64,000 nucleotides of DNA, from positions 4,898,001-4,962,000 of the forward strand of contig NZ_CP117167.1 of NCBI RefSeq assembly GCF_028596025.1, written 5' to 3'. This stretch comes from Mucilaginibacter jinjuensis. GTDB lineage: Bacteria > Bacteroidota > Bacteroidia > Sphingobacteriales > Sphingobacteriaceae. The notes beneath the pieces are model-generated. The model saw only the letters and a program-made list of their open reading frames with translations. It ran no database searches and was not told where the DNA came from. Below, in pieces: positions 1 through 64,000 of this stretch (positions are counted from its first letter, which is position 1; each line of letters begins with the position of its first letter). The position numbers and the translations under genes are program-made.

Positions 1-1
1 G

Positions 2-184
2 GTGAAATCTAATCAATCACATAACGATCACCATGAGCAATACGCCGGCAAAGGCTATAAACTGGAGTTGAATTACGAACCTAAAAGCCTGGCAAACGAT
101 ACCATGTATACAGGCAATTGCGAGATCTGGCAGGGCAAACTACATTCGGATATAAAAGTTGAAGGCATCAGAAATAACTTATAA
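2..184 (+). CDS. C-terminal part of a hypothetical protein, cut by the window edge
   Basis: An open frame runs from the first bases of the window to a stop at 182-184. The GTG at base 2 could be a start but is as likely an internal valine codon, so the gene is treated as truncated at its 5' end. The 60 visible residues are polar and rich in His, Asn and Lys, with no signal peptide, membrane segment or motif I recognise. The next gene starts 9 bases after the stop, which suggests a shared transcript. Confidence 0.45.
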   Translation: MKSNQSHNDHHEQYAGKGYKLELNYEPKSLANDTMYTGNCEIWQGKLHSDIKVEGIRNNL

Positions 185-193
185 ATTGCCTTA

Positions 194-433
194 ATGAGTA
201 CCGAATCAAAAAAACATATCATTGTTGTAAAAAAGCTTAAGCTTAACACAACCGATGCCGATCATTTAATCTCTGATCCCTTCAACTTCGACGATATTAA
301 AGAATCTGTTAAACCTTATGTTTTCGACGAAAAAAATGTAAAGGTGGAAGTGCATGGCGATGAAATTACCTTCATTATACTTTGCTCTGAAGAAGTTAAG
401 CGATCTACCATTGGATTTAGCCAGGGGAGTTGA
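194..433 (+). CDS. Small hypothetical protein, 79 aa
   Basis: A 79-residue acidic protein that begins with ATG nine bases after the preceding gene. It starts with a Lys-rich beta-like stretch (residues 7-18) and has an alternating charged and hydrophobic pattern consistent with a small alpha/beta fold (a strand near residues 50-62). It has no cysteine pair, signal peptide or known motif. The close spacing suggests it is co-transcribed with the upstream partial gene. A palindromic repeat follows directly after the stop and may end the transcript. Function unknown. Confidence 0.55.
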   Translation: MSTESKKHIIVVKKLKLNTTDADHLISDPFNFDDIKESVKPYVFDEKNVKVEVHGDEITFIILCSEEVKRSTIGFSQGS

Positions 434-442
434 TGACTCTCT

Positions 443-555
443 CCCGTCATGCCGAACTTATTTCGGCATCCCACAGGACAGGTAGCATACTTGGCAATTT
501 AAGACATGACGTATACTTAGCGCATGGGATGCCGAAACAAGTTCGGCATGACGGG
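443..555. repeat. Palindromic intergenic repeat, type A
   Basis: Two inverted arms of about 30 bp (443-473 and 525-555) carry the core ATGCCGAA...TTCGGCAT. Each arm is itself a small hairpin. The spacer is about 50 bp. A second copy of one arm lies at 52781-52800 and continues at 54183, split by an IS. Confidence 0.85.
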
Positions 556-578
556 TGAAAGAAATCACCATAAAACCT

Positions 579-586
579 TAATTTTG
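579..586 (+). promoter_or_regulatory. Candidate Bacteroidota -7 box, 4 nt from the start codon
   Basis: TAATTTTG matches the Bacteroidota -7 consensus TAnnTTTG and ends 4 nt before the ATG of the DUF551 gene. This spacing would place transcription start at or very near the ATG, a leaderless or nearly leaderless mRNA. No clear -33 TTTG was seen. Confidence 0.45.
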
Positions 587-590
587 CCGC

Positions 591-971
591 ATGGACTGGA
601 TTTCTGTAAAAGATAAATTACCCGCACCTCAAGAACCCGTTTTGGTACTGATACATGCCGATGATGAAGACTATCTACGCTTCAACAGTATGCAGGTAGC
701 CTATCACTGGGTTAACCAATGGATTGGTAAAGACAGCGGGTTGAGCGAAGTAACCCATTGGCTCCCGCTTCCCCCAGCACCTAAAGCTCCGGTTGATACC
801 CATTTTGAAGCTGTGAAATTTGCAGCCGATAGCGTAATGAGCCATTATGTACCTGCTGATAACAAAGCCCAGTCATTCTCATTTACTCTTACCGTGGAAG
901 GCAGAACCCATACCGCTTATTACGAGCGCGACACCGATGGCTATTGGGATTTTAAGAGATACACGCAATAA
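591..971 (+). CDS. DUF551 domain protein
   Basis: 126 residues. The N-terminal 65 residues carry the DUF551 pattern: a Trp at position 3 followed by SVKDKLP, a hydrophobic strand at 17-21, and the signature VTHWLPLP at 54-61. DUF551 is a short domain of unknown function often seen in phage-related and accessory proteins. The C-terminal 60 residues, with strands around SFSFTLTVEG and an aromatic tail, do not match a family I know. The last 20 bases overlap the 3' end of the convergent membrane-protein gene. Family call is good; function is unknown. Confidence 0.75.
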   Translation: MDWISVKDKLPAPQEPVLVLIHADDEDYLRFNSMQVAYHWVNQWIGKDSGLSEVTHWLPLPPAPKAPVDTHFEAVKFAADSVMSHYVPADNKAQSFSFTLTVEGRTHTAYYERDTDGYWDFKRYTQ

Positions 972-1959
972 AAGCATCCACATCATCAACCTGCATCAGG
1001 ATTGATTGGTAAGGTTTTGATACGCCGTATAGCTTATCAACGATAACAGGCTCTTTAAAAGTAATAAGTAAATTACCGCTATTTTTAAGCACCCCGCCTT
1101 TAAGGTAAGGTTCATCAGAAGTATAATCGTTGGTGATTTTTTGCAGGGATTGGATATTATCTAACCCTGTAATTGCCCGCCAGCGCAGGCCTGTGCGGAG
1201 TATGATCGTATCCTCATTAATCAGCACCTTACGTTTAAGCATAGCTGATAGATCGGCAATAAAAACAATGCTGCTATAAGCAGATAGTACTGTCAGAATA
1301 ATAGCTGCGGTATGGCTCCATTTCATCAGGAGCAAGTGCATGGGTACAATTTCAATCAATATCACGGCAAACAATACGCACCATATAGCCACGTAACCAC
1401 AATCTTTATAAGTGCTGAATGATTGGTATTGCGCATCTACCTTTTCCTTTTTCCAAAAGAGCAATCCGTATCTTAATACAGCAACTTCGGCAGCTAGTAC
1501 TTTTATAGCGGGTGAGCGGCCCAGTGCTCCAGCCATACTTAAACGCAGGTTATAGATAGGATCGGCAAAGGCAGTGTGGTGTATCAGATAGGCAGCCCTT
1601 ATTTTTTTGATTTGCGTTATGGCATATCCAATCACAAACAATTCGGCCAATACACTTAGCTTGCGGATCTGTAAAATGTAACTACGCTGCTGTTGCGGTA
1701 ATACCAAATAAGCCAATCCGCAGCAAACACTAAAAACAAGGAACAAACTTTTGGCCGAAACTTTTAACGGCCTTACAATAACAATGTAAAATAGTACAGG
1801 GAAGGTAAGTACAAAATCGGCCAGCAAGCCATTGGCAACTTTATCGCGCACAGCTAATGGAACTGCATGTAATATCGTCAGTCCACCGAAAAATATCGCG
1901 AAAGCAATGAGGATAATGGATATAATGTTACGGTTTGGGCGGAGGGAAATGGCTATCAT
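952..1959 (-). CDS. Hypothetical multi-pass membrane protein
   Basis: 335 residues with about six hydrophobic segments: near residues 12-30, 49-65, 71-88, 100-117, and a pair around 190-238. A soluble tail of about 100 residues follows the last one. The tail contains strand-like stretches (VLINEDTIILRTG and later LLITFKEP) reminiscent of a PH-like bacterial domain after transmembrane helices, but I cannot assign a family. It overlaps the DUF551 gene by 20 bp at the 3' ends. No signal for a partner gene; it appears to be a single transcription unit. Confidence 0.65.
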   Translation of the reverse strand: MIAISLRPNRNIISIILIAFAIFFGGLTILHAVPLAVRDKVANGLLADFVLTFPVLFYIVIVRPLKVSAKSLFLVFSVCCGLAYLVLPQQQRSYILQIRKLSVLAELFVIGYAITQIKKIRAAYLIHHTAFADPIYNLRLSMAGALGRSPAIKVLAAEVAVLRYGLLFWKKEKVDAQYQSFSTYKDCGYVAIWCVLFAVILIEIVPMHLLLMKWSHTAAIILTVLSAYSSIVFIADLSAMLKRKVLINEDTIILRTGLRWRAITGLDNIQSLQKITNDYTSDEPYLKGGVLKNSGNLLITFKEPVIVDKLYGVSKPYQSILMQVDDVDAFIACIS

Positions 1960-2026
1960 TATTTTGAGATTGAGGACAGCTTAAAGATAGTGATAAAAGC
2001 TTTTTGTTATTATGTAATTTATGAGG

Positions 2027-2150
2027 GGCTGTCACACTGAGGCACTCGAAGTGTCGCGCGTAGAGGCCTGCCCACCATACTTCGACGGAGCTCAGCATGA
2101 CAGCCGATTTGTTGTAAAGAAGATTGCCACGCTACCGCTCGCAATGACAA
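2027..2150. repeat. Palindromic repeat type B, plus a type C half
   Basis: 2027-2104 is an imperfect palindrome with ends GCTGTCACACTGAGGC and CTCAGCATGACAGC (type B). 2121-2150 is one arm of the type C palindrome (GATTGCCACGCT...GCAATGAC). They fill the gap between two minus-strand genes. Confidence 0.8.
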
Positions 2151-2159
2151 ATTTTCCCC

Positions 2160-3164
2160 CTACAACAACTTCCGCACAATCAAAAACGCGCCCGTAGCAG
2201 CCAAGCTTGCTATACCTGCCAGCTTTGCTCTGCTTTTGGTTATTTTTTTAGAAGCGTAGCCGCCTGCTATTTTATAGTCAGTGCGTTTATCGCCCGGCTC
2301 AAAAATAGTTCCGTTGGTTACGGGTTCGCATTCGGCATTTTTAAAATAATGCTGCATAAATTTAAGCAGTCCGAAGCGGGTAATTTTGGGTGATAACGAC
2401 TGGCCGATCTTCGCCATAAAAGCAGTGCTGCCAATTACTACACTATCGCGCGGGTTTTGTACCAGGCCTACAATTTCGGAGGCTACCTTAGTTGTAGGGA
2501 TTACCGGCGGGATAGGCTTTAACTTCTTACCTGTGTAATTGCCAGCATGCACCGGCCCGGGCGTATCTACAAAACCGGCGTATACATCGCAGATATGAAT
2601 ATCGGGGAAGTCGATCATTTCGGTACGCAATGCTTCTGCATAACCACGTGCGCCAAACTTACTGGCTGTATACGCCACAGAGTAAGGCATAGCCACATAA
2701 GCACCTGCCGAATTCATATTAATTAATGTGCCGTAGCGTTGCTTTTTAAAATATGGCATGGCAGCGTAAGCACCATGTATGTACCCCATCAGGTTGGTTT
2801 GGATTACCTGGGTATGGGCTTCGAGCGGTACGGCGCTAAATTCGCCCAGCAAGCCTATACCTGCAATGTTGATCCACACATCAATACATTTTCCAAAAGT
2901 ACAGGCGTCTTTAGCCAGTTCTTTAACGGCGTCGGGGTCGGTTACATCGGTTACTATGGCAATAGATTTGGCACCGAGGCGGTCGCATACATCAACAACT
3001 TCGTCGAGCGCTTCTTTGCTACGGGCGGCCAGTACCAATTTACAGCCATACTGCGCCAACTCAATTGCGGTGGCCCGGCCTATGCCGCTAGACGCACCTG
3101 TTATTACAATAGTTTGCTTATTAAGCGGTTGGCGGACATCAATTCTGGAACTGAATAAACTCAT
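2160..3164 (-). CDS. SDR family NAD(P)-dependent oxidoreductase with C-terminal hydrophobic tail
   Basis: A classical short-chain dehydrogenase/reductase of 334 residues. The cofactor motif TGASSGIG is at 22-29, the NxAG-type motif at 99-102, Asn124, and the catalytic triad Ser152, Tyr165 and Lys169 (YTASK). SDR cores are about 250 residues; here an extra 80 end in a hydrophobic stretch (last 20 residues, LAGIASLAATGAFLIV), which may anchor the protein to the membrane. Members of this subgroup reduce or oxidise alcohols and ketones; the substrate cannot be told. It is transcribed divergently from the MFS transporter, but nothing proves a functional link. Confidence 0.88.
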   Translation of the reverse strand: MSLFSSRIDVRQPLNKQTIVITGASSGIGRATAIELAQYGCKLVLAARSKEALDEVVDVCDRLGAKSIAIVTDVTDPDAVKELAKDACTFGKCIDVWINIAGIGLLGEFSAVPLEAHTQVIQTNLMGYIHGAYAAMPYFKKQRYGTLINMNSAGAYVAMPYSVAYTASKFGARGYAEALRTEMIDFPDIHICDVYAGFVDTPGPVHAGNYTGKKLKPIPPVIPTTKVASEIVGLVQNPRDSVVIGSTAFMAKIGQSLSPKITRFGLLKFMQHYFKNAECEPVTNGTIFEPGDKRTDYKIAGGYASKKITKSRAKLAGIASLAATGAFLIVRKLL

Positions 3165-3318
3165 GCGGGTAATTTGTTTTACAGCGTAAGATATAAGAAC
3201 CCAATTAGCTATTGAAAGGTTTATGAAATTTTATTTTAGCGCAAACTCCCGTTATCAAATTTACTCCGCAACAGGCATTTATCTCAAAGTGTTATTCGGA
3301 CACATAAAACTTTAAATG

Positions 3319-3326
3319 TATTTTTG
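3319..3326 (+). promoter_or_regulatory. Candidate -7 box for the MFS gene
   Basis: TATTTTTG fits TAnnTTTG and ends 26 nt before the ATG at 3353, in the divergent gap with the SDR gene. No convincing -33 element was found. Confidence 0.4.
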
Positions 3327-3352
3327 CGGCGGGTTACAAACAGGGATATAAA

Positions 3353-4519
3353 ATGACAACAGAACAAATTGAGTTAAAATCAACAGCGCTTCGCCCGGCG
3401 GTATTAAGGGCAGCGGTTGGGGCTATGTTTTTTATGGCGGGTTTATGCTTTGCCAGCTGGGCTTCGCGCATTGCCACTATTCAGCAAAAACTCAATTTAT
3501 CTGATGCTGCACTTGGCGGTGTATTGTTTGCTTTGCCTGTGGGTTTAATGCTATCGCTTCCATTTTCGGGCTGGGCGGTTAATAAAATTGGCAGCCGCAT
3601 ACTACTCACTATCGCTATTATTACGTATAGCATATTGCTGGTTAGCCTTGGTTCTGTAACACATGTTTACCAACTTATTATGTGCCTTGTAGCATTCGGT
3701 TTTGCCAGCAATGCCACCAATATTGCTGTAAATACACAGGCCGTAGCTACCGAAAAATTGTATACCAAGCCCATCATGGCTTCCTTCCACGGTTTGTGGA
3801 GTTTGGCTGGTTTTACGGGTGCGGGTATCGGCACCTTTATGATTGGTAAAAACATCCAGCCGATGTATCACTTCATGCTTATTTGTGCGATGACGGTCAT
3901 AGTGGTATTATTCTGCTTGCAATACCTGCACAATGATCGCAACGACCACACCAGCAGCGGACCGGCTTTTGTGATCCCCGATAAATCATTAATTAAACTC
4001 GGCCTCATAGCTTTCTGCTCCATGATTTGCGAGGGTGCCATGTTCGACTGGAGCGTGATCTATTTCAAGAAAATTGTACTGGCCGAAAAAGCCTGGATAG
4101 CCGCAGGCTATACCGCCTTTATGTGCACCATGGCTACCGGCCGTTTTATTGCCGATTGGTTTTCAGCTCGTTTCGGCCTGAAAAGAACCTTGCAAATTAG
4201 CGGTACACTGACTGCAACCGGATTAATGATTGCCGTGTTATTCCCAACCCTGTATACTGCAATCGGTGGCTTTTTACTGGTTGGTTTCGGCGTATCATCA
4301 GTAGTGCCGATGGTTTATAGTGCAGCAGGGCGGTCTAAAACCATGTCACCAGGTGCGGCTATTGCTGCGGTATCAACTATTAGCTTTGTAGGCTTTTTAG
4401 TTGGCCCACCGGTTATTGGTTTTCTGGCAGGCGCATTTACGTTAAGGGTTTCGTTTACATTTATTGCACTGATGGGGACCTGTGTGGTGATATTGGCTAC
4501 TAAGGCGAAGGTGGAGTAA
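3353..4519 (+). CDS. MFS transporter
   Basis: 388 residues arranged as about twelve hydrophobic helices with a longer cytoplasmic loop around residues 190-210, typical of the major facilitator superfamily. The first helix carries FMAGLCFASWASRI, and the loop between helices 2 and 3 carries a degenerate MFS motif A-like stretch (GWAVNKIGSR). The sequence resembles the YbjJ-like/sugar-type MFS subgroup, so a small polar solute or export role is possible, but the substrate is not readable. It is monocistronic, with a 28-bp-armed palindrome immediately downstream. Confidence 0.85.
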   Translation: MTTEQIELKSTALRPAVLRAAVGAMFFMAGLCFASWASRIATIQQKLNLSDAALGGVLFALPVGLMLSLPFSGWAVNKIGSRILLTIAIITYSILLVSLGSVTHVYQLIMCLVAFGFASNATNIAVNTQAVATEKLYTKPIMASFHGLWSLAGFTGAGIGTFMIGKNIQPMYHFMLICAMTVIVVLFCLQYLHNDRNDHTSSGPAFVIPDKSLIKLGLIAFCSMICEGAMFDWSVIYFKKIVLAEKAWIAAGYTAFMCTMATGRFIADWFSARFGLKRTLQISGTLTATGLMIAVLFPTLYTAIGGFLLVGFGVSSVVPMVYSAAGRSKTMSPGAAIAAVSTISFVGFLVGPPVIGFLAGAFTLRVSFTFIALMGTCVVILATKAKVE

Positions 4520-4538
4520 GGTAAGTTTAAAAAAGTAA

Positions 4539-4668
4539 ATGCAGTCGCTCGGCTCTTGCCGAGTGACGACTATCAATGGGGCCCCGGCCTTTATTAATCT
4601 AATTTTTTACTAATGTCGGCCAGAGGCCGCAAAATATTAGTCACTCGGCAAGAGCCGAGCGACTGCAT
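4539..4668. repeat. Long palindrome with 28-bp perfect arms, type E
   Basis: 4539-4566 and 4641-4668 are exact inverted copies containing GCAGTCGCTCGGCTCTTGCC. The 74-bp centre has a second, weaker palindrome (GGCCCCGGCC... with CGGCCAGAGGCCG). It sits between the convergent MFS and phosphodiesterase genes and could act as a bidirectional terminator or be a mobile palindromic unit. Confidence 0.85.
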
Positions 4669-4680
4669 GAGATCCAATAA

Positions 4681-4745
4681 CTATTGGCGACGAGATTGCT
4701 TCCCCGAAGTAAATTCGGGACAGGCCGTTCCTCGCAATGACAAAT
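4681..4745. repeat. Partial palindromic repeat, type C
   Basis: Contains one arm of type C (GAGATTGCTTC near the start and CCTCGCAATGACA at the end). The other end is degenerate. Confidence 0.65.
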
Positions 4746-4789
4746 TTTGTGTTTATATCCCGATTCTTGACTCTCAATTCCCGATTCTC

Positions 4790-5737
4790 TTATAAAGAGA
4801 TCGCTTCACCCTGTTTCGGATAAATTAAATGCAGTTGTAATTTATTCTCCGCATTTAACTGTTGCTTAATTTTAACGATATTGGTTTGCGGTAGTTTAAG
4901 GTGGGTAATAATAACGTTGAAGCCTTTCAATTCACCTGCTCCTGTGAGTGTTTCCAGCTCTGTAAATTCGCTCATTAACCATTTTGGAGTGAAGTGACCG
5001 AAGAGTGATTTATCCGGCTGCTCATCCGGAAATGAGGTTTCGATCATAATCGCTTTTAAGCTTTTATTTTTAATCAGCGGGGCTATCGCTTCCCAAAGTT
5101 TGTGCATGTTGGTGCTTTTCTCAATGGCATCGGGGCCGGTATCTCCCAGGTATAAAACATAGCTGTTTTGGCTTTTTACCAAAAAGGCTGTACTTATTAA
5201 ATTAGAGTGGCTTAGCGGAAAAGCCTTTACCGTCATTTCGGTGTTTTTGATCGGCATTTCTTCGCCTGGGGTTAATACCTCGTAATGGTATTTTTTAAGC
5301 GCAGGGGCTTCGCCGGCATCGGCAAAATTGGCCCAGCTGGTCCAGGTAAAGTAATGGGTTTCGAGGGTTTTCAGGCAATCAGCAAAACCGTAAATGCTCT
5401 TCGTGCTGTCATCCGGCGAGTTCAGTATCAAGCCTGATACATGGTCGAGGTGCGAGTGCGAAATAAAATAGCCTTTAATATATTGCCTTAAAACATGCTC
5501 TGCGGGCACATTAAATACTTTATTGGCCACAGCTTTGTTAATGCCTGCACGCAGTGTACCGGCATCGAGGCATATATAATGATCAGAACCCTGGGGCGCT
5601 AACATATAGGCCGAGAGGTTGCTTTCGTCGGCACCGCCTAAAACACCAAGCGGCACCAATTTAAAATTATGCTGGGCATTGGCCGACATTACAGCGAAAC
5701 AAAAAAACAGGGTAATAACGTATCTGATATTAATCAT
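4790..5737 (-). CDS. Secreted class II 3',5'-cyclic-nucleotide phosphodiesterase
   Basis: 315 residues. A signal peptide is visible at 1-22 (hydrophobic core followed by SANAQ), so the protein is periplasmic or exported. The metal-binding motif HSHLDHVSG at 94-102 is the signature of the class II cyclic nucleotide phosphodiesterases, a branch of the metallo-beta-lactamase fold (yeast Pde1, Vibrio CpdP). Further metal-ligand candidates occur in LYLGDTGPD and IETSFPDEQ. It would hydrolyse cAMP or cGMP to the 5' monophosphate. Periplasmic location points to nucleotide scavenging more than signalling, which is inference. Length matches the family. Confidence 0.87.
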   Translation of the reverse strand: MINIRYVITLFFCFAVMSANAQHNFKLVPLGVLGGADESNLSAYMLAPQGSDHYICLDAGTLRAGINKAVANKVFNVPAEHVLRQYIKGYFISHSHLDHVSGLILNSPDDSTKSIYGFADCLKTLETHYFTWTSWANFADAGEAPALKKYHYEVLTPGEEMPIKNTEMTVKAFPLSHSNLISTAFLVKSQNSYVLYLGDTGPDAIEKSTNMHKLWEAIAPLIKNKSLKAIMIETSFPDEQPDKSLFGHFTPKWLMSEFTELETLTGAGELKGFNVIITHLKLPQTNIVKIKQQLNAENKLQLHLIYPKQGEAISL

Positions 5738-5816
5738 GCACTATTTGTATTAAGTACCGCAATTTAGAAAAAACTAAATTACACGTATATTAAATAACAG
5801 TACATTTATAACTGCA

Positions 5817-6011
5817 TTAACGGTTTTTTACAACAATATACCTGTTTCTGAGGCAATTGGTGCAAAAGTATTTTTTTAACGGCAACCAAAACAAAAATAC
5901 CTTTACAAGCGGCCCGCGAGGGACTCTTAAGTGCAAGATATGCTTACACTTTTTGCAAGTATGATACGTTTGCCTTTGTTGAATTGGGGTCACATTCATT
6001 TGAGCAATCAT
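5817..6011 (-). CDS. Small four-cysteine (zinc-ribbon-like) protein
   Basis: 64 residues with two CxxC knuckles, Cys19/Cys22 and Cys50/Cys53, spaced 27 residues apart. This pattern fits a zinc ribbon. Between them lies an uninterrupted hydrophobic stretch (VFLFWLPLKKYF). The first knuckle follows YHTCKKC. I do not recognise a named family. The spacing of cysteines and the good ATG make a real gene more likely than chance. It stands alone between the phosphodiesterase and the AI-2E permease genes; the 278 bp to the permease are AT-rich with nothing else recognisable. Confidence 0.6.
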   Translation of the reverse strand: MIAQMNVTPIQQRQTYHTCKKCKHILHLRVPRGPLVKVFLFWLPLKKYFCTNCLRNRYIVVKNR

Positions 6012-6289
6012 GCTTATTTTTAAAAAATGGAATACTAAAGTTTTGCCAGGCGGGTAAAGGCAGATTCCAACTGAATAAACAGCTGGGCGTATTAAATTAA
6101 TCAGGGCACTACTTTAATATTATATATTAAATTATACTATAAAATTAGTGCTTTATACGTCTTAAACGCATTTTTTGATGTTAAGAAATCGATTAGTAAC
6201 AAGAAAGTTACAAAACAAATATTCATTAACTTTAAATTAATAATACTTAACTAAAGTTCGGTCGAATTAATCAAAGGGTAAATTAAAAT

Positions 6290-7384
6290 TTACTCGGTTT
6301 TCATTTTCTTTTGTTCCGATTTCTTAAACTCGTAATCGCCCCCTAATAAATAACCCCAGGGCTTAAGATCTTCAATACGATCAAAAATGATTTTAAGGAT
6401 GGCAATAGTTGGAATTGACAGGAACATGCCCGAAAGGCCCCACAACATTTCACCAATCAATATCCCCAGGAAAGTAATCAGTGCATTTAGCCTCACCTTT
6501 GAACCTACAATTACCGGTAGCAAAAAGTTGGCATCAACAGCATGTATAACTATTACGCCTACAGCTACAAACAAAGCTTTACTCATGGCGCCAGTAGCAA
6601 AGGTGATAATGGTACTTAGTAATAAAGCAGTAAAAATACCTATGTAAGGTATAATGTTAAACAGCCCGGTTATAATACCCAGCAAAGCGGCGTATTTAAT
6701 GCCAATAACCCAAAATAAAGCACATGCAATACATGATACCACCAGCATCTCTAACAAAAGCCCAACGATGTACTGCCGTAAAATAGATTGAATGTTTTCT
6801 GCAATATCATGAACCAATGCTGTGTGCTTTTTACCAAAGGCCTTTAACACAAACTGCAATAATAGCCTGCGATATATGAGCAGCAGAAAAGTAAAGATGA
6901 TAATGAACGCAAAAAACAACATGAGCGATGATACCGATAAAAAGGTAGCCCCTATAACCTCTGTGCCCGATGACATGATTTTTTTTGTGGTATTATGCAC
7001 ATAAACCATCTGCTTATCTACATTTAAGTGAAATGTAGATTCTATCCACTGCTGGATATCCCCGGTTGATTGGTCTATTTGCTTTTTCAGCATTGGCCAG
7101 TCATCAGCCAGGCTGGATATACGTGTACCTATCAGGTAACAAATGCCGCCAATAGCAGCAATCATAATCAAAATAGATATAAAGGCACCTGCGCTTCGCG
7201 GCAGGCGGAGCTTGTTTTCCAGAAAATTAGATAATGGCAATAGTAATATAGCAAACAAAAACCCAAACATTAGCGGGTCCAAAATCTCTTTCCCGATAAT
7301 AATGAGGTAGCCAAGCGAAATAATGCCAATTAAGGTAAGCGCAAGTTTGGCATAAAAAGGCATGGTAGGTAGTTTTGTAATCAT
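6290..7384 (-). CDS. AI-2E family transporter (PerM/YdiK-like permease)
   Basis: 364 residues with about eight transmembrane segments: two near the N-terminus (15-30, 34-52), one at 60-85, a periplasmic or soluble segment about 90-145, then a cluster of helices from 148 to 340. The C-terminal block around GLFNIIPYIGIFTALL and LNALITFLGILIGEMLWGLSGMFLSIP is the conserved core of the AI-2E/UPF0118 family. Family members include TqsA, linked to autoinducer-2 export, and sodium/proton antiporter-like proteins, so the substrate is uncertain. The soluble tail is short and charged. It is divergent from ligA. Confidence 0.87.
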   Translation of the reverse strand: MITKLPTMPFYAKLALTLIGIISLGYLIIIGKEILDPLMFGFLFAILLLPLSNFLENKLRLPRSAGAFISILIMIAAIGGICYLIGTRISSLADDWPMLKKQIDQSTGDIQQWIESTFHLNVDKQMVYVHNTTKKIMSSGTEVIGATFLSVSSLMLFFAFIIIFTFLLLIYRRLLLQFVLKAFGKKHTALVHDIAENIQSILRQYIVGLLLEMLVVSCIACALFWVIGIKYAALLGIITGLFNIIPYIGIFTALLLSTIITFATGAMSKALFVAVGVIVIHAVDANFLLPVIVGSKVRLNALITFLGILIGEMLWGLSGMFLSIPTIAILKIIFDRIEDLKPWGYLLGGDYEFKKSEQKKMKTE

Positions 7385-7481
7385 AATTAAGCTATTGGCC
7401 GGGTGTTTCTAATTATTAAATATAGTGTTTTTAACATCAACTTGGCTTTTATGTTTCGCAGGCAAACATGGTTAATGTTTG

Positions 7482-9532
<2,051 letters not shown>

Positions 9533-9580
9533 GGATTTCGGAAGTCGGATTTTCGATTTCGGATTTTAATTTAAATATAC

Positions 9581-9662
9581 CGTCATTGCGAGGTACGAAG
9601 CAATCCCCGACTTACAGAGTGGCTCTGTATAGTTCGCGATTGCTTCGTACCTCGCAATGACG
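9581..9662. repeat. Palindromic repeat type C, complete copy
   Basis: Arms CGTCATTGCGAGGTACGAAG and the inverse at the right end are near perfect over about 25 bp. The centre has a second small palindrome (ACAGAGTGGCTCTGT). It follows ligA, after a short CCGAAAT-type low-complexity tract at 9534-9568. Downstream at 9687-9735 the phrase GCGTTTGCAACGC occurs twice. Confidence 0.88.
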
Positions 9663-9810
9663 TTCTTTGGGCAAAAGATCCAACTTGCGCGCGTTTGCAA
9701 CGCGTGCTTAAAACTTCCTGGCGTTTGCAACGCCTCTTCAAAATCTCATTAACACAATTTAACACCCCATTCTAACAGATTTTTTACATCTTTAAGCACA
9801 ACACCTGTGT

Positions 9811-12288
9811 ATGCTTAAAAAATCTGCTCTTTCAATCTTATTATTATTTTTTATTTGCAGGGCTGCATGGGCACAGCAATTTACCGTTAGCGGTACAATA
9901 ACCGATGATGCAGGTAAGCCCGTCCCCTTCGCCAGTGTCTTAATTCGTAATACAACCAAGGGTACATCGGCCAATGGCGATGGTGCTTATAGTATTAATA
10001 TTGCGGCAGGCCCACACGAATTGTTATTTAAAGCCGTAGGTTATCAGCAGGAAATAAAAAAAGTTACAGTTAGCGGCAATACAAGTTTAGATATTAAACT
10101 ATCCATCGCATCGTACCAGCTAAACGATGTAATTGTGCGTGCAGGTGGCGAAGATCCTGCCTATAGTATCATCCGCAAGGCTATCCGTAAACGTAAAACT
10201 TATTTAAATGAAGTTGATGCCTATAGTGCCGATGTGTACCTGAAAGGTTTACAGAAGCTACTGGCTGCCCCCAAGAAATTTATGGGTCAGGATATTAATC
10301 AGATCGGTCGTGAAATCGGGCTCGATTCTAACCGTCGAGGTATTGTGTATCTCTCAGAATCACAATCAAAATTAAGTTTCATGAAGCCCGACCAGATGCA
10401 TGAGGAAATGATCTCATCAAAAGTATCGGGCAGTAACCGGGCTTTCAGCTTTAACCGGGCATCAGATATTAAGGTAAACCTTTATGAGAATTTCCAGTAC
10501 TGGGACCAGCTGAGTAACCGCCCGCTCATATCGCCCATTGCCGATAACGCGCTTAACTTTTACAATTATAAACTACTGGGCAGCATTGTAGAGAATGGCG
10601 AAACTGTCGATAAAATTCAGCTCATCCCTAAACATGCTTTCGAACCGGTATTTAACGGCGTAATTTATATTGTGGAAGATAGCTGGCGTATCCACAGTTT
10701 CGATATCGAAATTAATAAAAGCGCCAACCTTAATATTGTTGATACCCTTAAGGTAAGAGAGCAATACATGCCTGTTAACAGCAAGGTGTGGATGCCGGCT
10801 TCTGTTAAGTTCGAGTTTATTGGCGGCTTTTTGGGCTTTAAGTTCGGCGGTTATTTTATTGCTGTTTATAGTAATTACGACATCAACCCTACCCTCGATA
10901 AAAAACAATTTGCCGAAGTACTGCGTGTGCCCAAAGGTGTAAACAAAAAGGATTCGACCTATTGGCAACAGGAAAGGCCGGTGCCGCTCACCTTAGAAGA
11001 AACCAACGACTACCAGAAGAAAGCCATTCTCGCTGCCAAACGCGAATCAAAACCCTACCTCGATTCACTCGACAGGGTATTTAATAAACTAACACCAGGC
11101 AAAGTTTTATTTACCGGCATGCTGCACCGCAACCGCTATGATAAGGAATACCTGTTTCTCGATCCCATTATCCCGTCGTTTCAATACAATACGGTAGAAG
11201 GCTTGGCGGTTAATTATGGTGCAAGCTATGTTAAACAGATAGACTCAACTACCAATAAATACCTTCGACTGGGTGGCCATGTGCGTTATGGCTTTGCCGA
11301 TCGATTGTTTCATGTCAATGCCAACGCCACTATTCCGGTAGGTCAGTTTAATCTCGGCCTTAGTGGTGGTACGGGTATTTATGATCTCAACTACCTCGAT
11401 CCTATTGATGCTTTGAATAACACTTTCACTACTTTATTTAACAGGCGAAACCTTAAAAAACTATACGAAAAACAGTTTGGCCAGGCATCCTTATCAGGCC
11501 GCATCATTGATGGCTGGCGCGGAAGCATATCAACCGAATATGCTAACCGCAAATGGCTGCCAAATACAGCATTTTATAGTTTTGGACATAGGGATAAAGC
11601 ATTTACATCCAACAACCCTTACACGCCGGATGTTGATCAGCCTTTGTTCCCGGAAAACCAGTCGCTTACCCTTAACATTAAAACCAGTTACGATTTCAGC
11701 AATAAGTACGTAACCTACCCAAGCGGTCGGTATTATTTACCATCCGAATATCCTAAACTGGAATTGAGCTATACTAAAGGGATTAAAAATGTTTTTAGTT
11801 CTGACGTTGATTACGACCTGCTGTCGCTTAGTTTAAGCAAAGAAGAATTAAACACGGGCAAATTCGGTAAGGCGGCCTTTTATTTAGGAGTTGGCAAGTT
11901 TTTAAATGCCAAACAATTGTACTATACCGATTATGCCCAGTTTTTGGGTACCGATGGGTTTGCGTACCGCGTGAGTACCAATCGTTTCATTTTATTAAAT
12001 ATGTACGATTACAGCACGCCTGATAAATATTTTGAAGCCCATTACGAACAAAACTTTCACGGTTATTTCCTCAATAACATCCCGTTTATCCGCAAGTTAA
12101 AATTGCAGGAAATTGTAAATTTTAATTTTTTGGCCAACCCAACAGTTCATAATTATTATGAGGGCGCGGCGGGTGTGCAGTATCTTAACCTTAGGTTACA
12201 GTATGCCATGTCATTTAAAGATGACCGTCGTTTAAATTCTGGTGTACGTTTGGCTATTATACTACCAGAGCGTCCGGGTTCCCGCTAA
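9811..12288 (+). CDS. DUF5686 family outer-membrane-associated protein with carboxypeptidase-like N-terminal domain
   Basis: 825 residues. Signal peptide at 1-22 ending AWAQ. Residues about 24-110 form a CarboxypepD_reg-like beta-sandwich (TVSGTITDDAGKPVPFASVLIRNTTKGT and so on), common at the N-terminus of Bacteroidota TonB receptors and surface proteins. The remaining 700 residues match the DUF5686 family and have the alternating aromatic strands of an outer-membrane beta-barrel, particularly after residue 440. Unlike TonB-dependent receptors no plug domain is visible. The role is unknown; family members are conserved single genes in this phylum. The gene is followed after 36 bp by an aldo/keto reductase. 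Confidence 0.85.
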   Translation: MLKKSALSILLLFFICRAAWAQQFTVSGTITDDAGKPVPFASVLIRNTTKGTSANGDGAYSINIAAGPHELLFKAVGYQQEIKKVTVSGNTSLDIKLSIASYQLNDVIVRAGGEDPAYSIIRKAIRKRKTYLNEVDAYSADVYLKGLQKLLAAPKKFMGQDINQIGREIGLDSNRRGIVYLSESQSKLSFMKPDQMHEEMISSKVSGSNRAFSFNRASDIKVNLYENFQYWDQLSNRPLISPIADNALNFYNYKLLGSIVENGETVDKIQLIPKHAFEPVFNGVIYIVEDSWRIHSFDIEINKSANLNIVDTLKVREQYMPVNSKVWMPASVKFEFIGGFLGFKFGGYFIAVYSNYDINPTLDKKQFAEVLRVPKGVNKKDSTYWQQERPVPLTLEETNDYQKKAILAAKRESKPYLDSLDRVFNKLTPGKVLFTGMLHRNRYDKEYLFLDPIIPSFQYNTVEGLAVNYGASYVKQIDSTTNKYLRLGGHVRYGFADRLFHVNANATIPVGQFNLGLSGGTGIYDLNYLDPIDALNNTFTTLFNRRNLKKLYEKQFGQASLSGRIIDGWRGSISTEYANRKWLPNTAFYSFGHRDKAFTSNNPYTPDVDQPLFPENQSLTLNIKTSYDFSNKYVTYPSGRYYLPSEYPKLELSYTKGIKNVFSSDVDYDLLSLSLSKEELNTGKFGKAAFYLGVGKFLNAKQLYYTDYAQFLGTDGFAYRVSTNRFILLNMYDYSTPDKYFEAHYEQNFHGYFLNNIPFIRKLKLQEIVNFNFLANPTVHNYYEGAAGVQYLNLRLQYAMSFKDDRRLNSGVRLAIILPERPGSR

Positions 12289-12324
12289 AAATTATAAATT
12301 AGCGTCATAAAAAACCAATACATC

Positions 12325-13314
12325 ATGACCTACCTACCATCGGTTGATCGTTACAAGAATATGGAATACCGCCGTTGCGGTAAAAGTGGCATTAAACTGC
12401 CTGCAGTATCACTGGGCCTATGGCACAACTTTGGCCATGTAGACGTTCTGGAGCACTTCCGCAAAACGCTGCACCTGGCTTTTGATAGTGGCATTACCCA
12501 CTTTGATTTAGCTAATAACTACGGCCCGCCTCCGGGTTCGGCCGAAGAAAATTTCGGTAAATTATTGAAAGATGATTTCCGTGGATACCGCGATGAGATG
12601 ATCATCTCGAGCAAAGCCGGTTATACCATGTGGGATGGCCCTTATGGCGACTGGGGTTCTAAAAAATACCTGGTAGCCAGCTTAGACCAAAGCCTGAAAC
12701 GTATGGATCTGGATTATGTAGATATTTTCTACCACCACCGCCCGGATCCTGAAACCCCGCTAGAAGAAACCATGTCGGCATTAGACCTTATCGTTCGTCA
12801 GGGTAAAGCATTATATGTAGGTATCTCTAACTATCCTGCTGATGAGGCTCAAAAAGCTATAGATATATTAAAACAATTAGGCACGCCTTGTTTAATCCAT
12901 CAACCTAAATACTCGATGTTTGAGCGTTGGGTTGAAGGCGGACTGCTGGATGTGCTGGAGAAAGACGGCGTAGGCTGTATCCCATTCTCGCCACTGGCAC
13001 AGGGTTTATTAACTAATAAATACCTGCACGGTATTCCGGAAGATTCTCGCGCAGCAAAATCAACAGGTTTCCTGCAAACCAGTCAGGTTACGCCAGAGCG
13101 TATTAAACAAATCAGTGCGTTGAATGAGATTGCATTACAACGGAATCAAACTTTGGCGCAAATGGCATTATCATGGTTGCTAAAAGATCCGCGCGTTACT
13201 TCGGTATTAATTGGTGCAAGCAAACCAGAGCAACTGGCCGATTCATTGAAATGTTTGGATAACACCAAATTTAGCGATGAGGAATTAGCGAAGATCGAAG
13301 CCATCTTAAAATAA
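12325..13314 (+). CDS. Aldo/keto reductase, L-glyceraldehyde 3-phosphate reductase (YghZ) type
   Basis: 329 residues with a complete AKR catalytic tetrad: Asp61, Tyr66, Lys97 and His138. The segment around LANNYGPPPGSAEENFG and the loop with KAGYTMWDGPYGDWGSKKYL are characteristic of the YghZ/GPR subgroup (AKR14-like), which uses NADPH to reduce L-glyceraldehyde 3-phosphate and detoxifies methylglyoxal in E. coli. The NADPH-binding GASKPEQL motif is present near residue 300. It starts a likely four-gene operon (12325-15366) with gaps of 6, 21 and 18 bp. Whether the natural substrate is the same here is inference. Confidence 0.9.
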   Translation: MTYLPSVDRYKNMEYRRCGKSGIKLPAVSLGLWHNFGHVDVLEHFRKTLHLAFDSGITHFDLANNYGPPPGSAEENFGKLLKDDFRGYRDEMIISSKAGYTMWDGPYGDWGSKKYLVASLDQSLKRMDLDYVDIFYHHRPDPETPLEETMSALDLIVRQGKALYVGISNYPADEAQKAIDILKQLGTPCLIHQPKYSMFERWVEGGLLDVLEKDGVGCIPFSPLAQGLLTNKYLHGIPEDSRAAKSTGFLQTSQVTPERIKQISALNEIALQRNQTLAQMALSWLLKDPRVTSVLIGASKPEQLADSLKCLDNTKFSDEELAKIEAILK

Positions 13315-13320
13315 GACTTC

Positions 13321-14295
13321 ATGAAACAAATTAAGTGGGGAATTATCGGTTGCGGCAACGTAACTGAGGTTAAGAGCGGCCCTGCCTTTAACAAAGTACC
13401 TAACAGCAAATTGGCAGCCGTAATGCGCAGGGATGCGGTTAAGGCTGCCGATTATGCCCACCGCCACGGTGTTGAACAATGGTTTGATGATGCTGAGAAG
13501 ATGATGGACGAAGCAGGATTGGATGCACTTTATGTAGCTACTCCCCCGCTTCAGCATCTGGAATATGCTGTACGCGGACTGGAGCGAGGCTTTAATATGT
13601 ACATAGAAAAGCCCGTAACCCGCAACGCTGACGAAGCCCGCCAAATAGCCGATGCAGTGGCCAAAAGTAAGGCTAAGCTAACTGTGGCACATTATCGCCG
13701 GGCATTACCTATGTTTCTGCACGTAAAAAAACTGATTGAAGATAAGGCCGTAGGCGAAATCCGCACGGTACAGATCAGGATGTGGAAAACCGAGAATGCC
13801 GAGATGATTGCCAAGACAGATACCCACTGGCGCGTACACCCGGAACTATCAGGCGGTGGCTATTTTCACGACCTCGCCCCGCACCAGTTAGACTTGGTGC
13901 TATACTATTTCGGCAAGCCAAAGGCATCACATGGCTACTCGCTCAACCAAACCAAAAAGTACCCGGCAGATGATCATGTTTGTGGGGAGATCTTATTCGA
14001 GAATGGCATCGTGGTTAACGGATCCTGGTGCTTTAACGTGGCCAAAAGCCAGGTTACCGATACCTGCGAAATTGTGGGCACCAAAGGCAAAATAACCTTC
14101 CCATTTTTCGGCAATACCGTAACATTGGAGAATGAAGCCGGCAAAGATACCGTAACGTTTACCCATCCGCAGCACATCCAGCAGCCACACATAGCAAATA
14201 TTGTAGCCTACTTTAACGGCGAGCGCGAAAACCCTTGTAGTATTGAAGAGGCCGTTACGCTGATGGAAATTATAGACTCGTTTACTAAAAATTAA
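13321..14295 (+). CDS. Gfo/Idh/MocA family oxidoreductase
   Basis: 324 residues. The N-terminal Rossmann fold shows GIIGCGNV at 7-14, and the family signature EKPVTRN begins at Glu96 with Lys97 as the conserved catalytic/cofactor-contact lysine. The C-terminal substrate domain has the GGGYFHDLAPHQLD stretch that usually provides the catalytic His/Asp pair. The family oxidises or reduces sugars, inositols and related polyols with NAD(P). It follows the aldo/keto reductase by 6 bp, so the two probably act on related carbonyl or sugar substrates. Specific substrate unknown. Confidence 0.9.
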   Translation: MKQIKWGIIGCGNVTEVKSGPAFNKVPNSKLAAVMRRDAVKAADYAHRHGVEQWFDDAEKMMDEAGLDALYVATPPLQHLEYAVRGLERGFNMYIEKPVTRNADEARQIADAVAKSKAKLTVAHYRRALPMFLHVKKLIEDKAVGEIRTVQIRMWKTENAEMIAKTDTHWRVHPELSGGGYFHDLAPHQLDLVLYYFGKPKASHGYSLNQTKKYPADDHVCGEILFENGIVVNGSWCFNVAKSQVTDTCEIVGTKGKITFPFFGNTVTLENEAGKDTVTFTHPQHIQQPHIANIVAYFNGERENPCSIEEAVTLMEIIDSFTKN

Positions 14296-14316
14296 TAATC
14301 TACCTAAAAATCAACC

Positions 14317-14832
14317 ATGAAAAAATTAATTCTATTCGCTTTATTAACCGTTAGCAGCTTAACTGCATTTAATGCATCGGCACAAACAGCAACACCACGT
14401 CCAAGCCCTGCTGATACTGTAAAGGCGACTACCAAAAACGGTGTAGCTATTGAAGTAGCCTACAGCCAGCCCGCAGTCAAAGGCCGTACCATTGGTACAG
14501 ATATTGCGCCTTACGGTAAAGTGTGGCGTACAGGTGCTAACGAAGCCACTACCATTTCTTTCAATAAAAATGTAACTTTAGAAGGCAAAGCTTTACCGGC
14601 GGGTAAGTACAGCTTGTATACCATCCCTGGCGAAAAAGAGTGGGTTATTATTATTAACAAGATCGCAATGCAGTCTGGCACTCAGTATACCGAGTCGGCC
14701 GATGTAATGCGTGTAACGGTAAAAACCGGCAAAGCAGATGCTTTTACCGAGCGTTTAAAGTTTATAATTGATGCATCTGGTAAAGTTTCTTTTGTTTGGG
14801 GCGATAAAAAGGTTTCTTTTGTAGTTAAATAA
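14317..14832 (+). CDS. Secreted DUF2911 domain protein
   Basis: 171 residues. Signal peptide 1-24 ending NASAQ. The mature part is DUF2911: RPSPADTVKATT, the glycine-rich IGTDIAPYGKVWRTGANEAT stretch, and LPAGKYSLYTIPGEKEW are the family's conserved blocks. DUF2911 proteins are common periplasmic beta-sandwich proteins of Bacteroidota with unknown function. It lies 21 bp after the Gfo/Idh/MocA gene and 18 bp before another exported protein. Confidence 0.88.
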   Translation: MKKLILFALLTVSSLTAFNASAQTATPRPSPADTVKATTKNGVAIEVAYSQPAVKGRTIGTDIAPYGKVWRTGANEATTISFNKNVTLEGKALPAGKYSLYTIPGEKEWVIIINKIAMQSGTQYTESADVMRVTVKTGKADAFTERLKFIIDASGKVSFVWGDKKVSFVVK

Positions 14833-14850
14833 AATACACAACACGTTAGT

Positions 14851-15366
14851 ATGCAGAGGCTTGGCACGCTTATTTTTGTTTTACTGTTATTAATGGGTGC
14901 AACCGTTAAGGCGCAAAACTATGCCGTGCCGGTAGGTTATAAGATGGTTAGTCAGGCCGATTTTGTAAGCCATGAGCAGGATGTTATTGCCACTGTGGAC
15001 TGGCTGCAGGAAACACCGTGGAGCCAGGAAGCCCCTAAGCGCCGTGCTGCCACCGATTTTTTATTTAAGTGGATACAAGATACGCCAACCGTTACCATTG
15101 AGCTGATGCCCATGTTAATGAGCCTTACCGATAATAACAATAAGCTGCTGGCCATATTTATGGGTGCTTATGCCAAATACGCAATACAGCACCCGGTGTA
15201 TAATAAAGATGATGCTAACCTGGTTGCTATTAAGGCCCTTATTGCCAAATACAAGGCCGAACCAACCCATACTAAAGATTTTGATATAGAACGACTGATA
15301 AAACTCGACAAAACCAACGAACTGGAAGATTGGGTGAAAAATGAGTACGAAAAGTCGGCATTATAA
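14851..15366 (+). CDS. Secreted hypothetical protein
   Basis: 171 residues with a signal peptide (1-21, ending VKAQ). The mature protein is helical in character, with repeated Lys/Asp-rich amphipathic segments, and no cysteine or catalytic signature that I recognise. It is the last gene of the run beginning at 12325 and is followed directly by a strong bidirectional terminator. The presence of two exported proteins at the end of an oxidoreductase operon is unexplained. Confidence 0.7.
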   Translation: MQRLGTLIFVLLLLMGATVKAQNYAVPVGYKMVSQADFVSHEQDVIATVDWLQETPWSQEAPKRRAATDFLFKWIQDTPTVTIELMPMLMSLTDNNNKLLAIFMGAYAKYAIQHPVYNKDDANLVAIKALIAKYKAEPTHTKDFDIERLIKLDKTNELEDWVKNEYEKSAL

Positions 15367-15374
15367 CTAAAAAG

Positions 15375-15407
15375 AAAGGCTCCCAGTAACTGGGAGCCTT
15401 TCTTTTT
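15375..15407. terminator. Bidirectional intrinsic terminator
   Basis: A 12-bp perfect stem AAAGGCTCCCAG with a 3-nt loop, followed on the plus strand by CTTTTTT and preceded by A-rich sequence for the opposite strand. It lies between the operon ending at 15366 and the convergent small gene at 15407-15583, whose stop codon it abuts. Confidence 0.9.
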
Positions 15408-15583
15408 TATGATTTCTTTTTAGGAACCTTCGCCCCTTCTTTACGCGCTTCTGAAAGGCCGATAGCCACAGCCTGCTTTTTACTGGTAACCTTTTTACCG
15501 CTGCCGCTTTTTAGCTTTCCTTCTTTCATTTCGTGCATGGTTTCTCCAACCTTCTCCTGCGCTTTTTCTGAATACTTTGCCAT
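15407..15583 (-). CDS. Small basic DUF6496-like protein, 58 aa
   Basis: A 58-residue, Lys-rich protein reading MAKYSEKAQEKVGETMHEMK at its start and ending in PKKKS. The pattern (KVGETMHEMKEGKL..., then SGKKVTSKKQAVAIGLSEARK) is that of the DUF6496 family of small basic stress-type proteins in Bacteroidota and Proteobacteria. The C-terminal half resembles plant/bacterial motifs seen in general stress proteins. No catalytic residues; a nucleic-acid or stress role is only inference. ATG start at 15583; the stop overlaps the T-tract of the shared terminator. Confidence 0.8.
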   Translation of the reverse strand: MAKYSEKAQEKVGETMHEMKEGKLKSGSGKKVTSKKQAVAIGLSEARKEGAKVPKKKS

Positions 15584-15673
15584 GATATTAATGTTTTAAA
15601 TAGATATGTTAATTATTAAGCAAAAGACAGGCCAAAGATTAGAGGCAAGAAACGAGAGGCAAGAGACAAAAAA

Positions 15674-15745
15674 GGGCTGTCATGCTGAGGCACTCGAAGC
15701 ATGGTGTAGTGGCCTCTACGCGCGACAGCCTCAGTGTGACAGGCC
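15674..15745. repeat. Palindromic repeat type B
   Basis: Ends GGGCTGTCATGCTGAGGC and GCCTCAGTGTGACAGGCCC are inverted. On both sides (15632-15670 and 15797-15838) lie low-complexity tracts built from GAGGCAAGAGAC and its complement, another recurring intergenic word in this window. Confidence 0.85.
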
Positions 15746-15835
15746 CTGCAGCACTAATTTGTCAGGACTTGCTTCGTACCTCGGAATAACGTACTGAGAG
15801 GAGTTATCTCGGTTCTTGTTTCTTGGCTCTTGCCT

Positions 15836-16483
15836 CTATCTTATAAGCTCCAGCTCCTCCACATCTCCCGAGTTAATCAACTTAATATTTTCGCTGATCT
15901 TCTCCGCGCTCCAATCCCACCAGGCAATTTTTAGTAGCCGGGTAATGGTATCATCATCAAACCGCATGCGGATAATTTGCGCCGGGTTGCCGCCTACAAT
16001 GGCATAGTCGGGCACATCTTTGGTGACTACAGCTTTGGTGGCGATTATAGCACCATTGCCAATTTTAACGCCGGGCATAATGGCGGCTTCATATCCTATC
16101 CAAACATCGTTGCGGATGACGGTATCGCCTTTAAAGGGATATTTATTGTGATGATCTACACCTTCATTGATCTTTTCCCAGCCATTGCCAAATATGGCGA
16201 AGGGATAGGTAGAGATGGGTTTCACTTCGTGATTGGCACCATTCATAATAAACTTAACGCCAGATGCAATGGCGCAAAACCTTCCGATTACCAGTTTATC
16301 GCCCAGGAAATCGAAGTGATAGAGCACGTTTTTTTCGAAATTGTATGGATCGTTGTGATCATCGTAATAAGTGTAATCGCCTACCACAATATTGGGGCGG
16401 GTGATAATATTTTTAAGGAAAACTAAATTTTTATAAGTAGCCAATGGATGCACCACTGCCACGTCAGGACCGTGCTGTGTCAT
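15836..16483 (-). CDS. Vat-type streptogramin A O-acetyltransferase
   Basis: 215 residues, the size of Vat proteins. It is a left-handed beta-helix acetyltransferase with hexapeptide repeats (for example VIRNDVWIGYEAAIMPGVKIGNGAIIATKAVV). Vat hallmarks are present: the GDYTYYDD stretch at 35-42, the catalytic His85 in MNGANH, STYPFAIFGNGWEK, and the C-terminal WWDW. These enzymes acetylate the hydroxyl of group A streptogramins using acetyl-CoA; some close xenobiotic acetyltransferases accept other substrates. It is a single chromosomal gene with repeats on both sides and no mobile element or other resistance gene adjacent, so it is likely intrinsic. Resistance phenotype is not proven. Confidence 0.85.
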   Translation of the reverse strand: MTQHGPDVAVVHPLATYKNLVFLKNIITRPNIVVGDYTYYDDHNDPYNFEKNVLYHFDFLGDKLVIGRFCAIASGVKFIMNGANHEVKPISTYPFAIFGNGWEKINEGVDHHNKYPFKGDTVIRNDVWIGYEAAIMPGVKIGNGAIIATKAVVTKDVPDYAIVGGNPAQIIRMRFDDDTITRLLKIAWWDWSAEKISENIKLINSGDVEELELIR

Positions 16484-16696
16484 AAATAATAGTAAAAGAT
16501 TAAATGAATAAGCTGTTTAAAACAGTATACAACGAGGGTTTGTAGCGACCTGTAATCCCTAACCTAAGCGGATAATAAAGCTATTGCCGACAGGCCAATT
16601 ATATTACCATTGGAGTAATGCCTTATGTTGTAAGGCGTTACGAAGATAGGGATTTTTATTAAATCAGGAGTCAGGAATCTAGACCGAAAATAAATT

Positions 16697-16914
16697 TTGT
16701 CATTGCGAGGAGTGTAACGACGTGGCAATCTCGTAGTATACAGATCGAACAAGCATTGGCGACGAGATTGCCACGCTATCGCTCGCAATGACAAAAAAGG
16801 GCACATGAATATAAAAAAACGTCATTGCGTTACGAAACAATCGCGAACTTTACAGAGCGGCTCTGTAGTCCCGAGAGCTATCGGGAGGGAATTGCTTCGT
16901 ACCTCGCAATGACG
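16697..16914. repeat. Two consecutive type C palindromes (two sequence variants)
   Basis: The 493-bp gap 16484-16976 has no gene. It holds 16697-16794 (variant with GAGGAGTGTAACGACGTGG and GCCACGCTATCGCTCGC arms) and 16820-16914 (variant with ACGAAACAATCGCGAAC and GCTTCGTACCTCGC arms). A CTCTTGCCTCTA-type low-complexity tract follows at 16932-16972. Confidence 0.88.
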
Positions 16915-16976
16915 CGCAGGGAGAACAAGTAAGCAGGTCTTGGCTCTTGTTTCTGGCCTCTTGCCTCTAAGTGAAG

Positions 16977-18731
16977 CTATTTCTTTTTCAGCATCAACTC
17001 ACTAATATATTTAACCGGGGCGCTTCCATAGCTCAGGAATTTTTCGTTGAAATCTTTGAGCTTGTATTTTTCGGCCATTTTCTTTTTGTAAGATTCGCGC
17101 AGGTCGATGATCTCTTTGTAGCCGCTGTAGTAACTGGTGAGTTGTACGCTGGTTACGCTTACACGTTTCCATTTATTATCGGCTTCGGCTTGTTGTTGGA
17201 AGGCCTCGTGGGTAAGCAGTTTAACTACCTGCTCCTTGGTCATGGTGCCGGTGTGTACGCTATAGTCAACAATGGTATTGCAAACCGAGCGTAAGTTCCA
17301 TTTATCCCACATCAGCCACATTTCGGGCTCGTTATTACCGTAACCGTTTTCGAGCATCATTTGCTCTGTGTATACTGCCCAGCCTTCAATCATGGCGCCA
17401 TTGCCAAGGATAGATTTGATCATGCTCGGCGCTTTATTGGCATAAACCAACTGCGTATAATGGCCGGGGATAGCTTCATGAATACACAGGATCTGCAAAA
17501 TGTACTGGTTGTACTCACGCAGGTAGCTCTCGGCTTTTGCCGCAGGCCAGCCGCTCAGGCTGCCCACATTAAAATAGGTGTTACCTGTTTTATCATACGG
17601 ACCGGGCGAACTTACCGATGCACCGGCAACACCTGCCATATAACCAGGTTCTTTGCGCACAACTAATGGTTTGGTAGGGTCAATAAACAGCAGATCCTTA
17701 CTCTTCACAAAAGCAGTAAGCTTAGGGATCTGTGCCGAAATTGCCGACTGGAATTCATCAGGCTGCACATGTTTAGATGATAGCGTATCGATCATCTTAC
17801 CGATCAGCTCCAAAGTATCTGTTGGCATAGCTGCCTTACCGAAATATTTAGGCCATAGCTGCTTGCTGTATTTAGCCATATCGCGGTGCAGATACTTTTT
17901 ACGCTCCATTGCCGCGTTGAAAACCTGCTGAGGTGTACTCGCAGATTGGATTTCGTATTTAAATTTATCCTGATACAACTCCTTACCCAAACGGAAACTG
18001 CGTGGTTTGTCGTTCTTCATACTTTTCAACCAGGCGGCATAACCTTTAATGGCATCAGCCGATTGCTTGGCCCTCTCCAGCATCTTTTGCTTCTCGGGCT
18101 GCGGGATATTGGTTTTCTTTAACGAATCGGCAAAATCACTTTCAAAAACCGATACACCACCGTTATGCTGCTCAATAGCCAGATCGGTTAGTTCTGTAAC
18201 CGGGTTTTTAAGCTGCTTTTCTGCTTCTTTATAATAGGCCGGTATGTTGGCCATCTTCATGTAAAAGCTGCGCAGGCGGTGATCTAAAGGCTCGTACTTC
18301 TCGTTTAAAATAAATGCAAACGCACCGATTACATTATATGATGATGGATCCCACTCGTAAGCTTTCTCTTGCTGCAGTTGCCATTGGGTGTACTGCATCT
18401 GGTTTTCTATCAGGTGGTAGTCAATTTTATTGTTATCCGTTAAAACATTCTGCTCAAAATTACCAAGCGAATCGAGTTGCTTACGGGTGAATTTTAACAG
18501 TTTATCGCGGCTATCGGCATTGGGTACAATTAAAATACTATCGTATTTATGGTAGCCGGTTTGCGTAGCCCAATCTGGTTGATGTTTCCATAATTCTTCC
18601 AGAAAACGGTCTTCATAGGCTACAAAGGCAGTACTATCTTTTTGAAATTGAGGGGCAACGCCTCCATCCTTTTTACAGGCTGTAAAAAACGATAGTGCAA
18701 TTGCCGCTATTAAAATTGACTTTTTTATCAC
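16977..18731 (-). CDS. DUF885 family lipoprotein, putative metallopeptidase
   Basis: 584 residues. A lipoprotein signal is visible (FFTACK, lipobox Cys about residue 19), placing it at the periplasmic face or the cell surface. The DUF885 domain spans the rest and contains the gluzincin-like motif HEAIPGH with His418, Glu419 and His424, followed by Gln. The family is related to M32-like peptidases and some members act on dipeptides, but substrates are mostly unknown. The start is GTG at 18731, chosen because it gives a full signal peptide directly; no ATG lies nearby upstream in frame. Single gene, divergent from the DinB gene. Confidence 0.88.
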   Translation of the reverse strand: MIKKSILIAAIALSFFTACKKDGGVAPQFQKDSTAFVAYEDRFLEELWKHQPDWATQTGYHKYDSILIVPNADSRDKLLKFTRKQLDSLGNFEQNVLTDNNKIDYHLIENQMQYTQWQLQQEKAYEWDPSSYNVIGAFAFILNEKYEPLDHRLRSFYMKMANIPAYYKEAEKQLKNPVTELTDLAIEQHNGGVSVFESDFADSLKKTNIPQPEKQKMLERAKQSADAIKGYAAWLKSMKNDKPRSFRLGKELYQDKFKYEIQSASTPQQVFNAAMERKKYLHRDMAKYSKQLWPKYFGKAAMPTDTLELIGKMIDTLSSKHVQPDEFQSAISAQIPKLTAFVKSKDLLFIDPTKPLVVRKEPGYMAGVAGASVSSPGPYDKTGNTYFNVGSLSGWPAAKAESYLREYNQYILQILCIHEAIPGHYTQLVYANKAPSMIKSILGNGAMIEGWAVYTEQMMLENGYGNNEPEMWLMWDKWNLRSVCNTIVDYSVHTGTMTKEQVVKLLTHEAFQQQAEADNKWKRVSVTSVQLTSYYSGYKEIIDLRESYKKKMAEKYKLKDFNEKFLSYGSAPVKYISELMLKKK

Positions 18732-18870
18732 TTGGGTAGGGGTTTAAAATCAGGATAAACTTAAGCAATTACGCCAAATATTTATAATCAGTACCGCTAT
18801 GTAAAAACAGCTTTACAATTATAACCCAACTAATATGCAAGAAATTTGTTAAACCTAAAATTAAAAAACA

Positions 18871-19344
18871 ATGGACAAACAACATCATATATTAATTGAT
18901 GAGCTGGTTAAACTGTTGCGCGGCGGCAGCGCCCATGCCTCATTAAAAGATGCACTAAAAGATTTACCTGCCGAATTACGTGGCGAAAGGCCAAATAATT
19001 TACCCTACAGCATCTGGCAGCTGGTTGAGCACATCCGCATTACCCAATGGGATATGCTGGAGTTTAGCCGGGATCCTAACCATCAATCCCCAAAATGGCC
19101 GGACGAATACTGGCCTAAAGAAGCAGCCCCTGCCGATGAAACGGCATGGAAAAACACCATACAGCAAATTGATCTTGACCTGGAAAACTTCATCAATCTG
19201 CTTAAAAAGGACGATATATATCAGGAATTGCCACATGGCGATGGCCAGAGCATTTTACGCGAGGCCCTACAATTGGCCGATCATACCAGCTACCATATCA
19301 GCGAGATTATTATTATCCGCAGGTTGCTGAATGCGTGGAAGTGA
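18871..19344 (+). CDS. DinB family protein (YfiT-like four-helix bundle)
   Basis: 157 residues, all-helical. Histidines that form the usual DinB metal site are visible in WQLVEHIRITQWD and in LADHTSYHISEIIIIR. The DinB/YfiT superfamily includes metal-dependent transferases (bacillithiol or mycothiol S-transferases) and many uncharacterised members. Since the window also encodes bshC, a bacillithiol S-transferase role is possible but only inference. Monocistronic. Confidence 0.87.
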   Translation: MDKQHHILIDELVKLLRGGSAHASLKDALKDLPAELRGERPNNLPYSIWQLVEHIRITQWDMLEFSRDPNHQSPKWPDEYWPKEAAPADETAWKNTIQQIDLDLENFINLLKKDDIYQELPHGDGQSILREALQLADHTSYHISEIIIIRRLLNAWK

Positions 19345-19364
19345 TCATTAAACTAAGAAGATTT

Positions 19365-19443
19365 AATATCGAATAATGAATTTCCAATATTGAATAATGA
19401 ATGCCTTCGATGTTGGGAATTCAATATTCATTATTCGATATTG
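19365..19443. repeat. AT-rich palindrome, type G
   Basis: TAATATCGAATAATGAA at the left is inverted at the right (TTCATTATTCGATATT), with an inner pair around CCAATATTGAA. Similar words recur at 23518-23600 and 40290-40330. Confidence 0.75.
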
Positions 19444-19451
19444 TTAAACGA

Positions 19452-19487
19452 AATTGCCTCGTAGAAGCTTAACCCTACGAGGCAATT
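19452..19487. terminator. Terminator-like hairpin between convergent genes
   Basis: A 13-bp perfect stem AATTGCCTCGTAG with a 10-nt loop lies between the DinB gene and the convergent hydrolase gene. T-tracts on either side are weak, so efficiency is uncertain. Confidence 0.7.
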
Positions 19488-19511
19488 AGTATCTATCCAG
19501 AAGATGCTTCT

Positions 19512-20819
19512 TTACTTCAGCTTATTAATAAAATCAACCACTCCGGTAACCAGTTCTGGTTTTATCGGTAAATCTGGTTGGGTGTAGGTTTCCATATTTT
19601 TATCTTTATCTGCCGGGGCATCTTTTAAAACATAGTTCATGTTGGGGATATTTAACAAAATCGCCTCACTTTTGGCTTTCTTAAAATTATAGCCTTCATC
19701 AGCTTTTACCTGCAGGTCTGTACTGCCTTGTACAATCAGTACAGGTATTTTCAGCTTTTTAAATTCTTTAATTGGCGCATAACGCATCCAGGTTAACAGA
19801 AAAGGTTGGATGCTTGGGCGGATGTATGGATATAGCGAGGCATCAATCTCCTGCTGTACTTTACCTCTGCGGGCTAAGCTATCAACCGCATTGCCAAAAC
19901 GGGTAGAGATATAATCAGGTAACCTTTTTGCCTGCTCTTTCAATACCAGGTATGCCGGCTGGCTGGCGCCTTCTACAGAAATATAAGCACCTGCGGGCGT
20001 TTCTTCACAGGCAATCATACCCACTAACGAGCCTTCGCCATGGCCTAATACAATTACTTTAGAAAACCGCGGATCATCATGCAGTTTATTAATCAGCGCC
20101 ATTGCATCTTCAATATAATCTTCAATATGCAGCTGATCTTCTTTGGTCGAACTTACACTTTCGCCTACCATGCGTTTATCGTACCTTAAACTGGCAATAC
20201 CGCTTTTGCCTAAAGCCACGGTCAGTTCTTTGTAGCTATTGGCGTTAATATTCTGTTTAACATTATTGCCGTTACGATCTGTATAGCCCGATGCACCAAC
20301 AATAAGTACAACAGGTACCTTACCGCTGGCATTTGCAGGCATGGTTAAAGTACCAACCAAACTGCCCGAAAAACCTTTTACAGAGTAGGTTGATTCGCCC
20401 AATGCAGGGTCAACATTTAAACGTTTAAGTGCTTCTGCAGCTTTGGCAGCATCAGAGGGGCTGGTGTAATTATCAAAAAGCAAGCCCCCCATCTGGTCTT
20501 TATCATTCAGGCTAACTTTCATAGCCATGATAGATTTGGTAAAGTTTACCTTGTAGGTAGCCACACCCTGATCAAAACTTACGAATGATATTTGCTGCAG
20601 CCTGCCCAATTGCGATTGCAACTGGTTGATCATTACCTGATTTTTTTCTTCGGGCAAAGATACGCGCACCTCTGGCGAGAACATACTGAATATGCTATCG
20701 GGCTGATTGAGGTTGTAATACTGCTGAAAACGTGTAATCGCAACTTTATAGTTCTTGGGTTCTGACTGGGCGTACGCATTTACTGCTATCACAATAAATA
20801 CAAAAAGCAATTTCTTCAT
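19512..20819 (-). CDS. Secreted alpha/beta hydrolase with N-terminal DUF3887-like domain
   Basis: 435 residues from the chosen ATG at 20819, which gives a clean signal peptide (MKKLLFVFIVIAVNAYAQ). A longer frame to 20861 adds 14 residues and spoils it. Residues about 20-115 resemble DUF3887, a cystatin/SnoaL-like domain that often precedes a hydrolase. The rest is an alpha/beta hydrolase with the nucleophile Ser264 in GHGEGSLVG. Candidates for the acid and His are in LIVQGSTDLQVKADEGYN and near the C-terminus. Probable esterase or peptidase of the periplasm; substrate unknown. Confidence 0.85.
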   Translation of the reverse strand: MKKLLFVFIVIAVNAYAQSEPKNYKVAITRFQQYYNLNQPDSIFSMFSPEVRVSLPEEKNQVMINQLQSQLGRLQQISFVSFDQGVATYKVNFTKSIMAMKVSLNDKDQMGGLLFDNYTSPSDAAKAAEALKRLNVDPALGESTYSVKGFSGSLVGTLTMPANASGKVPVVLIVGASGYTDRNGNNVKQNINANSYKELTVALGKSGIASLRYDKRMVGESVSSTKEDQLHIEDYIEDAMALINKLHDDPRFSKVIVLGHGEGSLVGMIACEETPAGAYISVEGASQPAYLVLKEQAKRLPDYISTRFGNAVDSLARRGKVQQEIDASLYPYIRPSIQPFLLTWMRYAPIKEFKKLKIPVLIVQGSTDLQVKADEGYNFKKAKSEAILLNIPNMNYVLKDAPADKDKNMETYTQPDLPIKPELVTGVVDFINKLK

Positions 20820-21028
20820 TCGTATACTTAGATTAAGGGCGAAGTTAATTATCTTCATCAATATTAGGGATGCAAACTAAGTGTCTTATCAATTTTTAAA
20901 ACAGAGCCTGTGTTCAAATAATTTGTAACCAAAATAGTATTAAAACGTAAAAATATCATACTACGCAAAAAACTTATCAATAAGTTTTTAAATTAGTCGG
21001 TCTAAACCACACGATACTGAGTTTTTGA

Positions 21029-23488
21029 ATGAAAAAAACGTTTACCTGTCTTTTATTAGTCCTTTTTGTCAGTATTGTTCGTTACACTTATGCGCAAACT
21101 AAGATTTCCGGCCTGCAAGGTAAAATAATCAACGAAAGTTATGCGGCCGCCGAAGCTGCCACTATAGTATTGATACGTTACCGCGACTCTGTAAGCATGC
21201 AGACAACTTTAAGCGATAGAAACGGAGTTTTTGTATTTAATAGTATTAAGCCCGATAAGTATTTACTTCAGATCACTAAAACCGGGTATCATAAAATATT
21301 CAGCGGGCCTTACGTAGTTAGTGCAGGGCGCATTATTATTATTGATTCTATTAAGATGCAGCCTGCTACGGTTAACCTCAATGAAGTTGTAATAACCGAA
21401 AAACGTAAATACTACGAGGTTAAACCCGATAAAACTGTTTTAAATTTAGACAGAAGCATCCTGGCAAGGGGTTCCTCTGTTTTTAATATACTCACTACGG
21501 CCCCCGGCATTAAAACTAACAACAACGGCGATATTTTTTTACGTGCCGGGCTAAGGGCTGCCATATTTGTTAATGGTAAACAATTACGCCTGGAGGGTGA
21601 TGACCTTACCTCTTACTTGCAAAGCTTACCAACTGCCGATGTAGACCAGGTAGAACTGATCCAAAACCCATCGGCCAAATACGATGCTTCGGGCTCGGGC
21701 GGCATCATTAACATCATCTTAAAAAAGGGTAAAAACATCGGTTTTAATGGCAACGTAACAGCCAATGCCGGTTATGGCAACTTTGGCAAAGGCGGCACTA
21801 CATTTAATGGCAATTACCGATCGCAACAATTAAACGTTTTTGGGGGCATTGGTTATAAATATGTTAAAACAGATCATACTATAAATAACCTGCGCAATGT
21901 TAATGCAGGCGATGTTACCACGTTTGATACCCGTTATTACAGTACACAAAGCACCCCCTCTTTAGATTATCGTGCCGGGGCGGATTATTTTATCAATCCT
22001 ACGCACACCATTGGGTTCTTAATAAAGGGATCGGCCGAGACCAGCAAGTTTGATAAGCAAACCAACACTTACATGTCTGTTAATGGTGCAGCCGATTCTA
22101 CCATTACCACATTATCAAACCTTAAGCGTAAAAGAGATTTTATTAGCTATAACCTTAATTATGCCGGTGCCATTGGGCATACCAAGCAAATGCTTAGCGC
22201 CGATGCAGATCTGTCTATCCTAAACCGTCAGTCTAATGAGAATATTGTAAGCCGTGGCAACCCAACATCCTCACCTACGCAAGTTTTCCTCAAAGGGCCA
22301 GCCTATGATAATGATACACTGCATAATTATGCCCCAACCCGTCTTATTAATGAATCGATAAAGGTTGATTACAGTACGCCCATTACTAAAACGAGCAAAC
22401 TGGAAGCCGGCTTAAAGGCCAGCTATGTAAAAAGCGATAATACCCAAACCTTTGCCGCGCTTATTAACAATGTATACGAGCCGGTACCTATGTTTACCAG
22501 CCAATTTAATTACACCGAGAAAAAAACTACAGCTTATGTAAATTATACCGGCAGCAGCAAAAAGTTTAACTATACCATTGGCTTAAGGGTTGAACATTTG
22601 GTATCTGATGCCAATACCCCAACCATGTTACATGATGTTAAGCGGGATACTACTGCCTTTTACCCTTCTGTACAGCTTGATTATAATATAGGCAGCTCAC
22701 AGCAGCTTAGCTTTATTTATAACCACCGTACCGAACAGCCTGCTTATGAAAGCCTTAACCCCACTGTAAGTTACCAGGACAATTACAACTACCGTACTGG
22801 AAATGCGTATCTGCGCCCGGCATTTGTCGATTATTTTCAGCTGTCGTATGCCGGCAAATCAAACTACCTTGTTTCGCTGTACGCCTCTACCGTGAGCGAC
22901 TTTTTTGAATTCAGCTATTTCTCACAAAATGATGCTACCAAGGTTTTAGTAACAACCAAACGTAACCTTAAAAGAGTGAACGATTACGGCGTTAAGCTCG
23001 CCTTGCCGCTGAGATTAACAAAATGGTGGGATATTAATTTCAATCCCGATTTTTCTTATTACCAGTTTATAGATTACCAGGGCTACTTAAATAAATGGTC
23101 GAAAGATCTGATCCTTGACCTTGATCAGAATTTTACGATCGGCAAAACTATCTCCGCCACTTTAAATACCCATTACGAGTCGAGCGTATTTTATGGTCTT
23201 TCATACAATAAACCGGTGTTTATCATGAACCCCGGCATCAGTAAACAAGTATTAAATAAAGCGGCAACTATCAATTTAAGCGTTTCTGATCTTTTTAACA
23301 CCTATAAAGACCGCTACCAAACCATGTACAGAAACCTGGATATTACCTCGTACGATAAAAAGGAAACGCGGATTATAAACCTAAGCTTTGTTTATAATTT
23401 TGGTAAGCGTACTGTTAAAGGCGCTCGTAAACATACCACAGGTAATAGCGATGAAGTGAAAAGAATGTCTGGCGGTGGCGGTAATTAA
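21029..23488 (+). CDS. TonB-dependent receptor-like outer membrane beta-barrel protein
   Basis: 819 residues. Signal peptide at 1-22 (ending TYAQ). Residues about 25-115 are a carboxypeptidase-regulatory-like domain. Residues about 130-235 are a plug-like domain (VVITEKRKYYEVKPDKTVLNLD, QVELIQNPSAKYDASGSGGIINIILKK). The remainder is a barrel of the OMP_b-brl_3 type, with the extensive aromatic-rich strands and a tail of charged and Gly residues (SGGGGN). This family is thought to import or export unknown ligands, with energy from TonB. It lacks an adjacent SusD gene, so it is not a typical polysaccharide utilisation pair. Confidence 0.88.
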   Translation: MKKTFTCLLLVLFVSIVRYTYAQTKISGLQGKIINESYAAAEAATIVLIRYRDSVSMQTTLSDRNGVFVFNSIKPDKYLLQITKTGYHKIFSGPYVVSAGRIIIIDSIKMQPATVNLNEVVITEKRKYYEVKPDKTVLNLDRSILARGSSVFNILTTAPGIKTNNNGDIFLRAGLRAAIFVNGKQLRLEGDDLTSYLQSLPTADVDQVELIQNPSAKYDASGSGGIINIILKKGKNIGFNGNVTANAGYGNFGKGGTTFNGNYRSQQLNVFGGIGYKYVKTDHTINNLRNVNAGDVTTFDTRYYSTQSTPSLDYRAGADYFINPTHTIGFLIKGSAETSKFDKQTNTYMSVNGAADSTITTLSNLKRKRDFISYNLNYAGAIGHTKQMLSADADLSILNRQSNENIVSRGNPTSSPTQVFLKGPAYDNDTLHNYAPTRLINESIKVDYSTPITKTSKLEAGLKASYVKSDNTQTFAALINNVYEPVPMFTSQFNYTEKKTTAYVNYTGSSKKFNYTIGLRVEHLVSDANTPTMLHDVKRDTTAFYPSVQLDYNIGSSQQLSFIYNHRTEQPAYESLNPTVSYQDNYNYRTGNAYLRPAFVDYFQLSYAGKSNYLVSLYASTVSDFFEFSYFSQNDATKVLVTTKRNLKRVNDYGVKLALPLRLTKWWDINFNPDFSYYQFIDYQGYLNKWSKDLILDLDQNFTIGKTISATLNTHYESSVFYGLSYNKPVFIMNPGISKQVLNKAATINLSVSDLFNTYKDRYQTMYRNLDITSYDKKETRIINLSFVYNFGKRTVKGARKHTTGNSDEVKRMSGGGGN

Positions 23489-23517
23489 CCCCCAATGTGG
23501 GTAAGTTAAAGATTAAC

Positions 23518-23600
23518 AATATCGAATAATGAATTTTGAATTTCCAACATCGAAGTTTTCCTTCACTATTCAATAGTGGACATTCTGTGTTCGATATTAA
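23518..23600. repeat. AT-rich palindrome, type G
   Basis: AATATCGAATAATGAATTTT at the left and TGTGTTCGATATT at the right are inverted and imperfect. It lies between two convergent genes. Confidence 0.65.
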
Positions 23601-23624
23601 ATTCGTTATCTTAATAACGCTGAA

Positions 23625-24011
23625 CTACCCTCCGTGCCCGGTTAGCATAGCCGAAATAATAATTAGCAATACCAGCAAAGTAATACCTACATAGAGGTAA
23701 TCTTTCTCGATCATAAACCCTATTGCCGAAAATATGATCCGCAGTACCGGGGTGGCAATCAGCAAAATAATACCTGCTTGTATAATAGCGCGCCCGCGAC
23801 CATCTAAAATACCATGAAAAATTCCGGGCAATGTGTGCACAAAATCGGGTACTCCTTTAAACTCGTGGTAATCTATGTGTTCGCTGCTGTGGCGGCTCAG
23901 GTAAATTACCCCGCCGATAAAAACAACAAGCATCGATACAAAAACGCCGGCGCGTAATACCCAGCCAATAATGGCCTGCATGTCGGTATCTTTAAATTTT
24001 GTATTTGCCAT
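23625..24011 (-). CDS. DUF1634 membrane protein
   Basis: 128 residues with three transmembrane helices (about 13-35, 70-92, 100-122). The family is found next to TauE/SafE sulfite exporter-like permeases and is thought to be an accessory subunit. Here it begins 2 nt after the stop of the TauE gene, so the pair is translationally linked. Function beyond this association is unknown. Confidence 0.88.
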   Translation of the reverse strand: MANTKFKDTDMQAIIGWVLRAGVFVSMLVVFIGGVIYLSRHSSEHIDYHEFKGVPDFVHTLPGIFHGILDGRGRAIIQAGIILLIATPVLRIIFSAIGFMIEKDYLYVGITLLVLLIIISAMLTGHGG

Positions 24012-24013
24012 TG

Positions 24014-24853
24014 TTATATCTTTCCGCTTAAACCGTTATAAATCATTTGTCCGGCCAGTATGGTTACAATAACCGCAAATACCCAGCGCAACCAGCCGGA
24101 TGAATTGGAGTTTACCAATATTTTAGAACCTGTTAAAGCGCCCAGTAAAACCCCGATAACCACAGGCATAGCCAATGCCGGGTCTATGTATCCACGTTGC
24201 AGGTAAACCACCGCACTTGCCGCCGCTGTAACCCCAATCATAAAATTACTGGTGGTGGTTGATACTTTAAACGGTACGCGCATTATGCTATCCATAGCTA
24301 CCACCTTTAGCGAGCCCGATCCGATACCCAGTAAGCCCGATATAATGCCGGCAAACAGCATCATCACAAAACCACCACCTACGTTGCGTATGCCATATTT
24401 AACCACTTCGCCATCGGCAGTGGGATAGCTTCCGTTCAGTTTAAGTTTTTGCGCCCAATGGCTTTCAGTCTGTAAAACAGTAGTATCTTTTTTACGAAGC
24501 GACATGATGGCCGAAAAGATGAGTATCACCCCAAATATTACTGCAATAACCGGCGCATGGATCAGTAATGAAAGCATAGCACCTATTAAAGCTCCTGTGG
24601 TAGTGGCGATCTCGAGGAACATGCCGATACGCATATTGGTAATCCCCTCTTTAACATACGCCGCTGCCGAACCCGATGAAGTAGCAATAACCGATACCAG
24701 CGATGCCCCAATGGCATAATGAATATTTACACCCAGACCGATAGTGAGTAAAGGGATAATCACTACGCCGCCACCCAGGCCGGTTAGTGAACCTAACAAG
24801 CCGGCGAAATAAGAACCTACCAGTATAATTAATGTTAAAACGAGTACCGACAT
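24014..24853 (-). CDS. Sulfite exporter TauE/SafE family permease
   Basis: 279 residues, with seven or eight predicted transmembrane helices and the two repeated glycine-rich blocks of the family (GLLGSLTGLGGGVVIIPLLT near residue 20 and GIISGLLGIGSGSLKVVAMD near 175). Members move sulfite, sulfoacetate or other small anions. It is the first gene of a two-gene unit with DUF1634. The substrate cannot be read from the sequence. Confidence 0.9.
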   Translation of the reverse strand: MSVLVLTLIILVGSYFAGLLGSLTGLGGGVVIIPLLTIGLGVNIHYAIGASLVSVIATSSGSAAAYVKEGITNMRIGMFLEIATTTGALIGAMLSLLIHAPVIAVIFGVILIFSAIMSLRKKDTTVLQTESHWAQKLKLNGSYPTADGEVVKYGIRNVGGGFVMMLFAGIISGLLGIGSGSLKVVAMDSIMRVPFKVSTTTSNFMIGVTAAASAVVYLQRGYIDPALAMPVVIGVLLGALTGSKILVNSNSSGWLRWVFAVIVTILAGQMIYNGLSGKI

Positions 24854-25051
24854 GTAAAGCAGCAGTATTGAGCCCGCTAAATTAGCAAATACTTTTTTAG
24901 CTCTCTGGTTTTTAATGTAACGTTAATCTTAATATTAAACACAAAATGGCTGCGTTGTATAAAAACAATATTTGTCGAAGGAAGCTTGGCTTTTTTATCT
25001 ATCTGTAGATAATTAAATACAAATAGCTACTTTAACCGTTTATAACATTGT

Positions 25052-26419
25052 ATGAGAATTAAGCACTGCCTTTTTATATTATTTTGCCTGATGAGTTGCA
25101 GGCTATTCGCTCAAAGCAAGCTGCCTGCTAATATGTTTTTACGCAAACTGCCTAACGGTTTGGATGTACTAGTGATTGAAGACAATAGCGTACCCCTTGC
25201 AACGGTAATGATTACCTGCAAAAATGGTTCATTTACCGAAACACCGCAGTTTAACGGACTGAGCCATCTGTACGAGCACATGTTTTTTAAGGCCAATAAA
25301 GACTACCCTTCGCAGGAAGAGTTTATGAACCGCATCAGCGAGTTGGGGATCGACTTTAATGGCTCTACCACTTACGAAAATGTGAACTACTACTTTACCC
25401 TGCCCAGCGCCAATTTAAAACCGGGACTGGAGCTGATGAACTCATCTATCCGTTACCCGTTATTCAACCCCGAAGAAATGGCAAAGGAAAACATCGTGGT
25501 TGATGACGAATTTCAACGCCATGAATCGACCCCGGCTTTTGCTTTGATTGATAGCATGGACCATAAAATGTGGGGCAAGCTATACAGCCGTAAAAACCCA
25601 ACCGGCGATCATAACGTGATCCGCTCGGCTACACCGGCTTTGATGGATTCGATCAAGAATAAATATTATTATCCTAACAACGCCATGCTCACTATCGCCG
25701 GTGATGTAAAACATGACGCGGTATTTAGTGAGGTTGAAGCCCTGTTTGGCAGCTGGCAACCCTCTGCCTTCGATCCATTCAAAAAATGGCCGATCCCGGA
25801 GTTTAAGCCATTAACTAAAGTTGATTATTTCGTGGTGAAATCGAACCTCACTAATGTGCCATTTATCCAGATGGCCTGGTTTGGGCCAGATACTCGTACC
25901 GATATACCATCAACTTATGCAGCCGATGTGTTCTCTTATATCCTCGATCAAAACTCGTCGAAACTAAGTAAAGCGCTCATCCAATCCGGACTAGCGCTGA
26001 ATGTAGATTTCAGTTATTTAACGCTGAGGCATACCGGGCCCATTACATTAACCGTAGTACCCAACCCTACCAAAGTGGCCGAATGCTTTGCAGAGATCAA
26101 GCACCAGATCTCACTTTGGGATACGCCCGATTACGTTACCGACGAACAACTGGAAACTGCTAAGCGCAAGCTAGAAATTAAACAGATCCGCGAAGCAGAA
26201 GTAACCAGCGATTTTACCCAGGTGCTCTCATTCTGGTGGGCATCGGCATCCATCGATTATTTTAATACTTATAACGACAACCTTAAAAAAATGACGAAGG
26301 ACGATCTGCGGGCTTATGTACGCAAATACATCATCAACAAACCCTACTGTGCAGGCCTGTTAATTAATCCTGCCATGGAACAACAAGTTGCGCCGGAAAC
26401 ATTTTTTAAAGCAAAATAA
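25052..26419 (+). CDS. M16 family zinc metallopeptidase, catalytic subunit
   Basis: 455 residues. Signal peptide at 1-21 (ending LFAQ). It carries the inverted zinc motif HLYEH at 72-76 (HxxEH), the hallmark of M16 peptidases (insulinase, mitochondrial processing peptidase, bacterial PqqL/YhfN types). The third ligand Glu is expected about 75 residues later, in the ENIVVDDEF region. With the next gene it probably forms a heterodimer, as in the M16B class. Periplasmic location is inferred from the signal peptide. Confidence 0.93.
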   Translation: MRIKHCLFILFCLMSCRLFAQSKLPANMFLRKLPNGLDVLVIEDNSVPLATVMITCKNGSFTETPQFNGLSHLYEHMFFKANKDYPSQEEFMNRISELGIDFNGSTTYENVNYYFTLPSANLKPGLELMNSSIRYPLFNPEEMAKENIVVDDEFQRHESTPAFALIDSMDHKMWGKLYSRKNPTGDHNVIRSATPALMDSIKNKYYYPNNAMLTIAGDVKHDAVFSEVEALFGSWQPSAFDPFKKWPIPEFKPLTKVDYFVVKSNLTNVPFIQMAWFGPDTRTDIPSTYAADVFSYILDQNSSKLSKALIQSGLALNVDFSYLTLRHTGPITLTVVPNPTKVAECFAEIKHQISLWDTPDYVTDEQLETAKRKLEIKQIREAEVTSDFTQVLSFWWASASIDYFNTYNDNLKKMTKDDLRAYVRKYIINKPYCAGLLINPAMEQQVAPETFFKAK

Positions 26420-26511
26420 TTGAGAAGCAAGAGACAAGAGACAGGAATCAAGACAGGAAATTTAGAGGAATCAGGAATCGAGAGTCAAGAATCGAGACCG
26501 AGAACTCACTC
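26420..26511. repeat. Low-complexity intergenic tract
   Basis: Repeats of AAGAGACAAGAGACAGGAAT and GAGTCAAGAATCGAGA variants between the two M16 genes. Similar words occur at 4757-4795, 15632-15670, 15797-15838 and 16932-16972. Confidence 0.6.
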
Positions 26512-26563
26512 TGGTTCAAAACAAATAATTCTGATAATTCCCAAATTCAGTAAATTCTGATCA

Positions 26564-27880
26564 ATGAAGAAACTCATAACCACCATATTCACACTATGCT
26601 TTATCTATAGCATAAGCATAGCCCAAACCTTGCCAACCAATACCACCACTTCTTTTATGGTGAATGGGTTAAAGGTAATTTTTAAACCTACTGTTAAAGA
26701 GGTAATCAGCGTTCGGATGTATTTCCGCGGCGGGGTATACAACTACCCCGGCACGATGGCAGGGATAGAAAGCCTGGCGCTTAAAGCCGCTACCGAATGC
26801 GGTACCAAGAAATATAATGCCGATAAATTTCGAGATCTGGCCGATGAGTTTGGTGTATCCATAGGCGGTTCATCAACTTACGATTATGGTAACATCGGCA
26901 TCGACTGCGTGGCCAAATACTTTAACCAAAGCTGGGATCTTTTTGCCGAAGCCATTAATAACCCCGTGTTTGATAATGCCGAAGTACAATTGTTAAAAAG
27001 CAAGCAGATCACCGTCATTAACGGCCAGCAAAGCGACCCCGACCAGCACCTCGACGATTTGCAGGTGCAAACCGCCTTTGCAGGCACACCTTACGCCACC
27101 GACCCGGATGGTACAGAACAAAGCCTAACCGCACTAAGCAGCACTGATCTGAAAGAATATTACTACAACCTGCTCAATAAAAACCGCATGTTTATTGTGG
27201 TAGCCGGTAATATTACCCGCCAGCAAATTGAGGAAAAGATCAAAGCTTCTTTCACTTCGCTGCCGGCAAAACCTTACACCCCGCCCGTTCGCCAGGCACC
27301 GGTTTGGAAAGAAAATAAGGTTTATGTAGAAAGCCGTGCACTGGCTACCAACTACATAAGCGCGGCATTTAACGCACCACCAGTAAATAGCCCCGAGTTT
27401 CTGGCTTACCGCATGGGTATTTCGGCCTTTGGTGGCACGCTGTTTAATGAGCTTCGCACTAAACTAAATTTGTCTTATGATCCTGGTGCTTATGCCGTAT
27501 CGCAACTCATGTCGTATGGCATTATCCATGTAAGTACCAACAGCCCTAAAGAAGCCATTGAGGCAACAGATCGTACCCTGAGCCGCCTGAAAGAGCTGGG
27601 CATATCAGACGAAGGACTTAAATATCTTAAAGGTAGCTTTATCACCTCCAACTACATAAAAGAGCAGGGCTCAGGTGCAATTACTGCCAACCTCGGTTCG
27701 GCCGAAATTAATGGTGGATGGGAGTACGCTGATAAACTACCTGCCATGATTAACGCTATCACTGTAGACCAGATTAACGCTGCCATGCTCAAATACATCG
27801 GCGGCCTCCGCTGGACGTATATTGGCGATCCCGAACTGGCAAAAAAAGCCGAAGATGCCTTTAGCACCCAAGTGCATTAA
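26564..27880 (+). CDS. M16 family peptidase-like protein, non-catalytic partner
   Basis: 438 residues with signal peptide (1-20, ending IAQ) and the same overall M16 fold as the preceding protein. At the position of the HxxEH motif it reads GIESLALKAATECGT, with no histidine pair, so it should not bind zinc. In M16B systems one subunit is catalytic and the other degenerate, and together they form the active chamber. The two genes lie 144 bp apart on the same strand. The C-terminal half keeps the R/Y-rich segment (FNELRTKLNLSYDPGAY) used for substrate binding in the family. Confidence 0.92.
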   Translation: MKKLITTIFTLCFIYSISIAQTLPTNTTTSFMVNGLKVIFKPTVKEVISVRMYFRGGVYNYPGTMAGIESLALKAATECGTKKYNADKFRDLADEFGVSIGGSSTYDYGNIGIDCVAKYFNQSWDLFAEAINNPVFDNAEVQLLKSKQITVINGQQSDPDQHLDDLQVQTAFAGTPYATDPDGTEQSLTALSSTDLKEYYYNLLNKNRMFIVVAGNITRQQIEEKIKASFTSLPAKPYTPPVRQAPVWKENKVYVESRALATNYISAAFNAPPVNSPEFLAYRMGISAFGGTLFNELRTKLNLSYDPGAYAVSQLMSYGIIHVSTNSPKEAIEATDRTLSRLKELGISDEGLKYLKGSFITSNYIKEQGSGAITANLGSAEINGGWEYADKLPAMINAITVDQINAAMLKYIGGLRWTYIGDPELAKKAEDAFSTQVH

Positions 27881-27910
27881 TGCTTTAATCCAGAGTAGAC
27901 AGCTTTTCAA

Positions 27911-28014
27911 CCTCTCTCCTTGGGGGAGGGGTGCGGCTACTTGTGTAATGGCAGGGAGGGGTCACTCCCATGCAAAGCAATTACAAAACCTCCCTCTATC
28001 TCCCAAGAGAGGGA
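27911..28014. repeat. Palindromic repeat type D
   Basis: Contains CTCCTTGGGGGAGGGGTGCGG at the left with an inverted CTCCCAAGAGAGGGA at the right. It lies between the convergent M16 partner and DoxX-like genes and is related to 32361-32463 and 45901-45963. Confidence 0.75.
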
Positions 28015-28027
28015 CTATCTGCATTTG

Positions 28028-28498
28028 TTAAAAAGGGAACGGATGTATGATAGCGAAATAATAAGTCCACACGATAAGGAATAACTGCATCGGGATACGG
28101 AAAATAAGATAGTATATCCCCGGGCCGCTAAAGTCGCCCTCCTCCATATTTACGCGGCGTTGGGTTGCATAAACGTTGGCGGGTAGCATAGCGATTAGAA
28201 ATATCACCAGTAGATAACCTGCTGTTACACGGGTTTCGTAGATCATGATACCGGCTGCACCTGCAATTTCAATAATACCGGTAATTAATATAATGAGTTT
28301 TTTTAGTGGATTTGGGATAAAAGGAGGCACCATCAGTATCATACCTTTTATAAAAACAAAGTGTGCTATTGAGGTAAACAACAGCATTACGCACAAAGCC
28401 AGCCGACCGCTGAAATACAAATCTTCACGCTGATGAAATGCGTAACTAAAAAGCATTGATAATGCAAAAACAGACACCAAAACAATGAGTGGTTTCAT
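28028..28498 (-). CDS. DoxX-like four-helix membrane protein
   Basis: 156 residues from ATG 28498, where the frame turns into a hydrophobic helix (MKPLIVLVSVFALSMLFSY). The open frame extends 24 residues further upstream but that part is polar and does not look like part of the protein. Four transmembrane helices are visible (about 3-20, 37-55, 67-90, 94-112, with another at the C-terminus). The short FSGRLALCVMLLFTSIAHF stretch is typical of DoxX/DoxD-like proteins. Some DoxX-like proteins act in redox or sulfur oxidation, but the role here is unknown. Confidence 0.7.
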   Translation of the reverse strand: MKPLIVLVSVFALSMLFSYAFHQREDLYFSGRLALCVMLLFTSIAHFVFIKGMILMVPPFIPNPLKKLIILITGIIEIAGAAGIMIYETRVTAGYLLVIFLIAMLPANVYATQRRVNMEEGDFSGPGIYYLIFRIPMQLFLIVWTYYFAIIHPFPF

Positions 28499-28695
28499 GT
28501 AAAAAGCGTTAGGGGTAAATAATTTACAATTGGTTAACATAAATGTAGTTAATCTGTTGTTTTCCTGCACATTTCCACTAAACTTTTTTCAACAAAAAAT
28601 AGCCTCAGCCTGTTGTTATGTGTAAGTTTGATATAAAAGATTTATACACTGTAAAGTGGTTAATCATATCATCATACCCTTAATAAAACATCGCT

Positions 28696-29754
28696 ATGTC
28701 GTACCAAAAAATTACTGAGCTTTTAGGCAAAGACGCAGATTCGCTTTTAAACCACGAATGCAAAACTTTTTCTAAGGATTTATTACACGCCCCCTCACCC
28801 GATTTTATCGATAACGTATTCTTAAACACTAACCGCAACCCGCAGGTGCTGCGCAATCTGGCCGCCATTTATAATCACGGTCGCTTAGGAGGCACAGGCT
28901 ATTTGTCGATACTCCCGGTTGATCAGGGCATCGAGCATACCGCTGGTGCATCGTTTGCCAAAAACCCGATGTACTTCGACCCCGAAAATATTATCAAACT
29001 GGCGCTCGAAGCAGGCTCGAACGCCGTGGCTACCACATTTGGCAACCTGGCCAGTGTGGCACGCAAGTATGCCCATAAAATACCATTCCTGGTGAAGCTT
29101 AATCACAACGAATTGCTCACCTACCCTACCAAGTACGATCAGATTATGTTCGGTTCGGTAGATGATGCCTGGAACCTGGGTGCAGCTGCTGTTGGTGCTA
29201 CGATATATTTTGGTTCTGAAGAATCAGACCGCCAGATTGTGGAAGTAGCCAAAGCCTTTGAACGTGCCCACCAGTTAGGCCTCCCTACCGTTTTATGGTG
29301 CTATACCCGTAACAATGCCTTCAAAAAAGACGGCGTTAATTACGAAACCGCAACGGATATTACCGCCCAGGCCAACCACATTGGCGTAACCATACAAGCC
29401 GATATTATTAAACAAAAAATGCCAGATGTAAACGGAGGTTTTACCACCATCGGTTTCTCTAAAACAGACCCGCTAATGTACAGCGAACTGGTTACCGACA
29501 ACCCGATTGATATGTGCCGTTACCAGGTAGCCAATTGCTACATGGGCCGCGCAGGCTTGATTAATTCAGGTGGTGAATCAAAAGGCGCATCAGACCTGGC
29601 CGATTCTGTAAAAAATGCCGTAATCAACAAACGCGCCGGTGGTTCGGGTTTGATCCTGGGTCGCCGCTCTTTCCAACGCCCGTTTGCTGAAGGGGTAGAC
29701 TTCTTGCATACGATACAGGATGTATATCTAGAGAAAGAGATAGGGCTGGCTTAA
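28696..29754 (+). CDS. fbaB: Class I fructose-bisphosphate aldolase (FbaB/DhnA type)
   Basis: 352 residues, the usual length for the archaeal/bacterial-type class I aldolase. It cleaves fructose 1,6-bisphosphate to dihydroxyacetone phosphate and glyceraldehyde 3-phosphate, forming a Schiff base with a lysine. It has the family's N-terminal extension, the LPVDQGIEHTAGASF block around residues 75-90, the VKLNHNELL segment, and the C-terminal GRRSFQRPF phosphate-binding loop. Central glycolysis/gluconeogenesis. It is a single gene; the intergenic DNA downstream is a complex nested repeat. Confidence 0.93.
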   Translation: MSYQKITELLGKDADSLLNHECKTFSKDLLHAPSPDFIDNVFLNTNRNPQVLRNLAAIYNHGRLGGTGYLSILPVDQGIEHTAGASFAKNPMYFDPENIIKLALEAGSNAVATTFGNLASVARKYAHKIPFLVKLNHNELLTYPTKYDQIMFGSVDDAWNLGAAAVGATIYFGSEESDRQIVEVAKAFERAHQLGLPTVLWCYTRNNAFKKDGVNYETATDITAQANHIGVTIQADIIKQKMPDVNGGFTTIGFSKTDPLMYSELVTDNPIDMCRYQVANCYMGRAGLINSGGESKGASDLADSVKNAVINKRAGGSGLILGRRSFQRPFAEGVDFLHTIQDVYLEKEIGLA

Positions 29755-29760
29755 TATTTA

Positions 29761-30035
29761 GGTAGCAGTAGCAAAGTGGCAGTAGCAGTCCCAGGATAAA
29801 AGACTTTGGGACGAAGGACAAACGGAGGATATTACTATTCATCTTATCCTTCGTCTTTTATCCCAAAATCTTTTATCTATCATACGCTGTCGCAAGTTTA
29901 GCGCAGCGTAACTTGTGACTTGTCTATTGTAAGCTTTCAGCTTACGTTAGGTGAAACCTTACTCCAGATTAACCATCCCGATGATAATCGGGACGATAAC
30001 GAAGTGGCTTTTCAAAACTGCTACTGCTACTAACC
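29761..30035. repeat. Nested inverted repeats after fbaB
   Basis: Outer arms GTAGCAGTAGC (29761) and GCTACTGCTAC (30020-30030) face each other. Inside, ATAAAAGACTTTGGGACGAAG and TCCTTCGTCTTTTATCCC form a second pair, and CGCTGTCGCAAGTTTAGC and the following AACTTGTGAC a third. Also a hairpin ATCCCGATGATAATCGGGAT near 29977. No gene in this 298-bp gap. Confidence 0.7.
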
Positions 30036-30052
30036 ACCGCAACTCTTAAAAA

Positions 30053-31705
30053 CTATTTCTTCAAATAGCTCTCCCGCACTGCCTTAAACTCCGAGCCTTG
30101 TTTCCATTGCGGCCATTCATTGCTGTAGGCTAATTTTTTTCCGACTAAGAACACCAGCCTTAAATCTTCGATGGTGCCGCTTACATCCCATTTGGTGGCA
30201 TCGTATTCGTCGTTGGGTTTGTGGTATACGCTGCTGTTGTAGTATTCGTGCATTTTCAGGCCGGCTTCTTTGCCCTGGGCCACCAGGTCGGTACCGGTTT
30301 CGATATATAAGGCAGGGATACCTACTTTAGCAAAGTTAAAGTGGTCTGAACGGAAATACATCCCTTTTGATGGCACAGCCTCTGGCTCAATGTGGCGGCC
30401 TTGTGTTTTTGCAGCTTCGGCCAGGTAATCTTCCAGTTGCGATTGTCCGTACCCTACAACCGAAATATCCTTAGTTTTTCCGTAGGGATAAAACATGTCC
30501 ATATTAATATCAGCCACTGTTTTATTTTTAGGGAAAGCCGGATTTTCAGCATAGTAAGCCGATCCCCATAAACCCTGTTCTTCTGCTGTTACTGAGAGGA
30601 AAATAATGGTACGCTCTGGCTTCGTCTTCATACTTTTAAAAGCTTTAGCCAGTTCAAGCAAACCTGCAGTTCCGCTGGCATTGTCAATGGCTCCGTTATA
30701 GATACTATCGCCTTTGGCATCGGGTTTACTGATACCGAAGTGGTCCCAGTGTGCAGAGTAAATAATGCACTCATCGGCATGTTTAGTCCCTGTAATTTTG
30801 GCAATCACGTTGTGCGACTGGTTGTACTTGCACGTAGTACTTAAACCGGTTGTGATATTCAAGTTCAATGGGCTGCCTTTAAAACCTGGGGCCAATGCTT
30901 TAGCCAGCATCGTTTTATAATCTGTGCCGATGGTTGCAAACAGTTTTTCTGTTGCTGGTAAAGTTAACCAACCTTCAAAAGCACATTTGTAGCTTTCGTG
31001 ACCACGCGGGTCGAGGTATAGTTTAGATGCCTTCCAGCTATTAGCAACTACGCTAAATCCATAAGCAGCAGGTGCAGTATCATGGATAATTAAACAACCT
31101 TTTGCACCATGTTTGGCGGCTTCGTCGTATTTATAAGTCCAGCGGCCATAGTAGGTCATGGTTTTACCTTTAAATTGTTTGGCATCGTAATACCCCGGAT
31201 CATTCACCAGCACCACTACAATTTTGCCTTTGACATCCAGCCCGGCATAATCATCGTGATTAAACTCTGGTGCCGAAATACCGAAACCTGCAAATACCAA
31301 TTCTTCATTTTTAAGGTCGATACGGGCATCGGTGCGGCGTGTCCATAACACGTAATCTTTTAATCCTTCCAGATCGAAACTGGCGTTGGCACCGGTAACC
31401 TTCATCTGCGGATCGGGATTGGTGTAGATAGATACCATTGGCACTGGCTGCAAATAGCTGCCTTTATTGCCTGGCTCGAGACCCAAAGCTTTAAACTGGC
31501 CTTGCAAATAATCGAGCGTAGCGGTTTCTCCCGGACTAAACGGCAGGCGTCCCTGTAGCTTGTCTGACGATACTTCGCTTACGTATTTACGGTAACTGGC
31601 TTCGCTGAAGGCGTTTAGCCCATCTGTATTTTGAGCCATCGCTTGGTACAAACTGCCGGTTAAACAGACTGCAAGCAGGGAGCGCTTTATGTTTTTGATA
31701 TTCAT
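30053..31705 (-). CDS. Secreted M28 family zinc aminopeptidase with PA domain
   Basis: 550 residues. Signal peptide 1-24 (ending AMAQ). Residues about 110-230 form a protease-associated domain. The M28 catalytic domain follows, with zinc-ligand and catalytic segments SAHWDHFG (His319), AIDNASGTAGLLELA, VTAEEQGLWGSAYY (general base and ligand glutamates), INMDMFYPYG (ligand Asp) and SDHFNFAKVGIPAL (last His). Family members remove N-terminal residues from peptides in the periplasm or at the cell surface. Single gene. Confidence 0.94.
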   Translation of the reverse strand: MNIKNIKRSLLAVCLTGSLYQAMAQNTDGLNAFSEASYRKYVSEVSSDKLQGRLPFSPGETATLDYLQGQFKALGLEPGNKGSYLQPVPMVSIYTNPDPQMKVTGANASFDLEGLKDYVLWTRRTDARIDLKNEELVFAGFGISAPEFNHDDYAGLDVKGKIVVVLVNDPGYYDAKQFKGKTMTYYGRWTYKYDEAAKHGAKGCLIIHDTAPAAYGFSVVANSWKASKLYLDPRGHESYKCAFEGWLTLPATEKLFATIGTDYKTMLAKALAPGFKGSPLNLNITTGLSTTCKYNQSHNVIAKITGTKHADECIIYSAHWDHFGISKPDAKGDSIYNGAIDNASGTAGLLELAKAFKSMKTKPERTIIFLSVTAEEQGLWGSAYYAENPAFPKNKTVADINMDMFYPYGKTKDISVVGYGQSQLEDYLAEAAKTQGRHIEPEAVPSKGMYFRSDHFNFAKVGIPALYIETGTDLVAQGKEAGLKMHEYYNSSVYHKPNDEYDATKWDVSGTIEDLRLVFLVGKKLAYSNEWPQWKQGSEFKAVRESYLKK

Positions 31706-31905
31706 TTGGATGCGTTAATTTGTTTGAAACGGCAAAATACGCATCTGAATTAACAGAATTAAAGAATTTTCAGAATTACAACATCCTTTCTTTTGAATCA
31801 ATCCCTTCCTCGTTATGACTTAGATATATCCTCATTTTCTAAAATGACTAAAATGATCCATCCATTCTCTACATAAAACACTCATTTTTAATCAAATTAA
31901 ATTTT

Positions 31906-32079
31906 ATGAAAGAGAAAATTGAACTGGATATAAATACCGACTTATCCATCCCGGCCAAAAAAGCATGGCAAAAACCGGGTGTCGAAATTATAAGTCAAGA
32001 CATCGAATCCGGGCAGGCTGGAATTTTCCAGGAAGCAACCTTTGCCGGTTTAGATCCATTTTCGCTTTACAATTCTTAA
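31906..32079 (+). CDS. Orphan 57-residue peptide resembling a RiPP precursor
   Basis: ATG at 31906 opens a 57-residue frame (MKEKIELDINTDLSIPAKKA at the start). It contains KKAWQKPGVEII near residues 18-29, the K-x-W/Y-xx-P pattern of Bacteroidota ribosomal-peptide leaders that are read by PqqD-like recognition domains, then an SG pair (35-36) and a tail with Gly, Phe and Ser/Thr. An intrinsic terminator follows 13 nt after the stop. No modification enzyme (radical SAM, B1/B2 lasso, lanthipeptide or grasp) is adjacent. Its identity as a precursor is inference from the leader pattern; it could also be a small regulatory or structural protein. Confidence 0.5.
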   Translation: MKEKIELDINTDLSIPAKKAWQKPGVEIISQDIESGQAGIFQEATFAGLDPFSLYNS

Positions 32080-32091
32080 CTTATATGCTCT

Positions 32092-32128
32092 GGCGCAAGT
32101 ATTAGCTTACGCCCTTTTATTTTTTTTT
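32092..32128 (+). terminator. Intrinsic terminator after the small peptide gene
   Basis: GGCGCAAG, 5-nt loop, GCTTACGCC (one mismatch) is followed by CTTTTATTTTTTTTTAA. It supports the 31906-32079 frame as a separate transcribed gene. The word TGGCGCAAGT recurs in another hairpin at 32293-32310. Confidence 0.8.
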
Positions 32129-32333
32129 AAAGTAAATAATTAAACAATTAACACCCGTTCCGGGAATCTTGCCCGGAAGCCTGCAATTTGATGCAGACAA
32201 TTTTTTCTTCTTTATTTCATAATTAAAGTGGCTTGTTAATACCTTCTGAATTAAAGGTCTTACAAAGAAAATAAACAAGATAATAAGTTTTCGTGGCGCA
32301 AGTGCGTCACAAGGCAAAACCCACATTAATTAT

Positions 32334-32341
32334 TACTTTTG
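32334..32341 (+). promoter_or_regulatory. Candidate -7 box, upstream of the UbiD gene
   Basis: TACTTTTG fits TAnnTTTG and lies 148 nt before the UbiD start. The leader between them is occupied by a type D repeat (32361-32463). No other gene lies in the 410-bp gap 32080-32489; 32134-32290 is AT-rich with nothing recognisable. Confidence 0.35.
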
Positions 32342-32360
32342 AGGCTGTCTGAATGGCCCG

Positions 32361-32463
32361 TGCGATTCCCCTCTCGAGAGGGGTGCAGGGGTGTGTCCCT
32401 GCATGTAAAACACAGCCCTGCCATCACACAATTGCGGCCCGCCCCCTCTCGAGAGGGGGAATT
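32361..32463. repeat. Palindromic repeat type D within a 5' leader
   Basis: CCCCTCTCGAGAGGGG at the left and CCCCCTCTCGAGAGGGGG at the right are each perfect palindromes and are also inverted copies, with GCAGGGGTGTGTCCCTGC between. The right arm ends only 27 bp before the UbiD start codon. Confidence 0.85.
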
Positions 32464-32489
32464 GAAAAAGCTCAGACTTATAGTACTAC

Positions 32490-34331
32490 ATGGGTTACAA
32501 AAGCTTACAAGCCTGCATTACCGATCTGGAAAAACATGGTCACCTTATCCGTATTAAAGACGAAGTTGACCCTTATTTAGAAATGGCTGCTATACACCTG
32601 CGCGTGTTTGAACAGCAGGGGCCTGCCCTGCTCTTCGAGAAAGTAAAGGGCAGTAAATTCCCTGCGGTTTCTAACCTGTTTGGCACGCTCGAGCGGTCGG
32701 AATTTATTTTCAGGGATACGCTGGAGAAGATCAAGACACTGGTTGATATCAAAAGCGATCCGCTGAAAGCTATTAAAAACCCGGTTAAATACGCTAATGT
32801 TGCCATGACTGCGCTTTCGGCCTTACCCATGAAAGTGAGTAGCAGTAACATTAAAAACTTCAACAAAACCACCATTGATGCCCTGCCGCAGATTGTGAAC
32901 TGGCCTATGGATGGCGGCCCGTTTGTAACCATGCCCCAGGTTTATACCGAGGATATGGACAAGCCCGGCATCATGAACGCCAACCTGGGTATGTACCGCA
33001 TCCAATTGGGTGGTAACGATTATATCCAGAACGAGGAGATCGGCCTGCATTATCAATTGCACCGGGGCATCGGCATCCATCAAACTAAAGCAAACGCCAA
33101 AGGCCAGCCCTTAAAGGTGAGCATATTTGTAGGTGGGCCGCCATCGCACCCGGTTGCAGCAGTAATGCCCTTACCAGAAGGATTATCTGAAATGACTTTC
33201 GCCGGAGCACTGGGTAACCGACGCTTCCGATACTTTTATGATGCCGAAGGCTTCTGCATTTCTGCCGATGCCGATTTTGTAGTTACCGGCACAGTAATGC
33301 CGCACGAAAATAAACCCGAAGGCCCATTTGGCGATCACCTGGGTTATTACAGTTTAACGCACCCTTTCCCGCTGATGAAGGTGCATAATGTGTATCATCG
33401 TAAGGATGCCATCTGGTCGTTCACCGTAGTAGGCCGACCGCCACAGGAGGATACCAGCTTTGGCGCATTAATTCATGAGATCACCGGCTCTGCTTTGCCT
33501 AAAGAAATACCGGGTTTACATGCGGTAAATGCGGTTGATGCTGCAGGTGTTCATCCACTCCTATTCGCCACGGGTAGCGAACGTTATACCCCATACCTCA
33601 AAGAGCGCAAGCCACAGGAAATATTAACTATCGCCAATCACATCTTCGGTAAAAATCAACTAAGCCTGGCTAAATACTTGTTCATCGCCGCACAGGAAGA
33701 CGACCCGAAACTAGATGTAAATGATATTTACGGTTTCCTGAAACATTGCCTCGAACGCATTGATTTAACCCGAGACCTGCACTTCCATACCCGCACCACC
33801 ATTGATACCCTCGATTATAGCGGCAGCGGATTGAATAGCGGCAGTAAAGTAGCAGTGGCAGTGGCAGGTGATAAAAAAAGAGAGCTGTGGTCAGAGTTAC
33901 CAACTGATTTTACCCTGCCCGAAATCTTCACAGATTATAAATTAGCCATGCCTGGAGTACTGGCAGTTAAAGCACCCAAATATCAATTGGAGCTGGAAAC
34001 CCAAAGACAGGTAAGCACCCTAAACGACCATTTTAAAACAGCTGATCTTAGCGGCCTGCCATTAATGGTTTTGTGCGACGATGCCCAGTTTACTGCAGCC
34101 AACATTAATAACCTGGTTTGGGTTACGTTTACGCGCAGCAACCCATCGCACGATATTTTTGGTATCAATAGTTTTACAGAACACAAGCACTGGGGCTGCG
34201 CCGGTCCGCTGATTATTGATGCCAGGATGAAACCCCACCACGCGCCCGAGTTGATAAAAGACCCTGAAGTGGAGAAAAAGGTGGATTTATTAGTTAATAG
34301 TTCGTGGTTCATAGATCATAGTAAGAAGTAG
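32490..34331 (+). CDS. UbiD family (de)carboxylase
   Basis: 613 residues, within the UbiD range for the long Bacteroidota form. UbiD enzymes use prenylated FMN to decarboxylate aromatic and unsaturated acids. The N-terminal alpha/beta domain begins at residue 1 and the cofactor-binding central split-barrel domain starts near residue 130. Conserved blocks visible are LGMYRIQLGGNDY, HYQLHRGIGIHQTKA, VFVGGPPSHPVAAVMPLPEGLSE-type and EGPFGDHLGYYS. In Bacteroidota such a gene is commonly linked to menaquinone (futalosine-type) biosynthesis, which is inference here. The family's flavin prenyltransferase UbiX is not in the window. Confidence 0.92.
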   Translation: MGYKSLQACITDLEKHGHLIRIKDEVDPYLEMAAIHLRVFEQQGPALLFEKVKGSKFPAVSNLFGTLERSEFIFRDTLEKIKTLVDIKSDPLKAIKNPVKYANVAMTALSALPMKVSSSNIKNFNKTTIDALPQIVNWPMDGGPFVTMPQVYTEDMDKPGIMNANLGMYRIQLGGNDYIQNEEIGLHYQLHRGIGIHQTKANAKGQPLKVSIFVGGPPSHPVAAVMPLPEGLSEMTFAGALGNRRFRYFYDAEGFCISADADFVVTGTVMPHENKPEGPFGDHLGYYSLTHPFPLMKVHNVYHRKDAIWSFTVVGRPPQEDTSFGALIHEITGSALPKEIPGLHAVNAVDAAGVHPLLFATGSERYTPYLKERKPQEILTIANHIFGKNQLSLAKYLFIAAQEDDPKLDVNDIYGFLKHCLERIDLTRDLHFHTRTTIDTLDYSGSGLNSGSKVAVAVAGDKKRELWSELPTDFTLPEIFTDYKLAMPGVLAVKAPKYQLELETQRQVSTLNDHFKTADLSGLPLMVLCDDAQFTAANINNLVWVTFTRSNPSHDIFGINSFTEHKHWGCAGPLIIDARMKPHHAPELIKDPEVEKKVDLLVNSSWFIDHSKK

Positions 34332-34436
34332 CAGGGGCAAGTGGCAGTAGCAGTTTCGCTTGTTTTTACGACTACGCACCAATGAACTATTGAACCGGTG
34401 AACAAATGAACCCAATAAACTCAATCAACTATTCAC
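34332..34436. repeat. Low-complexity intergenic tract between UbiD and dapA
   Basis: GCAGGGGCAAGTGGCAGTAGCAGT at 34332-34355 (split here as GCAGGGGCAAG and TGGCAGTAGCAG) matches the outer arm at 29761. TGAACTATTGAACC...AATCAACTATTCAC (34382-34436) is of the TGAGTGGTTGATTAAG class seen at 51999 and 56183. Confidence 0.55.
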
Positions 34437-34479
34437 ATAATCAACATTATCATTAAATTAGCACCCTTTATATTAAACC

Positions 34480-35364
34480 ATGAACAAATTTTACGGTACA
34501 GGGGTAGCCATGGTAACCCCATTTGACGGGAGCGGACAAGTTGATTACCCTGCTCTTAAAAAATTAATCGACCACCTGATTGAGGGTGGCATCGATTACT
34601 TAGTTTCATTAGGTACAACCGGCGAAAGCGCCACTTTAAATAAGGACGAGAAGAAGAAGGTTTGGGCATACACTGCCGAAGTTAACAATGGCCGTGTGCC
34701 ATTGGTTGCCGGCATTGGCGGCAATAACACAGCCGAAGTTGTTGAAGAGATTAAAAACTTCGATACCACCGGCTACGATGCCATTTTATCGGCCAGCCCT
34801 AATTATAATAAGCCAACACAACAAGGTATTTATCTGCACTATAAAGCTATTGCTGAGGCTGCACCCCTACCTATTATTTTGTATAATGTACCAAGCCGTA
34901 CCGGCAGCAACATTGCCGCTGATACTACCGTAAAGCTGGCTAAAGAATTCAAAAACATCATTGCTATCAAAGAAGCTTCTGGTAACTTCGATCAGCTGAA
35001 CCATATTATGCGTGATAAGCCGGAGGAATTTTTGATGATCTCTGGCGATGACCCGATCTCGTTCCCGATGATTGCTATGGGTGCTGTGGGTGTAATTTCT
35101 GTTGTAGGTAATGCTTTGCCTAAACAGTTTTCAACCATGATTGACCTTTGCCTCGAAGGTAAGTTCAAAGAAGCCCAGCATGGCCATTTCGACCTGATTG
35201 AATTTACCCGCTTAATGTTTGTTGACGGCAGCCCTGCTGGTGTTAAAACTGCATTAAAAGAGATTGGTGTTTGTGGTGATACGGTACGTTTGCCATTGGT
35301 GCAGGTTAATGAGGATATTAAGGGAAAGATTATTGAAGAGACGAAGAGAATAGTTAACGCTTAA
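34480..35364 (+). CDS. dapA: 4-hydroxy-tetrahydrodipicolinate synthase
   Basis: 294 residues, typical DapA length. It condenses pyruvate with aspartate semialdehyde to start the lysine and diaminopimelate branch, supplying cell wall peptidoglycan. Active-site residues are intact: Thr46-Thr47 in GTTGES, Tyr135 in YNVPSRTG, and Schiff-base Lys164 in AIKEASGN. The TIM barrel occupies about 1-225 with the C-terminal helical domain after. Monocistronic, with a repeat-rich gap downstream. Confidence 0.95.
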   Translation: MNKFYGTGVAMVTPFDGSGQVDYPALKKLIDHLIEGGIDYLVSLGTTGESATLNKDEKKKVWAYTAEVNNGRVPLVAGIGGNNTAEVVEEIKNFDTTGYDAILSASPNYNKPTQQGIYLHYKAIAEAAPLPIILYNVPSRTGSNIAADTTVKLAKEFKNIIAIKEASGNFDQLNHIMRDKPEEFLMISGDDPISFPMIAMGAVGVISVVGNALPKQFSTMIDLCLEGKFKEAQHGHFDLIEFTRLMFVDGSPAGVKTALKEIGVCGDTVRLPLVQVNEDIKGKIIEETKRIVNA

Positions 35365-35371
35365 TCTCCCC

Positions 35372-35612
35372 TCGTCATTGCGAGGAACGAAGCAATCTCC
35401 GACCGATTCACGGTACCTTACATAGCGCAGAATTTACTATGAATGGGTTGTGCAATTATGAACGTCAGTCCCGCTCAATCGCCGCGGGTTGGGCTGTTAC
35501 TTTTGGCTTGATCCAAAAGTAACCAAAAGATCAAGACGCAAAAAAGCTCCACCGCACAAGCCCACTGCACGGCCACGCTTTTGCGTCTGGGCCATCGCTC
35601 CTAATTTCAGAC
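35372..35612. repeat. Repeat-filled gap after dapA (type C half plus type L)
   Basis: 35372-35400 is one arm of type C (GTCATTGCGAGGAACGAAGC). Then GTTACTTTTGG at 35496 and CCAAAAGTAAC at 35513 form a hairpin around CTTGAT, followed by CAAAAGATCAAG. This word is common in Bacteroidota intergenic DNA. No gene in this 341-bp gap. Confidence 0.75.
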
Positions 35613-35660
35613 ATAAAAGAGAAAGCCTCAAACGTTTCCGTTTGAGGCTTTCTCTTTTAT
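35613..35660. terminator. Perfect 22-bp bidirectional terminator
   Basis: ATAAAAGAGAAAGCCTCAAACG is exactly inverted after the 4-nt loop TTTC, with T-rich ends on both strands (CTCTTTTAT). It separates the dapA unit from the convergent CsbD gene. Confidence 0.92.
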
Positions 35661-35705
35661 GTTCGGAAAATAAATCCGAAATCGAAACTCCGAAATCCGA
35701 AATGA

Positions 35706-35891
35706 TTACAAACTATTGATCCACTTCACCAACTCATCGCGGCCTTTGCCGGTTTTTTGTTGAAGTTTGCCTAACAGTTCGTCGTCCTTGCCTTCTTCGT
35801 GTATCAAATCGTCGTCGGTTAAATCACCATAGGCTTGCTTGATCTTGCCTTTCAGCTCGTTCCAACCGCCTTTTAATTCTAACTTGTCCAT
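35706..35891 (-). CDS. CsbD family stress-response protein
   Basis: 61 residues with the CsbD pattern: an N-terminal [25 protein letters not shown] stretch (given here in part as [19 protein letters not shown]) and repeated [15 protein letters not shown] at the end. CsbD proteins are small, hydrophilic and induced by general stress; molecular function is unknown. The upstream gap is shared with the divergent DUF433 gene. Confidence 0.9.
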
Positions 35892-35936
35892 GTTGTTTTT
35901 ATATTTAGATGTGTTGGTATAACAGCTCTAAATATA

Positions 35937-35962
35937 TTTGGTTTAACAAATGATTATATTTG
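35937..35962 (+). promoter_or_regulatory. Candidate promoter of the DUF433 gene
   Basis: TTTG at 35937-35940 and TATATTTG at 35955-35962 (TAnnTTTG) are 14 nt apart, a little short for the consensus. The -7 box ends only 3 nt before ATG 35966, so the transcript is likely leaderless. Confidence 0.42.
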
Positions 35963-35965
35963 TAT

Positions 35966-36151
35966 ATGAACTACACAGAATATATTGAAATTAATCCCGA
36001 AAAACGCTTTGGTAAGCCCTGCGTTATCGGCACCCGTATTTCTGTATACGATGTATTGAGCTGGATGGCAGAAGGCATGTCAATCAGTGACATTATCGAC
36101 GATTTTCCGGAGCTTAATGAAATGCAGATTAAAGCCTGCTTAGCTTATTAA
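35966..36151 (+). CDS. Short DUF433 protein, probably truncated
   Basis: 61 residues from ATG 35966. The DUF433 hallmark is clear: INPEKRFGKPCVIGTRISVYDVLSWMAEG, given in part as GKPCVIGTRISVYDVLSWM. DUF433 is an antitoxin-like HTH/PIN-associated family whose full length is about 70-80 residues and usually ends AYAADRE... Here it stops at CLAY, so about ten residues of the last helix are missing. No DUF5615-type toxin partner is adjacent. The stop overlaps the 3' end of the convergent gene by 3 bp. Confidence 0.75.
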   Translation: MNYTEYIEINPEKRFGKPCVIGTRISVYDVLSWMAEGMSISDIIDDFPELNEMQIKACLAY

Positions 36152-36495
36152 GATTTGTTTTTATCTATAATTAAAGTTACTGGATTTGTTTTTAAAGAAA
36201 TAAAAGGCACCTTTCCAAGTACTGCAAAAATTATAGACGATCGCCTACCTCCATATTTTTCGTTTATCGACGCTCTTATTAATATCTCTTTCTGAATTAA
36301 ATCGATATATACTTCATTAAATTTTGCTTTCGGGATCCTACTTGCATTACCTTGCGAGCTTATACGCTTCAAGTACTCTTGAGTAACGGCTGTAATCTGT
36401 TTTTTGCCACCGTGGGCTAAAACAATTGTTTGTCCTACTAACGGAATTATATGTTCTTCCCAAACTTGATCAAAATCCAGATTACAACCTTTCAT
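36148..36495 (-). CDS. Hypothetical protein, 115 aa
   Basis: 115 residues from the ATG at 36495 (the open frame begins with a TTG two codons earlier). It is mixed alpha/beta with no signal peptide. A conserved-looking block is present at the end (YGGRRSSIIFAVLGKVPF). I do not recognise the family. It overlaps DUF433 by 3-4 bp at the 3' ends and its start lies 10 bp beyond the acs stop, so it may be on the acs transcript. Confidence 0.6.
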   Translation of the reverse strand: MKGCNLDFDQVWEEHIIPLVGQTIVLAHGGKKQITAVTQEYLKRISSQGNASRIPKAKFNEVYIDLIQKEILIRASINEKYGGRRSSIIFAVLGKVPFISLKTNPVTLIIDKNKS

Positions 36496-36505
36496 ATACA
36501 ATTAT

Positions 36506-38416
36506 CTACAAAGCCCCTGCCTTAATCTCCTCAACAACACTTGGATCTAACAATGTACTGGTATCACCCAGATTAGATGTATCACCTTCGGCAATCTTCC
36601 TCAAAATACGGCGCATAATTTTGCCTGAACGTGTTTTAGGCAAGCCGCTTACAAACTGGATTTTATCAGGTTTGGCAATTGGGCCAATAATACGCTGAAC
36701 GGTCATGATGATATCTTTCTTGTTCAACTCTGCATCGCCATGCTGACCGGGGCTTACCACGAAGGCGTATACACCCTGGCCTTTAATATCGTGCGGGTAA
36801 CCTACCACGGCCGATTCTACCACGCTGCTGTGCATGTTAATGGCATTCTCTACCTCGGCAGTACCAATGCGGTGACCGGATACGTTGAGCACATCATCAA
36901 CACGGCCTGTTATTTTATAGTAGCCATCCTCGTCTCGCAAGCAACCATCACCGGTAAAATACATATTTTCGTAAGTGGCAAAATAGGTTTGGCGGCCGCG
37001 CTCGTGGTCACCATAAGTGGTACGCAGTATGCCCGGCCAAGGGAACTTAATACAAAGGTTACCGCTTACGCCATTACCTTCAATTTCTTTACCATTCTCA
37101 TCAACCAAAACAGGCTGAATACCCGGCAAAGGCAATGTAGCATACCCCGGCTTCGTTGGCGTAATACCGGCAATAGGTGTAATCATGTGGCCCCCGTTTT
37201 CGGTTTGCCACCAGGTATCAACAATTGGTGCTTTGTTATGCCCGATATGATCATCAAACCAATGCCATGCTTCCTCGTTTATGGGCTCCCCTACCGATCC
37301 CAGTACTTTAATCGAACTCAGGTCTTTATCCTTCAAGGGATCTAAGCCAAAGCTCATTAACGAGCGGATAGCCGTAGGTGCGGTATACAGGATGTTTACT
37401 TTATATTTATCTACAATATCCCAGAAACGGCCGGCATCTGGATAAGTTGGGATACCTTCAAAAATCAATGTAGTTGCGCCCTGTGAAAGCGGACCGTATA
37501 CAATATACGAGTGGCCGGTTATCCAGCCAATATCTGCCGTACAGAAATAAACATCGCCGGGGTTATATTGGAATGTATTGGCAAAGGTATAACCTGCATA
37601 CACCATATAACCGCCACAGGTATGCACCACCCCTTTAGGTTTACCGGTTGAGCCTGATGTATACAGAATGAACAGCATATCCTCGGCATCCATCTCTTCT
37701 ACCGGGCATTCAGGATTTCCCTGAGTTTCTACTTTCTTAATTTCATCTTCCCACCAAACATCGCGGCCCTTAATCATCGATACCGGGGTACGGCTGCGGG
37801 TTAATACAATTACACGTTTAACCGATGGGCATTGCACCAAAGCGTCATCAATTACCGATTTCAGCGGCAAGTCCTTCGTTCCACGGAAACCACCATCGGC
37901 AGTAATTACTAAAGCGCACTCTGCATCCTTAATCCTGTCGGCAATTGATTGGGCAGAAAACCCACCAAATACCACCGAGTGGATAGCGCCAATACGGGCA
38001 CAAGCCAATACGGCTATAGCCAGCTCGGGCAGCATTGGCATGTAAATACAAATACGGTCGCCTTTTTTTACGCCGTTATTTTTCAACACGTTGGCAAATT
38101 GGCAAACCTTATCGTGCAGTTGTTTATAGGTTAAAATGCGATGATCTTCGGTTGGGTCGTTAGGCTCCCAGATAATGGCAGGTTTATCGCCCAGGGCATC
38201 GAGGTGGCGGTCGAGGCAGTTTTCTGTAATGTTCAGTTTTGCGCCTTCAAACCATTTTACATTGGGTTCTTTGAAGTTCCAGCTTAAAACATTGTCCCAT
38301 TTTTTACGCCAGTGGAAGTTATCGGCAATGCCAGCCCAAAACTCTTCGGGCTGCTCAACACTATGTTTATAAACCTGGTGGTATTCTTCGAAAGATGAAA
38401 TTTTCATGTTACTCAT
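36506..38416 (-). CDS. acs: Acetyl-CoA synthetase
   Basis: 636 residues, typical Acs length. It activates acetate to acetyl-CoA through acetyl-AMP. The AMP-binding P-loop YTSGSTGKPKG is at 252-262. The A8-type hinge (YKITGRVDDVLNVSGHRIGTAEVE) and the C-terminal PKTRSGKIMRR with the catalytic, acetylation-regulated lysine are intact. The start at 38416 (MSNMK) may instead be the Met three codons downstream. It is a single gene, with the 115-aa hypothetical immediately after it. Confidence 0.96.
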   Translation of the reverse strand: MSNMKISSFEEYHQVYKHSVEQPEEFWAGIADNFHWRKKWDNVLSWNFKEPNVKWFEGAKLNITENCLDRHLDALGDKPAIIWEPNDPTEDHRILTYKQLHDKVCQFANVLKNNGVKKGDRICIYMPMLPELAIAVLACARIGAIHSVVFGGFSAQSIADRIKDAECALVITADGGFRGTKDLPLKSVIDDALVQCPSVKRVIVLTRSRTPVSMIKGRDVWWEDEIKKVETQGNPECPVEEMDAEDMLFILYTSGSTGKPKGVVHTCGGYMVYAGYTFANTFQYNPGDVYFCTADIGWITGHSYIVYGPLSQGATTLIFEGIPTYPDAGRFWDIVDKYKVNILYTAPTAIRSLMSFGLDPLKDKDLSSIKVLGSVGEPINEEAWHWFDDHIGHNKAPIVDTWWQTENGGHMITPIAGITPTKPGYATLPLPGIQPVLVDENGKEIEGNGVSGNLCIKFPWPGILRTTYGDHERGRQTYFATYENMYFTGDGCLRDEDGYYKITGRVDDVLNVSGHRIGTAEVENAINMHSSVVESAVVGYPHDIKGQGVYAFVVSPGQHGDAELNKKDIIMTVQRIIGPIAKPDKIQFVSGLPKTRSGKIMRRILRKIAEGDTSNLGDTSTLLDPSVVEEIKAGAL

Positions 38417-38619
38417 GATGGTATATAATGGTGGTGTAAATTAGTAAAATTATGTACATCGGCTATTAATATAAACACATCATTTTATGATATATGTTTA
38501 CCCTAAAGGCACGAAAATGGTTAATACTTGGCGTTTGGTACATAGAGTGTAGTTTAGCATTAAAACCCTTACAGTTATGTGATAAGTTTTTAATTTAGGG
38601 GGTTAAAAACCTTATACCT

Positions 38620-39297
38620 ATGAAACTGCTTATCTCGGCAATACTAATCCTAACAGTTCAATACAGTACCAGGGCACAAACTACGCGCACGTTGTTACAA
38701 GGAGAAATTTTATATGGCAAAGTCAAAAAAATTGCAGAGATGCAATACAGGGAAAGGCTTGCAACTGAGCAACCAACCATATTTAATAGTGCCGTTACAG
38801 ATACTACTTTTTATGACGAAAACGGAAATACAACCGAAAGGCACGTAAAAGCTAATGGTGTTATTTACAATTTTGTATATACTACAGAATTTGATAAGCG
38901 CGGCAAAAAGCTTAAAACAACTTGCGACAAGGGAGTTTTAACTTATGACAAAAAGGGCAATATGATAAAGTTTGATCAGTATGATAAAGCAGGCGGTAAT
39001 TTTATAGCAGAAGACAAACATAAATACGATAGCCATAACAACATGATTGAGTTTACCAGTTACAACAATAAAGGATATCTCACATTCAAAAAGGTTTTTA
39101 AGTACAATGATAAAAACCAACCGATTGAAGAAAAAAATTATGCTAATGATGGTACATTGAGTTATACCGTATTTTACACCTATAATGCTTTTGATGAAAA
39201 TGGCAACTGGACCCAAAGAACTTTATCTGATAAATTCGAGAATGGAGCACAGGGCAGCCCGCTGATTACCACCCGTCAAATCACTTATTATCAATAG
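38620..39297 (+). CDS. Secreted RHS/YwqK-like repeat protein
   Basis: 225 residues with a signal peptide (1-19, ending STRAQ). The mature part has repeated strand-turn units of the YDxxGNxxE kind (YDENGNTTER, YDKKGNMIKF, YDSHNNMIEF, YNDKNQPIEE), as in RHS-like or YwqK-type repeats. Such proteins are usually secreted beta-rich polypeptides of unknown role. Monocistronic, just before the ribosomal protein genes. Confidence 0.75.
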   Translation: MKLLISAILILTVQYSTRAQTTRTLLQGEILYGKVKKIAEMQYRERLATEQPTIFNSAVTDTTFYDENGNTTERHVKANGVIYNFVYTTEFDKRGKKLKTTCDKGVLTYDKKGNMIKFDQYDKAGGNFIAEDKHKYDSHNNMIEFTSYNNKGYLTFKKVFKYNDKNQPIEEKNYANDGTLSYTVFYTYNAFDENGNWTQRTLSDKFENGAQGSPLITTRQITYYQ

Positions 39298-39424
39298 ACA
39301 AGCACTTATTAACATGTGGATATCTTTTTGAATTATTTTTAAGCCAGTGTTGACTATTTGAAATAAAAAGCTGATATTTGCAAACTCTTTTGAGAAAAAG
39401 CGTAATCAATTTAAAAGATTTGTC

Positions 39425-39658
39425 ATGTCAAGAATTTGTGATTTAACAGGAAAAAGCCCATTGAGCGGCCATAACGTTTCTAATTCAAACGTTAAGACTA
39501 ACCGTAAGTTTTATCCTAATTTACAGATCAAGAAGTTTTATATACCCGAAGAAGACAAATGGATCACCTTAAAAGTATCTACTTCAGCTGTGAAAACTAT
39601 CAGCAAAAACGGTATAACTGCTTGCATCAATAAATTTGTAAAAAAAGGATACATTTAG
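39425..39658 (+). CDS. rpmB: 50S ribosomal protein L28
   Basis: 77 residues, standard for bL28. The N-terminus [20 protein letters not shown] is the family signature, followed by the basic [12 protein letters not shown]. Component of the large subunit. It begins the conserved Bacteroidota order rpmB-rpmG-DUF4295-ftsY. Confidence 0.97.
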
Positions 39659-39764
39659 TAGTGATACATTAAACGTTTTGCGGATACGTAAAATGCTTAA
39701 TAGTTGAACTGAAGAATTTACTAACGGCGTACCTAACACGTACAAAGTATAACAAGAAAAGAAA

Positions 39765-39947
39765 ATGGCTAAAAAAGGCAACAGAGTTCAGGTAATTTTA
39801 GAGTGCACCGAGCATAAAGAGAGCGGTATGCCAGGTATGTCACGTTACATTACCACTAAGAACAAGAAAAATACAACTGAAAGATTAGAGTTAAAGAAAT
39901 TTAACCCGGTTTTAAGAAAAGTAACCGTTCATAAAGAAATTAAGTAA
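39765..39947 (+). CDS. rpmG: 50S ribosomal protein L33
   Basis: 60 residues with the bL33 pattern ([12 protein letters not shown], then [21 protein letters not shown]). The four-cysteine zinc site of the classical L33 is absent, leaving one cysteine (Cys14), so it is the zinc-free C- form. It follows rpmB by 106 bp. Confidence 0.96.
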
Positions 39948-40047
39948 TTATTGGTTATTTGGTGTATTAAGTTATTAAGTGTATTAAGTTTCTAAAAGCC
40001 TAATAACTCAATAGCTGATAACTCAATAACTACAAACTAACAAAAAG

Positions 40048-40206
40048 ATGGCAAAGAAAGTAGTTGCAACCCTGAAAACAGGTAAAGGTAAAGAATACTC
40101 GAAAGTAATTACAATGATTAAATCACCTAAAACTGGTGCTTATTCATTCAAAGAAGCAATTGTACATAACGATCACGTTAAAGATGCAATCGCTGAGGCT
40201 AAATAA
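40048..40206 (+). CDS. DUF4295, small basic ribosome-linked protein
   Basis: 52 residues, very basic (MAKKVVATLKTGKGKEYSKV at the start). DUF4295 genes occur only in Bacteroidota and sit between rpmG and ftsY, as here. A Bacteroidota-specific large-subunit protein (named bL38 in a published ribosome structure, if I recall correctly) is of this kind, so it is probably a ribosomal protein. The spacing of 100 bp after rpmG is filled with AATAACTCAATAGC-type low-complexity DNA. A terminator follows. Confidence 0.85.
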   Translation: MAKKVVATLKTGKGKEYSKVITMIKSPKTGAYSFKEAIVHNDHVKDAIAEAK

Positions 40207-40229
40207 TTAAGCCTTTACTTTAAAGCATA

Positions 40230-40264
40230 AAAGCCGTCTTGCATTAGCCAGAGGGCTTTTTTTA
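40230..40264 (+). terminator. Intrinsic terminator after DUF4295
   Basis: AAAGCC-GTCT stem pairing with AGAG-GGCTTT, followed by TTTTTTT. It ends the rpmB-rpmG-DUF4295 unit. Confidence 0.8.
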
Positions 40265-40289
40265 TTAAGCCAAAATTGGCTCAATAATC

Positions 40290-40330
40290 AAAATATCGAA
40301 TACAGAATTCTGAATGCCGAATATCGAAGT
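40290..40330. repeat. Short type G-like palindrome
   Basis: AATATCGAATACAGAATTC and its partner CCGAATATCGAAG resemble the type G words at 19365 and 23518. It lies upstream of ftsY. A CACATTTGCATATCATCACA tract follows at 40376-40408. Confidence 0.5.
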
Positions 40331-40410
40331 ATCGTAAAGTTATTTCAATAACAGAGGGATGCGGCTTAATTATTCGCACATTTGCATATCATCACATCTG
40401 CACATTAACT

Positions 40411-41376
40411 ATGGGATTATTTGATTTTTTTAAGAAAAAAGAAAGTACACCACTTGAACAGCAGGCGCTGGATACCGGGCTGGAAAAAACGAAAGATAGT
40501 TTCCTCTCTAAAATATCCAAAGCCATTGCCGGTAAATCAACTGTTGATGATGATGTGCTCGATGAGCTGGAAGAAATTTTGGTTACCAGCGATGTGGGCG
40601 TTACCACTACCCTCAAAATTATTGAGCGGATACAGGAACGCGTTGCCCGCGACAAATATGTAAGCACAAGCGAATTAAATACGCTGCTGCGCGATGAGAT
40701 CCAACATCTTTTAGCCGAAAACAACAGCAACGATTTTAACAGCTTCGAATATGGCAACCATAAGCCCTATGTAATTATGGTGGTGGGCGTTAACGGTGTA
40801 GGTAAAACTACCACCATTGGTAAACTGGCACATCAGTTAAAGCAAGCCGGCAACCAGGTTGTTCTGGGTGCTGCCGATACCTTCCGTGCTGCCGCGGTTG
40901 ACCAGATCATTCTTTGGGGCGAGCGTGTTGGTGTGCGCGTAGTGGCTCAAGCCATGGGCTCAGACCCTGCTTCGGTTGCTTATGATACCCTGCGTTCGGC
41001 AGTATCAAATGGTGATGATGTGGCTATCATAGATACCGCTGGCCGTTTACATAATAAGGTTGGCTTGATGAACGAGCTGACCAAAATTAAAAACGTAATG
41101 CAAAAGGTTGTTCCCGGTGCACCGCATGAGATATTGCTGGTACTGGATGCTTCAACCGGACAAAACGCTATTGAACAATGCAAGCAGTTTACCCAGGCAA
41201 CTGATGTAAACGCCCTTGCCCTAACCAAGCTTGATGGCACTGCCAAAGGCGGTGTGGTTATCGGCATCTCAGATCAGTTTAAGATCCCGGTTAAATACAT
41301 CGGTGTTGGTGAAGGCATGAATGATTTGCAGTTGTTTGATAGAAAAGCATTCGTGAACAGTTTATTCAATAAATAA
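40411..41376 (+). CDS. ftsY: Signal recognition particle receptor FtsY
   Basis: 321 residues. A short acidic/basic N-terminal linker (1-45) is followed by the NG domain. The P-loop GVNGVGK is at residues 126-132, with DTAGRL and TKLDGTAKGG further on as GTPase motifs. FtsY docks SRP-ribosome complexes at the membrane for co-translational insertion of membrane proteins. The N-terminal A domain is short, as usual in this phylum. It follows the ribosomal protein cluster. Confidence 0.97.
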   Translation: MGLFDFFKKKESTPLEQQALDTGLEKTKDSFLSKISKAIAGKSTVDDDVLDELEEILVTSDVGVTTTLKIIERIQERVARDKYVSTSELNTLLRDEIQHLLAENNSNDFNSFEYGNHKPYVIMVVGVNGVGKTTTIGKLAHQLKQAGNQVVLGAADTFRAAAVDQIILWGERVGVRVVAQAMGSDPASVAYDTLRSAVSNGDDVAIIDTAGRLHNKVGLMNELTKIKNVMQKVVPGAPHEILLVLDASTGQNAIEQCKQFTQATDVNALALTKLDGTAKGGVVIGISDQFKIPVKYIGVGEGMNDLQLFDRKAFVNSLFNK

Positions 41377-41388
41377 GACATACCCTAT

Positions 41389-41468
41389 TTGTCATTGCGA
41401 GGTACGAAGCAATCTCCTCGCTTCCAAAGTATGCGACGAGATTGCCACGCTATCGCTCGCAATGACAA
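41389..41468. repeat. Palindromic repeat type C, hybrid copy
   Basis: The left arm is the GAGGTACGAAGCAATC variant while the right arm is the GATTGCCACGCTATCGC variant. Two type C subfamilies thus meet in one palindrome. Confidence 0.8.
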
Positions 41469-41504
41469 ATTAGATGATACGTGGAGAAGGATTAAGAAAA
41501 GTTA

Positions 41505-42839
41505 ATGAGAACAAAATCAATAGACAAAACAATTATTACCGCCAAACCTCGTGTAAACGTGGTTACTCTTGGCTGCTCTAAAAACACATACGACTCAGAA
41601 ATACTGATGGGCCAGCTCAAAGGTAACATGTTCGATGTGGTGCATGAGAGCGATCGTGTGGGTAAAAACGATATCGTGGTAATTAATACCTGCGGTTTTA
41701 TTGATAATGCCAAACAGGAGTCTATCGATACTATTCTTCAATACAGCCAGCTTAAAGATCAGGGCAAAGTGGGCAAGGTAATTGTTACCGGTTGCCTGTC
41801 TGAACGCTACAAACCTGAGCTGGAAGCCGAAATACCTAACATTGATAATTACTTCGGTACTAATGATCTGCAAAATTTATTGCAGTCAATCGGTGCCGAT
41901 TATAAATACGAGTTACTGGGCGAACGCCTTTTAACCACCCCTTCGCACTTTGCCTATTTTAAAATTGCCGAAGGTTGTAACCGCCCATGTTCATTCTGTG
42001 CTATCCCGTTAATGCGCGGTAAGCACGTGAGTACACCAATGGATCAGCTGGTTAAAAATGCAGAGTCGCTGGCCAAAAACGGTACGAAGGAATTGATTTT
42101 GATTGCCCAGGATTTAACCTATTATGGCCTTGATCTTTACGGTAAACGTAACCTGGATGAGTTGCTTCGCCGCTTGTCTGATGTTAACGGTATCGAGTGG
42201 ATCCGTTTGCAGTACGCGTACCCTTCTGGCTTCCCAATGGAAATTCTGGATGCGATGAACGAGCGCGATAACATTTGCAAGTACCTGGATATGCCTTTAC
42301 AGCATATTACAGATAACATGCTGAAATCGATGCGCCGTGGTATTACTAAGCAAAAGACTATTGATATTGTAAATCAAATCCGCGATAAAGTACCGGGCAT
42401 TGCTATGCGTACCACCTTGATTACGGGTTACCCTGGCGAAACTCAGCAGGATTTTGAAGAAATGGCCCAATGGGTTGAGGATACCAAGTTTGACCGTCTG
42501 GGTTGTTTCACCTACTCGCACGAAGAAAAAACCGCTGCCCATAACCTTGTTGACGATGTGCCTGAAGAGGTAAAACAAGACCGCGCCGACGCCATTATGG
42601 AAATTCAGCAAGGTATTTCGTTCGACAAGAATCAGGAGAAGATCGGCAATACTTACAAAGTATTGATCGACAAAATGGAAGGCGGATACTTTGCAGGCCG
42701 TACCCAATACGATTCGCCGGAGGTTGATAACGAGGTTTTGATCGATGCCACTACGCAATATGCTACTATCGGTACATTTGTAAATGTGAAGATTGATAAC
42801 GCCGAGGACTTCGATCTTTATGGACAAATTGTAAAATAA
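41505..42839 (+). CDS. rimO: Ribosomal protein S12 methylthiotransferase RimO
   Basis: 444 residues. The N-terminal UPF0004 domain binds one [4Fe-4S] cluster (Cys24 in GCSKN, then TCGF and GCLSERY cysteines). The radical SAM domain has CNRPCSFC with Cys158, Cys162 and Cys165. A TRAM domain closes the C-terminus. RimO adds a methylthio group to Asp89 of ribosomal protein S12. CSKNTYDSEILMG distinguishes it from MiaB. A GGAGAAGG-like sequence precedes the start. Confidence 0.95.
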   Translation: MRTKSIDKTIITAKPRVNVVTLGCSKNTYDSEILMGQLKGNMFDVVHESDRVGKNDIVVINTCGFIDNAKQESIDTILQYSQLKDQGKVGKVIVTGCLSERYKPELEAEIPNIDNYFGTNDLQNLLQSIGADYKYELLGERLLTTPSHFAYFKIAEGCNRPCSFCAIPLMRGKHVSTPMDQLVKNAESLAKNGTKELILIAQDLTYYGLDLYGKRNLDELLRRLSDVNGIEWIRLQYAYPSGFPMEILDAMNERDNICKYLDMPLQHITDNMLKSMRRGITKQKTIDIVNQIRDKVPGIAMRTTLITGYPGETQQDFEEMAQWVEDTKFDRLGCFTYSHEEKTAAHNLVDDVPEEVKQDRADAIMEIQQGISFDKNQEKIGNTYKVLIDKMEGGYFAGRTQYDSPEVDNEVLIDATTQYATIGTFVNVKIDNAEDFDLYGQIVK

Positions 42840-42970
42840 ACCACTTAGACAGTCGGCATTCTTTTTTGTTGATTTTAAAATATAATTTCGAATCCTTTAT
42901 CAAGGTCAAGAAATATTGATGTTCAAAATAGAAAATCCGAAATTGAACATTCGAAATCCGAAATTAAACA

Positions 42971-44569
42971 ATGGATGCTACCAGTATTACCTACAAAGAC
43001 ACCGGCTACTTTTCGAAAACGGTTACTGATTACTTAGAAGATCAACCAGATCTCCGTTCGTTTTATTCGTACCGCCCGGATCTGAAAGGGTTTGCCGAAA
43101 TATTCAACGATAAAAAAGTAACTGCCGACCGCCCTTTACTGGTAGAAGTACTTACTCAACAATATCAAAGCATAACTGCTGTTAATGCAGAAGCTGTTAT
43201 CCCCACAGAAAACATTGCTGCATTAGCTAATGAAAATACTTACACCGTTACTACCGGCCATCAGCTTAATATTTTTGCCGGTCCGCTGTTTTTCATTTAT
43301 AAGATAGTAACAGCTATTAAGTTGTCACGCCAGTTAAAAGAAGCTTTCCCTGATAAAAACTTCGTTCCTGTTTACTGGATGGCTACCGAAGATCACGACT
43401 TTGCCGAGATCAACTATACCAACGTAGGTGGCAAAAAAGTGCAATGGGGCTTGGATGCTGCTGGTGCCACCGGCCGTTTAAATACCAAAACTATTCGCGA
43501 TGCCCTTAACCAATATAAAGGTGTTTTGGGCATGGAAGGCCACGGCGCAGAACTGGCCGAAATTATGGAAACAGCTTATGCCAAATTTGATAATCTGGCA
43601 GATAGCACCCGTTATTTAGCCAATGCACTGTTTGGCCAATATGGCTTAGTGATTATTGATGCTGCTGATAGCCGCCTGAAAAAACACTTTGCCGATATTA
43701 TCACCCGCGACATCATTGAGCAAAACAGCTATAAGCAAATTATGGCGACTACGGCTTTGCTACAATCGCTTAATGTACATATACAGGTTAATCCACGCGA
43801 GATCAACTTTTTCTATCTAACCGAAGGCCTGCGCGAACGCATTGTTTTTGAGAACGATCGCTACCAGATTCTAAATACCGAGATCAGTTTCAGCGAAGCA
43901 GAACTTCGCACAGAGATTAACGAACATCCCGAACGCTTTAGCCCCAACGTGGCTATGCGCCCGCTATACCAGGAATACATTTTACCTAACTTGGCCTATA
44001 TTGGTGGTGGCGGCGAGTTAGTTTACTGGCTTGAGCTAAAGGCTAATTTCGATCATTATCAGATCGATTTCCCTCTACTGATCCTCCGTAACTCCGGCCT
44101 GGTAATGAGCAAGGAAACTGCCAACAAGGTTAAAAAAATGGGCTTATGCCATGTAGAACTGTTTAAGAGCACAGATGACATTAAAAGTGCCTGGGTTAAA
44201 AAACATACCGAACATGATTTATCCCTCCGCGACGAATGGCGTGAACTGAGCCTCATCTTCGAAAAAATAAAACTACGTGCCTGCAAGATAGATGAAACCC
44301 TATCTCCATCAGCAGCAGCCGTACAAGCGCGCCTTAAACACGCCATAGATAACCTCGAAAAGAAATTGCTCCGCGCTGAGAAACGCAACTACAGCACCCG
44401 CCTGGAACAAATAGACAGCATCAAAGCCGATCTATTCCCCGGCGATGGTTTGCAGGAGCGTAACGAAAACTTTGGCCTTTTCTACGTAAAATATGGCCAG
44501 GCTTTTATTGATGAATTGATCAATAATTTCGAGCCCCTGGAGTTTAAGTTTAATGTACTGACGGCGTAA
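42971..44569 (+). CDS. bshC: Bacillithiol biosynthesis cysteine-adding enzyme BshC
   Basis: 532 residues, full BshC length. Conserved BshC stretches include TVTTGHQLNIFAGPLFFIYK, VPVYWMATEDHDFAEIN and the later GGGGELVYWLELK. Residues about 430-500 form a coiled coil (LEKKLLRAEKRN...), as in known BshC. It completes bacillithiol, the low-molecular-weight thiol that replaces glutathione in many Bacteroidota and Firmicutes. bshA and bshB are not in the window. A low-complexity CCGAAAT tract precedes it (42935-42970). Confidence 0.95.
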   Translation: MDATSITYKDTGYFSKTVTDYLEDQPDLRSFYSYRPDLKGFAEIFNDKKVTADRPLLVEVLTQQYQSITAVNAEAVIPTENIAALANENTYTVTTGHQLNIFAGPLFFIYKIVTAIKLSRQLKEAFPDKNFVPVYWMATEDHDFAEINYTNVGGKKVQWGLDAAGATGRLNTKTIRDALNQYKGVLGMEGHGAELAEIMETAYAKFDNLADSTRYLANALFGQYGLVIIDAADSRLKKHFADIITRDIIEQNSYKQIMATTALLQSLNVHIQVNPREINFFYLTEGLRERIVFENDRYQILNTEISFSEAELRTEINEHPERFSPNVAMRPLYQEYILPNLAYIGGGGELVYWLELKANFDHYQIDFPLLILRNSGLVMSKETANKVKKMGLCHVELFKSTDDIKSAWVKKHTEHDLSLRDEWRELSLIFEKIKLRACKIDETLSPSAAAVQARLKHAIDNLEKKLLRAEKRNYSTRLEQIDSIKADLFPGDGLQERNENFGLFYVKYGQAFIDELINNFEPLEFKFNVLTA

Positions 44570-44579
44570 AACTATTTTT

Positions 44580-44680
44580 TTGTCATTGCGAGGAGTGTAA
44601 CGACGTGGCAATCTCGTAGCTATACAGATCGAATAAGGGTTGACGACGGGATTGCCACGCTATCGCTCGCAATGACAAAA
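44580..44680. repeat. Palindromic repeat type C
   Basis: GTCATTGCGAGGAGTGTAAC at the left; GCCACGCTATCGCTCGCAAT at the right. Same variant as 16697-16794. Confidence 0.88.
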
Positions 44681-44698
44681 ATATAGCGAAGCACTTAT

Positions 44699-44706
44699 TA
44701 TCTTTG
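44699..44706 (+). promoter_or_regulatory. Candidate -7 box of the Ldh-family gene
   Basis: TATCTTTG is a perfect TAnnTTTG match and ends 4 nt before the ATG, directly next to a type C repeat. Probably gives a leaderless mRNA. Confidence 0.45.
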
Positions 44707-44710
44707 CTCC

Positions 44711-45787
44711 ATGCTCATCTCCCCATCTATCCTCCGCACCTTTGCCCAAAATATATTCTTAGCTATTGGCTGCTCACAAAAACACGCTGTGCTTGCTGCC
44801 GATGTATTGCTTAAAGCAGATCTTCGCGGTATCGATTCACACGGCGTTGCCCGCTTAAGCGGCTATGTAAGGCTATGGGAGAAAAAGCGGATTAACGCTA
44901 CACCCAATATCCGAATAGTTCATGAAACTGCTACCACTGCTACTGTAGATGGTGATGCTGGATTGGGTTTAGTTGTTGCTCCATTTGCTATGCAAATTGC
45001 TATTGAAAAAGCCGAAAAATATGGATCGGGCTGGGTTGCGGTGCGCAATTCTAACCACTTTGGCATTGCGGGTTATCACGCGCTGATGGCGGTTGAAAAA
45101 GACATGATCGGTTATGCTTTAACTAACGCCAGTCCGCTGGTAGCACCTACATTTTCTAACGAGCGCATGCTGGGTACCAATCCTATTTGCTATGCTTTCC
45201 CTGCCGGTAAATATCCACCTGTTATTGTTGATATGGCAACTTCTGCTGCCGCCAATGGCAAGCTGGAAATTGCGCAGCGCAAAGGTATCAATGTGCCCGA
45301 AGGGTGGATTCAGGATAAACAGGGCAACGCTGTAACCGATCCGCATAGTTTAAAATCTGGTGGCTCTTTATTGCCTTTGGGTAGCGATCGTGATCATGGC
45401 AGCCATAAAGGTTTTGGATTGGGGTCGATAGTAGATATTTTATCAGGTGTGCTATCCGGCGCGGCTTACGGACCATGGGTGCCGCCATTTGTAGCATTTT
45501 TAGAGCCATCTGCAAACCCTCCAGGACAAGGCATTGGGCATTTTGTTGGTGCCATGCGGGTAGATGGTTTCCGGCCGGCGCAGGATTTTAAGGATAACCT
45601 TGATAACTGGATAGAGCGTTTTAAATCTGCCGAAAGAATCGACCCAAACCAAAAAGTAATCATCCCCGGCGAACCCGAACTGGAAGCTGAAATCGACCGT
45701 ATAAAAAACGGCATCCCGCTTGTAGATGCCGTAGTAAATGATTTGAATGAGTTGGCGGTGAGGTTTGGAGTAGAGCCGTTGAGGTAA
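44711..45787 (+). CDS. Ldh family malate/lactate-type dehydrogenase
   Basis: 358 residues of the Ldh_2 family (YlbC/ComC/MdhG type), an NAD(P)-dependent fold unrelated to classical lactate dehydrogenase. Signature blocks: GIDSHGVARLSGYVRLWEKK, AVRNSNHFGIAGYHA with the catalytic His, TNPICYAFPAG and HKGFGLGSIVDILSG (all about the usual positions). The family oxidises malate, lactate, sulfolactate, or 2,3-diketogulonate, so the substrate is open. Single gene. Confidence 0.9.
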   Translation: MLISPSILRTFAQNIFLAIGCSQKHAVLAADVLLKADLRGIDSHGVARLSGYVRLWEKKRINATPNIRIVHETATTATVDGDAGLGLVVAPFAMQIAIEKAEKYGSGWVAVRNSNHFGIAGYHALMAVEKDMIGYALTNASPLVAPTFSNERMLGTNPICYAFPAGKYPPVIVDMATSAAANGKLEIAQRKGINVPEGWIQDKQGNAVTDPHSLKSGGSLLPLGSDRDHGSHKGFGLGSIVDILSGVLSGAAYGPWVPPFVAFLEPSANPPGQGIGHFVGAMRVDGFRPAQDFKDNLDNWIERFKSAERIDPNQKVIIPGEPELEAEIDRIKNGIPLVDAVVNDLNELAVRFGVEPLR

Positions 45788-45800
45788 TATTAAATAAAAC

Positions 45801-45963
45801 CGTCATTGCGAGGTACGAAGCAATCGCGAACTTTACAGAGCGGTTCTGTAGGTCGGGGATTGCTTCGTTCCTCGCAATGACGTGTACGGCGTTGGCCTTG
45901 CGCGATTCCCCTCTTGAGAGGGGTGCAGGGGTGTGTCCTTTATTGAATAACACACTCCGCCAA
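45801..45963. repeat. Adjacent type C and type D repeats
   Basis: 45801-45882 is a complete type C palindrome (CGTCATTGCGAGGTACGAAG and the inverse). 45901-45963 is a type D segment (GATTCCCCTCTTGAGAGG and CAGGGGTGTGTCC) like that before the UbiD gene. Confidence 0.85.
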
Positions 45964-46070
45964 TTGAAGCGTCCACGCTTCAATTCTTTATTAAGTAAGC
46001 GTCCACGCTTACGGATATTCATGAGCGTGGACGCTCATTGCAAACTTAAGTTCAAGCGTGGACGCTTGAA
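45964..46070. repeat. Cluster of four hairpins, core GCG-TCCA-CGC / GCG-TGGA-CGC
   Basis: Four perfect palindromes: 45964-45983, 45995-46012, 46021-46038 and 46051-46070. Stems differ (TTGAAGCG, GTAAGCG, ATGAGCG, TTCAAGCG) but each keeps GCG..CGC. The loops are TCCA in the first two and TGGA in the last two, so the set is mirror-symmetric. Centres are 30, 26 and 31 bp apart. It sits between the convergent Ldh and M1 peptidase genes. Confidence 0.88.
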
Positions 46071-46082
46071 CCGGCGACTTCT

Positions 46083-47750
46083 CTAATCAACCAACACCCC
46101 GATATAATAATTAAAAGTATCTACCTCCAGATTATCCTTAGTTAAACCGGCAACGTCAATAGGCTTAAACGACCTTGTAGGTTTAATGTATTGATATTGG
46201 CCGCCCTTAATTTTAATGCGTACCGGCATTTCGAAATTATCCACATCTGCAACCCAGCGGGCATAGGTTTTACCATCATTAAATCTGAACTCTAAAGTTG
46301 GGATATTTACGTGGCGCAGGTATTGGTTAAATACCGGCGTTAAATCCATACCTGTTTGTTGGTTAATGTAGCCAACAATTTGTTCGGTAGTTACTGTTTG
46401 ATGGTAGAAGGTTTTATTTAATCCACGAAGAATGGAACGCCATTTTTCATCATCATTAATCGTCATGCGGATCATATTAAGCAGGTTGCCACCTTTATCA
46501 TACATATCGCCCGAACCATCTTCGTTCACGCCATAGTGTGCAATAATGGGTTCTTTGTTCTGGATTAAATGACGCTGACCATGGGTGTACTCCTGCCCGG
46601 CTTGCTTACCCCAGATACTCTCGGTAAATAAAGCTTCCGAATAATTGGTAAAGCTTTCATGAATCCAGCTATCAGCCAAATCTTTCGAAGTAATATTATT
46701 GCCGAACCATTCATGTCCGCTTTCATGCACAATGATAAAATCCCATTTCGTGCCCCAGCCGGTCTGCGAGCGGTCGCTACCTAAGTAGCCGTTTCTATAC
46801 TTGTTACCATAAGCAACAGCGCTCTGGTGCTCCATACCTAAATGAGGGGTTTCAACCAATTTATAGCCATCCTCATAGAAAGGATACGGGCCGAACCAAT
46901 GTTCAAAAGCTTTTAACATCGGCTTCACATCACGGCCGAATTGTTTTTTGGCTTTCTCGAGGTTGTAAGGCAGTACCCAGTAATCCAAAGTCAGCTTGCC
47001 TTTTTCTCCATTGTATTCATCGCTAAAGTGTGTATAATCGGCAATGTTGGCTGCTATATCATAGTTATTGATTGGGTTGCTTACAAACCAATCGAAACGA
47101 GTATATCCATCATTAAGCTTCGTCACTTTACGCAAACGGCCGTTTGATACATCCTTTAAACCATTTGGCACTGAGATGCTGATCAGTACACTATCCACTT
47201 CATCTGCCTGCTGATCTTTATTAGGCCACCACACGCTGGCACCCAAGCCCTGGCAGGCCGAGGCTACCCAGGGCTTGCCTAATGAATCTGTAGTAAATAC
47301 AATCCCGCCATCCCAGGGTGCGTGCTTAGCCACGGTTGGATTGCCAGAATAGTAAACCGTAAACTCATCCTTTGCACCTTGCTTAATGGCTTGTGGGAAG
47401 GTTACAAACACAGCGTTAAACTCACGGGTATAAGGCAGCTCTTTACCTTTATAAATGATCTTCTCTACCTTCAAATTAGCGAATAGATCAAACTGTAGTT
47501 TATCAAAATCACGCGTAGCGGTGAACTTAAACAGATTGCTTCCGCTGATGAATTTCTGATCGATATTAAACTTCACATCAAGGTGATAGTAATTAATATC
47601 ATAGCAGGTACGCAACGGGCTGGTTAATGATCCGCGCAGGGTATCAGCATGGGTAAACTCTGGTGTACTTTGCAGCAATTGTGCATTGGCCGTAAACGAA
47701 ACAAGAGCGGCAAAGGCCGCTCCTGTTAGTATTGCTTTTAATTTAAGCAT
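46083..47750 (-). CDS. M1 family zinc aminopeptidase
   Basis: 555 residues. Signal peptide 1-23 (ending TANAQ). The gluzincin motif HESGH is at 342-346 with the third ligand Glu365, giving HExxH-x18-E. The usual GxMEN-type exopeptidase motif is seen as LGMEHQSA. M1 peptidases remove N-terminal residues from peptides. It starts 6 nt after the stop of the CocE-type gene, so both are in one operon and both exported, suggesting a joint role in peptide breakdown. Confidence 0.94.
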   Translation of the reverse strand: MLKLKAILTGAAFAALVSFTANAQLLQSTPEFTHADTLRGSLTSPLRTCYDINYYHLDVKFNIDQKFISGSNLFKFTATRDFDKLQFDLFANLKVEKIIYKGKELPYTREFNAVFVTFPQAIKQGAKDEFTVYYSGNPTVAKHAPWDGGIVFTTDSLGKPWVASACQGLGASVWWPNKDQQADEVDSVLISISVPNGLKDVSNGRLRKVTKLNDGYTRFDWFVSNPINNYDIAANIADYTHFSDEYNGEKGKLTLDYWVLPYNLEKAKKQFGRDVKPMLKAFEHWFGPYPFYEDGYKLVETPHLGMEHQSAVAYGNKYRNGYLGSDRSQTGWGTKWDFIIVHESGHEWFGNNITSKDLADSWIHESFTNYSEALFTESIWGKQAGQEYTHGQRHLIQNKEPIIAHYGVNEDGSGDMYDKGGNLLNMIRMTINDDEKWRSILRGLNKTFYHQTVTTEQIVGYINQQTGMDLTPVFNQYLRHVNIPTLEFRFNDGKTYARWVADVDNFEMPVRIKIKGGQYQYIKPTRSFKPIDVAGLTKDNLEVDTFNYYIGVLVD

Positions 47751-47756
47751 TGTATA

Positions 47757-49640
47757 TTATTTTATAACCTGTACATCAACATAGCTGTCGTTATAAACAG
47801 TTTCTGTTGCTTTTACGTAATCGCTTTCGTTTGCTTTGTAAGGGTTAGCTACAAAGGTTTGCGGGTTACGTGCAAACAATGGGAAAGCTGTGCTTTGTAC
47901 CTGGATCATGATGCGGTGACCTTTTTTGAAGGTATGCAGTACATCTTGCAAACGTACATTAACATCAGTTTTTTGTCCGGGAACCATAGCCTCTGGTTTC
48001 TCGAAGCTGTTGCGGAAACGTGCCGGCATAATTTCAGAACGCACCATTTGCCAGTAGTTGCTCAGGGTGATGTTTTTGTTCGGCATGTAATCGTTGTTTT
48101 TCTCATCCATTGGATACACGTCGATCAGCTTCACGATATAATCTGCGTCCGTGCTGCTGTTAGCCACTTTAAGGTGGGCCATAATCTGCCCGCCCAGGGT
48201 TACATCGTCAGTTAAAACTTCTGACTGATAAACCAGCACATCTGTACGGCGGCCGGCAAAACGCTGATCTTCGCTCATGTAATTGTGCGGCGTAAAGCCC
48301 ATAGTAGTGGTATTATCCTCAGTATAAGGAACCGGTTTCAATGGATCGCTCACATAAGAAACCGAACCACTTGAAGCAGGCTGGCTGTTAGCTAATTTAC
48401 CATCAGCACTCAGGAATAATTTTTGGCTGGTTGCATTGGCAGCAGGCCATTGTGCAAATTTCTCCCATTCTTTTTTACCTGTATCGTACATGTAGGCTTT
48501 AGGCAAATCAGAAGTTTTTTTGTCGCCATCACCTTTCAGGAAATGCTCGAAGAATTTAGCCTCGATGTCTTTTTGGTAGAAGGTAGCAATGCTATCGCCA
48601 AAGTATACGTTGCTGTGCATGGTGTGTCCTGTCTCGCGCGACCAGCGGCCGTGACCGAATGGCCCCATCACAATCGTATTATAAGCATTAGGATCTGTTT
48701 TGTTGATCTTTTTAAACATATCCAGCGGACCACTTAAATCTTCGGCATCGTACCATCCGCCTACAAACATTACCGCAGGCATTACCTTACCGTAGTGTTG
48801 GGTTAAACCACGTGCTTTCCAAAACTCATCGTAGTTAGGGTGGTTAACGGTTTCCTGCCAGTAGAAGTTATCTTTGTAATATTTATCAGCATTTTTCAGC
48901 GGACCCATATCCAGTAAAAACTGGTAACCATCTTTAGTACCTGCTTTAATATTTTGGTCGTTATACCATGCTTTGCTGGTGGTATCTTTCTTTTGCACAC
49001 CAAAAACAGGGTAGGTAAAGAAATAGCTCTCTAACAAAGCACCATTATGATGAAAATCATCGAACCAAAAATCAGAAATTGGTGCCTGTGGCGATGAAGC
49101 TTTCAGCGCCGGGTGGTTTGAAAGGATACCTGCCGCAGTATAGAAGCCCGGATATGAGATACCCCACTGCCCTACACGGCCATTGTTATTAGCTACGTTT
49201 TTAACCAGCCAGTCAATGGTATCGTAGGTATCAGAACCCTCGTCTACATCTTTTTTAGATTTTTTATTGTCGATAACCGGGGTCATATTAGTCCAGGTAC
49301 CTTCGCTTTTGTAGCGGCCGCGCACATCCTGGTAAACCACAATGTAGCCCTCTTTCATCATCGTTTCAGACGGGCCTAAACGTGCCGGGATTTTATCTTC
49401 GCCATAAGGGGCAATGCTGTAGCAGGTACGCTGCATTACAATCGGGTATTTCTTTTTCGCCGACGCATCCTTCGGTGTATAGATTGCGGTGAACAGTTTA
49501 ATACCATCGCGCATGGTAATGTAAACTTCTTTTTTGGTGTAGTTTTCTTTAGCGTAGGATGACGCTGGAGGAGTGCTTTGCGCCTGGGTTACCACGTTGG
49601 CAACCAATAAGGCCAGCACTAAAACATAAATTTTCTTCAT
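47757..49640 (-). CDS. Secreted CocE/NonD family hydrolase (X-Pro dipeptidyl-peptidase fold)
   Basis: 627 residues. Signal peptide 1-21 (ending TQAQ). The alpha/beta hydrolase domain has nucleophile Ser162 in GISYPG and the YQDVRGRYKSEG oxyanion-side segment. A C-terminal jelly-roll domain (from about 420) with a DVRLQDVLHTFKKGHRIMIQV stretch, given in part as HTFKKGHRIMIQV, matches X-Pro dipeptidyl-peptidase/cocaine esterase family members. It may cleave X-Pro or acyl-type substrates; the preference is not readable. First gene of the two-gene unit with the M1 peptidase. Confidence 0.93.
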   Translation of the reverse strand: MKKIYVLVLALLVANVVTQAQSTPPASSYAKENYTKKEVYITMRDGIKLFTAIYTPKDASAKKKYPIVMQRTCYSIAPYGEDKIPARLGPSETMMKEGYIVVYQDVRGRYKSEGTWTNMTPVIDNKKSKKDVDEGSDTYDTIDWLVKNVANNNGRVGQWGISYPGFYTAAGILSNHPALKASSPQAPISDFWFDDFHHNGALLESYFFTYPVFGVQKKDTTSKAWYNDQNIKAGTKDGYQFLLDMGPLKNADKYYKDNFYWQETVNHPNYDEFWKARGLTQHYGKVMPAVMFVGGWYDAEDLSGPLDMFKKINKTDPNAYNTIVMGPFGHGRWSRETGHTMHSNVYFGDSIATFYQKDIEAKFFEHFLKGDGDKKTSDLPKAYMYDTGKKEWEKFAQWPAANATSQKLFLSADGKLANSQPASSGSVSYVSDPLKPVPYTEDNTTTMGFTPHNYMSEDQRFAGRRTDVLVYQSEVLTDDVTLGGQIMAHLKVANSSTDADYIVKLIDVYPMDEKNNDYMPNKNITLSNYWQMVRSEIMPARFRNSFEKPEAMVPGQKTDVNVRLQDVLHTFKKGHRIMIQVQSTAFPLFARNPQTFVANPYKANESDYVKATETVYNDSYVDVQVIK

Positions 49641-49830
49641 GAACTGTACAAGTTGGTAAGTTAGTGAAGCTAAAATATAAAGTAAAACTGATTTAATAAC
49701 TATTTAAAAATAGTTAATGCATCTAAGTTGCACTAAACACCGGAATTGTATTAAAATTATTACGAATGGCTGGTAAAACAACGTATTACAAACTAACAAT
49801 ATGCTAACAAAACACCATAAGCATATTCGC

Positions 49831-49838
49831 TATATTTG
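49831..49838 (+). promoter_or_regulatory. Candidate -7 box before the PNPOx-like pseudogene
   Basis: TATATTTG matches TAnnTTTG and ends 29 nt before ATG 49868. It suggests that the pseudogene was still transcribed recently. Confidence 0.42.
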
Positions 49839-49867
49839 ATTATCCTCAAATCACAAATCCAATATTT

Positions 49868-50412
49868 ATGGCAAAGTTTTTTGATACCATCCTGCCAAAC
49901 CATGCTAAGTTTATCGAGCATCAGAAAATGTTTTTTGTGGCCTCTGCCCCACTAAGTGCTGATGGGCATGTTAATGTTCGCCCAAGGGACTGGATAGTTT
50001 CCGTATCCTCAACGCTAATAAAGTTGCTTACATGGATATCACCGGCAGCGGCAATGAAACGTCGGCACATATTCTGGAAAATGGCCGCATTACTATTATG
50101 TTCTGCGCCTTTGATGGTGCACCTAATATTATGCGTCTGTTTGGAAAAGGCCGTACGGTTTTGCCCGAAGATGCAGAGTGGGGGGAACTATCGTCACTAT
50201 TTGTGCTTCACCCATCAACCCGGCAAATTATTGTGGTTGATGTTGATATCGTGCAAACTTCCTGCGGTTTCGGTGTACCGTTTTATGAATATACTGGCGA
50301 AAGGGATCAATCATACAAATGGGCCGAGAACAAAGGCGAAGATGGTTTACTGTCTTACCGCGAGGAGAAAAACAGGGTGAGCCTGGATGGCTTGCCTACT
50401 GCTATGTTTTAA
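49868..50412 (+). pseudogene. Pyridoxamine 5'-phosphate oxidase-like protein, broken by a 1-nt deletion
   Basis: The first frame reads MAKFFDTILPNHAKFIEHQK...GHVNV and then leaves the family at about base 49978. The second frame (in step from 49981) continues as PKGLDSFRILNANKVAYMDI...GLPTAMF to 50412. Restoring one T in GTTCGCCC (GTTTCGCCC) gives VNVSPKGLDSF, the family's conserved block, so one T was lost from a short T run. The restored protein is about 182 aa, a flavin-reductase/PNPOx split-barrel protein (probable FMN binding). Alternatively it is a sequencing error. Confidence 0.82.
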
Positions 50413-50565
50413 TTGCTAATTACCGGCAAGTATCAATTTTAGATACCTCGTAAAAATACCACAAACCTACTCCTCTTGCTATATTGATACGATTTGATCG
50501 GAAAACATTATTAATTCCATCGTCATATCATATACTTTTTACGTTTTTAGCTTTTTATTATTTCA

Positions 50566-50573
50566 TACATTTG
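50566..50573 (+). promoter_or_regulatory. Candidate -7 box of lpd
   Basis: TACATTTG matches TAnnTTTG and ends 22 nt before the ATG of lpd. The -33 side is T-rich but has no TTTG. Confidence 0.45.
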
Positions 50574-50595
50574 CAACCAATATTAAAAACCTACT

Positions 50596-51999
50596 ATGCA
50601 GTACGATGTGATTGTTATCGGCTCGGGACCAGGTGGCTATGTGGCTGCCATCCGTTGTGCCCAGCTTGGCTTAAGAACAGCCTGTATCGAAAAATATTCA
50701 ACTTTTGGTGGCACCTGCTTAAATGTGGGTTGTATTCCTTCAAAAGCATTACTTGATTCTTCTGAACATTATTATAATGCTTCGCACACCTTTAAAACCC
50801 ACGGTATTAATCTGGACAATTTAAAGGTTGATTTTGAACAAATGATTAAAAGGAAAAGCGAAGTGGTAGCACAAACTACCGGCGGTATTTCTTTCCTGTT
50901 CAAAAAAAATAAAATTACTTCTTTCCAGGGTATGGGTTCATTTGTGGACAAGAATACCATTAAGATTACCAAACCAGATGGCTCTGAAGAAACCATTGTT
51001 GGCAAAAATGTGATCATCGCTACCGGTTCAAAACCATCGAGCCTGCCGTTTTTACCAATCGATAAAAAACGTATTATTACTTCTACCGAAGCTTTAACGC
51101 TTACAGAGGTTCCTAAACATTTAATCCTAATTGGTGGTGGTGTTATTGGTTTGGAACTTGGTTCTGTTTATGCCCGCTTAGGTGCTAAAGTTTCTGTGAT
51201 CGAGTACATGGATTCTATTATCCCAACCATGGATAAATCGTTGGGTAAAGAATTGCAGAAGGTATTGGCTAAACAGGGTATGGAATTTTACCTTGGCCAT
51301 AAAGTTACCGGCGCTTCTGTTAAAGGCAGCACAGTTACTGTTACTTTTGATTCGCCTAAAAACGAGAAGAAAGAACTAAAAGGCGACTACTGCCTAGTTG
51401 CTGTAGGCCGTGTTGCTTATACCGATAAATTAGGTTTAGAAAATATTGGTATTACTGTTGAAGAGCGTGGCCGTAAAATTACGGTTGATGAGCACCTGGA
51501 AACCAGCGTTAAAGGCGTTTACGCTATTGGCGATGTGGTTCGTGGCGCTATGCTTGCCCACAAGGCCGAAGACGAGGGTACTTTTGTAGCCGAGATCATT
51601 GCCGGACAAAAACCACACATTAATTATAACCTGATACCGGGTGTAGTTTATACCTGGCCTGAAGTTGCCAGCGTTGGATATACCGAAGAGCAGCTGAAAG
51701 AAAAAGGCACCAAGTTTAAGCTGGGTGTGTTCCCTTTCAAAGCCAGCGGACGTGCCCGTGCCAGCATGGACACCGACGGTTTTGTTAAAGTATTAGCCGA
51801 TGAAACTACCGATGAGATTTTAGGCGTACACATGATCGGTCCGCGTGCGGCTGATATGATTGCCGAAGCCGTAGTTGCGATGGAGTACCGTGCCAGCGCC
51901 GAAGATATTTCGCGCATGAGCCACGCCCACCCAACTTATACCGAAGCCATCCGCGAAGCTTGCTTAGATGCAACGGCTAAGCGTGCGATACATATTTAG
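50596..51999 (+). CDS. lpdA: Dihydrolipoyl dehydrogenase
   Basis: 467 residues. FAD-binding GSGPGG at 9-14, redox-active disulfide Cys41/Cys46 in GTCLNVGC, a second nucleotide-binding GGGVIGLELGS near 180, and the C-terminal His-Glu dyad in HAHPTYTEA are all present. It reoxidises dihydrolipoamide in pyruvate, 2-oxoglutarate or branched-chain dehydrogenases or the glycine cleavage system. No E1/E2 gene is adjacent, so it may serve several complexes. Monocistronic; a terminator lies downstream. Confidence 0.96.
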   Translation: MQYDVIVIGSGPGGYVAAIRCAQLGLRTACIEKYSTFGGTCLNVGCIPSKALLDSSEHYYNASHTFKTHGINLDNLKVDFEQMIKRKSEVVAQTTGGISFLFKKNKITSFQGMGSFVDKNTIKITKPDGSEETIVGKNVIIATGSKPSSLPFLPIDKKRIITSTEALTLTEVPKHLILIGGGVIGLELGSVYARLGAKVSVIEYMDSIIPTMDKSLGKELQKVLAKQGMEFYLGHKVTGASVKGSTVTVTFDSPKNEKKELKGDYCLVAVGRVAYTDKLGLENIGITVEERGRKITVDEHLETSVKGVYAIGDVVRGAMLAHKAEDEGTFVAEIIAGQKPHINYNLIPGVVYTWPEVASVGYTEEQLKEKGTKFKLGVFPFKASGRARASMDTDGFVKVLADETTDEILGVHMIGPRAADMIAEAVVAMEYRASAEDISRMSHAHPTYTEAIREACLDATAKRAIHI

Positions 52000-52048
52000 T
52001 GAGTGGTGAGCAGTTGATTGGGTGAGTAGTTGCCTGGTTGATTAAGTT
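51999..52048. repeat. Low-complexity tract, GTGAGTGGTTGATT class
   Basis: GTGAGTGGTGAGCAGTTGAT and GGTGAGTAGTTGCC repeat a short word also found at 34382-34436 and 56183-56274. Confidence 0.6.
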
Positions 52049-52051
52049 ATT

Positions 52052-52091
52052 AAAAGGTTGCAAGAACATATCTTGCAACCTTTTGTATTTT
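52052..52091 (+). terminator. Intrinsic terminator after lpd
   Basis: AAAAGGTTGCAAGA pairs with TCTTGCAACCTTTT around a 5-nt loop, followed by GTATTTTT. Confidence 0.88.
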
Positions 52092-52110
52092 TAGAAAGAT
52101 TTCAATCCAG

Positions 52111-52196
52111 CCCGTCATTGCGAGATACGAAGCAATCGCGAACTTTACAGAGCAGCTCTGTAGGTTGGAGATTGCTTCGTACCTCGCAATGACGGG
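52111..52196. repeat. Palindromic repeat type C, complete copy
   Basis: Left arm CCCGTCATTGCGAGATACGA and its inverse at the right end, with ACAGAGCAGCTCTGT in the middle. It lies 20 bp before crtZ. Confidence 0.88.
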
Positions 52197-52216
52197 TTTG
52201 AGATTAGACAAAATAA

Positions 52217-52660
52217 ATGAACATAATCATCTACATATCCACCACTCTCCTCACCATTGTCTTAATGGAGGTACTTTCATGGGCTATGCACAAATACCTA
52301 TTCCACGGTCCGCTATGGTTTATCCATAAAACGCATCACGGGCATGGCAAGCACAAATGGTTTGAGTTGAATGATCTGTTTAGTATCCTCTTCGCCTCAC
52401 TTTCCTTATGGCTAATGTGGGCCGGGCATTTTACTTCAGATTATCGCTTATGGATTGGCATTGGTATTAGCTTGTACGGCATCATTTATTTCATCTTCCA
52501 CGATTGGTTTATTCATAACCGCTTTAAGCCGTTTAAAACCAATAATAGCTATTTACTGAATATCCGTAGGGCGCATAAAATTCATCATAAAAGCATGGAG
52601 AAATGGCCAAGTGAAGAATTTGGGTTGTTGGTGGCGAGGAAGAGGTATGAGAAGAAGTAA
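52217..52660 (+). CDS. crtZ: Beta-carotene 3-hydroxylase
   Basis: 147 residues with three or four transmembrane helices. Histidine clusters of the membrane di-iron hydroxylases are present: His25-x4-His30, His37-x2-His40-His41, His95-x4-His100 and His120-x2-His123-His124. CrtZ hydroxylates both rings of beta-carotene to give zeaxanthin, needing electrons from a ferredoxin or cytochrome. It is about 4 kb from the other carotenoid genes, with an IS, murB and a sigma factor between. Confidence 0.9.
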   Translation: MNIIIYISTTLLTIVLMEVLSWAMHKYLFHGPLWFIHKTHHGHGKHKWFELNDLFSILFASLSLWLMWAGHFTSDYRLWIGIGISLYGIIYFIFHDWFIHNRFKPFKTNNSYLLNIRRAHKIHHKSMEKWPSEEFGLLVARKRYEKK

Positions 52661-52676
52661 ATTGCTATATACTAAG

Positions 52677-52751
52677 GGGCTGTCATGCTGAGGCACTCGA
52701 AGTATGGTGCAGAGGGCCGACGCTTATGCTTCGAGCGCCTCAGCATGACAA
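52677..52751. repeat. Palindromic repeat type B
   Basis: TGTCATGCTGAGGCACTCGA and TCGAGCGCCTCAGCATGACA are inverted almost perfectly. It follows crtZ. Confidence 0.88.
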
Positions 52752-52780
52752 CGCGCTTGCCTGCTTTTACAGTCAGCGTG

Positions 52781-52800
52781 TGGGATGCCGAAACAAGTTC
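52781..52800. repeat. Type A arm interrupted by the IS
   Basis: TGGGATGCCGAAACAAGTTC ends at the IS border. The arm resumes at 54183 as GAAACAAGTTCGGCATGACG. The shared GAAACAAGTTC (52790-52800 and 54183-54193) is an 11-bp target-site duplication. Confidence 0.92.
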
Positions 52801-52862
52801 ACTGTTGTCCGGTAAAAAATGAAGGAGATAGTAAAAGAGGCATTGAGTGGGTTTTAGAGGGA

Positions 52863-54080
52863 TTAAGTTTTAAAACCAAATTGTGAGCCCCCTAATTTTA
52901 ATTGCTTTTCCCCGGTGATTGTAGTGGACAGCCTTTCAGGATCGTTCAGAAAATTGAATAGATGTATATAACTCATCAGATGTAACCTGATAATAGCACT
53001 CAAATTGGAGAAAGCCCATTTCCTTTTAAGTTGAACCTGTACAAGTTTAATGAGCAGGTCGGCAATAAAAGCACCCCATATTTGGATCTTGATCGCATTT
53101 TCATTGTCTCCCAGGAAGTATTTGAGGGGGAAGTTTTGTTTGATCCTTTTAAACAGGATCTCGATTTGCCAGCGTTTTCTATAAAGATCAGCTATCTGTA
53201 GTGGTGATAATGAAAAGTTATTAGTGAGGAATTCAAATTTTCTGGCTTTTTGCTTATCGAAAAAGGTAATTTGACGGCTTTTAAGCTTGATTTTTTTACG
53301 ATGGGTGCGTGTGCCGAGGGTGATCAAACGGTCAGCAATTATACCAGATGCCTTGTCTTCAGGGCTAACTTCATTTGAACCAGTAACCACATACCGGGCA
53401 TCTTTTTTCTGGCGGGTGACAAAAAATACCCCTTCATTAGTTAAACGTTCATATTGACTGTAATCTACATAGCCTTTATCAAAAACGATAAATGAACCGG
53501 CTTCCAGGTTGATCTCCTTTAGAAAGGTCATATCATTTGCACTCGCTGCCGTGAAACTAACCTGAATGGCAACGTCATCGGTTGCATCGATCAGCGTATG
53601 TACTTTAATACCGCCTTTCCTTTTACCGTTGAACTTACCCGGACTGGGGGCTTTGAGTATTTGTTGAAACAAAGTGATGGTAGAGGCATCCGCTATAAAA
53701 AGTTTGAGGTTATTTACCGACCGGCTGTCCGGTAAAAGTTGCTTATGCCTGCGATAAATCTGCTCATATAATAACTCGAAAACCTTATAGGAACGTTTCA
53801 TATTGGCATCGCATAGTGTGCTCCTTCCCGGCGCCTTTTGTATACCTGCATGTTCGAGTTTATTACTACAGGCTTTCATCCCGCTAACCACTTCCCGGCT
53901 GCTTGTACACTTGTTTAACACACAATAAAGCATGGTGACTAAATGTGTATGCGTATCAAAATAACGATAATAACGGTCATATTGTCCCGCTCTTGCCAAT
54001 GCCTTTACTGAATTGCGGTCAATCAAATTCAGCAGCTGATTCAATACCGGCTGTCCGGTAAAAAAAGTACTTTTGCCCAT
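52863..54080 (-). CDS. IS4 family DDE transposase
   Basis: 405 residues: an N-terminal DUF4372-like domain (1-75) and the DDE_Tnp_1 catalytic domain (about 120-370). Catalytic acidic residues are Asp131 (FIADAST), Asp201 (FDKGYVD) and Glu307, within the IS4 signature Y-x2-R-x3-E-x6-K (YRKRWQIEILFKRIK). It cuts and pastes the IS by acting on the terminal repeats. The protein is full length and unbroken. It is on the minus strand of the element, with the start near the right end. Confidence 0.95.
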   Translation of the reverse strand: MGKSTFFTGQPVLNQLLNLIDRNSVKALARAGQYDRYYRYFDTHTHLVTMLYCVLNKCTSSREVVSGMKACSNKLEHAGIQKAPGRSTLCDANMKRSYKVFELLYEQIYRRHKQLLPDSRSVNNLKLFIADASTITLFQQILKAPSPGKFNGKRKGGIKVHTLIDATDDVAIQVSFTAASANDMTFLKEINLEAGSFIVFDKGYVDYSQYERLTNEGVFFVTRQKKDARYVVTGSNEVSPEDKASGIIADRLITLGTRTHRKKIKLKSRQITFFDKQKARKFEFLTNNFSLSPLQIADLYRKRWQIEILFKRIKQNFPLKYFLGDNENAIKIQIWGAFIADLLIKLVQVQLKRKWAFSNLSAIIRLHLMSYIHLFNFLNDPERLSTTITGEKQLKLGGSQFGFKT

Positions 54081-54121
54081 GTTGAATATTGAAGTGTGGT
54101 AACTCTAATATCAACACAAAA

Positions 54122-54147
54122 AAGGGGTAGCCGAAAAGCTACCCCTT
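54122..54147. terminator. Terminator hairpin at the entry side of the transposase gene
   Basis: AAGGGGTAGC pairs with GCTACCCCTT around CGAAAA. On the minus strand it is followed by TTTTTT, so it would stop transcription entering the IS from outside before it reaches the transposase start at 54080. On the plus strand it is followed by ATCTTTTT. Confidence 0.75.
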
Positions 54148-54280
54148 ATCTTTTTCAAAAAAATCGTTTACCGGACAACAGTGAAACAAGTTCGGCATGA
54201 CGGTGTAATATATTGGAATGAAAAGAATGTTTAATAAATAAATTCCGAAATTCGCAATCCGACATCCGAAATAAAACACC

Positions 54281-55300
54281 ATGCTTCAAATACAGGAAAA
54301 CGCTTCGCTTACAAACTTCAACACTTTTGGGATAGCTGCTACAGCACGTTATTTTACCGAGATTACCCACGAAGATGAACTGGTTGAACTTTTTCTGGAC
54401 GAGCAATGGAAACACTTGCCACGCCTGGTTCTAGGGGGTGGCAGTAATATGTTGTTTGTAAAAGATTTCGATGGATTGGTAATCCGTATGAATATCCGGG
54501 GCATTGAGCACCGCATTAACCACGAATATGTGATTGTAGAAGCCGGTGCGGGCGAAGTTTGGAATGAGCTGGTAACTTACTGCGTTAACTATGGCTTTGC
54601 AGGTATGGAAAACCTGAGTTTGATCCCCGGTTCAGTTGGCGCATCACCCATCCAAAACATTGGCGCTTATGGTGTGGAACTTAAAGATGTATTTCACAGC
54701 TGTCGTGCTTTTGAGATCGCCACAGGCAAGTCCAGGACTTTTCTAAAAGATGAGTGCGGTTTCGGCTATCGCGAAAGTGTATTTAAATCTGAACTGAAAG
54801 GCCAGTACATCATTACACAAGTTAAGTTCGAGCTATCGCTTAACCCTAATCTTAATTTGGGATACGGTGCTATACAACAAGAGCTGGAGAAAAACAATAT
54901 TGCCAATCCTACTATTAAGGATGTATCAGCAGTGGTATCGCGCATACGAGTATCCAAACTGCCAGATCCTTCTACCATTGGTAATGCGGGTAGCTTTTTT
55001 AAGAACCCGGTTATTGGCGAGGAGTTATTTAAGCAGATCCATGCCCAGTTTCCCGAGGTGGTAAACTATCCAACTGCCGATGGTGGCATTAAGCTGGCGG
55101 CTGGTTGGCTGATAGAGCAATGCGGCTGGAAAGGCAAAACCGTTGGAAATACCGGCACCTGGAAAAACCAGGCCTTGGTATTAGTGAACCATGGAGAGGC
55201 CACCGGGAGCGAAGTGTATACATTATCGTCGCAAATCATAGACAGTGTGTACACTAAATTTGGCGTTATGCTGGAGCGCGAGGTGAATATTATTAATTAA
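54281..55300 (+). CDS. murB: UDP-N-acetylenolpyruvoylglucosamine reductase
   Basis: 339 residues, MurB length. FAD-binding segment with GGGSNMLF near residue 50, the NLSLIPGSVGASPIQNIGAYG loop (given as PGSVGASPIQNIGAYG), the active-site Ser238 in GNAGSFFKNP, and the C-terminal Glu in VMLEREVN. It reduces enolpyruvate-UDP-GlcNAc to UDP-MurNAc in peptidoglycan synthesis. The gene starts 98 bp after the IS end, so its upstream control region now ends in IS and repeat sequence. Confidence 0.96.
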   Translation: MLQIQENASLTNFNTFGIAATARYFTEITHEDELVELFLDEQWKHLPRLVLGGGSNMLFVKDFDGLVIRMNIRGIEHRINHEYVIVEAGAGEVWNELVTYCVNYGFAGMENLSLIPGSVGASPIQNIGAYGVELKDVFHSCRAFEIATGKSRTFLKDECGFGYRESVFKSELKGQYIITQVKFELSLNPNLNLGYGAIQQELEKNNIANPTIKDVSAVVSRIRVSKLPDPSTIGNAGSFFKNPVIGEELFKQIHAQFPEVVNYPTADGGIKLAAGWLIEQCGWKGKTVGNTGTWKNQALVLVNHGEATGSEVYTLSSQIIDSVYTKFGVMLEREVNIIN

Positions 55301-55573
55301 TTTAGTTTCCTGTTGGTTAATAATTGACGTTTTAATTGTATCCATTCTGTTACAATCAAACCTTTTTATGGTTTTAAATAATCAGCAAATCAATTATAAA
55401 ACCTTTTAAAACAGCTTATTTACAGACATTTAACTGACATTTTAAAAGCAAATCAAGTAAACGTGCTAAGCCTAACTTCATCATCGTTCTAAAACCTGTT
55501 CATCGTAGTAAATAGCCAATTGGTCTAAAACGGCATCGTGTTTGTCTAAGTAACTGTACAAAACACTACCAAC

Positions 55574-56113
55574 ATGACAAAGATTGAGTTTAACACCATG
55601 GTGCTTCGTCAAGCCAGTTCACTACGTTCATACGCTTTGCACTTTACACATGATGCAGATGATGCTAACGATCTTGTGCAAGACACAATGTTAAAGGCGA
55701 TAACTTATTATAATAAGTTTAAAGAAGGCACTAACTTAAAAGGATGGTTATACACCATCATGAAAAATACTTTCATAAACAACTACCGTCGTTTTGTGAA
55801 AATGAGCACATTCGTAACCAAGTCTGAAGAGATTTCTTCTGCTAATCTGGTTTTCAGCTCAACAAAAAACCAAGGCGAGTCTAAATTTGTGATGGATGAT
55901 ATCCGCCGCGCTTTAGACAGGTTACCTGAAGATTACTATGTTCCCTTCACCATGTATTTTGAAGGCCATAAATACCACGAAATTGCAGACCACCTGACTA
56001 TCCCGATCGGTACCGTTAAAACCCGTATCCACGTAGCACGTAAACTGCTTAAGAAAAACCTGAAAGCTTATGATAACGGTGTTAAAAAACCAATCTACGC
56101 TGAAGAAGATTAA
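55574..56113 (+). CDS. ECF-like sigma-70 family sigma factor
   Basis: 179 residues: sigma region 2 at about 10-80 (HDADDANDLVQDTMLKAI, FKEGTNLKGWLYTIMKN) and region 4 at about 118-170 (LPEDYYVPFTMYFEGHKYHEIADHL, PIGTVKTRIHVARKLLKK). No region 1 or 3, so it is of the ECF group. No anti-sigma gene is adjacent. In many Bacteroidota this sigma factor is encoded next to carotenoid genes, here convergent with crtI. A role in carotenoid or stress control is inference. The 273-bp gap upstream is AT-rich with no gene. Confidence 0.93.
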   Translation: MTKIEFNTMVLRQASSLRSYALHFTHDADDANDLVQDTMLKAITYYNKFKEGTNLKGWLYTIMKNTFINNYRRFVKMSTFVTKSEEISSANLVFSSTKNQGESKFVMDDIRRALDRLPEDYYVPFTMYFEGHKYHEIADHLTIPIGTVKTRIHVARKLLKKNLKAYDNGVKKPIYAEED

Positions 56114-56143
56114 TTGATTTTAAACTCACCAATATATAAATGG

Positions 56144-56175
56144 AAGGCCTGGCTTAGTTGTCAGGCCTTTTTTAT
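56144..56175. terminator. Terminator between the sigma factor and crtI
   Basis: AAGGCCTG pairs with CAGGCCTT around GCTTAGTTGT, then TTTTATTT on the plus strand. Confidence 0.88.
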
Positions 56176-56182
56176 TTACACA

Positions 56183-56274
56183 GTTGATTGAGTGAGTGGT
56201 TGATTAAGTGAGCAGTTGTTGTTTCAATAAACCAGTCAACTACTCACTTAATCAACTCGATCAACCACTCACCC
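56183..56274. repeat. Low-complexity palindrome that contains the crtI stop codon
   Basis: TTGATTGAGTGAGTGGTTGA and TCAACCACTCACC at the two ends are inverted. The crtI stop TGA (minus strand, 56269-56271) lies within the right arm. Confidence 0.7.
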
Positions 56275-57759
56275 CAAATTAAAATACTTAATCACCTCCC
56301 CTGCCGCAACTTGTCCAGAAATTAGAGCAGGCGGCACACCTGGTCCTGGTACAGTAAGTTGGCCGGTATATAGCAGGTTCTTTACCTTTTTAGATCGCAT
56401 AGCGGGTTTAAAGAATGCCGTTTGTGAAAGGATGTTCGATAGGCCATACGCATTTCCTTTAAAGGAATGATAATCAGCTTTAAAATCATTCAGTGCGTAA
56501 CTGCGTTTTACTACGATGTTATTGCGGATGTTATTACCGGTGATCTTTTCAAAACGGTCCATCATCAGGTCGAAATACTTTTCGCGGGTAACGTTATTAT
56601 CTTCTAAGCCGGGGGCTATCGGCATCAGGAAAAATAAGTTTTCTCCATTAGCCGGTGCAACTGTATTATCAGTTTTAGAAGTACAGGCTACGTAGAATAA
56701 TGGCTTATCGGGCCACTTGGCTTGGGTGTAAATATCGGCAGCATGCTGTTCAAAATCTTCATCGAAGAAAAGGTTGTGGTGCTGGATACCTTCCACCTTG
56801 CAATCAGTCCCTATATAAAATAACAGGCTCGATGGCGACATTACCCGCTTGTCCCAATATTGCGGCGTATAGTTTTGATTCGGCTTGTCTAATAATTCCT
56901 GGTCAACATGTGCATAATCAGCACCGGCTACAACAAAATCAGCTTTGTAATTGCCCCGGTTAGTTTTTATGGTGGATACTATTCCATTAGCTGTTTCTAT
57001 CGAAAGCACTTCGGTACTCAGCTTAATTTCTACGCCCAATTCTTCGGCAGTTTTAACCATGGCCTTAACAATCTCGTGCATCCCTCCCATGGGGTACCAG
57101 GTACCTAAGGCAAGGTCAGCATAGTTCATCATGCTGTACATGGCCGGGGTATCCTGCGCGGTTGCTCCTAAAAACAGGACAGGGAACTCGAGCAACTTTA
57201 TTAGCTTAGGGTTTTTGAAGTACTTTCGCACGTGCTTACTCATGCTGGTGAGCAATTGTATGCTAAAACTTTTTTCAATCAGGTTCCAGTCGATAAACTC
57301 ACCTATATTGTGCGAGGGCCGAAACACATATTCGCCCATACCTACCCTATATTTATATTCGGCTTGCTTTAAAAATGCTCTGAGATTTGTGCTGCTACCG
57401 GGTTCCTCCTGCTCAAATAATGCTTCGAGTTGCTGCATATCAGCAGGCACGTCCATATAATCATCCTTGCCATAGTAAATGCGGTAGCCGGGATCGAGGC
57501 GTTTCAATTCATAAAAATCGGATGGCTTGTAGCCGAATAAGGCAAAGTAGTTTTCGAAAACATCCGGCATCCAGTACCAACTGGGGCCCATATCAAATTT
57601 AAAACCTTCAGATTCCCAAAGCCTTGCACGACCGCCGGGTTGATCGTTCTTTTCCAGCACTGTAACTTTAAAGCCTGCTTTGGCCAATACGCTTGCTGCA
57701 GCTAAACCGGCAAAGCCGGCACCGATAACAATAATATGTTTGGGGATGGTGTTATTCAT
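56269..57759 (-). CDS. crtI: Phytoene desaturase (lycopene-forming)
   Basis: 496 residues, CrtI length. The FAD-binding GAGFAGLAAA is at 13-22, followed by the ADP-contacting glutamate (VTVLEKNDQPGGRARLW). The FDMGPSWYW block follows, and the C-terminal VPGPGVPPALISGQVAAG is the second conserved element of CrtI. It removes four hydrogens in stages from phytoene to lycopene. It is divergent from crtB (84 bp gap), so the two may be co-regulated. Its 3' end is inside a repeat. Confidence 0.95.
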   Translation of the reverse strand: MNNTIPKHIIVIGAGFAGLAAASVLAKAGFKVTVLEKNDQPGGRARLWESEGFKFDMGPSWYWMPDVFENYFALFGYKPSDFYELKRLDPGYRIYYGKDDYMDVPADMQQLEALFEQEEPGSSTNLRAFLKQAEYKYRVGMGEYVFRPSHNIGEFIDWNLIEKSFSIQLLTSMSKHVRKYFKNPKLIKLLEFPVLFLGATAQDTPAMYSMMNYADLALGTWYPMGGMHEIVKAMVKTAEELGVEIKLSTEVLSIETANGIVSTIKTNRGNYKADFVVAGADYAHVDQELLDKPNQNYTPQYWDKRVMSPSSLLFYIGTDCKVEGIQHHNLFFDEDFEQHAADIYTQAKWPDKPLFYVACTSKTDNTVAPANGENLFFLMPIAPGLEDNNVTREKYFDLMMDRFEKITGNNIRNNIVVKRSYALNDFKADYHSFKGNAYGLSNILSQTAFFKPAMRSKKVKNLLYTGQLTVPGPGVPPALISGQVAAGEVIKYFNLG

Positions 57760-57827
57760 TTATGTGGTACAGACGTCACAAAGTAAGCAATTGTTTGTTG
57801 CTACTAAGTGCGGATAGTTAAAATATG

Positions 57828-57835
57828 TACATTTG
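57828..57835 (+). promoter_or_regulatory. Candidate -7 box of crtB
   Basis: TACATTTG matches TAnnTTTG and lies 13 nt before ATG 57849 in the crtI-crtB divergent gap. A TTTG is 30 nt upstream, too far for a normal -33. Confidence 0.45.
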
Positions 57836-57848
57836 ATTTATAGTGCTG

Positions 57849-58691
57849 ATGACCCCGATGACATTATATGATGAAACATGCTTTGAGTGCAGTAAGTTAA
57901 TTACGGCCAAATACAGCACATCTTTTAGTAAGGGCATCAAGTCCTTCGATAAGCGGTTTCGTAATCCCATTTATGCCATTTATGGCTTTGTAAGGTATGC
58001 CGATGAAATTGTAGACACCTTTCACGAGCATGATAAACTTCAGCTGATCAGCGGATTCAGAAAGGATGCTTTTGAAGCTATTGAACGCGGCATCAGCACC
58101 AATCCGGTATTGCAATCGTTTCAGCAGGTGGTTAATAAATACAAGATCCATCATGAGCTGATCGATTCTTTCTTACTTTCTATGGAGATGGACCTGGATA
58201 ACAAGATCTATAACCGCGAAAGTTATTGCACTTATATTTATGGTTCGGCCGAGGTTATCGGCCTCATGTGTCTTAAAGTTTTCTGCGAAGGGAACGAAGA
58301 ACAGTATCAGCAGTTAAAACCCCGGGCTTGTAGTCTGGGTGCAGCTTTTCAAAAGATCAACTTTTTGCGCGATGTAAAATCTGATTTTGAAGAACGCGGA
58401 CGTACCTATTTTCCTAACATCGATTTTAATAACTTTACCGAAGCTGATAAACAACACATTGAACGGGAAATTAAGCACGATTTTGACGAGGCTTACGAAG
58501 GTATTAAAGCCCTCCCCAGCGATGCTAAGCTGGGTGTTTATGTGGCTTATGTTTATTATTTGCAACTGTTTAAAAAGATAAGCCAGACCCCGGCAAGCGT
58601 GATTATACAGAAAAGAATCCGTATATCAGACACGCGCAAACTGGCTTTATACTTTAAAGCGGTGCTGCAAAAAAAGTTAAAAGCGATTTGA
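57849..58691 (+). CDS. crtB: Phytoene synthase
   Basis: 280 residues from ATG 57849 (the open frame starts with a GTG two codons earlier; ATG 57858 is also possible and would give MTLYDETCFECSK as the N-terminus). The two aspartate-rich motifs that bind Mg-diphosphate are D52-E-I-V-D56 and D175-V-K-S-D179. It joins two geranylgeranyl diphosphates into phytoene. First gene of a four-gene operon: its stop TGA overlaps the next ATG by one base. Confidence 0.95.
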   Translation: MTPMTLYDETCFECSKLITAKYSTSFSKGIKSFDKRFRNPIYAIYGFVRYADEIVDTFHEHDKLQLISGFRKDAFEAIERGISTNPVLQSFQQVVNKYKIHHELIDSFLLSMEMDLDNKIYNRESYCTYIYGSAEVIGLMCLKVFCEGNEEQYQQLKPRACSLGAAFQKINFLRDVKSDFEERGRTYFPNIDFNNFTEADKQHIEREIKHDFDEAYEGIKALPSDAKLGVYVAYVYYLQLFKKISQTPASVIIQKRIRISDTRKLALYFKAVLQKKLKAI

Positions 58692-59233
58692 TGTTTAAAA
58701 AGCATTTACTATTTCTGATACTCACATTTACTACATTAATGGGCTTTGCGGATACCCCGCAACCCAATATACCTCACCTGCGCAAAAAATTGATGCAGGC
58801 CATAAACAGCAAACCAACAACAGACTCATTATACAAAAGCCTGGAAATGATACAGCAACGATCTGGGTTGCTGAATGGCTACATGGGCGCGCTTGAAGCC
58901 TTAAAAGCCAAGCATGCCTGGAATCCTTACTTCAAGATTAAATACCTTAGTAACTGCGAGGATACTTTTAAAGAAGCGGTAGCGCAAGACCCGCATAATA
59001 TCGAGATTAGGTTTATGCGCTTTTCTGTTGAACATAATGTACCTGGCTTTTTAGGATATACCAAAAACCTGGCTGTCGATAAACAGGAAATGATCCATCA
59101 GATTGAGCTAAAAAATTATGGCACCGCTGATAAAGAGTTGGTGATTACCGTTATTAAATTTATGCTCGATTCTAAACATTGCACTGCTGATGAAACCAAC
59201 TTCCTCAATAAAACCTTAGCCGCTTTAAAGTGA
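58691..59233 (+). CDS. Secreted hypothetical protein in the carotenoid operon
   Basis: 180 residues from ATG 58691, which overlaps the crtB stop by one base (TGATG), so translation is coupled. Signal peptide at 1-20 (ending MGFAD). The mature protein is helical with many charged residues. No cofactor or catalytic motif was seen. Location between phytoene synthase and lycopene cyclase suggests a link to carotenoid handling or membrane deposition, but this is inference. It ends in GTGA overlapping the next start. Confidence 0.78.
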   Translation: MFKKHLLFLILTFTTLMGFADTPQPNIPHLRKKLMQAINSKPTTDSLYKSLEMIQQRSGLLNGYMGALEALKAKHAWNPYFKIKYLSNCEDTFKEAVAQDPHNIEIRFMRFSVEHNVPGFLGYTKNLAVDKQEMIHQIELKNYGTADKELVITVIKFMLDSKHCTADETNFLNKTLAALK

Positions 59234-59913
59234 AATATACTTACCTGCTCATTAACTTGCTGACGGTTATTTTCCCCATAGCCCTTTCGTTTGATAAGCG
59301 GGTGCAATTTTATAAAAGCTGGCGTTTCATCTGGCCCGGCATGGCTATTACAGGTATCATGTTTTTATTTTGGGATGTGCTATTTACCATTAAAGGGGTA
59401 TGGAGTTTTAATGATAACTATATTATTGGCATTCGTTTATTTCAGCTACCGCTGGAAGAAATTTTATTCTTTCTAACCGTACCCTTCTCCTGCATATTTA
59501 TTTATGAGTGCCTTAATTATTATGTGAAATGGCAGGTGCCGCAAAGGCTTAGCAAATCCATTTCTATTATACTGATGTCTGTAAGCCTGGTACTGGCTAT
59601 TGCCTTTCACAATCGGCTATACACCATTGTAACCTTCACACTGCTTTATGTATTGTTAGGAGTATTGCAGTCCTGGTTAAAAAGTAAATGGCTTAGCCGC
59701 TTTTATATGGCTTTTGTAGTGAGCCTGATACCTTTCTACATTGTGAATGGTATATTAACCTCGATCCCCATTGTACTATATAATAATCAGCAGAATATGG
59801 CTTTCAGAATTGGTACCATTCCTTTTGAAGATCATTTTTATTTGATGGCTTTGCTGATGATGAATATTGCCTTTTTCGAATATTTCCGTAATAAAAAATT
59901 AAAAGCTTTATGA
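59230..59913 (+). CDS. Lycopene cyclase (fused CrtYc-CrtYd domains)
   Basis: 227 residues, mostly six or seven transmembrane helices, with a GTG start at 59230 overlapping the previous stop (GTGA). Two copies of the lycopene cyclase domain are visible: the first with GVWSFNDNYIIGIRLFQLPLEEILFFLTVPF, and the second ending GTIPFEDHFYLMALLMMNIAF (motifs PLEE and PFED; quoted in short). This CrtYcd/CarR-type cyclase makes beta-carotene from lycopene and is unrelated to plant/CrtY cyclases. It overlaps the cytochrome b5 gene by 4 bp. Confidence 0.9.
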   Translation: MKYTYLLINLLTVIFPIALSFDKRVQFYKSWRFIWPGMAITGIMFLFWDVLFTIKGVWSFNDNYIIGIRLFQLPLEEILFFLTVPFSCIFIYECLNYYVKWQVPQRLSKSISIILMSVSLVLAIAFHNRLYTIVTFTLLYVLLGVLQSWLKSKWLSRFYMAFVVSLIPFYIVNGILTSIPIVLYNNQQNMAFRIGTIPFEDHFYLMALLMMNIAFFEYFRNKKLKAL

Positions 59914-60149
59914 GCGATTTACCGGTATACACCAAATCGCAGCTGGCCTTACGTAACGGGCAGGATAAACCTCAGATTTGGGTGGCTTTAAATGGTATTA
60001 TATACGATGTTACCGAAAGTCGGCTGTGGCGAAACGGCAAGCATTATGAGCACTGGGCCGGACAGGATTTAACTGAGGAATTGGCCGATGCTCCGCATAG
60101 CGAGACGGTGTTTGAAAAGTTTGTGGCAGTGGGGAGATTGGGCTTCTGA
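59910..60149 (+). CDS. Small cytochrome b5-like heme protein
   Basis: 79 residues of the cytochrome b5-like heme/steroid-binding family. VALNGIIYDVTESRLWRNG (23-43) is the family N-terminal block, and two histidines in GKHYEHW (His45) and APHSE (His63) are candidate heme ligands. It starts at ATG 59910 overlapping the lycopene cyclase stop (ATGA), so it is tightly coupled. It could donate electrons to CrtZ or another oxygenase; that is inference. No membrane anchor is present. Confidence 0.85.
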   Translation: MSDLPVYTKSQLALRNGQDKPQIWVALNGIIYDVTESRLWRNGKHYEHWAGQDLTEELADAPHSETVFEKFVAVGRLGF

Positions 60150-60162
60150 TTAAGCGTGGGCG

Positions 60163-60240
60163 GGTGTCATGTTGAGGCTCTCGAAACATGTGGGCAAAGG
60201 CCTTTACGCACACCCTTCGACGGAGCTCAGGGTGACAGCC
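60163..60240. repeat. Palindromic repeat type B
   Basis: CGGGTGTCATGTTGAGGCTC at the left and GGAGCTCAGGGTGACAGCC at the right, imperfect. It follows the carotenoid operon. Confidence 0.82.
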
Positions 60241-60273
60241 AGCACACTCTTTAGAAATTCATCCCCTACTAAA

Positions 60274-60306
60274 AAACCCCGCACTTTACGAAACGGGGTT
60301 CTTTAG
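60274..60306. terminator. Terminator after the carotenoid operon
   Basis: AACCCCG pairs with CGGGGTT around CACTTTACGAAA, followed by CTTTAGTATTTT and preceded by A-rich DNA for the other strand. Confidence 0.8.
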
Positions 60307-60359
60307 TATTTTGTGTTTTATACCTCCTATCAAGTATAAAAATCGCTAATAATATTAAA

Positions 60360-60542
60360 TTATTTAGCTGCAGTGTTTTTAGATTCCTGAACTTCTAAAC
60401 GAATAGCTTGAGCTAAGTTTTTAAGATCTTGCATACCTTTACGAACGCGTGTGCCGGCAGCGCTGTTGCCTTTGTTGTAAAATTTGTCAGCATCTGCTTC
60501 CAGAGAAGCAATCAGTTCTTTCACTTCGGTAAATTTTTTCAT
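60360..60542 (-). CDS. Histone H1-like protein
   Basis: 60 residues, basic, helix-rich (MKKFTEVKELIASLEADADKF at the start). The pattern EADADKFYNKGNSAAGTRVRKGMQ, quoted in part as NKGNSAAGTRVRKGMQ, matches the histone H1-like proteins of Bacteroidota. Likely a nucleoid-associated DNA-binding protein. It is single and abundant-type; a TTTTTTTTA-rich leader precedes it. Confidence 0.85.
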   Translation of the reverse strand: MKKFTEVKELIASLEADADKFYNKGNSAAGTRVRKGMQDLKNLAQAIRLEVQESKNTAAK

Positions 60543-60835
60543 TTTAAGTTACTCCTTTAATTAGTTGAGGTTTAATTGTTTTAACTAAGGCTAATCTAAA
60601 CTCTTTTTTTATTAAAAAAAAATTTACAGGCCAAAATATGCCTTTAAAGTGTGTTTTTAGCATTTTTCAACCCACCAAATGTCATCATCAATCATAATTT
60701 TAACAGATGTGCGAAAATTTTAAAACTTCTTATAGTGAGGTGTCAAATTTATTGCGTATTTGTTACCAAAAATACCCCGTCTATATACGCTAAACGATTA
60801 TACACACCCTTTTCACACTTAACAGGTGGGTTTAA

Positions 60836-60875
60836 AATAAGAAAGACCTCCGGCAAGCCAAAAGTCTTTCTTATT
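60836..60875. terminator. Terminator in the gap before the AOS gene
   Basis: AATAAGAAAGAC and GTCTTTCTTATT are a 12-bp inverted pair around a 16-nt loop. It ends the gene at 60896. The rest of the 353-bp gap 60543-60895 is AT-rich with no gene. Confidence 0.8.
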
Positions 60876-60895
60876 AATATGATGTTATTGTTGTA

Positions 60896-62137
60896 TTAAG
60901 CTACAACAACATTCTCTTTGTATTCGCCCGCTTTCAGTTTTTCGTGTACAATGCTTAAGGCTTTAATAGTAACCTCAACATCCTCAATAGTATGTAAAGC
61001 AGTTGGGATCAGGCGTAGTTCGATCAAACCTTTTGGTATAACCGGGTAAACTACGATTGAGCAAAAGATACTGTGATTTTCGCGCAGATCTCGAGTTAAG
61101 CTGGTAGCTTCCAGCAAATCGCCTTTTAAGAATACCGGGGTAACCATGGTATCAGTAATACCGATATCGAAACCGTTATCTTTTAAACCTTTTTGCAGGC
61201 TCGAAGCAACTTTCCAAAGGTTATCGCGCAGTTCAGGGCGAGATTTTAACAGTTCGAAACGTTTCTGTAAACCAATTACCATTGGCATAGGTAACGCCTT
61301 GGCAAACGTTTGTGAGCGCATGTTATAACGCAGGTAGTTTACAATATCCTGATTAGCGGCAACAAATGCACCGATACCAGCCATTGATTTGGCAAAAGTA
61401 CCGAAGTATACATCTATACCATCAACGCAATCCTGCTCTTCGTGTGTACCTGCTCCTGTTTTACCCATAGTGCCAAAACCATGTGCATCATCGATCAGTA
61501 AACGGAAGTTGAATTTATCTTTTAAAGCAATGATCTCTTTCAGCTTACCTTGTGCACCCGACATGCCGAATACGCCTTCAGTAATCACTAAAATACCGCC
61601 ACCGGTTTGCTCAGTTAAGCGGGTAGCGCGCTCCAGTTGTTTTTCGAAGCTTTCGATGTCGTTATGCTGATAAACAAAGCGTTTACCCATGTGCAAACGT
61701 ACGCCGTCGATGATACAAGCGTGCGATTCTGCATCATACACAATCACATCATTACGATCAACCAGTGCATCGATGATAGATACCATACCCTGGTAACCAT
61801 AGTTTAGTAAGAAAGCGTCTTCTTTACCCACAAATTCGGCAAGGCCGGTCTCAAGTGCTTCATGATATTTGGAGTTACCAGACATCATACGTGCACCCAT
61901 TGGATACGCCATACCAAAATCGGCAGCAGCTTTTGCATCTGCTTCCCTTACTTCGGGATGATTGGCAAGGCCCAGATAGTTATTTAAACTCCACACCAAA
62001 TGCTCTTTCCCGTTAAAATACATGTGCGGCGCTATTTCACCCTCCAATTTAGGGAATGAAAAGTACCCATGCGACCATTTTTGATGCTGGCCCAGCGGCC
62101 CGCCCATAGTCTTTGCTATCTTGTCAAATAAATCCAA
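60896..62137 (-). CDS. PLP-dependent alpha-oxoamine synthase family enzyme
   Basis: 413 residues of the fold-type I alpha-oxoamine synthase family (KBL, BioF, serine palmitoyltransferase, HemA). SLNNYLGLANHPEVR, DDAHGFG and the PLP-binding Lys250 in FGTFAKSMAGIGA are present. The exact product (2-amino-3-ketobutyrate, an 8-amino-7-oxononanoate or 3-ketosphinganine) cannot be told; it differs from the known Sphingobacterium serine palmitoyltransferase. The start appears to be TTG at 62137, because an in-frame stop lies 3 codons upstream and no ATG before residue 11 is available. Confidence 0.85.
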   Translation of the reverse strand: MDLFDKIAKTMGGPLGQHQKWSHGYFSFPKLEGEIAPHMYFNGKEHLVWSLNNYLGLANHPEVREADAKAAADFGMAYPMGARMMSGNSKYHEALETGLAEFVGKEDAFLLNYGYQGMVSIIDALVDRNDVIVYDAESHACIIDGVRLHMGKRFVYQHNDIESFEKQLERATRLTEQTGGGILVITEGVFGMSGAQGKLKEIIALKDKFNFRLLIDDAHGFGTMGKTGAGTHEEQDCVDGIDVYFGTFAKSMAGIGAFVAANQDIVNYLRYNMRSQTFAKALPMPMVIGLQKRFELLKSRPELRDNLWKVASSLQKGLKDNGFDIGITDTMVTPVFLKGDLLEATSLTRDLRENHSIFCSIVVYPVIPKGLIELRLIPTALHTIEDVEVTIKALSIVHEKLKAGEYKENVVVA

Positions 62138-62229
62138 AACGTCTTATTCTAAATTTTGCCAATAATATACAAATATAACCGTATTTCGCGCTCAGACAAT
62201 GGTTATAACTTTTTATAATGGGTTATAAC

Positions 62230-62264
62230 AAAAGAGCCTTTGTAAAGTTATACAAAGGCTCTTT
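62230..62264. terminator. Terminator after ftsZ
   Basis: AAAAGAGCCTTTGTA pairs with TACAAAGGCTCTTT around AAGTTA. On the minus strand it is followed by TGTTATAACC; on the plus strand by AATCT. It separates ftsZ from the AOS gene. Confidence 0.82.
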
Positions 62265-62283
62265 AATCTATAGTTTATATTAA

Positions 62284-63915
62284 TTAATCAACATTATCGT
62301 GTAAAAACGAGTTGTTTTTTCTGATCTCAGTTTGGCCGTCTGTATCGGTTAATGAAAACCTTGAGATCTGGCTCTCGTCAGACATTGGCGTTTGCTGCAG
62401 TGCAATTTCCTTACGTTTGTAAGCAGGTACATTTTCCAGCTCCTGTAAGTTGCCGTTGCGCAGTTTCATGCTCAGGTCTTTCAAACGCATAATACGCTCG
62501 CGAGATTTACGCAACTGCTCTTCGATAGATTCATCAGTTTTGTGATCATCCGCACCAACAACCGGTTGCGGCTCTGGTTCAGGCTCTGGCTGGGTAACAG
62601 GTTCTGCCTGCATCACCGGCTCAAAATTCATTACAGACTCAGTTACCTTGAAGGTAAACTCGATACCCGGCTCGCTATCATTGCTTGGTGCAGCAGCTGG
62701 CTCCTCTGGCATTAGGCTATGCTTAATAACAGAAGGTTGCGATGATGACTGTTGATTAGCTTCTTCGCCTTTGGCAAACAGGTCAAATAAACCGGTTTGT
62801 TGCTTTTGTGTATCCTTTTTCAGGAACATTTCTGCATTGGCGTTAGCCTCTTCCGTTTTTGGCGTTACAAACTCGTTAATAGGTTTTACCAGTGGCGCAT
62901 TCTCAGGCACCAGCATTGATACTACCTTTTTATTGTTCTGTTCTTTTTCGCGCTCGTCTTTAGTTTGGAAACCTGTAGCGATGATGGTTACCGAAAGCTT
63001 ATCGCCCAGGGCCTCATCTTTACAGTTACCCCAAATTAAATCAGCAGCTAAACCGGCTTCTTCCTGAATGTAATCTGTAATAACAGAAACCTCATCCATC
63101 GTAACCTCTTTGTCGCCAGAGCTGATGTTTAACAGGATGTAGCGAGCACCTTCAATTTCGTTATCTTTCAATAACGGCGATGATAATGCACCTTCTACAG
63201 CACGCAGCGCACGGTTTTCACCTTCAGCTGCACAGCTACCCATGATAGATACACCGCTGTCGCGCATTACTGTGCGCACATCTTTAAAGTCAACGTTGAT
63301 ATAACCCGGTAAGGTGATAATCTCTGCAATACCTTTGGCGGCTGTAGTTAATATATCATCGGCTTGCGCAAAGGCAGAACCTAAGGTTAAGTTTCCGAAG
63401 ATCTGGCGAAGACGGTCGTTAGAAATTACCAGGAAAGAATCTACATTTCTTTTCAGTTCTTCCAAACCTTCTTCGGCTTGCATTTTACGGCGTTTACCCT
63501 CGAAAGAGAAAGGCATAGTTATAATACCCACGGTTAGGATATCCATTTCGCGGGCTGCTTTAGCAATGATAGGGCTTGCACCGGTACCGGTACCGCCACC
63601 CATACCGGCAGTGATAAACAGCATTTTGGTGTTAACACCCAGCATTTGCTTAATATCGTCGATGTTTTCGATAGCCGAATTTTTACCTACTTCAGGTATA
63701 GATCCTGCTCCCATTCCTTCGGTTAAACTGGCGCCTAATTGTACCTTATTAGGTATTGGGCTTAACTCCAATGCCTGGGCATCGGTGTTACAGATTATGA
63801 AATCTACACCCATAATGCCTTGTCTGTACATGTGGTTTACTGCATTTCCACCGCCGCCTCCAACACCAATTACTTTGATGATAGAGGATTTTTCTTTTAA
63901 CATTTCAAACTGCAT
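62284..63915 (-). CDS. ftsZ: Cell division protein FtsZ
   Basis: 543 residues. The tubulin GTP-binding motif GGGTGTG is at 106-112, preceded by the GVGGGGGNAV loop at 17-25. The GTPase domain covers about 1-320. An unusually long, acidic and Gln/Pro-rich linker (about 330-490) is followed by the conserved tail with AYKRKE. FtsZ polymerises into the division ring. Start MQFEMLKEKS; Met5 is an alternative. The gene upstream (probably ftsA) lies beyond the window. 63916-64000 is AT-rich with no recognisable feature. Confidence 0.97.
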   Translation of the reverse strand: MQFEMLKEKSSIIKVIGVGGGGGNAVNHMYRQGIMGVDFIICNTDAQALELSPIPNKVQLGASLTEGMGAGSIPEVGKNSAIENIDDIKQMLGVNTKMLFITAGMGGGTGTGASPIIAKAAREMDILTVGIITMPFSFEGKRRKMQAEEGLEELKRNVDSFLVISNDRLRQIFGNLTLGSAFAQADDILTTAAKGIAEIITLPGYINVDFKDVRTVMRDSGVSIMGSCAAEGENRALRAVEGALSSPLLKDNEIEGARYILLNISSGDKEVTMDEVSVITDYIQEEAGLAADLIWGNCKDEALGDKLSVTIIATGFQTKDEREKEQNNKKVVSMLVPENAPLVKPINEFVTPKTEEANANAEMFLKKDTQKQQTGLFDLFAKGEEANQQSSSQPSVIKHSLMPEEPAAAPSNDSEPGIEFTFKVTESVMNFEPVMQAEPVTQPEPEPEPQPVVGADDHKTDESIEEQLRKSRERIMRLKDLSMKLRNGNLQELENVPAYKRKEIALQQTPMSDESQISRFSLTDTDGQTEIRKNNSFLHDNVD

Positions 63916-64000
63916 GATCTTGTTTTTCAGCTAAATGAGCATTGGCAAATCATTGACTTTGCTTAATGTAATAATAAAAGTTTTTCCACATAGTTTATTA

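Follow-up and report, generated by a model that had tools for sequence, protein, structure and literature searches.

A small gene of Mucilaginibacter jinjuensis that very probably encodes a lasso peptide precursor, far from the lasso enzyme genes of its genome

In the lasso peptide systems closest to the one considered here, B1 is the leader-binding protein; a kinase puts a phosphate on the final Ser of the still linear precursor and the B2 protease cuts, after which ring closure is the task of the cyclase. A nucleotidyltransferase then attaches a sugar to the phosphate and an exporter secretes the product (PMC9266682, PMC8498205, PMC10368454). The paeninodin type of Paenibacillus and other Bacillota, with its kinase PadeK, resembles the system of M. 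jinjuensis in the K-x-W-x-x-P motif, the C-terminal Ser, the HPr-kinase-like protein, the B1, B2 and cyclase proteins and the ABC exporter; its precursor gene adjoins the cyclase gene, the acceptor is Asp and Thr stands at position -2 (PMC9266682). The leader profiles of both also match, whereas the host system differs by a proposed Glu acceptor, by Ile or Val near the cut and by precursors that are unlinked to the enzyme genes. Pseudomycoidin, which is phosphorylated and glycosylated (PsmK, PsmN), has in common with the host a kinase together with a nucleotidyltransferase and a C-terminal Ser that is decorated, in the host by inference (PMC9266682, PMC8498205); in the host, on the other hand, GT2, sulfotransferase and APS kinase genes are found together, their chemistry being inferred. 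Since sulfotransferase genes occur in lasso clusters of Bacillota, the host sulfotransferase gene is not new in itself (PMC8498205). Lasso precursors with Ile or Val at -2 have also been published, for example BsfA of Bradymonas, which is similar in its kinase, its split B1/B2 and, if the host core starts at Ser35, its hydrophobic residue in place of Thr(-2), and which differs in that Ser3 is phosphorylated and the precursor is encoded within the cluster (PMC10368454). Caulosegnins likewise derive from several precursors with one enzyme set, but these are three and lie inside the cluster, compared with about 18 outside it in the host (PMC13352647).

The lasso class and Ser-tailored lasso peptides are already known. 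Searches of open-licence PMC papers, subscription papers being outside this scope, gave no account of a precursor-free cluster combined with many lasso precursors unlinked to it. In the prochlorosins (ProcM lanthipeptides), one tolerant enzyme processes many, partly unlinked precursors with a common leader and a variable core; their chemistry is different and their enzymes are unrelated to those of the host, which leaves an analogy only. About 18 scattered genes that appear to be served by one distant precursor-less cluster represent an unusual organisation of lasso peptide biosynthesis. The usual place to look for a lasso peptide is beside the cyclase gene, and a genome of this kind would be scored as containing a substrate-less cluster while its roughly 18 likely substrates were missed.

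The small gene and its surroundings

The window, i.e. the whole stretch of DNA analysed, covers 64,000 nucleotides (positions 4,898,001-4,962,000 of a single contig of 6,157,393 bases). A sequence-only reading of the window had singled out a 57-residue ORF with a K-x-W-x-x-P leader and an SG pair, and the ORF was found to be as described (Table 1). Its full translation is MKEKIELDINTDLSIPAKKAWQKPGVEIISQDIESGQAGIFQEATFAGLDPFSLYNS, in which KKAWQKPGVEII spans residues 18-29 and the SG pair is at 35-36. Judged by its sequence, the small gene very probably encodes a lasso peptide precursor. The core had been called rich in Gly, Phe, Ser and Thr, which overstated Thr, present only once. The terminator proposed behind the ORF has the expected shape, a hairpin and a T-run, but cannot be called strong, the stability of the 56-nt hairpin region being ordinary (z -1.04, with 30 of 200 shuffles folding at least as well).

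Table 1. Features of the proposed precursor gene (window positions) and of the distant enzyme cluster, locus L040
Feature	Position	Strand	Basis
Lasso peptide precursor gene (proposed)	31906..32079	+	ORF from ATG to TAA, 57 aa plus stop; family membership
Leader	31906..32010	+	Residues 1-35 (core from Gly36) or 1-34 (core from Ser35); alignment
K-K-A-W-Q-K-P recognition motif, proposed B1 contact	31957..31977	+	Invariance of W and P; contact inferred from lasso B1 proteins
Core in the Gly1 register, GQAGIFQEATFAGLDPFSLYNS	32011..32076	+	Spacing geometry
Terminator-like hairpin and T-run	32092..32128	+	Hairpin 32092-32113, T-run to 32128
B2 protease	5,654,454-5,654,834		Score 78.6, cut-off 33
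B1, PqqD-like	C1:5654108-5654383, outside the window		NF033536 score 65.7, cut-off 80
Asn-synthase-like cyclase, 633 aa	L040		NF033535, 410 bits, cut-off 525
HPr-kinase-like protein	L040		HPr-kinase models below cut-off only, 35.8, cut-off 200

The ORF is flanked upstream by a divergent M28 peptidase gene (30053-31705, minus strand) and downstream by a UbiD-family gene (32490-34331, plus strand), in agreement with the earlier statement that no modifying enzyme is adjacent. In genome G050 the M28 and UbiD genes are adjacent; the small ORF that separates them is a different one and a precursor was not seen there. In G002 the neighbourhood of the site differs. Searched alone against Pfam and NCBIfam, the ORF gave no match, a result which by itself would have pointed to a non-gene. 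The only Rfam match around the ORF (E 0.89) was dismissed as meaningless. The palindrome CCCCTCTCGAGAGGGG is present in two copies between the precursor and the UbiD gene (32368-32383 and 32443-32458) and, with one mismatch, in a third at 45908-45923, where none would be expected by chance in the window; these palindromes look like a REP-type element pair.

A scattered precursor family and a distant enzyme cluster

Searching the host genome (G000 in the genome comparisons) with the single protein gave seven further matches at E ≤ 10 (best 4.3e-4), of which four had E ≤ 0.011, and with profile A1, built on nine sequences, 18 matches at E ≤ 10, all of which had E ≤ 0.0025. With a profile of the leader only (22 positions), 18 members were recovered at E ≤ 1e-3, scattered over the chromosome. 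The paralogous leaders which the sequence-only reading had proposed to look for are therefore present, 17 further ones of the same kind being dispersed in the genome. At the same threshold, the leader profile found 18 members in G057 (Mucilaginibacter sp. PPCGB 2223), 11 in G128 (a lichen MAG, 86% complete) and a single one in each of G085, G437, G300 and G040; five B2-lacking congeners (G001, G002, G008, G009 and G012) yielded none. The leader-profile set and the earlier ones are not fully independent, as the leader segments were taken from members first found by core-containing queries. G057 and the lichen MAG are relatives that repeat the many-precursor layout, and the three genomes together provided a set of 50 precursors (18 in the host, 19 in G057 and 13 in G128), in which one of G057 and two of G128 exceed E 1e-3.

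The host members have the K-x-W-x-x-P pattern in common and divergent cores; W and P are invariant in 20 of 20 rows of alignment A2. The aromatic-x-x-P-x-hydrophobic motif of lasso leaders (YxxPxL/WxxPxL) is met by the ORF with W-Q-K-P-G-V, host leaders having W-x-x-P where lasso leaders may have Y-x-x-P. The paeninodin family model NF033524 did not match the ORF at E ≤ 1 and matched 3 of 20 relatives weakly (best E 0.0076). Several candidates were rejected: matches beginning SKRAWG in B2-lacking genomes come from reading a tRNA pseudouridine synthase gene in antisense, a match at E ≤ 1e-4 in the B2-lacking G018 is likewise antisense to a pseudouridine synthase gene, and the other matches at E ≤ 0.01 in the family-wide search were put down to chance, the frames that contain them being 469-661 aa long. 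When 395 genomes sampled across the class were searched, only two further genomes came up, with one weak match each. In G268, of the Pedobacter group, seven lasso-like precursors with K-x-W-V-K-P-E leaders, all with a terminal Ser, are packed in about 1.6 kb (L099, 745-2332), about 6 kb from a B2 gene.

The genome search for B1 and B2, also proposed earlier, revealed both in a precursor-free cluster, and the lasso requirement of B1, B2 and a cyclase in the genome is met in the host. B1 and the cyclase score under the NCBIfam cut-offs, yet they are best matched by lasso models, and B1 resembles TbiB1 of the PDB (E 6.3e-10). The genes around B2 follow the order APS kinase, cyclase, SET-domain protein, sulfotransferase, HPr-kinase-like protein, B1, B2, ABC exporter, NTP_transf_5 protein (nucleotidyltransferase) and GT2 protein. 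Only a single B2 of the host exceeds the cut-off, the second PF13471 match (E 0.047) containing stops, and a second Asn-synthase-like protein, with 29% identity over residues 4-299, is encoded about 19 kb from B2. The window ORF lies 724,548 bases from B2; the two host precursors nearest to B2 are at 26 and 64 kb and the remaining 16 at 0.35-2.9 Mb. No convincing precursor was detected in the 20 kb around the cluster, the best candidate (E 0.0064) being an antisense frame to the cyclase start, and a lasso precursor inside its own enzyme cluster is accordingly not met in the host. The suggestion of an orphan RiPP precursor whose enzymes are encoded elsewhere is thus supported by the lasso-type leader, a B2 some 0.72 Mb away and 17 more leaders. 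In G128 the gene order of the cluster is conserved, B1 and B2 being about 95% identical, and the contig, which starts within the cyclase gene and leaves the upstream side unseen, carries no precursor. In G057 the cyclase is on a different contig from B1, B2, the kinase and the sulfotransferase. A 2OG-Fe(II) oxygenase gene lies close to this unlinked lasso cyclase (L279:11913-12560), and similar-looking proteins were noticed by eye in lasso regions of G075 and G120. In three genomes (L130:15654-17419, L133:15410-17120, L135:10505-12212), lasso genes have beside them a tandem of three proteins of about 180 aa (M-D-x-x-x-G-E-I-R...), which may resemble phage tail-collar-like proteins. In G085 (L128:317-8560) and G437 (L132:107-7174), the lasso cluster adjoins what by eye appear to be exopolysaccharide genes.

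The link between orphans and lasso enzymes rests on several observations. Precursors with the same leader are encoded directly behind the cyclase at five loci of Bacteroidota (L162, L163, L164, L167 and L169) and, with weak scores, at many loci of Bacillota. In one hhalign comparison, the leader profile matched a Bacillota leader profile with a probability of 95.5 and an E of 1.5e-8, a flattering value given that the 13 Bacillota precursors of the latter (A7, one of them 5 kb away) had been chosen as A2 matches at E ≤ 1 near cyclases. In the family sample of 399 genomes, 18 have a B2 match, 17 of them above the cut-off. Among the matches listed (up to 16 candidates per genome), a precursor match at E ≤ 1e-6 was obtained in six genomes, G000, G057, G075, G085, G300 and G437, all six of which carry B2 (3.4e-9); without G000 and G085, which had supplied profile rows, the four remaining strong-match genomes all carry B2 (2.9e-6), both figures being uncorrected for kinship. 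Among the matches listed, the 12 remaining B2 genomes show no precursor match as strong as E ≤ 1e-6; G049, G120, G135 and G426 contain precursors of other types. G075 has one precursor copy beside B2 and more elsewhere, with a 7-residue spacing in the four examined, and in both G085 and G437 the one strong match is about 26 kb from B2.

Core spacing, terminal serine and ring register

A C-terminal Ser is present in 17 of the 18 host precursors and in 48 of the 50 from the three genomes, the two exceptions being a tandem copy with a different end and a precursor that also lacks Glu. Two of the 50 are decayed. In the ORF itself, the proposed acceptor is Glu43 of the precursor, and Ser57, the C-terminal residue, is the proposed phosphorylation site, the modification being inferred. 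The residue seven positions before the first core Glu is Gly in 32 of 48 precursors, Lys in 12 (all from G057), Ser in two, His in one and Asp in one, the last being L060, for which the script took a too-early Glu; L055, whose text anchor failed, and L121_3371, which has no Glu, were left out. Shuffled cores had Gly at this position 5.3 times on average and 14 times at most in 2000 rounds. The 17 precursors which are not among the leader-profile rows, six of them previously found by core-containing queries, gave a comparable picture, with a terminal Ser in 16 and, seven residues ahead of Glu, Gly in 11, Lys in three, Ser in one and His in one, the remaining one having no Glu. On the sequences of the 50 precursors, the Gly-to-Glu spacing is that of lasso macrolactams.

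The lasso core test, a small N-terminal residue with Glu or Asp 7-9 positions on, is met by the ORF, in which Glu43 is position 8 counted from Gly36 or position 9 from Ser35. Two registers fit. In the first, Gly1-Glu8 would apply to most precursors (rings of 7-9 residues), with Ile or Val at -3; in the second, Ser, Gly or Ala would be residue 1 and Glu residue 9 in most (rings of 8-10 residues), with Ile or Val at -2, the usual place of Thr. Gly1-Glu8 is favoured by the ring sizes and Ser1-Glu9 by the leader profile alignment, which pairs Ile-Glu-Ser with the Thr-Met-Gly/Ala of Bacillota precursors; the register is inferred and both stay open. The Thr at -2 usual in lasso precursors is absent from the ORF, which has Glu or Ile there depending on the register. 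In G057, Lys stands seven residues before Glu in 12 of the 18 Glu-bearing cores, as opposed to Gly in the other genomes, and could be Lys1, in a ring of 8 residues, or Lys2, in a ring of 9.

Proposed processing in trans and its alternatives

An alignment of ten kinases revealed K133, D150 and D151 as invariant and H112 as nearly so. The paeninodin-type test, a C-terminal Ser together with a lasso kinase with H-K-D-D, is met, the mapping of these residues to the published motif being our own, and the ORF is best read as a paeninodin-type precursor. The gene, its family, the spacing, the conserved Ser, the single B2 and the co-occurrence are established at the level of sequence; every enzymatic step, their order, the threading and the secretion are inferred. 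The PqqD-like B1 would bind the W-x-x-P leader and the HPr-kinase-like protein would phosphorylate the C-terminal Ser, which may be decorated further by the nucleotidyltransferase, the glycosyltransferase and/or the sulfotransferase, the latter fed by the neighbouring APS kinase (a role inferred from gene content). B2 would then remove the leader next to Ser35-Gly36, the cyclase would link the new N-terminus to Glu43 around the threaded tail and the ABC exporter would secrete the product. With one enzyme set for about 18 unlinked precursor genes, the genome would thus encode a small library of tagged lasso peptides. In the absence of expression, binding and product data, we give a probability of about 0.78 to the ORF being a lasso peptide precursor that acts in trans.

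The rival that survives best, though an unlikely one, is that the orphans represent relics: duplication or transfer would have scattered the copies, which kept the leader and lost processing or expression. Two visibly decayed members out of 50 would agree with it, and so would the lack of a common promoter box: the Bacteroidota -7 consensus is TAnnTTTG, and a shared promoter of this kind was found upstream of only 2 of the 18 host orphans, shuffled sequences giving a mean of 2.6. The window ORF also has no orthologue among 149 congeners (best foreign match 5.3e-4), which puts its own selection beyond test. Relics would however hardly keep a C-terminal Ser in 48 of 50 and the Glu spacing in nearly all, nor would G128 be expected to retain the cluster, with its nearly identical B1 and B2, without an adjacent precursor. 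Moreover, in the clearest orthologous precursor pair (G000 and G128), dN is 0.21 and dS 0.87, a ratio of 0.25 which includes five codons ahead of the likely start, and in the 14 best-scoring pairs the ratio never exceeds 0.69, dS being saturated in three. These codon comparisons point to translated, constrained genes.

Less probable still is that enzymes other than those of the lasso type process the peptides, or that these remain unmodified and serve as signals or B1 decoys. No enzyme gene adjoins the ORF, Thr(-2) is missing and the genome enzyme search did not extend to other RiPP classes, all of which leave room for it, but the leader is common to precursors directly behind lasso cyclases and strong matches in the 399-genome sample are confined to B2 genomes. 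The unmodified signal, which had been offered earlier as a second option, is not excluded without expression or product data; it explains neither the Glu spacing, nor the C-terminal Ser, nor the co-occurrence with B2. A chance ORF with a fortuitous W-x-x-P, compatible with the missing Pfam and NCBIfam matches and with leader look-alikes such as the recurrent antisense frame of the tRNA pseudouridine synthase gene, is scarcely credible when one genome has 18 members, five B2-lacking congeners have none at E ≤ 1e-3 and a related pair shows constraint.

The best reading remains that of one tolerant synthetase acting in trans on many unlinked precursors, with tagging of the C-terminal Ser; processing and role are inferred. 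If this trans reading is true, some 50 natural precursors with very different cores make up a data set on the tolerance of lasso synthetases, and 18 of them share one genome and one enzyme set, so that tolerance could be tested by co-expression. The fuller proposal, in which such a synthetase and a phospho-, glyco- and sulfo-tailoring machinery act in trans on about 18 unlinked, fast-changing precursors and in which the layout developed repeatedly within Sphingobacteriaceae, is held with only slightly more confidence than doubt. The cyclase tree places G000 and G128 as sisters in a supported group with G085, G437 and G300, while G057, in an unresolved fork, and G075 fall outside that group; the many-precursor layout therefore has more than one origin or disappeared in between.
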